Below, one piece after another: positions 1-44,475 of a DNA stretch of 44,475 nucleotides. The translations under genes were made by a program, and so were the position numbers. The notes under the pieces were generated by a model that was not told the DNA's origin, ran no database searches, and saw only the letters and a list, made by a program, of their open reading frames with translations. The stretch covers positions 1 to 44,475 of the forward strand of contig NZ_JQJI01000019.1 in the NCBI RefSeq assembly GCF_000745455.1, read 5' to 3'. Positions within the stretch are counted from its first letter, which is position 1. Every line of letters starts with the position of its first letter. The stretch is from Mesoaciditoga lauensis cd-1655R = DSM 25116 (lineage in GTDB: Bacteria > Thermotogota > Thermotogae > Mesoaciditogales > Mesoaciditogaceae).

Positions 1-88
1 TGTTGTCAAATGTTGCTCACATGTTCTCATAGAAATTTTTGTAATGTCTCTCGTAATACTTTTCGTAATGTTCACGCACAACATGAGA
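1..88. mobile_element. right end of a palindromic MITE-like repeat (copy A, cut by window start)
   Basis: The first 88 bases match the right end of the repeat copy at 18129-18214 with scattered changes. The shared order is TCAAATGT, CTCA.ATGTTCTCA, ATTTTTGTAAT and then GTAATGTTCACGCACAACATGAG. The final block is the terminal inverted repeat seen at the other copies. The element begins outside the window, so its full length and any target duplication cannot be judged. It ends about 30 bases before the pxpC stop codon and so lies downstream of the pyroglutamate operon. Confidence 0.75.
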
Positions 89-120
89 TTAAATTAAAAA
101 GTGCTCCGTTTTCCGATTTT

Positions 121-1143
121 TTACTCTAAGGGTCGGATTTTTAACCTATATGCTTTCTCGCCTATTTCAACAAAAAAGATTTTACTCTTTCGCTTTTTTC
201 TTGACTCATTTTCTAAAGATTCAAGTATATTTTGAATTTGACAATACAATTGATGAGCCTCTTCAAGGGTTATTCGCTCAAAATGAATTTTGTCAGCTGG
301 TTTCATGTGTGAAAGTAACGGTATATCAGTGGAAATAACGGTGGCTATTTTTGCGTAACCTCCTATGGTTTGATGTTCCGCCATCATTATTATAGGCTGA
401 CCATTTGATGGAACTTGGATTGCTCCTCTAACAATTCCGTTTGAGATGATGTCATGAGAAACCCTTTTTGAATTCAGCGAAGGCCCTTTTAACTTGTAGC
501 CCATTCTGTCGCTTTGATTTGTTATGGAGTAAAGAGAAGAAAAGAAAAGGTCGAGATCCTTTTTTGAAAATAGTTTGTTTTCTGGCCCTGGGATTACGCG
601 GATATTCCTTGGAGAATAAACTAACGATAGAATTGAATCGTTTACCTTCATTGAAGACGTCGAAAGAGATGATGGACTTCCAACTGGAAGAATATCTCCT
701 TTTTGAAGTTTCCTTCCTTGAAATCCTCCCATATTCATTCGCATATACGTTGAACGGCTACCAAAAACTCTTGGAACATCTATGCCTCCATTCACACACA
801 AATATGCTCGAATATTCTTATTCACTCTTTCAAATTTCAAAATATCACCACGTTTGACATACGTAGATTGCCACGTTTCTATCTTTTTCCCGTTAACGGT
901 TGCATTCAGGTCAGCACCGGTTACAGCTATTTCAAAATCTTCATCAAATTTCACGCTAAAGCCAGCCAAAGTGATTTCTATTCCCGCCGCATTTCTTTCA
1001 TTTCCCACTAAAATATTGCCAACTTGAAAGGCAAACTCGTCCATTGCCCCTGACGGAGGAATTCCGTATCTTTGGTAACCGTAACGTCCTCCATCTTGAA
1101 CAGTTGAGAGAAAACCTGCCGATTCAACAATTATTCTTCTCAT
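121..1143 (-). CDS. pxpC: 5-oxoprolinase subunit C (biotin-dependent carboxyltransferase/KipA family)
   Basis: This is one of three subunits of the bacterial ATP-dependent 5-oxoprolinase, which opens 5-oxo-L-proline (pyroglutamate) to glutamate in the cytoplasm. The 340-residue protein carries the family's N-terminal signature TVQDGGRYGYQRYGIPPSGA at about residues 14-33. Later landmarks are GGIDVP (near 118) and a GPE segment (near 185). The length is normal for the family. The ATG at 1143 overlaps the TGA of pxpB by four bases, so the two are translationally coupled. The older family name KipA refers to the Bacillus kinase-inhibitor pair. The presence of pxpA, pxpB and a pyroglutamyl peptidase in the same operon supports the metabolic role over the sporulation-kinase role. 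Confidence 0.93.
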   Translation of the reverse strand: MRRIIVESAGFLSTVQDGGRYGYQRYGIPPSGAMDEFAFQVGNILVGNERNAAGIEITLAGFSVKFDEDFEIAVTGADLNATVNGKKIETWQSTYVKRGDILKFERVNKNIRAYLCVNGGIDVPRVFGSRSTYMRMNMGGFQGRKLQKGDILPVGSPSSLSTSSMKVNDSILSLVYSPRNIRVIPGPENKLFSKKDLDLFFSSLYSITNQSDRMGYKLKGPSLNSKRVSHDIISNGIVRGAIQVPSNGQPIIMMAEHQTIGGYAKIATVISTDIPLLSHMKPADKIHFERITLEEAHQLYCQIQNILESLENESRKKRKSKIFFVEIGEKAYRLKIRPLE

Positions 1144-1826
1144 TCTGAGCTCTCTCTTACTCGTTGGTATTCACTTTCATCAATAGAAACGAATTTCACT
1201 TTCATGCCTGGCTTTAAAAGGACTGGCGGCTCTTTTTGCATATTAAAAAGTTTAAGAGGTGTTCTGCCTATTATTCGCCATCCTCCCGGGCTTTCAATGG
1301 GATAAATGCCGGTTTGACTTCCGCCAATTCCCACGCTGCCTGCTGGCACACTCTCGCGAGGGTTCGATAATCTTGGTGTGGCTATTTTTGAAGACATTCC
1401 ACCTAAATAAGCGAAACCAGGGGTGAATCCAACCATGTACACAACGTATTCGCGAGATGTATGTATCTTCACAACTTCTTGTGGAGATAAATTGTTGTAT
1501 TGAGCTACAAATTCCAAATCGGGACCATAAGAGCCACCGTACACGACGGGAATTTCTATCGATTCATTGTGAAAATCAGAGTGAAAATGCCTCCCTTTTT
1601 TCAGAAGTGTTTTTAATTCTTTTGCCAATGAATTAAAATCTAAGATTTTCGGATCATATATAACTGTTACTGAGGAATAAGCAGGAATAGATTCAATCAC
1701 TCCTTCTATTTTTTTCTTTGCCAAAAGGGCATCGAAACTGTGGACCAACGCGTTGATTTTCAAATTTATCTTGTTTCCAAACTTCACGAGCACTGCTTTG
1801 TCACCGTAGGGAATGATTTCAGTCAC
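1140..1826 (-). CDS. pxpB: 5-oxoprolinase subunit B (KipI/carboxyltransferase domain subunit)
   Basis: This is the partner of PxpC in 5-oxoprolinase. The 228-residue protein shows the family motif GFTPGFAYLGGM (about 153-164), followed by PRLSNPRESVPAGSVGIGG (about 171-189) and SPGGWRIIGRTP (about 198-209). Length is normal. It sits six bases downstream of pxpA and overlaps pxpC by four bases (ATGA), which fits a tightly coupled operon and complex assembly. The ATG at 1826 begins MTEIIPYGDKAVLV, the expected N-terminus for this family. No missing landmark residues are obvious. Confidence 0.93.
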   Translation of the reverse strand: MTEIIPYGDKAVLVKFGNKINLKINALVHSFDALLAKKKIEGVIESIPAYSSVTVIYDPKILDFNSLAKELKTLLKKGRHFHSDFHNESIEIPVVYGGSYGPDLEFVAQYNNLSPQEVVKIHTSREYVVYMVGFTPGFAYLGGMSSKIATPRLSNPRESVPAGSVGIGGSQTGIYPIESPGGWRIIGRTPLKLFNMQKEPPVLLKPGMKVKFVSIDESEYQRVRESSE

Positions 1827-1832
1827 GCTTCC

Positions 1833-2600
1833 TCACCTACTTAACCTCTTCACTTCAATTCCATTCAAGTAAAACATTTCTCTTAGTTCCTTTACAATAT
1901 TCAAAGATTCAGGTGTATCTGAATGTACGCATATCGTATCCACTTTGATCTTAATCAAGCTTCCATCTATTGCCTTCACATTTCCGTTTTTCACCATTTC
2001 AAGTGCACGTTCCGATATCTCTTTTATATCGGTAATAACAGCCCCTTTGATGCTTCTCGGCGCCAATTCCCCACTAGGTAAATAAGCTCTATCAGCGAAA
2101 GCTTCACTTGCCCCCCTTATTCCAACTTCATTTGCCGCTTTAAGAATTTGAGAGTCGGCTAGTCCAACCAAAATAAGATCCCTATCAATACTTTTTACCG
2201 CTTCGGCAATGGCAATTGCCAAATTATAATTGCGAGCTGCCATGTTATAAAGAGCACCATGAGGTTTAACATGATGCAAAATTCCACCATGTGCATGAAT
2301 AAACGCCATAAGTGCTCCTACTTGGTAAGTTACGTAGGCTTTTGCCTCTTGTGGGGTTATTTTCATCTCTCTGCGGCCGAATCCCATCAGATCCGGAAGG
2401 CCAGGATGGGCTCCTATTGCAACATCATACTTTATGGCCAAATCCACACTTTTTTCCATGGTTAAAGGATCTCCGGCGTGAAATCCACACGCAATGTTGA
2501 CGGAAGTAACGCCTTTCATGATTTCCTCATCGTTGCCACTTTTGTAAATTCCAAACCCTTCTCCCAGATCACTGTTAAGATCTACTTTTATCTTACCCAT
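1833..2600 (-). CDS. pxpA: 5-oxoprolinase subunit A (LamB/YcsF family)
   Basis: PxpA is the third 5-oxoprolinase subunit. The 255 residues begin with the diagnostic DLNSDLGEGFG (about 6-16). They continue with NIACGFHAGDP (34-44), GAHPGLPDLMGFGRR (about 63-77), HVKPHGALYN (about 109-118) and ADRAYLPSGEL (168-178). Conserved Asp and His residues lie in these blocks, and no truncation is seen. The gene lies between pcp and pxpB. Its likely job is to take free pyroglutamate, released by Pcp from imported peptides or formed spontaneously from glutamine (a heat-promoted reaction), and return it to glutamate. Confidence 0.94.
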   Translation of the reverse strand: MGKIKVDLNSDLGEGFGIYKSGNDEEIMKGVTSVNIACGFHAGDPLTMEKSVDLAIKYDVAIGAHPGLPDLMGFGRREMKITPQEAKAYVTYQVGALMAFIHAHGGILHHVKPHGALYNMAARNYNLAIAIAEAVKSIDRDLILVGLADSQILKAANEVGIRGASEAFADRAYLPSGELAPRSIKGAVITDIKEISERALEMVKNGNVKAIDGSLIKIKVDTICVHSDTPESLNIVKELREMFYLNGIEVKRLSR

Positions 2601-2617
2601 TGATCACTCAACTTCCT

Positions 2618-3241
2618 TTACACATATTTTAAACGATACTCTTTAACACTTACCATTATAGCTTTTTTGACCCCTTTTGTTATCTCTTCAAATGACATGC
2701 TTGGAAGGTGAGGCTTTTTCAGAGTTTGAATTGGTAAGTAAGGCACATGAATAAATCCAGCCATGATGTCCAACTCATTTTCAAAAATGTAGTGCATCAC
2801 CCCATAAAATAGGGAATTACATACAAAAGTTCCAGCTGTGTTTGAAATGTCTGCTGGGATTTTTGCCCTTGTCAGCCCCTTAACTATGCGGTAAATTGGA
2901 AGAGTTGAAAAATATCCCACGGGTCCACCCTTCACCACGGGTTCACCTTTTAGAACGTTCTTCAAATTATCAGGTGCCGTTGAGTCATTTACATTTATCG
3001 CCACGCGTTCGACCGTTATACAACTTCTTCCACCTGCTTGTCCAAGCATTATCACGATATTAGGCGATACTGTTTTAATTCCTTCGATCACGGTTTCGAT
3101 CGAATCACCATACACAACAGGTATTTTTTTCTTAACAATCTCCGCATTTTCAATTTTTGAAGGTAGAGCTTTTACAACCTCGTATGAGGGGTTGATCTTC
3201 TCTCGATTAAATGGTTCGAAACCAGTAACAAGTACTTTCAT
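2618..3241 (-). CDS. pcp: pyroglutamyl-peptidase I (cysteine peptidase, family C15)
   Basis: Pcp removes an N-terminal pyroglutamate from peptides in the cytoplasm. The 207-residue protein has all three catalytic positions of family C15: Glu in TVERVAINV (about 78-86), Cys in NTAGTFVCNSLFYG (about 135-148), and His in AGFIHVPYLP (about 161-170). It opens with the family start VLVTGFEPF. An ATG at 3241 follows a GGAGG site. It lies 17 bases upstream of pxpA. The order peptide-binding protein, Pcp, PxpABC describes a coherent route from pyroglutamyl peptides to glutamate plus shorter peptides. Confidence 0.95.
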   Translation of the reverse strand: MKVLVTGFEPFNREKINPSYEVVKALPSKIENAEIVKKKIPVVYGDSIETVIEGIKTVSPNIVIMLGQAGGRSCITVERVAINVNDSTAPDNLKNVLKGEPVVKGGPVGYFSTLPIYRIVKGLTRAKIPADISNTAGTFVCNSLFYGVMHYIFENELDIMAGFIHVPYLPIQTLKKPHLPSMSFEEITKGVKKAIMVSVKEYRLKYV

Positions 3242-3270
3242 TTGTTAAACCTCCCATATTGTGAAGTCTA

Positions 3271-3304
3271 AAACAAAGAGGGGAAGATTTTCCCCTCTTT
3301 GTTT
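3271..3304 (-). terminator. intercistronic hairpin between the peptide-binding protein gene and pcp
   Basis: Perfect 14-bp arms, AAACAAAGAGGGGA and its complement, enclose a six-base loop. On the minus strand the hairpin is followed by a short T-rich tail (GTTTTAGAC). It follows the binding-protein stop codon by about 17 bases. Such hairpins often terminate some transcripts or protect the 3' end of the highly expressed binding-protein mRNA while allowing read-through to pcp-pxpABC. Confidence 0.7.
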
Positions 3305-3320
3305 GCTTAATTAAAGTGAA

Positions 3321-5153
3321 TCATTTTGAAAGTTCGTAAAAATCCTCTCCTGGTCTTGTAGGATTGTAAGTCCATCCTTTGAGATCTGATCTCAATATTT
3401 CATAAGCAAGAGGCTGAGCTAACCAGAGATAAATGGCATTCTTGAATGCTTTAACATTTAGTTCTGTATAACACTTCGCCCTCTTCTTGGGGTCTAACGT
3501 CTTCATAGATTCATTTACGAGGGGATCCATATTGATTTTAGCCCATTCAGTATAAGCTTTCCCAAGAAAAGCTCCCAACGTTCCAGTTGAAGCAAAAAAT
3601 GGTTGAGCGAAATAATAAGGATCAGCTACAGCACCACCCCATCCTACCGGATACATGGGAAGTCTTTTTGCAATTAGATCTGAGAGAAAAGATGACCAGA
3701 GCTCATTTTTTATTTCTATCTTAAATTTTGGATTTATCTTTCTGGCATATGTTTTTATCATCTCACAAGCGACTCTTCCTTGATCATTTCCGGTATTATA
3801 CACTATCGTGAATTTAAATCCTTTTTTCCATACTTCTCCGTTGAATGCCTTCTTGAAGTATTCGATGGCTTTTGTGAGATCTTGATGATAAGTAGGAGGA
3901 GTATTCGGATTGTACCCAAACAAAATGGTTGGTAATCCTCCATTAGGTGTTATAGCCTGTCCGTACCAGATACTCTTTATATATTCTTTGTGAGGGAAGA
4001 GATATTCAAATGCCATTCTTATGTCTTTGTTTGCAAAGAAATCAGGAGGAATACCATTTCCATCGAGCTTTCCCGAACCTATGTAGGGATTTCCAGTAGA
4101 ATTAATAGTTTGTATAAAATACATTGCTATCACTCGCAACGATGGGAACCCTTTCAATACTTTTACGTTTGGTATTCCTTCAAGCTGTTTTAAATACTGG
4201 GCAGGTGCATCTATTATATCTGCATTTCCGCGCATAAGATCAAGCTTTCGAGTGGTGAATTCATTTACTATTTTTATAATAGCATATTCTACTTTAGCTG
4301 GCCCTCTCCAATATTTATTAAATCTCTTGAAGACGATTTCTCTTCCTTTTGACCATCTTTCTAATGAAAAAGGCCCGGTACCGTTTGTTACAGCATAAAG
4401 TGGATCTTTTTCACGAGTAGGATTATGGTACTTCCACCAATCATCTGCTTTTCCGTCCCATGCACCTTGTTCTATCGCCCATTTTTTGTCTAAAATTGAT
4501 CCGCCATAAACGGTATCAATGGCAGCTAAGAATGGAGGATAAAGATGAGGTAGATGAATTATTACATCGTTCCCTTTAATTTCGAATGCTTTTGAAATTA
4601 ATTTAAAAGCCTCGATCAATGCTTGCTTACACTTATCATTTTTTGGGGTTTTAGTTCCAGCTACAAAAAGATCACCGTAACTTTTCACTCCTGCCAGTTT
4701 TACCGCCCATTGTTCGATACTGTCAACATATGAACCATTAATCTTAGGAAACAATGGCTCAGCAAGCATCCATGAAGGGCCGCCGCTTCGACTGAAAATA
4801 AGAGATCTTTCTAAAGAGTAAACAACATCTTGTGGTGTGAGGATATCTCCGTTATGAAAGTAAACTCCTTGACGTATATGAAAGATATACGTTTTACCAC
4901 CATCCAGTATTGTTCCGTCTTTTAAGCTTGGCACATTTGTTGAAAGCATGGGAATGAATTTCTTTCCATCGTATCTAAGAAGATTTTCGTAAATCTGCCA
5001 AATAGCTTCTCCCGATGAGGTATCATAATTCCAATCCGGATCCAATGTGTTGATTTCTCCCACTCTTTCTTCAACAACAGTATTAGTCGCAGCAATAACT
5101 AATCCTGCCAAAAAGAGCGTCAACACGATCCAAACAATTCCCCATTTCTTCAT
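3321..5153 (-). CDS. ABC transporter substrate-binding protein, family 5 (peptide type)
   Basis: This is an exported solute receptor of the DppA/OppA type. The 610 residues start with a signal peptide (MKKWGIVWIVLTLFLAGLVIAAT). They then show the family 5 landmarks: TLDPDWNYDTSSGEAIWQIY (about 34-53), a FHIRQGVYFHNGDILTPQDV block (about 91-110), and GTGPFSLERW (near 258). The upstream GGAGGAATAAAAA site supports the ATG at 5153. No Cys lipobox is evident, so anchoring is unclear. No permease or ATPase genes of this transporter are in the window, which makes it an orphan binding protein. Its neighbours pcp and pxpABC suggest it delivers peptides, possibly pyroglutamyl peptides; that is inference. 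Confidence 0.9.
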   Translation of the reverse strand: MKKWGIVWIVLTLFLAGLVIAATNTVVEERVGEINTLDPDWNYDTSSGEAIWQIYENLLRYDGKKFIPMLSTNVPSLKDGTILDGGKTYIFHIRQGVYFHNGDILTPQDVVYSLERSLIFSRSGGPSWMLAEPLFPKINGSYVDSIEQWAVKLAGVKSYGDLFVAGTKTPKNDKCKQALIEAFKLISKAFEIKGNDVIIHLPHLYPPFLAAIDTVYGGSILDKKWAIEQGAWDGKADDWWKYHNPTREKDPLYAVTNGTGPFSLERWSKGREIVFKRFNKYWRGPAKVEYAIIKIVNEFTTRKLDLMRGNADIIDAPAQYLKQLEGIPNVKVLKGFPSLRVIAMYFIQTINSTGNPYIGSGKLDGNGIPPDFFANKDIRMAFEYLFPHKEYIKSIWYGQAITPNGGLPTILFGYNPNTPPTYHQDLTKAIEYFKKAFNGEVWKKGFKFTIVYNTGNDQGRVACEMIKTYARKINPKFKIEIKNELWSSFLSDLIAKRLPMYPVGWGGAVADPYYFAQPFFASTGTLGAFLGKAYTEWAKINMDPLVNESMKTLDPKKRAKCYTELNVKAFKNAIYLWLAQPLAYEILRSDLKGWTYNPTRPGEDFYELSK

Positions 5154-5195
5154 TTTTTATTCCTCCTTTCTATATTGATGAAACTTTTATATAAA

Positions 5196-5250
5196 ACAAG
5201 GGGAAGAAAACCTTCTTTCTATTCTAGAAAGATTGGCTTCCTCCCCTTGT
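5196..5250 (-). promoter_or_regulatory. structured 5' leader hairpin upstream of the peptide-binding protein gene
   Basis: Outer arms ACAAGGGG (5196-5203) and CCCCTTGT (5243-5250) enclose an inner hairpin with arms TCTTTCT (5214-5220) and AGAAAGA (5226-5232). On the minus strand the outer stem is followed by TTTTATAT, so it resembles a terminator placed about 45 bases upstream of the start codon. It could be an attenuator or a stabilising 5' structure. No known riboswitch class was recognised. Confidence 0.5.
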
Positions 5251-5327
5251 GTTGGTAAGAGATACTTTTAAAATATATTCCTCTTTTTGTCGTCTTTAAG
5301 GTTGTAAAACATATTCTAATTGAAGGA

Positions 5328-5336
5328 ATTATAGCA
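5328..5336 (-). promoter_or_regulatory. candidate extended -10 promoter for the peptide/pyroglutamate operon
   Basis: The minus strand reads TGCTATAAT, a consensus extended -10 element. It lies about 175 bases upstream of the binding-protein start and upstream of the leader hairpin. No good -35 hexamer is seen, which is acceptable for an extended -10 promoter. Confidence 0.45.
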
Positions 5337-5479
5337 CTACAATTAAATAGTTAACCTTAATTTATCCAAAACAAAAAGTGAAATTTAAATAATTGTATTA
5401 CTTTTGCAAAAGCGCAAATATAAACGGGGTCCTAGCCTTAAAACTGACATAGCCTCAAGTTAACAAATGAAAGTCAACG

Positions 5480-5655
5480 TTATTTGAAGGTCTTATGAGA
5501 AACTTTGAGATTGTTTGGACTCCCAAATAAAATATCTTTACCTATCTTACGAATCATATTATTCCCGAATTTCGTGTAAAAGGAATGCTTAGCATCTTTA
5601 ACAAATTCTTTGTCATTTTCATTGGGGATGCCTCCTTTATGGACAACGGTTAAAT
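5480..5655 (-). pseudogene. decayed coding remnant in the 5161-5817 gap
   Basis: The 657-base gap between the peptide-binding protein gene and aroQ holds no intact gene. In one minus-strand frame (5655 to 5480) about 58 codons stay open with protein-like composition, including the stretches KGGIPNENDKEF and IRKIGKDILFGSPNN, but there is no start codon. In another frame a 22-codon ORF (5554-5622) starts behind a perfect AAAGGAGG site and stops early. The mixture suggests an old gene broken by frameshifts. I do not recognise the family. The remainder of the gap shows only the leader hairpin and promoter listed separately. Confidence 0.35.
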
Positions 5656-5817
5656 GCTAGTTAGCAATACAATTTGTGTAAACATTCTCATTTTGCTTGT
5701 TTTCTTCTTCCTTTTTAGAAACCATCTTGACGAACTCACTGGAAACTTGGGACATTGCCGAGTTATTGGAAAGTGAGTAACAAGCGACAAGTTAAAAAGA
5801 GGGACGATCATTCAATT

Positions 5818-6237
5818 TTATGAAAGAATGAACTGAGCTGCGAGAATGTAGCCTTCAATTCCTAAACCAGAGATGACGCCATTACATACCGCTGCTGTTA
5901 CGCTGTGAGTGCGGAATTCTTCCCTTTTGAATACGTTTGAAATATGAACTTCCACTTTTATTCCTTTGAATATTTCGAGCGCATCACGGATGGCGTAGCT
6001 GTAATGGGCGAAAGCTCCGGGGTTTATCACAACGGCATCATCGTTTGGCAATTTCTGAATGTAATCTATGATATCTCCTTCATGATTCGATTGAAAAAAA
6101 TCAACGTCAACCCCATTTTCATCGCACCAGTTTTTTATTCGTTTTACCATTTCTTCGTATCCGGTTGTTCCGTATATGTTTGGATCGCGTTTTGAAAGCA
6201 TGTTAAGATTTGGGCCGTTTATCACGTGAATTTTCAT
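5818..6237 (-). CDS. aroQ: 3-dehydroquinate dehydratase, type II
   Basis: This enzyme dehydrates 3-dehydroquinate to 3-dehydroshikimate, step three of the shikimate pathway. The protein is 139 residues from the preferred ATG. It has the type II signature HVINGPNLNMLSKRDPNIYG near the N-terminus, where the catalytic Tyr lies. It also has FQSNHEGDIIDYIQ, the substrate loop VINPGAFAHYSYAIRDAL, and EVHISNVFKREEFRTHSV with the catalytic His. I chose ATG 6237 over a GTG nine bases upstream because GGAGG sits eight bases before it and the ATG overlaps the aroH stop as ATGA. It is co-transcribed with aroH. Confidence 0.95.
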   Translation of the reverse strand: MKIHVINGPNLNMLSKRDPNIYGTTGYEEMVKRIKNWCDENGVDVDFFQSNHEGDIIDYIQKLPNDDAVVINPGAFAHYSYAIRDALEIFKGIKVEVHISNVFKREEFRTHSVTAAVCNGVISGLGIEGYILAAQFILS

Positions 6238-6584
6238 CTTTCCCACCTCCAGCTTTTCAGGGATTGAGCGCCATCGTAAACGTTCACAACGTTTGTGGTT
6301 TTGTCTCTATCTGTTATGACTAACACCCTCAAAACTTTTTGGGCCGCGCCGGTAAAATCCGCCTCTTGTAAACACATCAAAGGCACATCGTGCCCACTCT
6401 TTCTGAAAATCGTTGCCGGATTCATCGATTTAAGATCTTTTGTCACGCTGAAAATGACGCTTACAACTTCATCATCTTTTAAACCGTTCCGCGAAAAGAT
6501 TTTTTCCATGAGATCTAACGTAGCCTTTTCGATCTCTTCGTAAGAATCTTCTTTTACAAACGTGGCGCCTCTTATGGCTTTCAA
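6234..6584 (-). CDS. aroH: chorismate mutase, AroH type
   Basis: AroH converts chorismate to prephenate, the first committed step towards tyrosine and phenylalanine. The 116 residues match the Bacillus AroH fold family: MKAIRGATFV with the active-site Arg, SVTKDLKSMNPA, VPLMCLQE with the key Glu, LRVLVI with the key Arg, and VYDGAQSL with the Tyr. The start is TTG at 6584, preceded by GGAGGTGGGAA. It leads a two-gene unit with aroQ. A separate tyrA lies on the other strand at 8066, so mutase and dehydrogenase are not fused here. Confidence 0.93.
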   Translation of the reverse strand: MKAIRGATFVKEDSYEEIEKATLDLMEKIFSRNGLKDDEVVSVIFSVTKDLKSMNPATIFRKSGHDVPLMCLQEADFTGAAQKVLRVLVITDRDKTTNVVNVYDGAQSLKSWRWER

Positions 6585-6608
6585 ATTCCCACCTCCGCTG
6601 TTTTTAGG

Positions 6609-6617
6609 AGTATACCA
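6609..6617 (-). promoter_or_regulatory. candidate extended -10 promoter for aroH-aroQ
   Basis: The minus strand reads TGGTATACT, an extended -10 element, about 25 bases upstream of the aroH TTG. No convincing -35 hexamer is visible. It lies just outside the left end of repeat copy B. Confidence 0.4.
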
Positions 6618-6684
6618 TCATTTACTCTTGACGTGCATAAAGAATCATTCGCAGTAAGGCAACGAAGTTTTCATATGACACTTG

Positions 6685-7051
6685 CCTCATCTTGTGTGTG
6701 AGCCTTACGAAAGGTATTTACAAGAGAGACATTACAAAAATTCTCTATGAGAACATATGAACCACATTTGACGACACTTTTTGATTCAAAATCCGCTTTT
6801 CAGGCGGTCAAGACAATTTTTTCGAAGTCCTGTCAGAACGGATTCGCTCTTTTTTCCATCTTACGATTCAAAATATGAGGCACGCTCAGACACTCATCCG
6901 TGAGTGCTTCGCTTTCTCGGCACGTCCTGTGCCTCTCAACCTCATATTTGTGAATCTCCAGATGGAGAGCTCATATGTTCTGACAAGTACTTCGAGGGTG
7001 AGATTTAATTCCTTTTTGAAATGCTTTGTAATATTGACGCACAATGTGAGT
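6685..7051. mobile_element. palindromic MITE-like repeat, copy B (inverted relative to copy C)
   Basis: This is the reverse complement of the repeat at 17853-18214. Nested arms are visible. The outer pair is TTCGAAGTCCTGTCAGAAC (6821-6839) with GTTCTGACAAGTACTTCGA (6977-6995). The inner pair is ATTCAAAATATGAGG (6866-6880) with CCTCATATTTGTGAAT (6940-6955). Smaller pairs are CACTCA/TGAGTG and GAGGCAC/GTGCCTC. The ends CCTCATCTTGTGTGTGAGCC and GACGCACAATGTGAGT form imperfect terminal inverted repeats. It contains no coding gene. A further fragment of the same repeat (about 7203-7225) lies beyond the GC-hairpin module, next to the sir2 promoter. Confidence 0.8.
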
Positions 7052-7054
7052 AAG

Positions 7055-7190
7055 AAATCTGTTCCCGCTCGTGAAGAAAGTGTCGGCGAAGTCGTTTTTA
7101 TATAAGAAGTCTGCCCCCGCTTGCGGGGGAAGTGTCTGCGAAGCTGACAAAGGGGGCATAGTATTGATACGAGGCTAAAGAGAAAAGAAA
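7055..7190 (+). repeat. GC-rich hairpin repeat module, copy 1
   Basis: Two related units lie in tandem: a diverged one (TCTGTTCCCGCTCGTG, 7058-7073) and a sharp one with CCCCCGC TT GCGGGGG (7114-7129) followed by GAAGTGTCTGCGAAGC. The same two-unit module occurs at 17641-17770 in the same orientation. It differs strongly in base composition from its surroundings. It is probably a REP-like intergenic repeat nested beside the MITE-like element. Confidence 0.7.
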
Positions 7191-7236
7191 ATGAATCCTA
7201 TATGAGGCTGAGAGGCACAGGATGTACAAATTAAAT

Positions 7237-7266
7237 TTGCATAATTTGAGCCAAGTGATATATGCT
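7237..7266 (+). promoter_or_regulatory. candidate promoter for sir2-tyrA-aroE
   Basis: TTGCAT (7237-7242), an 18-base spacer and TATGCT (7261-7266) lie about 40 bases upstream of the sir2 GTG. The segment directly upstream (7203-7225) is a fragment of the dispersed repeat, so the promoter may have arisen at or near the repeat edge. The match to consensus is moderate. Confidence 0.35.
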
Positions 7267-7304
7267 AACATAAGGGGAAACGAGATCTCTAAGAAGGTGA
7301 TAAA

Positions 7305-8063
7305 GTGGAAGATGAAAAAGCCCTGAGATTTTTTGAGAAGTTGAAATCTCACAACGGCAAGACGACAATTTTAACAGGCGCGGGAATAAGTACTCCAAGC
7401 GGTATACCGGATTTTCGTTCTCCAACTGGCATATATTCAAAATACGATCCAGAGGAACTTTTCGGTTTGAATAACTTCATAAGAAACCCCTCGTATTTCT
7501 ACACCTTCGCTTTGGAATATCTTTTCACCATGAAAAATGCCAAGCCAAATTCCGTGCATTTTATGCTGAAAAAGTTGGAAGATCTTGGCCTGATAAGAGG
7601 AATAGTAACGCAAAATATAGATATGTTGCATGAAAAAGCCGGCTCAAAGAAAATCGCAAATGCCCATGGCAGTATGAAAACGGGCCATTGTCTTAGCTGT
7701 GGAAAAGAATATTCTTTACAAGAAATGGAAAGGCGGGCAATGAGCTCAAAAGACAAGGTTGCGCGCTGTGACTGTGGCGGCTTGATAAAACCTGACATAG
7801 TCTTTTTTGGTGAATCTTTACCAGAACGGGATGTAAGTTTAGCTTACGAATGGTTGGAAAGCTCAAGTTTGGTAATTGCCATGGGAACAACTTTGGCAAT
7901 TTACCCGGTGGGCATGTTCCCGGAAATCGTTTTGAGGAATGGTGGAGAGTTGGTTATAGTTAATGGAGGTCCAACCGCCATGGATTCAAAAGCGAACGAA
8001 ATTTACAACGTTTCACTTGAAGAATTCGCAAACGAAGTACTTAAAATTTTGGAAGGTAAGTAA
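7305..8063 (+). CDS. NAD-dependent protein deacylase, Sir2 family
   Basis: Sirtuins remove acyl groups from lysine using NAD. The 252 residues contain the NAD-binding LTGAGISTPSGIPDFRSPTG (about 24-43) and TQNIDMLHEKAG (about 104-115). The catalytic His is in NAHGSMKTGHC, followed by a zinc site of four Cys (CLSCG and CDCGG). Later motifs are IKPDIVFFGE and MGTTLAIYPV. The layout is like the Thermotoga maritima Sir2. The GTG at 7305 follows AAGGTGA. It is the first gene of a unit with tyrA (three-base gap) and aroE. The link to aromatic synthesis is positional; a regulatory role there is unproven. Confidence 0.94.
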   Translation: MEDEKALRFFEKLKSHNGKTTILTGAGISTPSGIPDFRSPTGIYSKYDPEELFGLNNFIRNPSYFYTFALEYLFTMKNAKPNSVHFMLKKLEDLGLIRGIVTQNIDMLHEKAGSKKIANAHGSMKTGHCLSCGKEYSLQEMERRAMSSKDKVARCDCGGLIKPDIVFFGESLPERDVSLAYEWLESSSLVIAMGTTLAIYPVGMFPEIVLRNGGELVIVNGGPTAMDSKANEIYNVSLEEFANEVLKILEGK

Positions 8064-8065
8064 AA

Positions 8066-8791
8066 ATGAAAATAGCCATAGTAGGATTGGGACAAATAGG
8101 CGGCTCAATGGCGTTGAAGTTGCGCGAAGTTGGAGTGAAAGCGGATCTTTTCGATGTCGATCCAAAAATCTGTTCGTTGTTGAATGCGAATTGCAAGAAC
8201 TTTGACGGTAAGGGTTATGATTTGGTCGTTTTAGCTCTTCACATTCCAGTTCTTTTGAAAATCATGAATGAGTTGCCAAAAGATAACCTTTATCTTGATA
8301 CGGCATCCGTAAAATCTCAGGTGGTTGAAATGGCAAAAAAAGCCGGCTTGAGATTCATAGGCGGGCACCCTATTGCCGGAAATGAACGCGTAGGGCCAGA
8401 TTCATGGGATGCACATCTCTTTGAAGGAAAGCCATTTGCCCTTGTCGAGGTGAATGGCAATTTTGAGGATAAAAAAACAGTCGAAGAATTTGCCAAACTT
8501 TTAGGATCAAATCCAATATGGACAACCGCAAAAGAGCACGATGTATCACTTGCTCATACAAGCCATGCGCCTTATTTCGTTTCCGTTGCGGTAAAAAGGG
8601 TCGGAAAAAATCATGAAAAATTTGCGGGACCTGGTTATGAGTCCATGACAAGGCTTTCAAAACAAGATCCAAAGCTTGCAGATGTTTTTATCACGTACAA
8701 TGGTGTAAATACGGCAAAGGTGCTTCGAGAAGTTGCAAATGAAATTCTAAAAATGGCAGACGAGGTGGAAAAATGCAAAAATTCGGAATAA
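8066..8791 (+). CDS. tyrA: prephenate dehydrogenase
   Basis: TyrA oxidatively decarboxylates prephenate to 4-hydroxyphenylpyruvate, the direct precursor of tyrosine. The 241 residues begin with a Rossmann motif MKIAIVGLGQIGGSMALKL. They then show DTASVKSQVVEMA (about 73-85) and the substrate motif GGHPIAGNERVGPDSWDAHLF (about 94 onward, with its conserved His). HDVSLAHTSHAPYF (about 159-172) supplies further active-site His residues. There is no C-terminal ACT domain, so feedback control by tyrosine through that route is unlikely. The gene overlaps aroE by 19 bases. Confidence 0.93.
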   Translation: MKIAIVGLGQIGGSMALKLREVGVKADLFDVDPKICSLLNANCKNFDGKGYDLVVLALHIPVLLKIMNELPKDNLYLDTASVKSQVVEMAKKAGLRFIGGHPIAGNERVGPDSWDAHLFEGKPFALVEVNGNFEDKKTVEEFAKLLGSNPIWTTAKEHDVSLAHTSHAPYFVSVAVKRVGKNHEKFAGPGYESMTRLSKQDPKLADVFITYNGVNTAKVLREVANEILKMADEVEKCKNSE

Positions 8792-9573
8792 TTGGAGAAC
8801 ATCTTTCACATACTTTTTCTCCGCTTATTTACAACGAGCTTTTCAAAAAGCATGGGGTGAATGCCACATACAAAGTTTTGGAAATTCCCCGTGATGCTTT
8901 TGATTTCATAGTTAAGGACATAACCAGCGATCTTGCTGGATACAACGTAACCATTCCTTACAAATCCAAAATAATGGGATACTTAGAATCGGTCTCGCAG
9001 GATGCGAAAGAAATAGGAGCCGTCAACGTGGTGAACCACCTTAAAAAAGGGTTCAACACCGATTGGCAAGGTTTTAGAAAAAGCCTTGAAAATGTGAAAC
9101 TGAAAGGCAAATACGCCCTTGTTTTGGGTGCCGGCGGAGCAGCAAGGGCAATCTGTTATGCCCTGAAAAAAATGGATATAGACGTTTACATCACGAATCG
9201 CACAAGGGAAAGAGGAGAAAAGCTTGCGGCAGAATTCAATCTAAGATATGGAGTGCCTTCTTTATCCAAAGTGGCGCTGCTGGTTAACGCCACTCCAATT
9301 GGGATGTATCCAAACGTTGAAGAGATGCCTTCGATAGATTTGTCCAGGCTTTCAAAAAAATGTGTTGTTTACGATTTGGTCTACAATCCCCGTCCCACCA
9401 AGCTCATCCAGGAAGCTCAAAACAGGGGATTGAGAACGATAGATGGTCTCGAAATGTTGATACAGCAAGCCATTTTGAATTTGCGCGTATGGTCCCTTGA
9501 TGAATTGGCTGATGACTTGGAGAGAAACAAAAATTGGATTTACGAATCGCTTGAAAAAGTCAGACAAAGCTAA
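8773..9573 (+). CDS. aroE: shikimate dehydrogenase
   Basis: AroE reduces 3-dehydroshikimate to shikimate with NADPH. The 266 residues have the substrate site HTFSPLIYNELF (about 13-24) and GYNVTIPYKSKIM with the catalytic Lys (about 56-68). GAVNVV and NTDWQGF with the catalytic Asp follow. Next come the dinucleotide motif GAGGAARAI (about 119-127) and NATPIGMYPN. Length is normal. The ATG lies inside the end of tyrA behind GAGGTGGAAAA, which implies coupled translation. The unit ends here, and the 231-base gap to the sugar operon holds that operon's promoter. Confidence 0.95.
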   Translation: MQKFGIIGEHLSHTFSPLIYNELFKKHGVNATYKVLEIPRDAFDFIVKDITSDLAGYNVTIPYKSKIMGYLESVSQDAKEIGAVNVVNHLKKGFNTDWQGFRKSLENVKLKGKYALVLGAGGAARAICYALKKMDIDVYITNRTRERGEKLAAEFNLRYGVPSLSKVALLVNATPIGMYPNVEEMPSIDLSRLSKKCVVYDLVYNPRPTKLIQEAQNRGLRTIDGLEMLIQQAILNLRVWSLDELADDLERNKNWIYESLEKVRQS

Positions 9574-9691
9574 GAGGTATTTTAAGAGATCGCGAGAAAA
9601 CAAAAGAATTTTTGAGGAATAATTAAAAAAAGAGAATTAATTTCTCATAAATGATGTAAAGTGTTATTAATCATCAATAAACGAATTTGCG

Positions 9692-9733
9692 TTGAAAAAA
9701 GAATGAATGTATTATATAAGTAAACGTTTACTT
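9692..9733 (+). promoter_or_regulatory. promoter with a LacI-type operator for the sugar operon
   Basis: TTGAAA (9692-9697), a 17-base spacer and TATAAG (9715-9720) form a promoter. A perfect 16-bp palindrome, AAGTAAACGTTTACTT (9718-9733), overlaps the -10 and the expected start site. Its centre, AACGTT, is typical of operators bound by LacI/GalR-family repressors, so repression relieved by a sugar is likely. No LacI-family gene is present in the window. Confidence 0.7.
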
Positions 9734-9762
9734 TAAATTTTATTTTTTCGTAAAAATCACTC

Positions 9763-9778
9763 TGCTGTTTTAACAGCA
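9763..9778 (+). promoter_or_regulatory. small 5'UTR hairpin upstream of the sugar-binding protein
   Basis: TGCTGTT and AACAGCA arms enclose a two-base TT centre (effectively a four-base loop). The element ends about 13 bases before the AAGGAGGG ribosome site. It may stabilise the leader or act as a second operator. Confidence 0.35.
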
Positions 9779-9804
9779 CGAGTAACTAAAAAGGAGGGAT
9801 TTGA

Positions 9805-11079
9805 ATGAGGTTTAAAACGATGTTGTTGGTAGTCGTTGCAGTGCTAGTATTTGGTGCACTATCAATGGCTCAACCCCTGCAACTGGCATTCTGGGGGGGA
9901 TGGACAGGTCCGGATGGCAATGTTATGCGTCAACTTGTCGCAGAATACAACAGTACACATCCTAACGTTCATGTAACGTTGACCACCATGCAATGGACAC
10001 CTCTTTTCACAAAATTTTTAGTCTCTTCTAGAGGCGGACAATCCCCGAATATTTTGGCAATGCATGGTCCTGATGTTCCGGAATTTGCTTCGTATGGATT
10101 ACTTACTCCTATTGGAAATGTCATAAAAGCAGCTGGTTTTACTGCAAAAGATTTTGCCCCTGCTGCGTGGAATGGGACTTTCTACGATGAAAAACAATAC
10201 GCGTTTCCACTTGATTTACATATGAATTCCATCTACTACAACAAGAAACTTTTTGAAAAAGCAGGAATCACTCCTCCTACGGGTTGGATAAGTGGTAAAG
10301 AATTTTTGAACATGGCCATTAAACTTACGATTGACAAAAATGGAAAGCATCCTGGCGAACTTGGCTTCGATCCAAATAACATTGTTCAATATGGAATAGC
10401 CCTTTATTCTCTGAATTGGCACGGATTTTTGGAATGGTATGAGCTTTTGAGACAGGAAGGATATGATTTTCTCAATCCTTCAATGGATAAAGTTGGTTAT
10501 CCGTTGGAAGCTGGTGAGAAAGCTTGGAAGTGGTTGCAAGATCTATTTTTTAAATATCACGTAGCCCCAGTAGGAGCCAACAGTCCACTTCAAGATTTCT
10601 TAATTGGAAAAACTGCAATGCTCGAAGACGGTCCATGGGAAATACCGGCGATGAAAGCGCAAAAAGGATTAGAATGGGGCACATTCCCAATACCACAGGT
10701 ATTCGCTCACAAAGCCGTTTGGGGAAGTGGCCATGTCTTAACAATACCAGTTCATCAGGATAAAGCTCATATGAAAGCAGCGGAAGACTTTGTCATCTGG
10801 TTGGTAAAGCATTCAGATAAATGGGCACTCTCTGGCAACATACCGGCGTACAATCCAGCGAGAAAGTATGCCTCCAGTCTTGTAGGACGTAATGGATTCC
10901 TCAAATCTGCAGAATACGTTGCCATGCTTCCGAGAATACCAAAAGAATCACAGGTCTTTTCTTCTGCTTCAGTAAGCCCAATTGTCGTTGCAGGACAAAA
11001 TATTCTCGTGAGAAACCAGGATATAATGTCCGTTATGAAATGGATGAATCAACAAATAGACATGATACTCGCTCAATAA
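9805..11079 (+). CDS. ABC transporter sugar-binding protein, family 1
   Basis: This is an exported receptor for a carbohydrate importer. The 424 residues start with a signal peptide (MRFKTMLLVVVAVLVFGALSMA, cleaved before QPLQLAFWGGW). It has family 1 features: GPDGNVMRQLVAEYNSTHP (about 32-50), the NSIYYNKKLFEKAGITPPTG segment (about 137-156), and an aromatic-rich C-terminal half suited to stacking against sugar rings. An AAGGAGGG site precedes the ATG at 9805. It is followed by a strong hairpin and then its two permeases. Neighbouring enzymes hint at a sialic-acid-like or deoxy sugar ligand, but the ligand cannot be read from the sequence. Confidence 0.92.
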   Translation: MRFKTMLLVVVAVLVFGALSMAQPLQLAFWGGWTGPDGNVMRQLVAEYNSTHPNVHVTLTTMQWTPLFTKFLVSSRGGQSPNILAMHGPDVPEFASYGLLTPIGNVIKAAGFTAKDFAPAAWNGTFYDEKQYAFPLDLHMNSIYYNKKLFEKAGITPPTGWISGKEFLNMAIKLTIDKNGKHPGELGFDPNNIVQYGIALYSLNWHGFLEWYELLRQEGYDFLNPSMDKVGYPLEAGEKAWKWLQDLFFKYHVAPVGANSPLQDFLIGKTAMLEDGPWEIPAMKAQKGLEWGTFPIPQVFAHKAVWGSGHVLTIPVHQDKAHMKAAEDFVIWLVKHSDKWALSGNIPAYNPARKYASSLVGRNGFLKSAEYVAMLPRIPKESQVFSSASVSPIVVAGQNILVRNQDIMSVMKWMNQQIDMILAQ

Positions 11080-11088
11080 GTGTTTTAT

Positions 11089-11117
11089 TTCCAGAAGCCA
11101 CGATGTGGCTTCTGGAA
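11089..11117 (+). terminator. intercistronic hairpin after the sugar-binding protein gene
   Basis: Perfect 12-bp arms TTCCAGAAGCCA and TGGCTTCTGGAA enclose the loop CGATG. No T-run follows (ATAACTTTG), so it is more likely an mRNA-stabilising or partial-termination hairpin. It would favour high expression of the binding protein relative to the permeases. Confidence 0.65.
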
Positions 11118-11150
11118 TAACTTTGAATATGAAGTGAACGGGGGAAAGAA

Positions 11151-12029
11151 ATGAAGAGCAAAAAGAAATCTTACAAATGGGTGCCGTATTTGTTTTTAAT
11201 TCCGTACCTCATCGCATTTTTTGCTTTTAGATTTGGTCCTTCAATAGCTGGTTTTTTTATAAGTCTTACAAGATGGAATATAGTTGGGCAGGCAAAGTTC
11301 GTTGGTTTTACCAATTTTGTAGAACTTTTCAAGGATCCAAATTTTATAAAGAGTTTGGTAAACACTTTGTATTTCATGTTGTTAACCGTTCCATCGTTGG
11401 TAATAGGCGGTTTGCTAATTGCCATGCTTGTCGATCAGCCTTTAAAAGGAAGAATGGCAGCACGAACATTCGTTTTTATGCCTTACGTGATTATGTCAAC
11501 CGTTGTTGGAGTTATCTGGTTGTGGATATTCGATACCCACTTTGGAATTTTAAATTATTATTTAGGCTTTTTGGGTATAAAGCCCATTGCGTGGCTCTCG
11601 AGTATCAATTGGGCAATGCCAGCTGTGGCAATTGCCACGGTATGGTGGACAATAGGCTTTAACATGATATTATTTCTTGCAGGACTTCAAGATATTCCTA
11701 ACGAATTAAAAGAAGCTGCTCGCATAGATGGTGCATCCAGTTGGCAAGTATTTTGGAATGTAACTCTTCCCCTTTTGACTCCCACCACAATTGTGGTGGT
11801 CATGCTAACACTCATAAACACCTTTCAAGTTTTCGCACAAGTTTACGTTATGACTGGTGGAGGGCCTTCTTTGGCAACGCTTACAGTTGTGCAGTACATG
11901 TACGTTCAATCTTTCCAGTACTATAGGTTGGGATACGGCTCAGCAATAGCGTACGTGATATTCATGTTCCTGGTAGCTTTTATACTTATAGAGAAGAAAT
12001 TCTTGAAGAGGTTTGGTGATGAAAATTGA
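11151..12029 (+). CDS. ABC sugar transporter permease, MalF/UgpA type
   Basis: This is an inner-membrane channel subunit. The 292 residues carry about six hydrophobic helices, starting at YLFLIPYLIAFFAF (about 13-26). The EAA loop that contacts the ATPase reads ELKEAARIDGASSWQVFWNV (about 186-205). It pairs with the following permease, which overlaps it by four bases. No ATPase subunit gene is in this operon. In many sugar operons of this type a shared, distantly encoded MsmK-like ATPase serves several importers, and that is inferred here. Confidence 0.94.
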   Translation: MKSKKKSYKWVPYLFLIPYLIAFFAFRFGPSIAGFFISLTRWNIVGQAKFVGFTNFVELFKDPNFIKSLVNTLYFMLLTVPSLVIGGLLIAMLVDQPLKGRMAARTFVFMPYVIMSTVVGVIWLWIFDTHFGILNYYLGFLGIKPIAWLSSINWAMPAVAIATVWWTIGFNMILFLAGLQDIPNELKEAARIDGASSWQVFWNVTLPLLTPTTIVVVMLTLINTFQVFAQVYVMTGGGPSLATLTVVQYMYVQSFQYYRLGYGSAIAYVIFMFLVAFILIEKKFLKRFGDEN

Positions 12030-12877
12030 AAAATAGAGGGAAAAAACGCTTGATAAGGCTTTTGTTGTACTTTTTCCTAGTTTTATGTATCGTTACCTCT
12101 TTTTTTCCCATTCTTTGGATGACTGTTAGCGCTTTTAAGCCAGAAGGAGAAATATTGAGTTATCCCCCCCAGTGGATACCGTTGCATCCAACCTGGTCTA
12201 ATTTTTCTTACGTTCTAAGTAAATTTAATTTTGCCCGTTGGACTTTTAACAGTGTGGTTTCAGCTGTAGTTGCGATGATAATAGTGATATTTATAGATTC
12301 ACTCGCGGCGTTTGCCTTTGCAAGGATGAGATTTCGAAGTAACAAAGTGCTTTATTCCATCATTATATCCATGCTTATGGTTCCAATTCAGGTAACTATA
12401 GTGCCCTTATATCTTATGTTTGCAAACGTAAATCTTTTGAATACGTTAATAGCCCTCATTTTGCCAACCACGGGAAACGTGACAGGTGTTTTCATCCTAA
12501 CTAGTTTCTTCAAAAGCGTACCTCAAGATCTTTTAGATGCCGCCATAGTTGATGGAGCGGGAAGCTTCAAAATATGGTGGTCAATAATGCTTCCACTTGC
12601 AAGGCCGTCTATTAGTGCAGTGGCCATTATTACCTTTATGAGTAATTGGACAAGCTTCTTATGGCCATTGGTATCTGTAAGTTCAGATGCTTCGCGAACT
12701 TTGCCTGTAGGAATTGCACAATTCTTTGGAGGGCAAAGTGGCGTGAGTGGTTCAGCACCTCAATATGGTCCAGCTATGGCCGCCGCTTTGATGGCCACCA
12801 TTCCGGCAGTAGCGATATTTTTATTCTTACAGCGCTACTTTGTTAAGGGCATCATGATGACGGGGATAAAAGGATGA
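12026..12877 (+). CDS. ABC sugar transporter permease, MalG/UgpE type
   Basis: This is the second channel subunit. The 283 residues have an N-terminal helix (LIRLLLYFFLVLCIVTSFF), the characteristic PILWMTVSAFKP (about 28-39), and an EAA-type loop reading DLLDAAIVDGAGSFKIWWSI (about 168-187). It ends with the usual YFVKGIMMTGIKG. It begins at TTG (12026), which overlaps the stop of the preceding permease. It also overlaps the next gene by four bases, which indicates a continuous operon from transporter into catabolic enzymes. Confidence 0.93.
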   Translation: MKNRGKKRLIRLLLYFFLVLCIVTSFFPILWMTVSAFKPEGEILSYPPQWIPLHPTWSNFSYVLSKFNFARWTFNSVVSAVVAMIIVIFIDSLAAFAFARMRFRSNKVLYSIIISMLMVPIQVTIVPLYLMFANVNLLNTLIALILPTTGNVTGVFILTSFFKSVPQDLLDAAIVDGAGSFKIWWSIMLPLARPSISAVAIITFMSNWTSFLWPLVSVSSDASRTLPVGIAQFFGGQSGVSGSAPQYGPAMAAALMATIPAVAIFLFLQRYFVKGIMMTGIKG

Positions 12878-13842
12878 TGAAGGATTTGTTTACTTTATCA
12901 GATGTATTGCAACAAGAGCTTTATCCTCCTATGCATCATTCTATAAGTGTAGATCAAGTTGAAAACAAAGTTATGGCTGTATGGTATTCAGCATCGTATG
13001 AAACAGCACCAGATAGCGTGATTTATTCATCTACATTCGAGAATGGTAAATGGAGTGCTCCAAAAACTGTTGTTAAGCTTCCTGGATTTGGATTGGGTAA
13101 CCCGGTGCTTTGGAAATTGCCAGACAAAGACGAAATGTGGCTTTTATTTGTGGTATTGCCAGAGAAAAGTTGGAAGAGTGCGATAATTGCCAGAAAAATC
13201 TCGAGAGATAAAGGAAAAACTTGGTCTGACATTGAGTTCATAAGTGAACAACGAGGATTAATGACAAAATCAAAGCCTATTAAATTATCGAATGGGAGAT
13301 ATTTGATACCAATTTATGACGAAAAGGAATGGTCTCCAATGGCATTGATTTCAGAAAAAGATGGTAATGGGTGGAATTTGTACGGTGATACGACAGTTAA
13401 AGGCGTAATACAGCCTAATGTGGTGGAACTTGATAACGGTACTTTGCTAATGCTGAGTAGAACAAAGATGGGAAGAATGTATTATTCTCTTTCGTTTAAT
13501 CAAGGTTTAAGCTGGATTTCTTCATCAAAAATGGATGTTCCTAATCCAAACAGTGGTATTTCTCTTGTTAAGATTGAAGAAAAGAAAATATTTTTGTTAG
13601 CCTACAATCATTCAGAGTTTTTTAGAAATCGTATTGACATTTCGATATCACACGATGGATTTTCATGGTCGAAGCCCATAAATGTGTTTAGAGGAAACGG
13701 AGAATATTCATATCCTTGTATTTTGGTCCATTCGGAAAACGTTCACGTTTTTTTTACCCAAAATAGGGTGAATTTCATCGATGCTTGCGCAAACCTAAAT
13801 GAAATTTTAAAAACGGATATAAGAGGTGAAGACGATGCTTGA
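12874..13842 (+). CDS. sialidase-like BNR/Asp-box repeat protein, cytoplasmic
   Basis: The 322 residues form a likely six-bladed beta-propeller of the sialidase fold. Three Asp-box-like repeats are visible: SRDKGKTWSD (about 110-119), SFNQGLSWIS (about 208-217) and SHDGFSWSK (about 262-270). There is no signal peptide, so if it is a glycosidase it acts on imported sugar. Its place after the permeases (four-base ATGA overlap) and before a NanA/DapA-family aldolase supports a role in breaking down a sialic-acid-like or other sugar-acid substrate. Related BNR proteins have other activities, so the substrate and even catalysis are uncertain. Confidence 0.75.
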   Translation: MMKDLFTLSDVLQQELYPPMHHSISVDQVENKVMAVWYSASYETAPDSVIYSSTFENGKWSAPKTVVKLPGFGLGNPVLWKLPDKDEMWLLFVVLPEKSWKSAIIARKISRDKGKTWSDIEFISEQRGLMTKSKPIKLSNGRYLIPIYDEKEWSPMALISEKDGNGWNLYGDTTVKGVIQPNVVELDNGTLLMLSRTKMGRMYYSLSFNQGLSWISSSKMDVPNPNSGISLVKIEEKKIFLLAYNHSEFFRNRIDISISHDGFSWSKPINVFRGNGEYSYPCILVHSENVHVFFTQNRVNFIDACANLNEILKTDIRGEDDA

Positions 13843-14740
13843 AGGAGTTGTGATAGCTGTAGTAACTCCCATGTCTAAGAATGGAGGAAGAGTTGATTTT
13901 GAAGCCATTCCACCTTACGTCGATTTTCTCGTTGAAAAAGGGGTAAATGGCCTTTTTGTTAATGGTACAACATCTGAGGGATTGTTGCTGAGCATAGATG
14001 AAAGAAGGCGCGTCCTTGAAGCCTTTCTTAGAGCAGCAAGTGGAAGGGTGAAAGTTATCGCGCATTGTGGGGCGACGAGACTGAAAGAAGTACTTGCGTT
14101 GGTTGAACATGCTCAGAAAAGCGGTGCAGATGGAGTGGGTATAGTTACACCTTTTTATTACAGAATTGGGGAAAAAGAGATGGAAAACTTTTACGCCAAA
14201 ATAGGGGAAAAATTTCATGATATTCCCATATACCTTTACAACATTCCGTCTTTGACTAACAACTGGATTACCCCACAAATTGCCACCAATTTGCATGAGA
14301 AATATTCAAACATCATGGGAGTTAAAGACAGCAGCGGAAATTTTTCCCACGTGCTATCCCTCATAAATGATACTCCAGATGATTTTTCGGTGTTAACTGG
14401 CTACGACAGGGCTTTTGCCTCTGTGCTTTTTGCTGGAGGAAAAGGTTGCGTTTCTGGGCCGGCAACGGTTTTTCCGGAATTTTTCGTTAAAGTTTGGAAG
14501 TCCTTTAAAGCCGGAAAATATTCTCAAGCAAAAGAATATCAAAGGAAACTCACAAAATTATCGTTGGCTCTTGGTGATGGAGCCAGCATTCCGCTTTTGA
14601 AAGCCGCTTTAGAATGGAGAGGTGTAAAAGTTGGTGGGGTTAGAACACCACTTTTGGATCTGGAGGAAGATGAAGCAAGGATCTATAAAGAAAGAATAAG
14701 CAAAGTTTTGAAGGAAGTAGGATTGAAATGGAAAATATGA
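13835..14740 (+). CDS. DapA/NanA-family aldolase (sugar-acid or N-acetylneuraminate lyase-like)
   Basis: This is a class I (Schiff-base) aldolase of the dihydrodipicolinate synthase superfamily, 301 residues from the preferred ATG. The lysine is in GVKDSSGN (about 161-168) and the catalytic Tyr in YLYNIPSLTNNW (about 133-144). The substrate loop reads FVNGTTSEGLLL (about 43-54), where the usual G-T-T-G-E has Ser in place of the second Gly. YNIPSL resembles NanA, while KDSSGN is common in 2-keto-3-deoxy sugar-acid aldolases. A dedicated lysine pathway role is unlikely inside a sugar operon. I chose ATG 13835 over GTG 13826 because AGAGGTGA sits just before it. Confidence 0.85.
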   Translation: MLEGVVIAVVTPMSKNGGRVDFEAIPPYVDFLVEKGVNGLFVNGTTSEGLLLSIDERRRVLEAFLRAASGRVKVIAHCGATRLKEVLALVEHAQKSGADGVGIVTPFYYRIGEKEMENFYAKIGEKFHDIPIYLYNIPSLTNNWITPQIATNLHEKYSNIMGVKDSSGNFSHVLSLINDTPDDFSVLTGYDRAFASVLFAGGKGCVSGPATVFPEFFVKVWKSFKAGKYSQAKEYQRKLTKLSLALGDGASIPLLKAALEWRGVKVGGVRTPLLDLEEDEARIYKERISKVLKEVGLKWKI

Positions 14741-14800
14741 AAAGTAAAAAAGCATTTTACATAGTTTGAAACATAAAGAGGACAAAGAGGTGAGAGGATC

Positions 14801-16228
14801 ATGGAGAAGATAAAAGTCGGAATAATGACCTTCTCTGATGGGAGGAAAAACGTTAACGATGAGTTATTGGAAATAAACAAAAAATTTCAAAAGGCAATAG
14901 TGGAAGCTTTGGAAGCCACAAATGAAGTTGAGATGATAGAGGCTGATGAGATAATTTCTAAGCCTTCACTTGCTAAAAGGGAAGCTCTAAAATTGAGGGA
15001 AAGAGGAGCCGAATTAACGATATTCAATTACTCCGTTTGGGCTTTCCCACATTTTTCTGTGATAGCAAGCAAATTCGCACCATCACCTTTTCTCCTTTTT
15101 GGCAACATAAACCCACAGTATCCTGGAATGGTTGGAATGCTTGCAGCCGCTGGAGCGTTAGATCAAACTGGCATTATTCACAAAAGGTTATGGGGAGATA
15201 TCAACGATGAAAACGTTCTGAGAAAGGTCATGTCTTTTGTGAGAGCCGCATCGACTTTTAATTCTTTGAAAGGGCAAAGGTACGGTGTGATAGGTGGAAG
15301 GCCTATGGGAATGTACACAACCGTTCCGAACGTTGACCTTTGGAATTCCATTTTTGGTATAGACGTTGAACATATAGATCAATACGAAGTTATAAGGCTG
15401 TCCGAAAAGGTTGAAGAATCCCGTGCTCAAGAGGGATTGAAGTGGCTTGAGAAAATGGCAAAGAAAATTCATTACGATGGAAAGCAGCTTACTCCGGAAA
15501 AGCTTAAAACGCAGATAAAGAGCTATCATGCCATACAACGTATCATAGAAAACAACGAGTTGGATTTTGCTGGAATTAAAGGGCAACCAGAATTGACGGA
15601 CAATTTTGTTACCATGGATGTGGCGGAAGCTTTCATGAACGATCCGTACGATTGGGAAGGAGAACACGAACCTTTCGTCCTAGCCACGGAAGCGGATTCT
15701 GATGGGGCTCTCACAATGCAGATATTCAAGCTCATAGCAAGAACGCCCGTTCTTTTTGCCGACGTTCGCCATTACGATGCGGAAGATAATTTCTTTGATC
15801 TCTGCAATTCCGGTGAGCATGCAACTTATTTTGCCGGCAAGTCGTTCGATCCGCAAGAAAACCTGAAAAAGGTTGAATTCTATCCAGAAGGTTTCTACTT
15901 CCCCGCCGGTGGCGCATCTGTAAGGCATATCGCCGCACCAGGAGAGGTTACACTTGCGCGTCTTGCAAGGAAGAACGGAAAGTATTGGATGGCGATTTTA
16001 CCCGCTGAGTTTATGGATTTTGGAGAGGAAAAGAACGAAGAAAAGGCAAGAGCCACACAGGTGGAGTGGCCTCACGCTTTTGCAAGGTTGAAGGTTGATG
16101 CCCAAGAATTCCTTTCCACTTACGATTCAAATCACACTCATGGTGTTTACGGTAATTATGTGGAAGAATTGGTGGACTTTTGTAAAATCGCCGGTATAGA
16201 CTACAAGATCTACGGAGGTAAAGAATGA
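14801..16228 (+). CDS. L-fucose/L-arabinose isomerase-family protein
   Basis: Members interconvert aldose and ketose sugars using a metal. The 475 residues are shorter than E. coli FucI (about 590) but keep its C-terminal metal-site pattern. A Glu lies in LATEADSDGALTMQ (about 292-305), an Asp in VLFADVRHYD (about 314-323), and a His in YDSNHTHGVYGNY (about 446-458). The N-terminal half has the Rossmann-like GVIGGRPMGMYT (about 164-175). It is separated from the aldolase by 60 bases and overlaps the kinase by four bases, so isomerase and kinase form an aldose to ketose to ketose-phosphate pair. The exact sugar is unknown. Confidence 0.85.
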   Translation: MEKIKVGIMTFSDGRKNVNDELLEINKKFQKAIVEALEATNEVEMIEADEIISKPSLAKREALKLRERGAELTIFNYSVWAFPHFSVIASKFAPSPFLLFGNINPQYPGMVGMLAAAGALDQTGIIHKRLWGDINDENVLRKVMSFVRAASTFNSLKGQRYGVIGGRPMGMYTTVPNVDLWNSIFGIDVEHIDQYEVIRLSEKVEESRAQEGLKWLEKMAKKIHYDGKQLTPEKLKTQIKSYHAIQRIIENNELDFAGIKGQPELTDNFVTMDVAEAFMNDPYDWEGEHEPFVLATEADSDGALTMQIFKLIARTPVLFADVRHYDAEDNFFDLCNSGEHATYFAGKSFDPQENLKKVEFYPEGFYFPAGGASVRHIAAPGEVTLARLARKNGKYWMAILPAEFMDFGEEKNEEKARATQVEWPHAFARLKVDAQEFLSTYDSNHTHGVYGNYVEELVDFCKIAGIDYKIYGGKE

Positions 16229-17565
16229 GATACTTCGCCGGCGTGGATATTGGAACTAGTTCTACAAAAGCGATTATAACGGATGAGAATTTAAACATCG
16301 TCGCCGAAGCGACGGCGCATTACGGTGTGGATATGCCTAAACCGCTTTTCGCTGAACAGAGAGCGGAAGTGTGGTTGAAAGGTTTTACTCAAGCGTTAAG
16401 CGAGGCGGTAAATAAGGCTAATGTAAGGGACATAGAGGCAGTATGTGTCAGTGGACTTTACGGAGGTTCTGGAGTGCCCCTTGATAGCGCCATGGAACCG
16501 CTTAGCCCCGCTCTCATTTGGATGGACAAGCGTGCCACCCAAGAAACGGAATGGGTTAAAGAACATATAGGGGTTGAAAAGCTCTTTGAAATAACGGGAA
16601 ATTACGTCGATCCATACTTTGGATTCACAAAGATACTGTGGTTGAAAAATCACCATCCTGACTGGAAAAAGTTCAAACTTTTGTTAACGCCGAAGGATTA
16701 CGTGATATACAAGCTCACCGGCGAAATAGCGATTGACTATTCCTCTGCCGGAAACATTGGGGGTGTATTCGATCTCAAAAAAAGGAACTGGTCCGAGGAG
16801 CTTCTCAAAGAAATGGAAATACCGCGTCATCTTTTCCCGGACAGAATACTTCCCTCGAATGCCGTTGTTGGAAAGCTTAACTCTGAATTCGCCTCAGTTC
16901 TTAATTTAAAAGAGGGAACCCCTATTGTATCTGGTGGAATAGACGCAGCGGTCGCCACTTATGCCACAGGCGTGGAAAAAAGTGGAGATCACGTGGCTAT
17001 GATAGGAACGTCGATGTGTTGGGGAACCATTCATGACGGTAGATATCTTACCCCAAAGATGGTCAACATGCCTTACGTGATTGAACCCTTGAAAAACATC
17101 TATTCGTTTGGCGGTGCCACGACAGCAGGAGCAATTCTTGAATGGTTTAGGAAAGAATTTGCGCCGGATCAAACGTTGCAAGAACTGGAAGAAGAGGCAA
17201 AAAAAGTCCCGGCTGGCGCAGAAGGCGTGAAAGTAGAGCCTTACTTTATGGGAGAAAGGGCACCTTTATGGGATCCGAACCTGAGAGGAAAGATCACCGG
17301 TTTGACTCTTTCAACCACGCGTGCTCATGTCTACAGGGCATTTTTGGAATCATTGGCGGAATCTTTGAGGTTAAACGTACAAACAGCGAAAGAAGCGTCA
17401 ATACCGTTGAAAGATGAAATCTATGTGGTGGGCGGTGTGACTAAGAGCGAACTTTTGATGCAAACCATAGCTGATCTTTTGAAGATGAAAGTCAAAACGC
17501 TAAGTTCCACCTTAGATGCTCCGATAGGAGATGTGAAGTTGGCCATCAACAGAATAGAAGCTTGA
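16225..17565 (+). CDS. FGGY-family sugar kinase, C-terminus missing
   Basis: It phosphorylates a ketose or related sugar with ATP. The 446 residues have the phosphate-1 motif AGVDIGTSSTKAII (about 5-18), WMDKRATQET and LLTPKDYVIYKLTGE. They also have GGIDAAVATYATG, MIGTSMCWGTI, YFMGERAPLWDP and the adenosine motif VVGGVTKSELLMQ. After DAPIGD, where family members normally continue for some 40-60 residues, it reads VKLAINRIEA and stops. The GC-hairpin repeat starts about 75 bases later. No simple frameshift restores the lost end. It is either truncated but active or a recent pseudogene. Confidence 0.85.
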   Translation: MRYFAGVDIGTSSTKAIITDENLNIVAEATAHYGVDMPKPLFAEQRAEVWLKGFTQALSEAVNKANVRDIEAVCVSGLYGGSGVPLDSAMEPLSPALIWMDKRATQETEWVKEHIGVEKLFEITGNYVDPYFGFTKILWLKNHHPDWKKFKLLLTPKDYVIYKLTGEIAIDYSSAGNIGGVFDLKKRNWSEELLKEMEIPRHLFPDRILPSNAVVGKLNSEFASVLNLKEGTPIVSGGIDAAVATYATGVEKSGDHVAMIGTSMCWGTIHDGRYLTPKMVNMPYVIEPLKNIYSFGGATTAGAILEWFRKEFAPDQTLQELEEEAKKVPAGAEGVKVEPYFMGERAPLWDPNLRGKITGLTLSTTRAHVYRAFLESLAESLRLNVQTAKEASIPLKDEIYVVGGVTKSELLMQTIADLLKMKVKTLSSTLDAPIGDVKLAINRIEA

Positions 17566-17640
17566 TTTGTGGGGAAAAGTGGCAACGCCATCACTCCTCC
17601 CAGTTTTGGGAGAATCAAGAGAGCTACTTCCCAAATTGAA

Positions 17641-17770
17641 AAGTCTGTTCGTGCTCATGAGAAGTATCGACAAAGTCATTTTATTTATAAGTCTGCCCCC
17701 GCGTGCGGGGGAAGTGACGGCGGAGCCGGCGTAGGGGACGAAGTTTTGATATGAAACCAAAGAGAAGAAG
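17641..17770 (+). repeat. GC-rich hairpin repeat module, copy 2
   Basis: This is a tandem pair of units homologous to 7055-7190 and in the same orientation: a diverged unit (TCTGTTCGTGCTCATG) and a sharp one with CCCCCGC GT GCGGGGG (17696-17711) followed by GAAGTGACGGCGGAGCCGGC. Both copies adjoin the palindromic repeat on the side facing the sugar/aro block. It begins about 75 bases past the shortened kinase gene. Confidence 0.7.
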
Positions 17771-17852
17771 CAACAAATCCCGTTCTGACAAGACATCGAA
17801 AAATTGCCTTAGTCGCTTGGAAAGCAAGTTCTAAATAAATGTTGTATTCGAT

Positions 17853-18214
17853 GCTCAGCCTGTGCGTCAACGTTGCAAGGTATTTCAAAAAGGGATTAAA
17901 TCTCACCATCGAAGTGGTTGTCAGAACATATGAGCTCCCCATCTGGAATTCAAAATATGAGGTTGAGAGGCCCAGGATGTGCCGAGAAAGCGAAGCACTC
18001 ACGGACGAGTGTCTGAGCGTGCCTCATATTTTGAATTGTAAGATGGAAAAAAGAGCGAATCCGTTCTGACAAGTACTTCGAAAAAATTGCCTTGGCCGCT
18101 TGGAAAGCGGGTATTAAATCAAAAGTATCGTCAAATGTGGCTCAGATGTTCTCACAGAGCATTTTTGTAATATTTCTTGTAACACCTTTCGTAATGTTCA
18201 CACGCAACGTGAGT
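17853..18214. mobile_element. palindromic MITE-like repeat, copy C
   Basis: This is the longest well-preserved copy. Left end: CTCAGCCTGTGCGTCAACGT. Right end: CACACGCAACGTGAGT. Nested arms are ATCGAAGTGGTTGTCAGAAC (17909-17928) with GTTCTGACAAGTACTTCGA (18063-18081), and ATTCAAAATATGAGG (17948-17962) with CCTCATATTTTGAAT (18022-18036). A small CCGC/GCGG hairpin lies near 18097-18111. A partial tandem copy of its right half (17781-17850) precedes it. No coding gene is present between 17566 and 18233. Confidence 0.8.
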
Positions 18215-18233
18215 CTGTAATATACGAGAACAC

Positions 18234-19673
18234 TTAAAGTGTCTTTAAAATATCTTTGATTTTAACCTTTTCAATGTGAGATTTTCCGATCTCGTCGATT
18301 ATCGGGACAACGATGTACTTTCCTTCACGTTTTTTATCTTTATCTATCCATCGTTTAATTGAAGCGATCCCTACATCTGGGAAATTCAGCCTTTGAACGA
18401 CGCTTTCTATTTTTTGAGCCATTTGTGGGCTGAATATTTTGGATTCCACTTTCATTCCGATAGCTACAGCATGACCATGAGAAATTGTATTTTTACTTTC
18501 ACTTTCTATGGCGTGGGCAATGGTATGTCCAAAATTCAAGACATGCCTGTAATTATCGTCATAGGGATCTTTTTCAACTATTTCCAGTTTATCTTTTGCA
18601 GCAAGGAAGATGAGCTTTTTCACGCTTTCATATTTCCTTTTAATTATCCTATCGAAATTCATTTCTATGTGATCGAACAGTTCCTTGTCGTGAACTATTC
18701 CCAGTTTTAAAGCTTCAACTATTCCCTCTTTGAACCTTTCCCCTTTTAAACTCAAAGAGAAAATGGGATTTATAAAAACGCTTGGTGTTCCAAAAACACC
18801 CACAACATTTTTAATACCTTCAAAATTAAAGGCAAATTTTCCCCCTATGGCAGCATCAACCATTCCCAGCAGCGTCGTTGGAAGAAGGTTAAAATTCATT
18901 CCGCGCATAAATGTTTGAGCGGCGAAACCCACCGCGTCCGTTACCGTTCCGCCACCTATGGCGTTCACAACGGATTTTCTCGTTAAATCATGCTTTAAAA
19001 ACATCTTCCATATCTCGCTCACGCTGGAAATGCTTTTCAAAGTCTCTCCGTCTTCTACACCTATTCCTTCGATTTCCCATATTCTTTTTACATTTTCCGA
19101 AACCATCGTTAAGTCCGAAGGAGGAAAATTAAAATCATCACAAATAACCAATTTTTGGAACGAACTTGGAATTTTCACACACGATGGAACTATCATCTCT
19201 TTCGCGATCTTCGCGGCTACTTTCCATTCGTTTAAATCGGAAGTTTGAACTTTTTTGAATCTCTCATAAAACGGTTTCCTTTTTTCGAAAAGAGAAAAGA
19301 ATTTTTTTTCGCTGCTAGCCAACGGCCTACCGCTTTCTTTTACCCTCTTCCACAGAATTTCTACTGGACAATGAAGATAAAAAGTTTGCATGGAAGAGAG
19401 GATTTCCCTGTTTTCAGCGTTTTTTACTATTCCGCCGCCTGTGGAAATAACGACATCTTCCAATTTTGCCACTCTTTTGAGAATTTCCTTTTCTTTTTTT
19501 CTAAATTCACTTTCTCCGTGCTTTTCGAAAAAATCAGAAATAGAACCGTTTTCTTTTTCGAATTCTTCATCCATGTCAATCCATTTGAATCCTAATATGC
19601 CGGCCAATTTTTCTCCTATTTTACTTTTCCCAGAACCCATCATCCCGATAAGGGCCACTCTATTTCTTTTCAC
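18234..19673 (-). CDS. aroKB: fused shikimate kinase / 3-dehydroquinate synthase
   Basis: This is a bifunctional shikimate-pathway enzyme of 479 residues. Residues 1 to about 160 are shikimate kinase: P-loop GMMGSGKSKIG (10-20), WIDMDEEFE, FRKKEKEIL and STGGGIV. Residues from about 165 are 3-dehydroquinate synthase: NAIGGGTVTDAVGFAAQTFM, LLPTTLLGMVDAAIGGK, metal ligands around HVLNFGHTIAHAIE, and ISHGHAVAIGM. The same fusion is known in Thermotoga. It starts at ATG 19673 inside the end of aroC (14-base overlap). It is the last gene of the aroF-aroA-aroC-aroKB unit, and repeat copy C follows within 20 bases of its stop. Confidence 0.95.
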   Translation of the reverse strand: MKRNRVALIGMMGSGKSKIGEKLAGILGFKWIDMDEEFEKENGSISDFFEKHGESEFRKKEKEILKRVAKLEDVVISTGGGIVKNAENREILSSMQTFYLHCPVEILWKRVKESGRPLASSEKKFFSLFEKRKPFYERFKKVQTSDLNEWKVAAKIAKEMIVPSCVKIPSSFQKLVICDDFNFPPSDLTMVSENVKRIWEIEGIGVEDGETLKSISSVSEIWKMFLKHDLTRKSVVNAIGGGTVTDAVGFAAQTFMRGMNFNLLPTTLLGMVDAAIGGKFAFNFEGIKNVVGVFGTPSVFINPIFSLSLKGERFKEGIVEALKLGIVHDKELFDHIEMNFDRIIKRKYESVKKLIFLAAKDKLEIVEKDPYDDNYRHVLNFGHTIAHAIESESKNTISHGHAVAIGMKVESKIFSPQMAQKIESVVQRLNFPDVGIASIKRWIDKDKKREGKYIVVPIIDEIGKSHIEKVKIKDILKTL

Positions 19674-20775
19674 GGAAAATCCCCCATTTCCTTGAAACTC
19701 TGTAATTTTCCACCCTTTCCTTCATTTCTTGAAAAGTTGATCCACCAAATTCATTCATCATCTCTTTGAATATGACGGTTGAAAGCTTAGCTTGCGCTAT
19801 GATGGAAACAGCCCCAACAACGCACGTATCCGATCTCACGTAAGAGGTCTGAACGGCTTCACAACTTTTAAGATCAACGGTTTTCAAACCCTTACGTTGG
19901 GTTGGGACGGGCTTTACGAAAAGGGTTATCTCGACCTTTTCTCCGTTTGACATGCCACCTTCTATGCCCCCAGCATGATTTGTTTTTCTTTGACCATCGA
20001 TGCCTATCTCATCCATAGCTTGAATGCCGTTAAGCTTATACGTTTTGTCTATGTCTCCATATACGACTCCCTTGACAGAAGGGATGTCAAAAAGTGATTC
20101 GGCTATGAGGCTGGTAAGACGATTTTCATACGAATTAAAAGTTCCCAATCCCACTGGAAGTCCCTGCGCAAGTGCTTTCACTTTTCCTCCCAAAGTGTAG
20201 CCGTTTTCAGAAGCTTCGTCTATTTCACTCATCATCATCTTTTCCGCCTCATTATCTAGGCAAAGAAGTGGGTGCACTTGTGAAGATAATTCTTGAACAC
20301 TTTCAGCCTTAGATTCAATTTTCCCTATGGATTGTGTATATGCCCATATCTTCACTCCCAACTCTTCAAGAGCCTGCCTAAAAAATTCACCAATTGCCAC
20401 ATCCATTGCCGTCCTTCGGGAGCTGGAACGCTCTGTTGTAATGCGTGCATCTTCAAAGTCGTATTTGATCATCCCTGCAAAGTCAGCATGGCCCGGTCTT
20501 GGAGCCGTTGATTTACCATTCGGTGGAGTGGTAGATCTGTTTTTTATGAAAAAAGTTAACGGTGCACCAGTGGTTTCACCTTCCCACAAACCGGAAAGGA
20601 TTTGTATGTGATCACTTTCTAATTTCATCCTTTGACCACGCCCATAAACATGTTGTCGTGAAAACAAAGCCCTGTCTATTCGTTCGATATTCACCTTGAA
20701 ATGGGCTGGAAACCCTTCCACGATCCCAAAAAGTCCGTATCCGTGAGAATCACCGGATGTCAAAATCTTTATCAT
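19660..20775 (-). CDS. aroC: chorismate synthase
   Basis: AroC makes chorismate from EPSP using reduced FMN. The protein is 371 residues from the chosen start. Motifs are ILTSGDSHGYGLFGIVEGFP at the N-terminus, SRQHVYGRGQRMKLESD with the conserved Arg residues, and APRPGHADFAGMIKYDFEDA. SSRRTAMDVAIG and GGIEGGMSNGEKVE follow, with a C-terminal VRSDTCVVGA. An ATG 54 bases further upstream is open in frame, but ATG 20775 is preferred. It overlaps the aroA stop as ATGA, follows AAAAGGGGTGATGG, and gives the expected N-terminus. Confidence 0.96.
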   Translation of the reverse strand: MIKILTSGDSHGYGLFGIVEGFPAHFKVNIERIDRALFSRQHVYGRGQRMKLESDHIQILSGLWEGETTGAPLTFFIKNRSTTPPNGKSTAPRPGHADFAGMIKYDFEDARITTERSSSRRTAMDVAIGEFFRQALEELGVKIWAYTQSIGKIESKAESVQELSSQVHPLLCLDNEAEKMMMSEIDEASENGYTLGGKVKALAQGLPVGLGTFNSYENRLTSLIAESLFDIPSVKGVVYGDIDKTYKLNGIQAMDEIGIDGQRKTNHAGGIEGGMSNGEKVEITLFVKPVPTQRKGLKTVDLKSCEAVQTSYVRSDTCVVGAVSIIAQAKLSTVIFKEMMNEFGGSTFQEMKERVENYRVSRKWGIFREKK

Positions 20776-22028
20776 TCCATCACCCCTTTTAAATCTGAGA
20801 AGAAAGCGGGATAGCTTATCGATACACATTCAGCGTCTTCTATTTCTACGCCATCAGAACATACGCCGGCGATGCTCGCAAGCATTGCCATCCTATGATC
20901 GCCAAATGATTTTACTTTCGCACCATGAAGAGGAGTTTTTCCACGAACACGAAAGCCGTCTTCTAAACCTTCTATATTCGCACCCATCTTTTTTAAAATG
21001 TTAACCGTTGCCTCTATTCTGTCGCTTTCCTTTTTGCGTAGCTCTGAGGCGCCGTGCACCACCGTTTCACCTTCAGCAAAAGCTCCTAAAAGCGCTATTA
21101 AAGGCACCTCATCGACCATTGAAGGTATTTCTTCTGGAAGAACTTCCGTTCCTTTCAATTCCGAACTTTCCGCCACTATATTTCCAACTGGTTCAACACC
21201 TTCTTCCTTCTCTATCTCAATATTTCCTCCCATTCTTTTTAAAACTTTTAGCAATCCCGTGCGCGTTGGATTCAATCCTACCCTGTTTATTTTTAAACGC
21301 GCGTTTGAATGTATAATTGAAAGTACTAAAAAGAAAGCGGCCGAAGAAAAATCCCCAACAACTTCAAAAGTAAACGCGGGGATATCTCCCGGTATTATCT
21401 TCAATTCATTTCCATCTTTTTTTATCAAATCGAATTGGGACAAGAACTTTTCCGTGTGATCTCGGCTTTGAACATTTTCAACGTAAATGGATTCTCCCTC
21501 TGCACTAAGCGCTGCAAAGATAAAAGCGGATTTAACTTGCGCGCTTGAAAGTTCAGAAACGTAGCGTGTGGAGTGTAAGTTCCCACCTCTAATGGAAAGA
21601 GGCAAATTTGAAGCGTTGTTTCTGCCATCAAATTTTGCTCCCAATGCACTAAGCGGCTTCACAACCCTTTTCATCGGTCTTTTAGAAAGAGATTCATCAC
21701 CATAAAGCACTGAAAAAAAGTTCTCCCTTGCCAACAGCCCCATTCCAATTCTAGACGTTGTTCCGGAATTCCCGCAATCGATTGGGAAAGAAGGTTCTTG
21801 AAGCTTTACCGGGGGTATGATAACGATCCTTTCCCCTTCATCTTTTACAAATGCCCCAATGCTTTTTATGAAATTCATGGTTCTAAGCGTATCTTCCGAA
21901 CGAAGCAAGTTATGCACCGTGCACTTTCCTGTGGAAATGGAGGAAAACAAAAGCATCCTATGGCTTATGGATTTGTCTGGTGGAGGTACTATTTGTCCCC
22001 TTATCTTTGAAGATGAAGATATTTTCAT
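20772..22028 (-). CDS. aroA: 3-phosphoshikimate 1-carboxyvinyltransferase (EPSP synthase)
   Basis: AroA joins shikimate-3-phosphate and phosphoenolpyruvate. The 418 residues include PPDKSISHRMLLFSSIS (16-32), CGNSGTTSRIGMGLLA (about 85-100), SKRPMKRVVKPLSALGAKFD and SAQVKSAFIFAA. NPTRTGLLKVL, ELRKKESDRIEA and SFGDHRMAMLAS follow. The combination RPMKR, SAQVK and NPTRT corresponds to motifs used to define class II EPSP synthases. The start at 22028 overlaps the aroF stop by four bases. No catalytic residue appears lost. Confidence 0.96.
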   Translation of the reverse strand: MKISSSSKIRGQIVPPPDKSISHRMLLFSSISTGKCTVHNLLRSEDTLRTMNFIKSIGAFVKDEGERIVIIPPVKLQEPSFPIDCGNSGTTSRIGMGLLARENFFSVLYGDESLSKRPMKRVVKPLSALGAKFDGRNNASNLPLSIRGGNLHSTRYVSELSSAQVKSAFIFAALSAEGESIYVENVQSRDHTEKFLSQFDLIKKDGNELKIIPGDIPAFTFEVVGDFSSAAFFLVLSIIHSNARLKINRVGLNPTRTGLLKVLKRMGGNIEIEKEEGVEPVGNIVAESSELKGTEVLPEEIPSMVDEVPLIALLGAFAEGETVVHGASELRKKESDRIEATVNILKKMGANIEGLEDGFRVRGKTPLHGAKVKSFGDHRMAMLASIAGVCSDGVEIEDAECVSISYPAFFSDLKGVME

Positions 22029-23038
22029 GCTGTCACCTCTAAGGCTTTTAAGATCTTCATGCTGTTCTTATACGTTTCCTCAAATTCCGCAAAATTCAAA
22101 CTTTGTTGCCCGTCCGAAAGCGCTTTTTCAGGGTTGGGATGCACTTCTATCATGGCTCCATTTGCTCCCACGGCAACGACGGCTTTTGCCAAAGATGGTA
22201 TAAGATCCCTCCTACCCGTAGAATGACTTAAATCAACCACGATTGGCAAATGAGAAAGAATTTTGACAAGAGGGACAGCAGACATATCCAACGTGTTTCT
22301 CGTGTATTTCTCGAAGGTCCTTATTCCCCTTTCACACAGGATAACCTTTTCATTGCCGTGATGAAACAGATATTCAGCCGCCAGCAACCATTCTTCTATC
22401 GTTGACATGAATCCCCTTTTCAAGAAGATGGGTTTACTGGAATTTCCGAGCTTCTCAAGAAGCCTGAAATTTTGCATATTTCTGGCGCCTATTTGAATTA
22501 TATCCACGTATTCTTCAAAGATGTCAAAGTCATCCACCGACATCATCTCGCTTATAACTTTCATACCGTACTTATCTCCGACTTTTCTAAGGATCTTTAA
22601 ACCTTCTAAGCCCAAACCTTGAAAGGAGTACGGTGATGTTCTTGGCTTGAAGGCACCTCCGCGCAATATTTTCACTCCAAGCGATGACAAAAAGCTTGCC
22701 TCTTCATCCATCTGTTCCATAGATTCCACCGCACAAGGCCCTGCGAAAAATTCGAAGTGCTTTCCTCCAATTTTTACCCCGTCAATGTCTATGATCGTGT
22801 CATCAGGATGGAATTCCCTTGAAACCAACTTGAAAGGCTTAAGAACGGCTATAATCTCTTCCACACAATCTAAAGCTTCAAAATTTTCCCTCCTTTCGTA
22901 AACATTTTCACCTATTATTCCAACGATCGTCTTTTCAGCACCTCTGGATAGGTTGACGTCAAAACCAAAATTCTTAGCAAGATTCACCACTTTTTTAACA
23001 TCTTCTTCGGAAACATGTGGTTTCAAAACGATTATCAT
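22025..23038 (-). CDS. aroF: DAHP synthase with N-terminal ferredoxin-like regulatory domain
   Basis: This enzyme condenses erythrose-4-phosphate and phosphoenolpyruvate, the entry step of aromatic synthesis. The protein is 337 residues from the chosen ATG. Residues 1 to about 70 (MIIVLKPHVSEEDVKKVV) match the small regulatory domain that mediates tyrosine inhibition in the T. maritima enzyme. The barrel follows with FFAGPCAVESMEQMDEE, LRGGAFKPRTSPYSFQGLG, FLKRGFMSTIEEWLLAAEY, VILCERGIRTFE, PIVVDLSHSTGRRDLIP and GAMIEVHPNPEKALSDG. Three ATG codons compete; 23038 is chosen because it lies nine bases from AAAGGAG, whereas 23047 abuts it. A leader attenuator precedes it. Confidence 0.95.
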   Translation of the reverse strand: MIIVLKPHVSEEDVKKVVNLAKNFGFDVNLSRGAEKTIVGIIGENVYERRENFEALDCVEEIIAVLKPFKLVSREFHPDDTIIDIDGVKIGGKHFEFFAGPCAVESMEQMDEEASFLSSLGVKILRGGAFKPRTSPYSFQGLGLEGLKILRKVGDKYGMKVISEMMSVDDFDIFEEYVDIIQIGARNMQNFRLLEKLGNSSKPIFLKRGFMSTIEEWLLAAEYLFHHGNEKVILCERGIRTFEKYTRNTLDMSAVPLVKILSHLPIVVDLSHSTGRRDLIPSLAKAVVAVGANGAMIEVHPNPEKALSDGQQSLNFAEFEETYKNSMKILKALEVTA

Positions 23039-23067
23039 GATCATCATCTCCTTTTATTCCAAATAAA

Positions 23068-23100
23068 AAATCGGGGATTCTTTTTCAGAATCCCCGATTT
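23068..23100 (-). terminator. attenuator terminator upstream of aroF
   Basis: Perfect 13-bp arms AAATCGGGGATTC and complement, a seven-base loop and a T-run form a rho-independent terminator. It lies in the aroF 5' leader, 30 bases before the start codon, so it acts on leader transcripts and not on an upstream gene. Confidence 0.9.
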
Positions 23101-23192
23101 GTGAGCAGAAGTTTTTGGCAAAAGAAAACTACTTCACCTCACAAACGGGGGTGGTGATAATAGTAATAGTAAGCGTAATTGTCTTTTGCCAA
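23068..23192 (-). promoter_or_regulatory. tyrosine attenuator: alternative terminator/antiterminator structures
   Basis: Read on the minus strand. Segment 1 TTGGCAAAAGA (23182-23192) is fully complementary to segment 2 TCTTTTGCCAA (23115-23125). Segment A CCCCCGTTTGTGAG (23138-23151), at the end of the leader peptide gene, pairs with segment B CTCACAAATCGGGG (23092-23105) with one bulge. Segment B overlaps the upstream arm of a perfect 13-bp terminator: arms 23088-23100 and 23068-23080, loop TGAAAAA, then TTTTTTATTT. Ribosome stalling on the leader's Tyr codons would cover segment 1 and allow A:B pairing, which prevents termination. Full translation would cover A and let the terminator form. 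This is the logic of the E. coli trp attenuator. Confidence 0.88.
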
Positions 23193-23207
23193 TAAAATTT
23201 CTTTCAT
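23139..23207 (-). CDS. tyrosine leader peptide of the aroF operon
   Basis: This is a 22-codon ORF beginning MKEILLAKDN, followed by YAYYYYYHHPRL and TGA. Six of codons 11-17 are Tyr (mix of TAC and TAT), with one Ala. The ribosome site AAAGGAGAG is placed four bases before the ATG. It lies between a consensus promoter and the attenuator terminator of the operon for the first committed enzyme of tyrosine synthesis. Its role would be to sense charged tRNA-Tyr by ribosome stalling. The peptide itself probably has no function. It is too short for ordinary gene callers. Confidence 0.88.
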   Translation of the reverse strand: MKEILLAKDNYAYYYYYHHPRL

Positions 23208-23246
23208 GTTTCTCTCCTTTTTCTTGAAAGAAAAAATGTTTATTCA

Positions 23247-23275
23247 ATTCTACTATTTTGAAATCAATTTGTCAA
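23247..23275 (-). promoter_or_regulatory. promoter of the aroF-aroA-aroC-aroKB operon
   Basis: The minus strand reads TTGACA (23270-23275), a 17-base spacer and TAGAAT (23247-23252). This is a near-perfect housekeeping promoter about 40 bases upstream of the leader peptide ATG. A strong constitutive promoter followed by an attenuator is the expected arrangement. Confidence 0.85.
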
Positions 23276-23284
23276 GTCTACAAC

Positions 23285-23308
23285 AAAAAGATCCTTTTCG
23301 GATTTTTT
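23285..23308 (-). terminator. terminator after the nucleotidyltransferase-phosphohexomutase gene
   Basis: The minus strand reads AAAAAATCC GAAAA GGATCTTTTT, a short stem extended by A/T pairs and ending in a T-run. It lies about 60 bases past the stop codon of the gene at 23367 and just upstream of the aroF promoter, so it insulates the two units. Confidence 0.65.
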
Positions 23309-23366
23309 GAGGATAGACTCAGAAAATCACTTTTTCCCTTTCGAAACACTTACCACTTTGCAATTG

Positions 23367-25532
23367 TTAAAATTTCACAGACGCTATTTGTCTCTTTAGC
23401 CAAGAGTTTAATTTCTTGGCTTCAGTTACCGTATGCGATTCCGATGCTATTCTCAAGATGGGCTCTGTTCCAGAAAAACGTGTGAGAATCCAGCTGCCAT
23501 CTTCTAACACGAACTTCTTTCCGTCGATTTCTCTTACTTCTACCACCTTTTTGTTGGAAACTTCTTTCAAATCTTGAGAGAGAAATTTGGTGGCTTTCAC
23601 TTTAAGCTCAGGTGTCAGCCTTAAATCTTCCTCTTGAAAGAAAAATCTTTCTCCCATTTTGGCAAACAGTTCTTTCATTATGATTGAAAGAGGTTTTTTC
23701 ATCGTTGAGAGCATTTCAAGGATCATCATGCTGGTGTAAACGCTATCCTTTTCCATAATATGCCCTCTGAAAGTTACACCTCCGCTGCTTTCCCCGCCTA
23801 TTAAAGCTTTATGATCCACCATTGCCTTCGCAATATGTTTGAAACCGACCGGCACTTCGTAAACCTTCTCACCCATAATACGCGCTAAGATATCCAAATT
23901 ATGGGTTGTAGAGACGTTTCTGACAACGCCACCTTTCTTGCCTTTAATCTCATGAAGATAGTGATAAAGCAGCAGAATGATCTCATTTGGATGAATGAAT
24001 TTTCCTTTTTCATCTACGATGGCTATTCTGTCAGCATCTCCATCCACGGCAATTCCAATGTCGTAGTTTCCCTCTTTTACCGTATTTATAAGAGTCGTCA
24101 GGGATTTTTCGGAAGGGGCAGGAGATATGCCTCCAAAAAGTGGATCTCTCCTTGCATGAAGCATGGTGAGGTCGCATCTGGCGCTAACAAGCGCAAATTG
24201 AATCGTACTTGCACCCGATCCATACATTGAATCGAAGCACACACGAATTTGCGATTTTTTGATGGCCTTTATGTTTATCTTCTTTTCAAGGTAATCAAGA
24301 TAAGCGCCTCTAAAATCTTCTATTTCAAAGTATCCAGCTTGCATGGCTTTTTCAAATGGAATCCATGGAATAGTGTTCACGTCGAATGAATTCGCTTCTT
24401 TTTCTATTGTAGACGTTACATCTTCCGGTGAAGGAAGACCTTCTTTTGTTTCAAACTTAACACCGTTGTACTCTGGAGGGTTGTGTGAAGCCGTCAGCGC
24501 AATACCTCCACCAGCTTTTTTTCTCAAAACCGTAAAAGTTACGATTGGCGTTGGAAGCGAAGAGTTACTCATGTAAACCTTTATGTTGTTCGCCGCAAAA
24601 ACTTCGCCGGCTATTCTCGCAAACGTTTCAGAGAGAAAGCGGTTATCGTAACCTATTACAATTCCATTGGCATCGAGACCATCCCTGATAAGATAATTTG
24701 CGATTGCTTGTGAGACCCTTCGTAGATTTCTGCTGGTGAAGCCTCTCCCTATCTTTGCTCTCCATCCTCCCGTTCCGAAATGGATAAAACGCTCTTGTTT
24801 TATCTCCAATTCCTCGATTTCCCTTTCAGCCATGACGTTCTCGCCACGTCGAAGATCTTCTTTCGTGTTTATGCCGAGATATTCGCTTTCATCAAAGCTC
24901 ATGTAAGTTTGCACTTTTAATTTTTTGTCTATGGCAATGTTTACAAGCTCCGGTATGTAGTATTCTCCTTTATCTGCTGGCTTTACCTTTTTAAAGAGTG
25001 GCAAAATTTTCTTCACCTTGAAAGCGTACATGCCAATGTTGTACTCCCATGGTGGAGAAGATGGGGGGCGCATTTCTTCCTTAACCGCCACAAGATTAGA
25101 GCCATCTTTAATGACCAAAGCATAAGGATACTTTCGTGAGGAAAGACCTGTTAAGAGCGTCACATCCGCATTTTTTAAAGTGTGGAAGTTAAACACTCCG
25201 GATATGGAGGAAGGCCGTATAAGAGGAGTATCGGCATACATTACAAGAACATCTTCATCTTCTTTAATTCCTTCAATACCATATTTTAAAGCGTCAGCTG
25301 TACCGAGCGCTTTAGGTTGGACAACGTATTCAAAATCGCTCCCAAGGCGTTTTTTTATCTGAGATGAGTTTTTCTTTCCTACAACCAATCGAATCTTCGC
25401 ATCTTTAAAAACGCTCCTGATGTTATCTATAACGTGTAAAACAAGTGGCTTTCCGTTCATTTCAACCAGGGGCTTTGGCGTTTTTCCACCCATACGCGTT
25501 CCCGAGCCGCCGGCGAGTATCACAGCATACAT
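23367..25532 (-). CDS. fusion: GlmU-like nucleotidyltransferase + phosphohexomutase
   Basis: A 721-residue two-domain enzyme. Residues 1 to about 235 form a sugar-phosphate nucleotidyltransferase: LAGGSGTRMGGKTPKPLVE (7-25), GTADALKYGIE, YADTPLI and EYLGINTKEDL. There is no left-handed helix acetyltransferase domain. From about 245 it is an alpha-D-phosphohexomutase: FGTGGWRA, the phosphoserine loop TASHNPPEYNGVKF, metal loop DGDADRIAIVDE, sugar loop GGESSGG, and phosphate loop FSGTEPILRI. Together they could convert a hexose-6-phosphate to the 1-phosphate and then to a nucleotide sugar. It is last in the operon, 22 bases after a permease. The sugar (glucose, mannose or glucosamine) is undetermined. 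Confidence 0.88.
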   Translation of the reverse strand: MYAVILAGGSGTRMGGKTPKPLVEMNGKPLVLHVIDNIRSVFKDAKIRLVVGKKNSSQIKKRLGSDFEYVVQPKALGTADALKYGIEGIKEDEDVLVMYADTPLIRPSSISGVFNFHTLKNADVTLLTGLSSRKYPYALVIKDGSNLVAVKEEMRPPSSPPWEYNIGMYAFKVKKILPLFKKVKPADKGEYYIPELVNIAIDKKLKVQTYMSFDESEYLGINTKEDLRRGENVMAEREIEELEIKQERFIHFGTGGWRAKIGRGFTSRNLRRVSQAIANYLIRDGLDANGIVIGYDNRFLSETFARIAGEVFAANNIKVYMSNSSLPTPIVTFTVLRKKAGGGIALTASHNPPEYNGVKFETKEGLPSPEDVTSTIEKEANSFDVNTIPWIPFEKAMQAGYFEIEDFRGAYLDYLEKKINIKAIKKSQIRVCFDSMYGSGASTIQFALVSARCDLTMLHARRDPLFGGISPAPSEKSLTTLINTVKEGNYDIGIAVDGDADRIAIVDEKGKFIHPNEIILLLYHYLHEIKGKKGGVVRNVSTTHNLDILARIMGEKVYEVPVGFKHIAKAMVDHKALIGGESSGGVTFRGHIMEKDSVYTSMMILEMLSTMKKPLSIIMKELFAKMGERFFFQEEDLRLTPELKVKATKFLSQDLKEVSNKKVVEVREIDGKKFVLEDGSWILTRFSGTEPILRIASESHTVTEAKKLNSWLKRQIASVKF

Positions 25533-25554
25533 ACGATTTCCTCCTTTTCGATTC

Positions 25555-26394
25555 TTAACCCTTTAAACCAGTATGCGTTATTCCTTCCACCATGTACTTT
25601 TGCATGAAAAGATAAATTATGAACAATGGAACAACGGCCAGGAAAGAGCCGGTTAACAAGAGATTCCACCGCGCCCCATATTGCGATTGAAATTGTGTTA
25701 GAGCCATTGGCAACGTCATGAGCTTGTCACTGCTTATATAAAGTATAGGTCTTAAAAGAGCATTCCAGTTGTTCATGAAAGCTATTATGAACAAAGTTGC
25801 GATAGGTGTTTTTCCAAGTGGTAGAAAAACAAACCAATACAATTTCAAAGGACCGGCCCCATCTATGACAGCCGCGTCTTCAAGATCTTTGGGAATATTT
25901 TCATAGAATTCTCTTAACAGGAATGTCCCAAACGAACCGACGAGGAAAGAGGGCACGATTAAGGGCAAATAAGTATCAAGCCATCCCAACTTCATCATGA
26001 GTAAGAATTCCGGAATGATCGTCACCTGAAGCGGAACCATCATCGTTGCCAAAAGCAAACCGAAAAGGATGTTTTTGCCTTTAAATTCCATCCTTGCAAA
26101 TGCGAATCCCGCCAGTGAACATGTAAGAATTTGTCCGAACGCCGCGCTGAAAGACACGAAAAGACTGTTGAATGTGTATCTCAAAAAATGATATTGCGAC
26201 AGAACAGTCTGGTAGTTATCAAACATATCAGGTTTGAAAAGTTTATCTGGAATGAAAGATGGCGGAATTCGGAATATGTTTTGCTCCGTGTTGAAAGAAT
26301 TTATGATCATCCATAAGAATGGAAATACCATTATTATGGCAAATATCGTAAGTATGGCGTAAATTGTAACATCTTTCATTATCTTGTACTTCAC
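25555..26394 (-). CDS. ABC sugar transporter permease, MalG/UgpE type
   Basis: The 279 residues start with a transmembrane helix (VTIYAILTIFAIIMVFPFLW) and the family motif FLWMIINSFN. The EAA loop reads DLEDAAVIDGAGPLKLYWFV (about 172-191), and the protein ends YMVEGITHTGLKG. About six membrane helices are expected. It lies 12 bases downstream of its partner permease. It belongs to the second sugar importer in the window and is only moderately similar to the 12026-12877 permease. No ATPase gene is adjacent. Confidence 0.93.
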   Translation of the reverse strand: MKYKIMKDVTIYAILTIFAIIMVFPFLWMIINSFNTEQNIFRIPPSFIPDKLFKPDMFDNYQTVLSQYHFLRYTFNSLFVSFSAAFGQILTCSLAGFAFARMEFKGKNILFGLLLATMMVPLQVTIIPEFLLMMKLGWLDTYLPLIVPSFLVGSFGTFLLREFYENIPKDLEDAAVIDGAGPLKLYWFVFLPLGKTPIATLFIIAFMNNWNALLRPILYISSDKLMTLPMALTQFQSQYGARWNLLLTGSFLAVVPLFIIYLFMQKYMVEGITHTGLKG

Positions 26395-26406
26395 GTTCTC
26401 ACCTCA

Positions 26407-27300
26407 TCAATATTGGTATTTTACCCAGTGCTTTTTAAGATAGAAATTGATCAGGGTAATTCCACCCACTATGGCCAAGAGTATGTATGCCATTGCCGAG
26501 GCATATCCCATTCTGTAAAAGACAAAAGCGTTTTGGTATATGCCATAAACAAGGGTGGTGGAAGAGGTACCTGGACCACCTCTCGTCATCGTGTATATGA
26601 TCTGGAAATTTCTAAATGAGTCTATTATCGCTATGATCAACACGAAGAAAGTTGTTGGAGAAAGCAAGGGTAAAGTTATGTACCAAAAAGTTTGTCTTGG
26701 AGTTGCTCCATCTATTCTCGAGGCTTCGTAAAGTGTTCGAGGAATGTCTTGAAGACCAGCAAGGAACAGGATCATGTAGTAACCAGCCATTTTCCATGTC
26801 ATAACGAAGGCTATACTCATAAGAGCCCATCTGGAATCTCCTAACCACGATGGTCCCGTTACACCAAAGAGTTCAAGGAAGTTGTTTAAAAGACCGTACT
26901 TGGGGCTCAACAACCACCCCCAAACCAATCCTATTGCAACGGCTGAGGTGACGACGGGAGAAAAGAACGTTGCCCTGAAAGTGTTTATGCCAGGCAATTT
27001 TCTGTTAACAAGTACCGCAAGCAACAAGCCAAGTGCCATAACAGCGGGAACGTATATTCCAGAAAAGATAAAGGTGTTTTTCAGCATCTCCCAAAAAGTC
27101 GGATCTGAAAACATCTCTGAGTAATTTGAAAAGCCAATCCATTCGGGAGGAGAAAAGATGTCCCAATGCATGAAACTCATGAAAAAAGCAAAGATAATTG
27201 GACCAAGCCTGAAAACGAATAAACCTATTAAAGCGGGCAAGATGAAAAGCCAAGCATGCCATGGACGGTACCATTTTAGATTTCTTTTCAAGTAAATCAC
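26407..27300 (-). CDS. ABC sugar transporter permease, MalF/UgpA type
   Basis: The 297 residues carry a first helix LFILPALIGLFVFRLGP (about 17-33) and the EAA loop TLYEASRIDGATPRQTFWYI (about 187-206), followed by the usual terminal helices. It sits between the binding-protein gene (with an intervening hairpin) and the second permease. It forms the heterodimeric channel of the second sugar importer. The start at ATG 27300 fits the expected N-terminus MIYLKRNLKWYRPWHAWLF. Confidence 0.93.
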   Translation of the reverse strand: MIYLKRNLKWYRPWHAWLFILPALIGLFVFRLGPIIFAFFMSFMHWDIFSPPEWIGFSNYSEMFSDPTFWEMLKNTFIFSGIYVPAVMALGLLLAVLVNRKLPGINTFRATFFSPVVTSAVAIGLVWGWLLSPKYGLLNNFLELFGVTGPSWLGDSRWALMSIAFVMTWKMAGYYMILFLAGLQDIPRTLYEASRIDGATPRQTFWYITLPLLSPTTFFVLIIAIIDSFRNFQIIYTMTRGGPGTSSTTLVYGIYQNAFVFYRMGYASAMAYILLAIVGGITLINFYLKKHWVKYQY

Positions 27301-27321
27301 CTCGTAGCTTTTTGTAACTCA

Positions 27322-27346
27322 AAAAGGGGGCATAAGGCCCCCTTTT
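27322..27346 (-). terminator. intercistronic hairpin after the second sugar-binding protein gene
   Basis: Arms AAAAGGGGGC and GCCCCCTTTT (10 bp, perfect) enclose a five-base loop. On the minus strand a T-rich stretch TTTTTGAG follows. It lies ten bases past the binding-protein stop and just before the permease genes. This copies the arrangement at 11089-11117 and suggests partial termination that keeps binding-protein expression high. Confidence 0.7.
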
Positions 27347-27355
27347 GTTATGTTA

Positions 27356-28639
27356 TTATTTGTAATATCTTGACAACACTTTGTTTGCGTAGGACATGAC
27401 TTTTTGCATGGCTTCTTGGAAAGTCATCTCTCCGTTCATAACGGCATCAAGAGCTCCGTTGAGTCCAAGCCCTTCCGCTGCTCCATATCCTCTCCATTCA
27501 CTCCATCCCTTGGTAAAGGAATTTATCATTTTGTCCTTCCCAAGTTGGAGCAATATGCCTTTTTCTGCTGGTTGTTTGCCTTTTTCTAAGAACGCTTTAG
27601 ATTCTGCCAATGGTCTGTAAGATGGTATCTTTCCAGCCATGTACATATCCAAAGTCAAGCCAGGGCCACTCAAGAATTTGGCAAGTTCCCACGCTTCTTT
27701 TGGATGTGCAGTGTAAGAAGAAATGGCAACCATATCTGGCCAAGCGTATATCACGTTTTTGGAGCCATTTGGTCCCACTGGAACCGGAGCAATTCCCCAT
27801 TTGAATTTGTTTCCGACGAGGCTTCTGTTGTTTTCTATGTTCCAAGAACCGTCAACCCACATTGCAGCCATTCCGAGTGGAAATACGTCTTGAGGTCTAA
27901 CACCTGTCATGTCTTTCTTCTTCGGAGCCACTTTGTAAGTAGTGACGAGTTTCGTCAAGAATTCCATGGTTTTGATAGCATTCTTGTCGGGAGCGAATCT
28001 CTTTTTGTCAGCGCTCAACAAATGTCCACCGTTTCTGTATATCCATGGCTCTATATTGGCATATCTCCCGTAAAGCCAAAATCCCCATTGTTTAACTTTT
28101 CCATTTTCCCTAACCGTAAGCTTTTCAGCGGCGTTCAAGAAATCACACCATCCCCAATTTTCGTTTGGATATGAAAGTCCAGCTTTGTCAAAAGCCGTTT
28201 TGTTGAAGAACAAAACAGGGGTAACCCACGCAAAAGGCAGAGCGTAAATGTCTCCGGTATTTTTCGGGTATTTGGCCATGTTAAAGAGGCTTTCAAAGTA
28301 ATCGGACATATTCAAATCCGTATTCACATATTTCTGAATGTCTAAAAGCAACCCTTTGGCAGACCATTCTTCGATGTATCCAGAACTCATGTTAAAGACG
28401 TCTGGCAACTTATGAGTAGATGCCATTATCCTGATCTTTGTCCAATAATCACGTGGCTCAATAGTTGTGAGCTCTACCTTTATGTTTGGATGTAGGCTTT
28501 CAAACTTGTCTATGGCCGTCTGCACCTTGGCTTTTATGCTCGGGTCCCACATCCAGTATCGCAACGTGATTTGACCTGCAACGGCGGTAAACGCTATCAG
28601 CCCTATCATCAACAGGGCTATCCAACTTACCTTCTTCAT
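27356..28639 (-). CDS. ABC transporter sugar-binding protein, family 1
   Basis: This is an exported receptor of the second sugar importer. The 427 residues begin with a signal peptide (MKKVSWIALLMIGLIAFTAVAG) and then QITLRYWMWDPSIKAKVQTA. Family 1 landmarks include KFESLHPNIKVELTTIEPRD (about 45-64) and VLFFNKTAFDKAGLSYP (about 147-163). Many Trp and Tyr residues suit sugar stacking. A GGAGG-type site precedes the ATG. It follows the phosphodiester-glycosidase-domain gene by 21 bases. The ligand is unknown; the gene neighbours suggest a phosphodiester-linked or amino-sugar conjugate. Confidence 0.92.
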   Translation of the reverse strand: MKKVSWIALLMIGLIAFTAVAGQITLRYWMWDPSIKAKVQTAIDKFESLHPNIKVELTTIEPRDYWTKIRIMASTHKLPDVFNMSSGYIEEWSAKGLLLDIQKYVNTDLNMSDYFESLFNMAKYPKNTGDIYALPFAWVTPVLFFNKTAFDKAGLSYPNENWGWCDFLNAAEKLTVRENGKVKQWGFWLYGRYANIEPWIYRNGGHLLSADKKRFAPDKNAIKTMEFLTKLVTTYKVAPKKKDMTGVRPQDVFPLGMAAMWVDGSWNIENNRSLVGNKFKWGIAPVPVGPNGSKNVIYAWPDMVAISSYTAHPKEAWELAKFLSGPGLTLDMYMAGKIPSYRPLAESKAFLEKGKQPAEKGILLQLGKDKMINSFTKGWSEWRGYGAAEGLGLNGALDAVMNGEMTFQEAMQKVMSYANKVLSRYYK

Positions 28640-28660
28640 ATTACAGCACCTCCCAATTTT

Positions 28661-29971
28661 TTAAATGAACACCGCGGCGGGAACAGGCCTTTCAAACTCA
28701 TGATATGGAATGCCCCGCCGATCGGCATACTTAAGTGCTTTAGAACCCAAAAACCTAGCTTGCATGGATCCGCCGCCATCTAAATTCAGCGCATTTCTTG
28801 CTCCCAAACGCACGAATTCATCTGCCAATTCTTTCAACGTGAATCCACGGCTATCAAAACCGGCTTCATATGGATAACTGTTGCAGCCTTCTACCGCCAC
28901 TACCCATATGTTTTCATCGTTATTTCCAATTGCAATGCGGGCAGCCGGAGTTTCATCCCAATTGAACGGAAAAACCGTTGGAGGAAATGAAACTTTTCCT
29001 CCAAATTCCTCAATACCGAATCCGGTGTTAGCTATTCCATCTTTCATCAAAATAGGGCCACCCTGGACCGCAAAGGAGATATCGTTGAAATGAGGATAAG
29101 ATATCTCTAAATTTTTGAAATTTTCAAAAGTCCTTCTATCTACTCTAACTACGAAACCCGCATCCGGTATTTTCACGTTCCCATTTTCCTTCCAGGAGAT
29201 CACGCGATTGTTGATAACGACCATATCCACATCTCCAGAGCTTTGAGATGTGCGAACAGCATTTGGGCGTCGCCATATCTCACAGTTTTTAAAGGGAGTT
29301 AAAAGTGTTTCTCCAATAAAGAATTTCATATCTTCTGTGGCAATTGCTTCAACTGACATGCTTCCATCTTTGTAGACAAAAAAAGCCCCTCTTTTGAAAA
29401 GAGGTGGGGTTATGACGTTACCGTTGTTTATAGTTAGACCATATGGCTGACCAAAATACGTGTGAGAATTCTCCATATCGCTGATTTCCATCGTAAAGAA
29501 TAGAGAATTGAAAGAAAAGAGCCGTGTTTCCTGCTCTGAAATAAATCCCATGCATGGATGCACAGGGAACAAATTAGAAGGTTTTACATATTCCTCTTCT
29601 GAAATGGTAAAAAAAGGATTCTTGTAGAGGATAAGGGAATGCAATGAAGAGAGTTCATCAAGTATTGGGCTCCTGGCAGCCAATCTTCCATTTTTCAAAG
29701 AAATACTTCCCTTCTTTGACTCTGTTTTCATCCATTCCACAAGACGTTCTGGCATGCCAACTAAGCGCTCGCCATCTTCTGTAATTTTTGGTAAAGTGTC
29801 AAAAGAGCTTATCTTTTTTACATCATATGGATAGTAAGCAAGAACAGGGGAAAAGTTTCCTTCCACCATCAGTTTCAAAGATCTTATTTGAGCAGAGACG
29901 CCGAGAACATCTCCAGCTTCGTGATCCAAAAAGAGATTCTTCATATTAGGATGCTGAACTTTGTAAATCAT
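28661..29971 (-). CDS. phosphodiester glycosidase (NAGPA)-domain protein, apparently cytoplasmic
   Basis: The C-terminal half (about 200-436) matches the NAGPA/phosphodiester glycosidase family. The hallmark is ALNLDGGGSMQARFLG (about 395-410) preceded by GFTLKELADEFVRLGA, and the protein ends near FERPVPAAVFI. The family includes the eukaryotic uncovering enzyme that removes GlcNAc from a GlcNAc-1-phosphate diester. The first 200 residues are not recognised. No signal peptide is present. ATG 29971 has a poor ribosome site; the frame stays open upstream, and an ATT at 30052 lies seven bases after GGGGTGA, so the true product may be 27 residues longer. It leads the importer operon. Confidence 0.78.
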   Translation of the reverse strand: MIYKVQHPNMKNLFLDHEAGDVLGVSAQIRSLKLMVEGNFSPVLAYYPYDVKKISSFDTLPKITEDGERLVGMPERLVEWMKTESKKGSISLKNGRLAARSPILDELSSLHSLILYKNPFFTISEEEYVKPSNLFPVHPCMGFISEQETRLFSFNSLFFTMEISDMENSHTYFGQPYGLTINNGNVITPPLFKRGAFFVYKDGSMSVEAIATEDMKFFIGETLLTPFKNCEIWRRPNAVRTSQSSGDVDMVVINNRVISWKENGNVKIPDAGFVVRVDRRTFENFKNLEISYPHFNDISFAVQGGPILMKDGIANTGFGIEEFGGKVSFPPTVFPFNWDETPAARIAIGNNDENIWVVAVEGCNSYPYEAGFDSRGFTLKELADEFVRLGARNALNLDGGGSMQARFLGSKALKYADRRGIPYHEFERPVPAAVFI

Positions 29972-30081
29972 ATAATCTGTGAATTCCCCTGTATCATATG
30001 TTCTTCTGTTTTTTTCTATTTCTATTCCGAATATGTTAATCTTATTTTTAATTTTTATATCACCCCTGATTCGTTTTGATT

Positions 30082-30116
30082 ATTATACTACTAATATGTC
30101 TGAAATCATATGATTT
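30082..30116 (-). promoter_or_regulatory. promoter and palindromic operator of the second sugar operon
   Basis: The minus strand has TATAAT at 30082-30087 with only weak -35 candidates 17-18 bases upstream. A perfect 14-bp palindrome AAATCATATGATTT (30103-30116) covers the -35 position, where a repressor or activator could act. The palindrome differs from the LacI-type operator at 9718. The rest of the 29972-30338 gap contains a short remnant-like stretch (TTGACGCACAAGAT near 30214) resembling a repeat end, and the promoter of the next gene. Confidence 0.5.
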
Positions 30117-30300
30117 TAGTTAAAAAATGATAAAGATAAATGGCAACGTAGTTGACGAGGAGGATTCAGCTTTTTTTGGTTTCAATGCCAACGGCTTTCC
30201 AATTGATTTCTTAAACTTGACGCACAAGATAAGCTCTTAATTCGACTTGCATAATTTGGGGCTGTTGATTATATTTCGATCACTTCAACACGAAAGCCTG

Positions 30301-30306
30301 TATAAT
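30301..30306 (+). promoter_or_regulatory. -10 element for the transglutaminase-like gene
   Basis: TATAAT lies 33 bases before the chosen ATG. The AAAAGGAGG site (30324-30332) follows at the right distance for a short leader. No convincing -35 hexamer was found. Confidence 0.4.
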
Positions 30307-30338
30307 TGAATGTGAAAAATCCAAAAAGGAGGCAAAAT

Positions 30339-31685
30339 ATGGAATTTCTAAACGTTCCACTTCCTCAAAGTGTTTTAAAGCAAGAAGGCAATGGAAATTT
30401 TGAAGAAGCTTTGCAAATCGTAAATTCGCTTTTGAAAAAAGACCTTCCAGCGATGCTGAGAAAAAGGCTTGAATACGAACCTGAAAGAATACGAAGGCTT
30501 ATCGAAGATTATCCTTACAACGAAAAAGAGGCAAAAGAGAAGCTATCTTTCATGGGAGTTTCAGAAGATGAGTTCGAAAATCTTTTGAAAACAGGGGATA
30601 TTGATTACATAATTGTTGAAGGAAAAAAGAAATTTGAAAGGAGATTCTTGGAAAACTTCGCTTTCAAATTCCCCAAATACAAAAAACATGACGACGAACG
30701 CGAGGAAATAACCAAGTTGGTGAATGAAAGAATAGACGAATTGCTAAACGGAGATAAGCCTAAAAGGTACAAGGTAGGCGCCGAGATAAGCGTAACCCTC
30801 ACAAAAGATTATAAGGATGAGAAGTTAAGATGCTGGCTTCCAATTCCCAAGGTGGAAAATCCTTTAGAAAGCTTGGATTTTGTGAAATGCGAAGGCGGTG
30901 AAGGCGACTGTAAGATCTCCCCAGAAAATTCTCCAAGCAGGACGGTGTATATGGAAGGTTCCGCAAAGGCTGGTACAACTTTCAAGGTGAAATTTGAATA
31001 CGTCTTGCACGAACAGATCAATCATGTGGATCCTGACAAGGTGAAAGAATCTCACAAACAAGCCGAATTTTTGAAGGAAAAGCCTCCGCACATCATCTTC
31101 AGCAAATATCTTGTGAATTTAACGAAAGAAATTGTGGGGAATGAAAAGAATCCCTATCTCAAGGCCAGAACAATTTACGATTGGATGACAAGAAACATAG
31201 CGTATTCGTACATGAATCCATACTCGATCTACGATGGATCACTTGCTGAGTTCGCGGCGGTTAATTTGCGTGGAGATTGTGGTGTGAAAGCCTTGCTTTT
31301 CATCACGATGTGTAGAATAGCGAATATTCCGGCAAAATGGCAATCTGGATGGTTTATTTCTCAGAAAGGGGCAAGTCCACACGATTGGGCGTATTTTTAC
31401 GTCGAACCTTACGGATGGCTACCGGCAGATCTTTCTTTTGGCGGTGCAAGAAAGGATAACGAAAAGAGAAGAAAATTTTACTTTGGTAATATGGACGCTT
31501 TCAGAATGGTGGCAAATTCGGAGTTCATGGCTCCTTTTTATCCACCAAAAAAGCATGTTCGATCTGATCCCTACGACAACCAAGTGGGAGAATTGGAAAC
31601 GAAAAGTCAGAATATCTATTACGATGGATTTAGTTATGAGATAAAAGTTCCCAAATTCGAAGAACTTGGGAACATGTTTACCTAA
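30339..31685 (+). CDS. transglutaminase-like (papain-fold) domain protein
   Basis: The protein is 448 residues from ATG 30339, which follows AAAAGGAGG by six bases; a TTG 33 bases upstream would lie inside the -10 box and is rejected. The transglutaminase core runs from about 260 to 370. The catalytic Cys is in NLRGDCGVKALLF, the His in SPHDWAYFYVEPYGW, and the Asp in LPADLSFGG. The N-terminal third is charged and probably helical. The middle (about 145-240) looks like a beta-sandwich with a CWLPIP stretch, as often precedes this domain. No signal peptide or membrane helix is seen, so it is probably cytoplasmic. It is likely a peptidase or amidase; the substrate is unknown. It is transcribed alone. 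Confidence 0.85.
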   Translation: MEFLNVPLPQSVLKQEGNGNFEEALQIVNSLLKKDLPAMLRKRLEYEPERIRRLIEDYPYNEKEAKEKLSFMGVSEDEFENLLKTGDIDYIIVEGKKKFERRFLENFAFKFPKYKKHDDEREEITKLVNERIDELLNGDKPKRYKVGAEISVTLTKDYKDEKLRCWLPIPKVENPLESLDFVKCEGGEGDCKISPENSPSRTVYMEGSAKAGTTFKVKFEYVLHEQINHVDPDKVKESHKQAEFLKEKPPHIIFSKYLVNLTKEIVGNEKNPYLKARTIYDWMTRNIAYSYMNPYSIYDGSLAEFAAVNLRGDCGVKALLFITMCRIANIPAKWQSGWFISQKGASPHDWAYFYVEPYGWLPADLSFGGARKDNEKRRKFYFGNMDAFRMVANSEFMAPFYPPKKHVRSDPYDNQVGELETKSQNIYYDGFSYEIKVPKFEELGNMFT

Positions 31686-31778
31686 AACCATTTAGCGTTT
31701 ATTTATCAATAGTTCGCAACGTTAAGAAAACTTTTATTTCAAGACCTGATCCTGATTTTGTTGACGGGACCAAGTTGT

Positions 31779-32798
31779 TTATTTCTCTGATCCCCAATAG
31801 AAAAATTGTATGCTTTTATTTGGTAGAGCTACGGAGCTTGAAACCGCAACTAAAACTTTTCCGTTTTTCTTATGGTAAGCTAAAAGCCCACTTTCTATTT
31901 TCATCTTTTGTATTTTTTGCACAGTTCCCAATTTGTTTAAGTTTTCATCGTATACAACGAAACCACCTTTTTCATCACTTATCCACAAATTTTTAGCAAA
32001 AGTGAATATTTTATCTCCGGATACTTGAATCTTCTTCAAAGTTCTTCCAGATTGTTCGAATTTGTATAAGAAGTTTCTTCCAAACCCATCATTACCAACA
32101 ACGTATATGTCATTGCTCAAAACAGTCAAACTTTCTGGATGATGAACAAGATAATACTCATTTTTACTGAGAAAAACATCTGCTTTTTTTGGTGAATCGA
32201 CTTTATATATTGGCATTTTGAATTTTTGTAAGATTTTTCCATTCATGTTGTAGATCATCACTTCATCTTTTGTCCCATCGGTCACATATATTTTGGAATT
32301 AAAAACTTTTATGTCTGTAGGATATGCCAGATCGCCAAATTCGTTCATTAATTTTCCGGAAAGATTGAAGACCAGGATGTTTTGATTCTTTTTGCGTGAT
32401 TCGATATCAACATAGTAAGTGTTCCCTTTTTTCTCTTCTTTCTTTATGTAACCTCTCGTACTGTAAGCGACAAATATTTCATCATTCGCAACCGACATTC
32501 CACTGTAATAAGGTATTGCATGTGTTGCCGTACTTTCAACATTTTTAACATTCCACAGGGACCAATAATTTTTTAGCGTGCCATCGTAGCTGTAAACATC
32601 CAATTCTCCGTCTTTTGATAGGATAATTACACTACTTGTACTCATGGCGATATCCGAAATGCCACAAGATGGGGATTCAAACTTTGGAGATTGCCAAATA
32701 TCATTTGCCACTTCGAAACTTTCGTTCAAAAAGTTAAAAGCGAATGCCAATGTGAATATGCTGAATGTTAAAATCACTCCCGTTAGAAGTTTTCTCAT
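31779..32798 (-). CDS. exported NHL/beta-propeller-like protein
   Basis: The 339 residues have a signal peptide (MRKLLTGVILTFSIFTLAFA) and a GGAGGGGAGAAA ribosome site before ATG 32798. Repeats of about 45-50 residues are visible, with patterns such as ILVFNLSGKLMNEFGDLAYP followed by TDIKVFNSKIYVTDG and then VMIYNMNGKILQKFKMP. These are typical of NHL or YncE-like propellers that bind ligands. No catalytic motif is recognised. It is the last gene of the exported-protein island, 27 bases downstream of another propeller-like gene. The 93 bases between it and the convergent transglutaminase gene show no clear terminator. Confidence 0.7.
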   Translation of the reverse strand: MRKLLTGVILTFSIFTLAFAFNFLNESFEVANDIWQSPKFESPSCGISDIAMSTSSVIILSKDGELDVYSYDGTLKNYWSLWNVKNVESTATHAIPYYSGMSVANDEIFVAYSTRGYIKKEEKKGNTYYVDIESRKKNQNILVFNLSGKLMNEFGDLAYPTDIKVFNSKIYVTDGTKDEVMIYNMNGKILQKFKMPIYKVDSPKKADVFLSKNEYYLVHHPESLTVLSNDIYVVGNDGFGRNFLYKFEQSGRTLKKIQVSGDKIFTFAKNLWISDEKGGFVVYDENLNKLGTVQKIQKMKIESGLLAYHKKNGKVLVAVSSSVALPNKSIQFFYWGSEK

Positions 32799-32825
32799 TT
32801 TCTCCCCTCCATTAGGCTTAATCTT

Positions 32826-34184
32826 TTACTTTCTAAGCCTTACAACAAGAATCCTTCCATTGGCGCATTGAACACCAAGAAGGTTGTTTTGATCTACATC
32901 CAATTTCACAGTATCAATCACCTTTTTTGTGAGAGTGTTGAATACAATCAAAGTGGAAGTGCTTCCATCCACAAATCCAGCTACATCATTTGAAATGAAG
33001 AAAGGTGAAGAAATGTAATACCATCCAATTCTAGACGATGGTTCAATTTTTGAAAACGCGTAATCGTCACCATTTTTCACGGCTATTATGAATTCTTTCT
33101 TTGAATTTCCAAAACAAATGCTCCTATTTTTGTTCCATGCACTGTTCGACATGGCTAACGTTGGCCATTCTACATTTTTGTACAGTAGCTTAATTTTTCC
33201 ATTTTCCAGGTTCACAATGTAAATGGCTGTTTTCCCATTTTTATATTCGCTATACGTTACTTCTTTCCCATCATTGGAAAAGACGGGACTAGATATGAAA
33301 GCATCTTTAAGGTCCAGCACTTTCTTGATTGTTTTGTTTTTATAGTTGTACAAGAACAATTGGCCCTTTACGCTTATATTTACTACGTTGGATGTTGTAG
33401 AGGCAACCAAATTTTTAAATGTTGCAATGATGAGTGTATTTTTAAATATGTCCACACCGTTTACAATGTCAAAAGCCTCTTTCATGGGAATGTGCACATC
33501 TTTTATTTCGTTTTTGGGATTTATAACGTACAAATTCAAAGGAGAGCTTTCTTTAAGGACAACCATATTTCCATACGGATCGGTGTTCACATAGAACTCA
33601 GAAGCTTTTCCATGGAATCCCCATTCTGAAAGGTCTTCATACACAAGAGGATGTGATTCAAGTGAAGAAGTGATTGTGCTGAGGGTCGTTTGGTATCCAG
33701 AACTTACGATAGTTTCGTAGAAATCAATGGGTGGTCCATAAGGTTTAAAAATTGCAGAATTATCATCAAGTTGCACTATTTCCCCTTTTTGATATTTGTA
33801 GTAGTAATCTTTAGTGATGTATCTCCTGTAAACTCCGAAAGTTTTGAAAGGAGGAATTTCAATTTTAAACGTATTTACACCTTGAGATGTACCATTTGCT
33901 TTCTGACCAAGGAATATCAAGCCTATAGGTATTGGTGTATGCCATTGCCATTTTGTCGTTTCAGTAGATGTGTAAGTAAATGGTAAAGGGTTTGATGAAT
34001 AGTTTGACTTGGTGAAAATCAAATGCCATTCTCCTGTGGCTACAATGGATGAACCTACGGACCAAAATTTGTACTTGTTTGGATAAATGCTCTGGATCTT
34101 ATTCGCCATTATCAAGGATGATATAACTACCAAAAGCATAGCGAAAACGGTGGCAAACTCAATTTTCTTTTTCAAAATTCTCAT
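32826..34184 (-). CDS. exported or anchored TolB/WD40-like propeller protein
   Basis: The protein is about 452 residues with an N-terminal hydrophobic segment (IEFATVFAMLLVVISSLIMA). The C-terminal half has propeller-type repeats: PVFSNDGKEVTYSEYKNGKT followed by AIYIVNLENGKIKLLYK, then STLIVFNTLTKKVIDTVKLD. Start choice is uncertain. ATG 34208 has no good ribosome site, ATG 34184 is listed, and TTG 34175 lies nine bases after GGAG and would give a cleaner Lys-rich signal peptide. Function is unknown. Repeat copy D ends about 40 bases upstream and may have influenced its promoter. Confidence 0.65.
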   Translation of the reverse strand: MRILKKKIEFATVFAMLLVVISSLIMANKIQSIYPNKYKFWSVGSSIVATGEWHLIFTKSNYSSNPLPFTYTSTETTKWQWHTPIPIGLIFLGQKANGTSQGVNTFKIEIPPFKTFGVYRRYITKDYYYKYQKGEIVQLDDNSAIFKPYGPPIDFYETIVSSGYQTTLSTITSSLESHPLVYEDLSEWGFHGKASEFYVNTDPYGNMVVLKESSPLNLYVINPKNEIKDVHIPMKEAFDIVNGVDIFKNTLIIATFKNLVASTTSNVVNISVKGQLFLYNYKNKTIKKVLDLKDAFISSPVFSNDGKEVTYSEYKNGKTAIYIVNLENGKIKLLYKNVEWPTLAMSNSAWNKNRSICFGNSKKEFIIAVKNGDDYAFSKIEPSSRIGWYYISSPFFISNDVAGFVDGSTSTLIVFNTLTKKVIDTVKLDVDQNNLLGVQCANGRILVVRLRK

Positions 34185-34225
34185 CTCCAATATACTTTCT
34201 TTAAACATACAGATTACTCTTATTG

Positions 34226-34409
34226 ACTCACATTGTGCGTCAATGTTGCAAAGTATTTCAAAAAAGGATTAAACTTCACCCTCGAAGTACTTGTCAGAAC
34301 ATATGAGCGTGCCTCATATTTTGAATTGTAAGATGGAAAGAAGAGCGAATCCGTTCTGACAGGACTTCGAAAAAAATTGTCTTTTGTAATGTTCACGCAT
34401 AACATGAGT
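34226..34409. mobile_element. MITE-like repeat, copy D: 184 bp with terminal inverted repeats and 5-bp direct repeat
   Basis: The ends ACTCACATTGTGCGTCAATG and, reading inward from the right, ACTCATGTTATGCGTGAACA form imperfect inverted repeats. TATTG flanks both sides (34221-34225 and 34410-34414), a likely target duplication. The outer arms TCGAAGTACTTGTCAGAAC and GTTCTGACAGGACTTCGA are kept, but about 80 bases of the centre present in copy C are missing. The deletion has joined at a short TGAGC repeat. A further partial end, GCACAACGTGAGT, lies at 34517-34529. The rest of the 34185-34547 gap has nothing recognised. Confidence 0.8.
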
Positions 34410-34547
34410 TATTGATTGTATATCGATGAACATACCATCAATAAACTTAACACTTGCAACACCTCTCTAATGCTTTTCTTTGCTTTTTTCGACAAAAGCT
34501 TCAAAAAATTCTTTTGCACAACGTGAGTAATCATTATGCTTCAAGAT

Positions 34548-35807
34548 TCATTTGCTAAATACAACCTGCGATATGTAATTTTTCATACTCAATATATACA
34601 TCTTGCTTAAGAGATCGGAGAATGCTGTTTCGTCTAATTTTGCATATTTAAGATCCGATAACTCCTTTTTCACATCGTAATGCTTTCCCCATTTTGCGAT
34701 AAGATAACTTTCAAGGGCCTTGATTGGCATGAAAAAGCCTTGCAAAAGTTTTACGTTATCCATAAAAGCCGGATTTGATAACTTGTTGACAAGATATTCG
34801 ACACCCTTTTCAACGATGGAGTTTGTTGCAGGGACACCGCATTTTAAGAGAGAATAAACATTCATGGCTGTTAATTCTATATTTTCGAATTGAGAATCTT
34901 TCGCATTCGAATTTTGGGAACTGTCCAACACGCTAACATCCCATGAGCCATTATTTTTTTGAGAATTTTCAACTTCTTCAATTGCTTTTTTAATAGATGA
35001 ATTCTCCAAAAGGTTACCGGCATTACTTTTTAAGTATTTCATCTCTGCCGATCTTACTTTTTCTCCGTATCCATTCAAAAGGATATCGTTTATTTGAGCT
35101 TGGGCATAGAGTGCTATCATCGCGCTCCTTGCGTTCCTTTCGTTGTCGTAAACATTTAATACCGTTTGCGATAGGTTTTTATATAAATTTGCCAGCGTGC
35201 CTGGAAGCATATCATCTATGTCTGCCTGATTAATCTGAGCACCAGCTCGCATTCTGTTTAGTGTCCTCACAAGCTCTTTTTTATTTGAATATTTCACTAC
35301 GTTTAGTATGAAAGATATTCGTGAAAGCATCCCAGCTGGATGGTTTATAGAAGAACTTTTTGAGGTTTTAGGTAGAAGCATCGCGGATAAAAGGTAATCT
35401 CTCACAAGCTCATTTTTCAAAAACTGAGCACAATTCGAAAGGTTAAGTTTAGTTTTACCTTGTAAAATCAAAATAACATCTAGCGAAGAATAAGAGAGAT
35501 TTTCGTTGGAAAGTTGATAATTCTCATCTAAAAATTTTATTCCATTAGCAAATGCTGAAGTGTTTGTTGGGAATCCAAGCTGCCTCAATTGGTAAAGAGT
35601 CATGAACGTGGAGAACAAAGGAATTTGCTTGTCTTTCCCATTCCTTCCAAGCAAGAAAGCGCCATTTGTTGCCTGCTTGCTGAGAACATACGTGTAAACG
35701 CCGTTTACCGTGCCAACTATTTGTTGATAAGGAATTGACGAGGCAAAGATTGAAATCGAAAAGCACAACATCACACCGATCAGAAAAAATTTGAACCATT
35801 TAGACAT
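34548..35807 (-). CDS. exported alpha/alpha-toroid (prenyltransferase/cyclase-like) repeat protein
   Basis: The protein is 419 residues from ATG 35807, which follows AAGGAGGG. A longer in-frame ORF has no ribosome site and overlaps the upstream gene. The signal peptide is MSKWFKFFLIGVMLCFSISIFAS. Motifs of the squalene-cyclase/terpenoid-toroid type are visible: VYTYVLSKQATNGAFLLG (N-terminal) and EVENSQKNNGSWDVSV (about 275-290). Each is followed by a helix with a conserved pattern LRQLGFPTNTSAF or LLKCGVPATNSIV. No DXDD or similar catalytic motif is seen, so a binding or structural role is as likely as cyclisation. It is a diverged paralogue of the next gene. Confidence 0.68.
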   Translation of the reverse strand: MSKWFKFFLIGVMLCFSISIFASSIPYQQIVGTVNGVYTYVLSKQATNGAFLLGRNGKDKQIPLFSTFMTLYQLRQLGFPTNTSAFANGIKFLDENYQLSNENLSYSSLDVILILQGKTKLNLSNCAQFLKNELVRDYLLSAMLLPKTSKSSSINHPAGMLSRISFILNVVKYSNKKELVRTLNRMRAGAQINQADIDDMLPGTLANLYKNLSQTVLNVYDNERNARSAMIALYAQAQINDILLNGYGEKVRSAEMKYLKSNAGNLLENSSIKKAIEEVENSQKNNGSWDVSVLDSSQNSNAKDSQFENIELTAMNVYSLLKCGVPATNSIVEKGVEYLVNKLSNPAFMDNVKLLQGFFMPIKALESYLIAKWGKHYDVKKELSDLKYAKLDETAFSDLLSKMYILSMKNYISQVVFSK

Positions 35808-35853
35808 TCCTATCCCTCCTTGCTTTGACATTATCGCCAAATAAAACTCTGAA

Positions 35854-37329
35854 TTATTGTGGTGGTTTCTCTCCTGATGAAAGCAACGGACTAAATTCGA
35901 ATTGCTTATCCATTCCAGAATACACCAATCCATTCAATATGCCAACATACAGAGTTCCAAGCCTTTGAGATAACATTTTGATGCGAACATTCTCGATAGT
36001 CAGTTGTTGGCGCAATTCTTTTGAAATGTTGATTTCCTTGTTCCATCTGTATTTTGCATATTCATTCAGTGCATTCATGGTGATAATTGTTACATCTAGC
36101 CACGGATAGAATTTGGAGCTCCAATATCCATTCTTTGATTGGCTGTTTATTAAAAATTCAACAGCTCTTTCAAGAGAAGTATTTGTCGCCGGAACTCCCA
36201 TTCTAAGAAGAGATATCACAGCTTCGGAAGTAACGAAAACTTTTCCCAACCCGGGTTCTCTATAGAACCTAACAAATTCTTTATTTTCCTCCTTGAGTAC
36301 CTGTGGCTTTGGAAGAGGCTTTGTTATTCCACCCCAAGAGCCATCTGTTGCCTGAGAAGTCATGATGTACTTTATCGTTTCTTTAACCGCCTGCATGTCC
36401 TCATCTTTTTTTATCCCATACATCGTCATGTTTTTTAAAACTTCATCTTTGACGTTAAATTTTCTCTCAAGCATGCTGAATTTGTTGTTCAGTTCGCTTA
36501 AGTAATACAAAGCTTCGATACTTACTCCAACAGTTCCACCATGAGGATTTGGAATCTTTGGAAGCCATATTCCATCTCCAACGTAACTGGCCATCAGATA
36601 TTTTCTCAGAACGACGTATATCGAAGTTAGGATATCTGCAATTTGTTTATCGTTCATCTTGACTTTGAAGTTTGTAGGGGAAAGATCAAACAGATTTTCC
36701 TTTTCCACAAATGGCAAAATGTTTATCACTTTCAACGCGAAGTATCTTGATAGTAGCTTTTGGTATTTGTCGTAAGCGGGAATCTCTAAAGTCGTAACGT
36801 ATTTCAGCGGTTCGTACGAGTGTTTTAAATAATTATCTAAGATGATATTGCGTGCAAGATTGGCACAGGTGGAAAGTTTAAGCCCGAAAACATTTTGAAT
36901 CCATAGAAAATCGGGCAACATCTGAGATTGTGTCTCTCCCACTGTTGGAACATTGCTATTTGTCGTGTAAGTAGATAGTTGGGTAACGAAATTCACAGCT
37001 CTAACGAAGGCATGAGTGTTTGTTGAAAGTCCCAACGAATACATCGACTTTAAAGAAAATGCGGTTTCGTCCAGAAGAATGCCGGTTTGCAACGGAAATT
37101 GAGAGGCATGTATCCAAGGATGGATTGGCTTTGGATTTGGCATATGAGAAATCTTTTCCATGTAAGGCGGTATCTGAAAGGCACCGTTTGCTAATTGGTT
37201 AGACAAGAGGTAATCAGTCGCTTTCGCCTCAGAACTCATCACCATGGAATAATTTAAAGACGCTCCAAAAGTCCAGAGACCCAACGCAGCGATGATAACC
37301 CCAACAAAAAGTTTATACTTCACATTCAC
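35854..37329 (-). CDS. exported alpha/alpha-toroid repeat protein, paralogue of the preceding one
   Basis: The protein is about 491 residues. GTG 37329 lies eight bases after AGGAGG and gives MNVKYKLFVGVIIAALGLW, a signal peptide; GTG 37338 is closer than usual. Toroid repeats include ATDYLLSNQLANGAFQIPP (about 39-57), IMTSQATDGSWGGITKP (about 326-342) and FLINSQSKNGYWSSKF. The segments SLGLSTNTHAFVRAVNF and RMGVPATNTSLERAVEF mirror the paralogue. The QATDGSWGG box is the classical QW-type motif. No acidic catalytic motif is evident. The pair 35807 and 37329 probably arose by duplication and may form a surface or periplasmic complex. Confidence 0.68.
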   Translation of the reverse strand: MNVKYKLFVGVIIAALGLWTFGASLNYSMVMSSEAKATDYLLSNQLANGAFQIPPYMEKISHMPNPKPIHPWIHASQFPLQTGILLDETAFSLKSMYSLGLSTNTHAFVRAVNFVTQLSTYTTNSNVPTVGETQSQMLPDFLWIQNVFGLKLSTCANLARNIILDNYLKHSYEPLKYVTTLEIPAYDKYQKLLSRYFALKVINILPFVEKENLFDLSPTNFKVKMNDKQIADILTSIYVVLRKYLMASYVGDGIWLPKIPNPHGGTVGVSIEALYYLSELNNKFSMLERKFNVKDEVLKNMTMYGIKKDEDMQAVKETIKYIMTSQATDGSWGGITKPLPKPQVLKEENKEFVRFYREPGLGKVFVTSEAVISLLRMGVPATNTSLERAVEFLINSQSKNGYWSSKFYPWLDVTIITMNALNEYAKYRWNKEINISKELRQQLTIENVRIKMLSQRLGTLYVGILNGLVYSGMDKQFEFSPLLSSGEKPPQ

Positions 37330-37346
37330 AAGTATCACCTCCTAGT

Positions 37347-37919
37347 TTAACGCTTACTGCTTTTATCTTCTTTCACAGTTTTACCTGTTTCAGGGATGTA
37401 TGGCTCTACAAAATCTGTTCGCTGTGCATATTTTGTCTCTGGGATTTCTACAGTATTTTCTCCAGAAGGGGACATCAAGTGCACTTCCCATTGACCAGAC
37501 AATCCTGCATAAACCGTGTACCAACCACCTGCTGTATCAGATATTGTCCAACCATCTGAAAAAGAAAAAGAATTTTCGCTACCAGAGACGTGCCTGTAGA
37601 AGTTAAGCCCGATTTCATGGGGACGATTATCAGGCGTAGTTATGTAATCATCCCATCCAAAGTTATATGAATATCCAAGCAATTCTGACTTTACTGGTCC
37701 GGGAAAAGAAATTAATTTGCTACTTTTTGTGTTGTTTGCGGACGAATAATTATAATGAATGCTCCCACTAAAAGTGACAAAAACTCCTACTTCTGGCGTG
37801 GGAAAAGGATTTTCTACCCTTTCAATTGAAAAAATACTTATGCTTAGTTCTGCATATCCAATAATTGAAAACAAAAGCACTATACTCAAAACCATGAACA
37901 TGATCTTCTTACTTTTCAC
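37347..37919 (-). CDS. small exported protein of unknown function
   Basis: The protein is 190 residues from GTG 37919, nine bases after GAGGGG. ATG 37928 directly abuts that site and is less likely. The signal peptide is MKSKKIMFMVLSIVLLFSIIGYA. The mature part is rich in Ser, Tyr and Gly with beta-like stretches (VGVFVTFSGSIHYNYSSAN, GGWYTVYAGLSGQWEVHLM) and ends in a Lys/Glu-rich tail. No family is recognised. It is 54 bases downstream of the first Pro-Pro-stop micro-ORF and just upstream of the toroid-protein pair. Confidence 0.55.
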   Translation of the reverse strand: MKSKKIMFMVLSIVLLFSIIGYAELSISIFSIERVENPFPTPEVGVFVTFSGSIHYNYSSANNTKSSKLISFPGPVKSELLGYSYNFGWDDYITTPDNRPHEIGLNFYRHVSGSENSFSFSDGWTISDTAGGWYTVYAGLSGQWEVHLMSPSGENTVEIPETKYAQRTDFVEPYIPETGKTVKEDKSSKR

Positions 37920-37981
37920 TTCTAACATCCCCTCTCATTTTTCGTTTCCAAATCAAAACTCTATTGGTGAATTTATTGCTC

Positions 37982-38005
37982 TCAAGGCGGCTTAAGCATG
38001 TACAT
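37982..38005 (-). CDS. seven-residue micro-ORF MYMLKPP-stop
   Basis: ATG follows AGAGGTGAGAAA at good spacing, and the ORF ends Pro-Pro-TGA. A near copy with its own strong ribosome site lies at 42285-42308 (MCMLRPP). Both sit 50-80 bases upstream of small exported-protein genes. Pro-Pro before a stop codon is known to slow termination, so it may be a regulatory leader. Only three of the eight codons differ, and the frame and stop are kept. It could also be a leftover of a duplicated gene end. Confidence 0.35.
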   Translation of the reverse strand: MYMLKPP

Positions 38006-38055
38006 TTTCTCACCTCTTTTCATTCTTCAAATTCCTTTCTATCACTCCTTGTGGA

Positions 38056-38814
38056 TCACTTAAATGTTCTTATTCCTTGAATGATAACTCCGTAAAAAGA
38101 GGTTCCGGAAAGTTCAACACCTGTAATCGTTGCCGATAAGGTTTCGTTGGGTGTCACCTCATTCCAGTAATGTATATCTTGTCCAACGTATGAAACTTTA
38201 CCATCTTTGTTTAATCCAAAAACGGTGGCTGTAACTCCCGTCAAAGTGTCATTTTGAGTGTTTGTGTAGGAAATCCTGAACGTGACAAATTCATCTTTGG
38301 AGTTGGGTATTGGCTTTGTCTCTACCTTCAAGATTTTGTAAGGAAAGTCATACACTGTACTGACAAAAGTAAGTAAAAGAGAAGTGGCGTAATTAGATGT
38401 GTACACGAAACTATCGTAATTGCCTTTAATGCTTGCACAAAAATATCCTTTCTGTTCATTCCTTATAACGAATGGTGTTATGTAAGCGATGGTTGGTTTG
38501 CTTACTTCATGATATTTTTGGTTAACAAACACCAACCTCAAATATCCACCGACAATTGTGTGATTTCCTTTGTTTTCGATGCTTCCAAATATGTAAGTAT
38601 TTCCATCATGAGAAACGAGTTTTGCAGAACTCAGCGTTAAAAATTGGTATTGCCCAATATTCGTCAGTTTTTGATCAATATTTTCTGATTTTTGCGCAAG
38701 TTCTTGCTCAAAATTGGCCAATCCTTTCTTAAAGGTAGCTAAATTTAATCCTTGACTAAGACCCATTAATGCGAGAATAGAAACAAGAAAAACCATGACA
38801 AAGAGTTTTCTCAT
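38056..38814 (-). CDS. exported protein of unknown function, paralogue 1
   Basis: 252 residues with a signal peptide (MRKLFVMVFLVSILALMGLSQG) and an AAGGAGG ribosome site. A short coiled-coil-like segment follows (LANFEQELAQKSENIDQKL). The rest is beta-rich: NTYIFGSIENKGNHTIVGG resembles a FxxAM/DUF3426-like or Ig-type domain with conserved N-K-G turn, then YLRLVFVNQ and TVFGLNKDGKV. By my reading it differs from the 40967-41725 paralogue at about 21 positions, 20 of them in the first 110 residues. Function is unknown; extracellular binding or envelope roles are plausible. Confidence 0.6.
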   Translation of the reverse strand: MRKLFVMVFLVSILALMGLSQGLNLATFKKGLANFEQELAQKSENIDQKLTNIGQYQFLTLSSAKLVSHDGNTYIFGSIENKGNHTIVGGYLRLVFVNQKYHEVSKPTIAYITPFVIRNEQKGYFCASIKGNYDSFVYTSNYATSLLLTFVSTVYDFPYKILKVETKPIPNSKDEFVTFRISYTNTQNDTLTGVTATVFGLNKDGKVSYVGQDIHYWNEVTPNETLSATITGVELSGTSFYGVIIQGIRTFK

Positions 38815-38844
38815 AAAAATACCTCCTTATTAGTTAGAAACAAA

Positions 38845-38895
38845 TCAAAACGCCGAATAGTTAATCATCAGATTTACATTTTTAAAATTTACTAT
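38845..38895 (-). pseudogene. C-terminal remnant of the 150-residue exported-protein gene
   Basis: It encodes IVNFKNVNLMINYSAF and stop, matching the end of the gene at 41757 (one Thr to Met change). Homology stops abruptly upstream. It shows that copy 1 of the 252-residue gene was copied from the arrangement at 41757-42209/40967-41725, together with the tail of the gene in front of it. The 38815-38947 gap has nothing else recognisable. Confidence 0.85.
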
Positions 38896-38947
38896 CTAAG
38901 ATTTATCGTCAACGTGCATCATCTTGCCTTTTCACTTATAGTTTATC

Positions 38948-40000
38948 TTAAGGTTTAAAGAGAAAGAACTTTGGTTTTCCATTTTTCTCTCCAGCAATGA
39001 GAAATTCTTTCCCGTCCCATGCCGAACTGGTCAATGAAACATATTCATAATTAGCGATGAAATCTTCAACAGCTTCTAGTTTTTTATTTAGTGAATAATA
39101 TACAAGTAACACCCCATTGCCCAGAATTAGACAACGTCCATTCCCACAGTTCATGCGATTCAATTGGCCATATCTATACTTTGAAGTGGATGAAAATGAA
39201 AGAAGATGAATGGTATTCAATTCGTTTGAGAGATCTTCAAAACCATTCTCATATTTCCCAAAGGCATAATTTGAGACGAAGACGTATTCATTTCCATCCC
39301 AAACGATACTTTTTATTCCGAGGTTGTAATTTTTAAAATTCGAAGTGAGCGTCGACATGTCTGTTACCCTTTTTGAAGGAGGATCGTAAGAGATTATAAG
39401 TGATCTCTGAGGCATCGTGGTTTTCCATCCAACGGCCAAGAAGTTTTTTCCGTTTGAAGCAACCGATTCAAGAAGTCCGTTCTTATTAATCTTGTCTGAA
39501 AAATCGTAAAACTTTTCATTGGAAGGATCATATGTTCCCATAACAGCTGAACCATCTGCACTTTCACCAACAATTGTTAAAAGTTTACCGTTGTATGCAA
39601 TTCCTAAATTGTACTTCCAATAGTATGGAATTTTATCTGTGAGATCTTTGAAATAACCAGTGGAAGGAATATACTCACCCATAACGGCCTTTATGCTTCC
39701 ACTTCCAACTATAAAAATGGCCTTGCCAGTCCATACACAATCATTTAAAGATACATAATAGCTTGGCAGTAAGTTTGAGAGATCTTTGAATTGATTCAGA
39801 TCGTATTTTCCAAAAATTGCACTTTTCACATTCGATTCTCCTGCTAAAAAGAAGCTTTTCCCATTCCAAATCACTTTGTTTATTGAAGAACCACTTGGGA
39901 AATTCAATAAAACTTTTTTAAGCGTTCTTCCGGAAAATGCCAAAGATGCCTGAAGTAAAACGAACGTGAGTATTAGTTCAAAGATGATAACTTTTTTCAT
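38948..40000 (-). CDS. exported Kelch/propeller-like repeat protein
   Basis: The protein is 350 residues from ATG 40000, behind AGAGGAG. Signal peptide: MKKVIIFELILTFVLLQASLAF. Repeats of about 45-50 residues recur with the pattern W(N/T/D)GK.F(F/I)(L/I)(A/V)G followed by G.YD and DLS: VIWNGKSFFLAGESN, CVWTGKAIFIVGSGS, IAYNGKLLTIVGESA, VASNGKNFLAVGWK, IVWDGNEYVFVSN and SAWDGKEFLIAGEKN. At least six units suggest a six- or seven-bladed propeller. No enzyme motif is seen. It lies 17 bases upstream of the copy-1 region and downstream of the 182-residue gene. Confidence 0.68.
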   Translation of the reverse strand: MKKVIIFELILTFVLLQASLAFSGRTLKKVLLNFPSGSSINKVIWNGKSFFLAGESNVKSAIFGKYDLNQFKDLSNLLPSYYVSLNDCVWTGKAIFIVGSGSIKAVMGEYIPSTGYFKDLTDKIPYYWKYNLGIAYNGKLLTIVGESADGSAVMGTYDPSNEKFYDFSDKINKNGLLESVASNGKNFLAVGWKTTMPQRSLIISYDPPSKRVTDMSTLTSNFKNYNLGIKSIVWDGNEYVFVSNYAFGKYENGFEDLSNELNTIHLLSFSSTSKYRYGQLNRMNCGNGRCLILGNGVLLVYYSLNKKLEAVEDFIANYEYVSLTSSAWDGKEFLIAGEKNGKPKFFLFKP

Positions 40001-40017
40001 ATTATTCTCCTCTTTCC

Positions 40018-40566
40018 TCAATATTTGTCCTTGTTATTTGAATTTGGTATAAACGGAAAAGTATTAGTCTTATAATCTGTGTTCCAGTACGTTTTAGTAA
40101 ACTGCTGTCCATATTGAGGCATTATCTTAGAAAGTTTAGAGTAAATTTTATTGGTAGATGGATCATACCAAACGTCTATATACTTGATTTGATATAAAGC
40201 CACATAAGTTACTGTTTGAGTGTAGAGTTTTAGCGTTGAAAGCTTTGGAATGAAAATATTCAACGTTGTAGTGGTTGTCCTTGAGTAAGAAACACTTGTC
40301 CCCAATCCTAATTCTTCCAATAACCCCAAACTAATATTCCACTTATAACCGTTTGTTAATTGTATAGTTTTAGAAATTTTCTGCGTTACTGAAGAACCAT
40401 TATAATATGTGAAAACAGTTAACCACCCACTTTGATTTACAAGTCCATTAGACAAAAGCTCAGCAACCGGTACATGTGAACGAATTACATAAGGTGGTTG
40501 TGCGGCAAAGGCCAAAGTCCCAAGAAAAACGAAAGAAAGAATTAAAACGAGTGATAATTTCTTCAT
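40018..40566 (-). CDS. exported protein of unknown function
   Basis: The protein is 182 residues from ATG 40566, preceded by GGGAGATGAGAAAT. A longer in-frame ORF to 40731 runs into the transposase-like remnant and is rejected. Signal peptide: MKKLSLVLILSFVFLGTLAFA, then AQPPYVIRSHVPVAELL. The mature part is rich in Thr, Tyr and Ser with alternating strands (LGTSVSYSRTTTTTLNIFIP, YTQTVTYVALYQIKYIDVWY), as in beta-sheet surface proteins. No family is recognised. Its stop is close to the start of the next gene (ATG 40000), so the two are co-transcribed. Confidence 0.55.
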   Translation of the reverse strand: MKKLSLVLILSFVFLGTLAFAAQPPYVIRSHVPVAELLSNGLVNQSGWLTVFTYYNGSSVTQKISKTIQLTNGYKWNISLGLLEELGLGTSVSYSRTTTTTLNIFIPKLSTLKLYTQTVTYVALYQIKYIDVWYDPSTNKIYSKLSKIMPQYGQQFTKTYWNTDYKTNTFPFIPNSNNKDKY

Positions 40567-40719
40567 ATTTCTCATCTCCCATGTGAAATATAGTAGGTCT
40601 TTCAAATATACAAAGGCCGCATTCATAGGATATTCCAACGGCACTTTTCTTTGGGCCACCTCCCACCCAGGCGTTATAATCGGAACAGTACCAAAAACGC
40701 ATACAAACAGGAGGTGGCT

Positions 40720-40848
40720 ATGAGTTTTCAACCTTACTTAAATTTCGTCTACGATTATTACCTGGCTAATTCTTCTCCACTTAAATATCTCATTGACCTC
40801 ATAGATTCCATCGATTGGTCTATCATTCCCTCTTGCTTCTCTCTTTGA
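40720..40848 (+). pseudogene. possible transposase N-terminal remnant
   Basis: A 42-codon ORF on the plus strand starts behind a strong CAGGAGGTGG site and stops early. It encodes MSFQPYLNFVYDYYLANSSP and then LKYLIDLIDSIDWSIIPS. The D/E-I-D-W stretch near the N-terminus resembles that of several IS5/IS4-type transposases. It is antisense to its neighbours in the 400-base gap 40567-40966. Flanking inverted repeats were not found. The function call rests on a short stretch and is tentative. Confidence 0.35.
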
Positions 40849-40926
40849 GAGGACTTCATTTCGTGGAAAAATTCTTCCACATTCATTTGAAAAAGCTTTT
40901 TCAAAGACCAATATATGTTGAGTCCA

Positions 40927-41807
40927 CTTTTCATTCTTCAAATTCCTTTCTATCACTCCTTGTGGATCACTTAAATGTTCTTATTCCTTGAATGATAACT
41001 CCGTAAAAAGAGGTTCCGGAAAGTTCAACACCTGTAATCGTTGCCGATAAGGTTTCGTTGGGTGTCACCTCATTCCAGTAATGTATATCTTGTCCAACGT
41101 ATGAAACTTTACCATCTTTGTTTAATCCAAAAACGGTGGCTGTAACTCCCGTCAAAGTGTCATTTTGAGTATTCGTATAGGAAAGTCTGAACGTGACAAA
41201 TTCATCTTTGGAGTTGGGTATTGGCTTTGTCTCTACCTTCAAGATTTTGTAAGGAAAGTCATACACTGTACTGACAAAAGTAAGTAAAAGAGAAGTGGCG
41301 TAATTAGATGTGTACACGAAACTATCGTAATTGCCTTTAATGCTTGCACAAAAATATCCTTTCTGTTCATTCCTTATAACGAATGGTGTTATGTAAGCGA
41401 TGATTGGTTTGCTTACTTCATGATGTTCTCGGTTGACAAACACCAATCTCAAATATCCACCGACAATTGCGTGATTTCCTTTGTTTAAAACGCTTCCAAA
41501 GATGTAAGTATTTCCATCATGAGAAACAAGTTTTGCAGAATTCAGCGTTAAAAATTGGTATTGCCCGATATTCGTCAGTTTTTGACCAATGGTTTCTGAT
41601 TTTTGTGCGAGTTCTTGTTCGAAATTATCCAATCCTTTCTCAAAGGTAGATAAATTTAGTCCTTGACTAAGACCCATTAGTGCAAGAGTAGAAACGATAA
41701 GAACAACGATAAAAAATTTTTTCATAAAAAATACCTCCTTATTAGTTAAAAAGAAATCAAAACGCCGAATAGTTGATCGTCAGATTCACATTTTTAAAAT
41801 TTACTAT
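40927..41807. repeat. 881-bp duplicated block, copy 2 (likely the original)
   Basis: Matches 38016-38895. Here the gene upstream of the 252-residue gene is complete (41757-42209), whereas only its tail accompanies copy 1. That points to this block as the source. The left boundary abuts the transposase-like remnant. Confidence 0.88.
40967..41725 (-). CDS. exported protein of unknown function, paralogue 2
   Basis: 252 residues, signal peptide MKKFFIVVLIVSTLALMGLSQG, with an AAGGAGG site. It shares the same architecture as 38056-38814: a helical segment (LDNFEQELAQKSETIGQKL) followed by a beta-rich domain with NTYIFGSVLNKGNHAIVGG. The C-terminal 140 residues are identical between paralogues except for one Ile/Leu change, while the signal peptide differs at seven positions. 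It lies 31 bases downstream of the 150-residue gene. Function is unknown. Confidence 0.6.
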   Translation of the reverse strand: MKKFFIVVLIVSTLALMGLSQGLNLSTFEKGLDNFEQELAQKSETIGQKLTNIGQYQFLTLNSAKLVSHDGNTYIFGSVLNKGNHAIVGGYLRLVFVNREHHEVSKPIIAYITPFVIRNEQKGYFCASIKGNYDSFVYTSNYATSLLLTFVSTVYDFPYKILKVETKPIPNSKDEFVTFRLSYTNTQNDTLTGVTATVFGLNKDGKVSYVGQDIHYWNEVTPNETLSATITGVELSGTSFYGVIIQGIRTFK

Positions 41808-42209
41808 TTGTTGGCCACCTATAGTGACAGTATGTTTGACAGTCCCATATCCATTAATATCTATATCGTGCTTGTTATTGTAAATGAAATGAGAAGACCC
41901 GGAATTTGTTAATTCTGCATCAAGTCCTATTCCTGTCAATCCAACATGCTGAGAAGCACCTATTATATAACTACTCTCATTGCCATTCTCATCAAAATGA
42001 TGATCCACGTAAACGGTTGCCCACAAATTAAAGTTTATTCCTATGGCCACTACTTGTGACTTATGTAGACTTACACTTTCAACCCAATCTACTGGGCCGC
42101 CCCCTCCTGGATAATATTCTCCCACCTTTATTGTTCCGCCAGCAAAAGTTACTGCTGATATCAGCAATATTCCAATCATTATCATCAGAACGTTTGTTTT
42201 TCCTTTCAT
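41757..42209 (-). CDS. small exported protein of unknown function
   Basis: 150 residues with signal peptide MKGKTNVLMIMIGILLISAVTFAGG and an AAAGGAGAG site. The mature chain has a Gly/Pro-rich start (YYPGGGGPVDW) and His-rich patches (VYVDHHFDENGNES, NNKHDIDINGYGTVKHTV). It is beta-rich. No family is recognised. Its last 16 codons recur as a remnant at 38845-38895. The second micro-ORF lies 76 bases upstream. Confidence 0.55.
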   Translation of the reverse strand: MKGKTNVLMIMIGILLISAVTFAGGTIKVGEYYPGGGGPVDWVESVSLHKSQVVAIGINFNLWATVYVDHHFDENGNESSYIIGASQHVGLTGIGLDAELTNSGSSHFIYNNKHDIDINGYGTVKHTVTIGGQQIVNFKNVNLTINYSAF

Positions 42210-42284
42210 TTTAATTCTCTCCTTTCAAAATGTTTTTTTAAATAAAAATATAAAGATATTTTGGGTCATTTATAGAATATAAAT

Positions 42285-42308
42285 TCAAGGCGGCCTTAGC
42301 ATGCACAT
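42285..42308 (-). CDS. seven-residue micro-ORF MCMLRPP-stop
   Basis: AGGGGAGGTGAGAAA precedes the ATG, a very strong ribosome site for so short an ORF. It starts 15 bases after the stop of the 70-residue gene and ends Pro-Pro-TGA, like the copy at 37982-38005. The spacer to the next gene is A/T-rich with no hairpin seen. It may be a translational leader or a relic of duplication. Confidence 0.35.
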   Translation of the reverse strand: MCMLRPP

Positions 42309-42323
42309 TTTCTCACCTCCCCT

Positions 42324-42536
42324 CTACGCATTTTTGATCACGATGACAGTCATTTTCTGCAATTCGACAAGCATTTCTTGTTGTTTCACATTTTTCATGA
42401 CAGCACTTTGAGGATTTTTAGAATCTGCGTTACTTGTTCCTCCACCATCGTCACTGAAATAAACAGCTGTGCTTGAAAGAAAAATCGTGAAGGATAAAAC
42501 GAGAACCATTAAAGCGATCAATATCTTCCATTTCAT
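42324..42536 (-). CDS. small exported or membrane-anchored peptide precursor of unknown function
   Basis: The protein is 70 residues from ATG 42536, which follows GGGGTGATAGAG; a more upstream ATG (42566) lacks a ribosome site. One hydrophobic helix (MKWKILIALMVLVLSFTIFL) is followed by an acidic Gly patch (YFSDDGGGTSNADS). A short helical tail then ends in VELQKMTVIVIKNA. It is the first gene of the exported-protein island. No family is recognised. Confidence 0.5.
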   Translation of the reverse strand: MKWKILIALMVLVLSFTIFLSSTAVYFSDDGGGTSNADSKNPQSAVMKNVKQQEMLVELQKMTVIVIKNA

Positions 42537-42671
42537 CTCTATCACCCCGTTTTCATCGTAGCACAATGTTTTCTGAGGCTTAAATTTGGCGTTCTCGTGA
42601 AGCCTTATGGAATAGGGAATTGAAATGGGTGAAAATTGTGGCGAATATTCATTTTGGTGGGTTTTAAGTGT

Positions 42672-42677
42672 ATAATT
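42672..42677 (+). promoter_or_regulatory. -10 element for the 475-residue gene
   Basis: TATAAT is preceded 17 bases upstream by TTCATT (42649-42654), a fair -35. It lies about 38 bases before the TTG start of the gene at 42715. Confidence 0.45.
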
Positions 42678-42714
42678 TTATATGTCTGTTAATTTTCTAA
42701 TCGGGAGTTGAGCT

Positions 42715-44142
42715 TTGAATAAAGCATTTTCAAACATACTTCTAGTGGTAAGAATATATGGTTCATATTCAAGACCATTCATAAATTATTGCCTAAAAAA
42801 TGATCTCTTGAAGCAAGAAAGGGATTTTCTTCTCTCTTTAAAATATTCATATGACTCCAAAAACAAAAAATCTTTAAAGGTAATCAATGCAAGACTAAGA
42901 ACAAATCCAAGTAATTCTATATTTTACTTGCTACTGTTCAGGAAACTAAAAGTTCTAAGACTTTTGGGAAGACAAGATAAAGCAGATAATATTTACCAAT
43001 ATCTCAGAAATAACGTATCAAATATATCTCCAAATATAAGGGATTTTATTATTTCTGAACTGATTGGCCATTGCTCTATGAATGAACTTTTAGAAAATTG
43101 TCTTGGAAAATTCCATGTGAACGGAAGTTGCTTAAACGATTCGGCAAAAGCGTTTCTTGAAATAAACATTGGAAGGAATTTGGTAAGAAATGAAAAGAAG
43201 GAAGGGTTAGAACATTTCAGAAAGGCTTTTGAACTTGCGAGAACTATTCCGCATCCATCTGGAATGATAACATCTGCGAATGCTTTAGCGTGGTACGGAA
43301 AGAAATACAATATGGATGAAGCAACTCGTTATGCAAAAGATGCTCTTTATTGGCTTGGATGGTATTTTGAGAATCCAAGGCTTTACGTTTTCGATACGGC
43401 CTTAGAAGTTTTAAACGAGACAAATGATACATCTTTTTATGAAGTGGCAAAAGATTTTATCTTTCTTTACGAATCATCTCCAAAAGAAGAGAAGAAAAAA
43501 TACAAAAAGCGGTACACACAAGCAAAGCGTACACTTTCAATCACATTTTACAAATCAGATGGAAAGATGAGAATATTTTTAAGGAAGTTGAACAAGCAAA
43601 AATACCTGGAAAGGGCAAATATTTCAAAGATGGAAATATACAACATTCTCCATTCGAAAATTAAAAACATACGAGGAGAGACGATAAGAAAGATAATCAC
43701 AAAGAATCCCGAATTGTTCAAAGAGATAGAACTGTCCAAACTTCCAGAGGGATTCATCTGTGAAATAGCGAAGAAAAAAGAGGGACTTCAAGATGGAATA
43801 GACGCGGTGATAAACGAACGACAAACGTTGGATCCATTCATCCAGGCGAGAAAAGATTTGGCCAAAGCTTATCTTGAAAGAATGCCGAAAAGGATGAGAG
43901 AAAGATTCATACAAAAATACATCGCCATGGATGAAGAAGAAAAGAAAATCATCGACAGATTCGCACGAGATTACGTACGATATGACATAAAATGGTCAAT
44001 GAGGGTGAATGTTCCAAATGAGATGAAGGATTTGATTCAATATTTTCATCTCAAAAAAAGGCCAGCTTCTCTTAGTTATTGGGCTTGGGATGATGAAGAG
44101 GAAAGAGAAAGGCTTGTGAGCACACTGAAAAGATTCAAATGA
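42715..44142 (+). CDS. unrecognised helical-repeat protein
   Basis: 475 residues starting at TTG 42715, seven bases after GGGAG. It is almost entirely helical. TPR-like stretches occur around NLVRNEKKEGLEHFRKAFEL (about 153-172) and ANALAWYGKKYNMDEATRYA (about 188-207). The C-terminal half is very basic and charged (KKKYKKRYTQAKRTLS, RMPKRMRERFIQKY). There is no signal peptide and no catalytic motif I recognise. The codon range and A/T content near the 5' end (many ATA, AAT) differ a little from the 3' half. It stands alone, divergent from the exported-protein island and upstream of a toxin-antitoxin pair. Confidence 0.55.
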   Translation: MNKAFSNILLVVRIYGSYSRPFINYCLKNDLLKQERDFLLSLKYSYDSKNKKSLKVINARLRTNPSNSIFYLLLFRKLKVLRLLGRQDKADNIYQYLRNNVSNISPNIRDFIISELIGHCSMNELLENCLGKFHVNGSCLNDSAKAFLEINIGRNLVRNEKKEGLEHFRKAFELARTIPHPSGMITSANALAWYGKKYNMDEATRYAKDALYWLGWYFENPRLYVFDTALEVLNETNDTSFYEVAKDFIFLYESSPKEEKKKYKKRYTQAKRTLSITFYKSDGKMRIFLRKLNKQKYLERANISKMEIYNILHSKIKNIRGETIRKIITKNPELFKEIELSKLPEGFICEIAKKKEGLQDGIDAVINERQTLDPFIQARKDLAKAYLERMPKRMRERFIQKYIAMDEEEKKIIDRFARDYVRYDIKWSMRVNVPNEMKDLIQYFHLKKRPASLSYWAWDDEEERERLVSTLKRFK

Positions 44143-44163
44143 TTAAGAAGGGGAGTCTTTATG

Positions 44164-44190
44164 TGTTACTATGTGTTATAATGAGTAACA
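44164..44190 (+). promoter_or_regulatory. promoter and inverted-repeat operator of the toxin-antitoxin pair
   Basis: TGTTACT (44164-44170) and AGTAACA (44184-44190) form 7-bp inverted arms around TATAAT (44177-44182). An operator that encloses the -10 box, just before the antitoxin, is typical of autorepression by the antitoxin or the complex. Confidence 0.6.
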
Positions 44191-44202
44191 GAGGTGATCA
44201 AT

Positions 44203-44439
44203 GTGAAAACTAAGATCATGAGCGTGAGAGAATTCAGAAGCAAAATGTCAAAGATTTTGGGAGAAAGCGAGATCATAGTCACAAAAGATGGTGTGCCTAC
44301 GGCAAGAGTCGTGCCTCTGAGCCCAATAGAAAAGTTAGCTTTTCTTACTCAAAAAACTAGGGATGCTTTCAAAGAGGCAAATGTAAGTGATGAAGAAATA
44401 GAGAAAATGTATCTGAAAGTGCGGGAAAAGAAAAATTGA
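44203..44439 (+). CDS. Phd/YefM-family antitoxin
   Basis: 78 residues from GTG 44203, six bases after GAGGTG; GTG 44194 lies within that site. The N-terminus MKTKIMSVREFRSKMSKIL and then IIVTKDGVPTARVVPLSP is the standard Phd/YefM DNA-binding fold. The C-terminal helix that would wrap the toxin follows (FKEANVSDEEIEKMYLK). Its stop overlaps the toxin start by three bases (TTGA). It should neutralise the toxin and repress the operon. Confidence 0.88.
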   Translation: MKTKIMSVREFRSKMSKILGESEIIVTKDGVPTARVVPLSPIEKLAFLTQKTRDAFKEANVSDEEIEKMYLKVREKKN

Positions 44440-44475
44440 AGGTCGTGCTTGATGCTAATGTTTTCATATCCGCCT
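44436..44475 (+). CDS. PIN-domain toxin (VapC type), cut by window end
   Basis: The ORF starts at TTG 44436 and reads MKVVLDANVFISA before the window ends. V-L-D-A-N-V-F-I-S is the first catalytic Asp strand of PIN-domain ribonucleases. Overlap with the antitoxin stop and the order antitoxin-toxin fit a VapBC-like system. The remaining catalytic acids cannot be seen. Confidence 0.75.
   Translation, partial: MKVVLDANVFISA

Follow-up and report, generated by a model that had tools for sequence, protein, structure and literature searches.

What decides whether RNA polymerase enters the aromatic biosynthesis operon aroF-aroA-aroC-aroKB of Mesoaciditoga lauensis? The stretch of DNA analysed here (hereafter "the window") comprises 44,475 nucleotides of contig NZ_JQJI01000019.1, and the operon lies on its minus strand, directly downstream of a compact leader element. 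It consists of aroF (22025-23047), for a type I-beta DAHP synthase (NF006421, TIGR01361, PF00793; nearest solved structures 1vr6 and 1rzm), aroA (20772-22028), for EPSP synthase (TIGR01356), aroC (19660-20829), for chorismate synthase (TIGR00033), and aroKB (18234-19673), for a fused shikimate kinase and 3-dehydroquinate synthase (NF010556 as best NCBIfam match, TIGR01357; both below curated cut-off), with overlapping gene ends. The N-terminal regulatory domain expected of AroF in the initial annotation is indeed present, as an FXD domain (PF18152). That annotation, made from the letters alone, had also proposed a tyrosine-sensing attenuator ahead of aroF. From sequence and comparative evidence, the element very probably controls aroF-aroA-aroC-aroKB as a ribosome-mediated transcription attenuator, reading charged tRNA-Tyr. 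Directly upstream of it, also on the minus strand (23367-25532), lies a gene fusing a GlmU-like nucleotidyltransferase half to a GlmM-like phosphohexomutase half.

The amino acid repertoire of the organism gives this reading its metabolic frame. In a genome with an estimated completeness of 99.96%, TyrA is present, and neither TrpE nor prephenate dehydratase (PheA) was found, so that tyrosine is the only aromatic amino acid predicted to be made; the organism is predicted to be auxotrophic for phenylalanine and tryptophan and to retain the shikimate pathway chiefly for tyrosine. The tyrA gene lies in the window (8066-8791), next to an aroE-like gene (8773-9573), and no Tyr leader was seen before it there. 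A separate non-coding feature of this genome is a set of about 10 copies of GTTGAAAA(C) and its reverse complement upstream of groES-groEL (G000:C16 about 14050-14500; L065 1450-1900).

Parts of the leader and folding models

The element, all of it on the minus strand, begins with the sigma-70-type promoter already recognised, TTGACA-17-TAGAAT (23247-23275), which matches the consensus at 11/12 positions with a 17-bp spacer; similar elements occupy the same place in two related leaders (L002 and L003). Behind the Shine-Dalgarno sequence AAAGGAG (23220-23214) follows the leader peptide ORF MKEILLAKDNYAYYYYYHHPRL, with an ATG start and 22 codons (23139-23207). Its sensor, TAC GCT TAC TAT TAC TAT TAT (codons 11-17; 23157-23177), places Tyr at codons 11 and 13-17, and the six Tyr in seven codons first reported are thus upheld. 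At the Tyr frequency of window proteins such a density has p=2e-8 per position, and the maximum in any seven-residue stretch of those proteins is four. Genome-wide, four Tyr codons in succession are found at five sites, the leader being one; the other four sites fall within two long reading frames or within short ones that have no leader context, and no convincing second Tyr-run leader was found in this genome.

Four segments and a terminator complete the layout. Segment A, CCCCGTTTGTGAG (23138-23150; codons 19-22 and the stop codon), forms the 5' strand of the antiterminator, and segment B, CTCACAAATCGGGG (23092-23105), forms its 3' strand and overlaps the 5' arm of the terminator. The antiterminator agrees with the earlier description: 13 bp with one bulged U, 23150-23138 against 23105-23092, sharing a strand with the terminator. 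The intrinsic terminator (23068-23100) has a 5-base loop and a U tract TTTATTT; its stem is perfect and shares that strand, as claimed, and measures 14 bp rather than 13. Both A:B and the terminator need AAATCGGGG and are mutually exclusive. Segment 1, TTGGCAAAAGA (codons 6-9; 23182-23192), and segment 2, TCTTTTGCCAA (23115-23125), form a perfect 11-bp pairing, the 1:2 stem, of which segment 2 is the 3' strand. This stem has A enclosed within it and cannot be nested with A:B. For the stretches containing these three structures, free energies predicted at 37 C are -24.7 (1:2), -24.9 (A:B) and -22.4 kcal/mol (terminator). The sequence features by which a leader-peptide attenuator is recognised are present, namely a translatable ORF with a Shine-Dalgarno sequence, a run of cognate codons, a terminator and an exclusive antiterminator. 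By every test available here the element classes as a ribosome-mediated attenuator, best read as Tyr-sensing in this organism.

In operation, a shortage of Tyr-tRNA would stall the leader ribosome on Tyr codons 11-16, with its front edge leaving segment A free and its rear covering or disrupting segment 1, so that the A-trapping 1:2 stem would not form. Free A would then pair with B once B had been transcribed; with B, its 5' arm, thus engaged, the terminator would be disfavoured and RNA polymerase would enter the operon. With plentiful Tyr-tRNA the ribosome would reach the stop codon inside A and cover this segment; B would pair with the terminator 3' arm, and transcription would stop before aroF. 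What we infer from this arrangement is that the ribosome stalls, where it does so, how this is timed against the progress of RNA polymerase, and that the switch responds to tyrosine.

Equilibrium folding of the complete RNA usually favours the terminator, in the window even when A is free (0.68 against 0.88, outer stem); equilibrium switching is strong in most leaders of family f7 (about 0.1 against 0.9) and partial in Thermotoga. Switching would consequently have to be kinetic and co-transcriptional, a mechanism accepted for classical attenuators. Since folding of the whole leader at equilibrium is not decisive, a nascent-RNA calculation was used, for 60 C and for transcripts still lacking the terminator 3' arm, in which the ribosome footprint ended 13 bases past the first base of the A-site codon. 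In this model B is sequestered in the window leader with a probability of up to 0.55 at Tyr codons 11-15 and of 0.15 at the stop codon, and in 30/30 leaders modelled the maximum over the Tyr codons lies above the value at the stop codon. Against shuffled sequences, the effect of ribosome position has p=0.07 in the window and p below 0.05 for about half of the other leaders; the model is weak for L052 and for some f6 leaders (L027, L029). In several leaders of the cascade type described below, an unrestricted automatic search for terminators chose the A:2 hairpin or a longer structure, and a restricted search served the fold models. The alternative folds suggested at the outset thus respond to the modelled ribosome in the right direction on nascent RNA, and are not generally reproduced at equilibrium on complete RNA.

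The same calculations bear on a simpler reading, in which the hairpin is an ordinary terminator, constitutive or serving the upstream gene, accompanied by the peptide and the second pairing only by coincidence. In its favour, equilibrium folding gives the terminator the greater stability, and in the window sequence alone the A:B energy exceeds that of shuffled A zones only modestly (p=0.033); the case for an attenuator leans on conservation. We regard the ordinary terminator as very improbable: the promoter and the leader ORF intervene between the upstream gene and the hairpin, and the Tyr run, A:B and the general layout are kept across sequence-divergent families with compensatory changes, as set out in the following section.

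Distribution and architectures in Thermotogota

Among 103 Thermotogota genomes, AroF was detected in 60; a marginal match (G083, E=8e-4) and four loci ending at a contig end were set aside, leaving 55 assessable. With leader clusters called by hand-set rules, an aromatic-rich leader and a terminator precede aroF, or the chorismate mutase gene that heads the operon, in 46/55 of these AroF-bearing genomes, belonging to 9/11 families (f1, f3, f5, f6, f7, f8, f9, f10 and f11; Thermotoga included). The operon is headed by a chorismate mutase gene in L053 and L055, and there the leader precedes that gene. Every leader found contains Tyr codons. Exclusive stems and Tyr runs are thus kept in close and distant relatives alike, the comparison on which the initial annotation had staked its proposal, and the result supports the Tyr-attenuator reading. 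The host had been described as Thermotoga-like; it is Mesoaciditoga-like rather than a Thermotoga (its AroF is 99% identical in a Mesoaciditoga sp. MAG, L031), and the device itself extends across the phylum. The leader of G090 is MRRGRIICLKSVEHNYYYFWFNRGTCP; we take this genome to be that of Thermotoga maritima MSB8, in which case the leader precedes TM0343. The exact-match core pattern of the Thermotoga-type element is present as a single copy in 11 genomes, and no second such element was found elsewhere in the phylum.

Two further observations concern individual members of this set. The only member of genus g18 with TyrA found (G038) has two aroF copies (L083 and L046), with a Tyr leader before one of them. 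In two f9 loci (L048, L050), AroF appears to be without the N-terminal FXD domain and the leader is kept, so that transcriptional control may replace feedback inhibition there.

The leaders fall into two architectures. In the direct A:B:T design (families f1, f7, f8 and f9, with the second copy of aroF in G038, L083, among them), segment A follows the aromatic run and pairs with the terminator 5' arm, as in CCCGGTTTGTGGT/ACCATAAATCGGG of f1, AGACACCCATTTTGG/CCAAAATGGGTGTCT of f7, ATGCCCTCTTCC/GGAAGAGGGCAT of f8 and GTGCACCTACGG/CCGTGGGTGCAC of f9 (A and B, respectively). A five-segment cascade occurs in f10 and f11, with variants in f3, f5 and f6; its pairings are A:2, 2:3, 3:4 and 4:5, the last being the terminator. 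In the cascade, a ribosome at the stop codon would cover A, allowing 2:3 and 4:5 to form and transcription to terminate, and a ribosome held on Tyr codons would leave A free, with A:2 and 3:4 forming and read-through as the outcome. On this logic both designs are predicted to respond in the same way.

The alignments agree with these pairings. In f1, 94.6% of A:B cells are paired, against 32-52% in slid versions, both sides have changed in five cells (e.g., GC to AU), and 0/500 shuffles equalled the cells paired or the covariation score; in the cascade, 97% of the cells of A:2 and 2:3 are paired and four pairs of each have changed on both sides, all these counts deriving from one ten-row alignment per case and being inflated by kinship among the rows. 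By sequence comparison, then, the A:B pairing is conserved with compensatory changes, and the alignment of aroF leaders bears out the conserved Tyr runs and compensatory pairing that had been looked for. The 1:2 stem fared differently. Its perfect 11-bp pairing stands, and it is found only in L001 and L002, the near-identical Mesoaciditoga leaders, and is therefore without independent support; as a general feature it was rejected, being unconserved beyond Mesoaciditoga, and stems of like placement in f8 and f9 enclose A.

These leaders are highly structured, and the Thermotoga segments are GC-rich and strongly conserved, features that would also suit a riboswitch, a protein-binding leader or a T-box-like leader whose ORF was there by coincidence. 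Such a reading is very improbable, the least probable of those weighed here. No Rfam family was matched at gathering score in the window or in 14 relatives, and a known Rfam leader or riboswitch was accordingly rejected, the only amino acid leader match being a sub-threshold one to RF00506. T-box control was likewise rejected: RF00230 had 0 matches in this genome and in the 102 others (0/103 Thermotogota) under filters stricter than usual, with Bacillus subtilis and other controls positive. Furthermore, the sequences of the elements differ among families and the aromatic codons and the logic remain constant, a pattern not explained by a shared ligand pocket.

Leader codons and pathway genes

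If leader peptides read the end products of the pathway, their codons should be compared with the biosynthetic genes of each genome. Counting related genomes as independent, TyrA is present in 43 and absent from 3 genomes with a leader, and present in 1 and absent from 8 without one (Fisher p=1e-6); the exception among the nine leaderless genomes is G004, with TyrA and no leader. On the same footing, TrpE is present in 26 and absent from 1 of the genomes with a Trp codon in the run, and present in 4 and absent from 15 of those without (p=1e-7), and Phe codons in the run follow PheA (p=2e-4); reduced to one row per genus pattern, the two associations give p=7e-4 and p=0.006, respectively. The AroF tree yields 6 independent TrpE contrasts, in 4-5 of which the leader Trp codon changes in the same direction and in none in the opposite one (sign test p=0.06-0.125); the independent contrasts for Trp and Phe are too few to reach significance.

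Individual cases are instructive. The only f1 genome with PheA, G014, which also has TrpE, reads FEYNFWYY, and its nearest relative, G015, which has neither gene, reads YNYGYY. Conversely, G071, without TrpE and PheA, reads YYYYY in an AroF clade whose other members read Tyr, Trp and Phe. The window leader, with its Tyr-only run and a Tyr-only predicted repertoire, follows the same rule. Mismatches also occur: no Trp codon in the run despite TrpE in G010, G011, G038 and G040, a Trp codon without TrpE in G056, no Phe in the run despite PheA in family f6, and Phe without PheA in G013, G016 and G005. As regards gene position, the aroF leader in L006 and L007 (G009 and G008) contains a Trp codon and has trpE a short way upstream; in G010 and G011, with leaders lacking a Trp codon, trpE lies on another contig.

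It seems somewhat probable to us that the codons evolve with the repertoire, Tyr, Trp and Phe following the branches made, with the leader lost together with tyrosine synthesis and the switch RNA rebuilt at least twice. If this is true, the leader is a readable record of the end products that gate the common pathway. The tyrosine specificity first proposed holds for the run of this organism; relatives that make Phe and Trp usually carry a mixed Tyr/Phe/Trp sensor.

Those mixed runs lend themselves to another interpretation, namely an attenuator of the same class that mainly senses the general state of translation and growth, or the aromatic amino acids collectively, and not tyrosine. Besides the Phe and Trp codons of relatives, it can draw on the Phe-Tyr-Phe leader of Corynebacterium glutamicum aroF, which is reported to answer Phe limitation and not Tyr limitation (PMC11802643). 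Nevertheless, the run of the window leader contains only Tyr in a genome predicted to make only Tyr, every leader has Tyr codons, and the leader is missing mainly where TyrA is missing. We therefore consider collective or general sensing unlikely, and prefer the reading of charged tRNA-Tyr.

Comparison with known systems

The kind of mechanism is known. New, to the extent of our search, are its Tyr specificity, its spread across the phylum, its two architectures and its tie to pathway content. The initial suggestion that the device was possibly undescribed holds to that extent: neither a Tyr-specific ribosome-mediated attenuator nor any such attenuator in Thermotogota was found in the open-access literature, most subscription papers lying beyond the search. 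A 2013 survey of RNA regulons lists attenuator specificities for His, Leu, Thr, Trp, Ile/Val and Phe, and suggests a gamma-proteobacterial origin (PMC3766115). Predicted attenuators before tyrA operons are tabulated in PMC1173090, the available part of which does not name Thermotoga; for Thermus, the table has an attenuator ahead of aroF-tyrA. A Tyr-reading attenuator across Thermotogota, in which no T-boxes were detected, broadens the specificity and the distribution of the mechanism, and suggests how the shikimate pathway may be controlled in a model thermophile. The association of leader codons with pathway genes also provides a natural experiment on regulators tracking metabolic change, in which end products may be predictable from a 30-residue peptide.

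Among the nearest cases is the aroR leader of C. glutamicum aroF, likewise an aromatic peptide before a DAHP synthase gene and acting through ribosome stalling (Neshat et al., 2014); it differs in its three aromatic codons (Phe-Tyr-Phe), its reported response to Phe and not Tyr, and its occurrence in Actinobacteria (PMC11802643). Another is the uORFC-13-1 motif of Acholeplasma aroF, also a candidate upstream ORF with a terminator, but its proposed codons are Phe, no Tyr run is described, and it is limited to Acholeplasma and environmental sequences (PMC8632094). Tyrosine T-boxes of Firmicutes similarly place tyrosine genes under the control of tRNA-Tyr charging at a terminator, although they bind the tRNA directly, with no translation, and none was found in Thermotogota. 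The threonine operon leader of Rfam (RF00506) matches the window leader over its full length at 22.3 bits (cut-off 55; E=0.042), a match that may reflect a shared layout; scoring far under the cut-off, the window leader is not a member of that family. Finally, the trp, his and pheA leaders of E. coli likewise combine a short peptide in which the regulated amino acid recurs in a run, a stop codon near the switching segment and an exclusive antiterminator/terminator pair that controls a biosynthetic operon. In contrast to them, the Mesoaciditoga leader reads Tyr and precedes the common shikimate pathway, and its segment A, at the end of the ORF, pairs directly with the terminator 5' arm; Thermotogaceae and f11 add two segments, extending the switch to a five-segment cascade.
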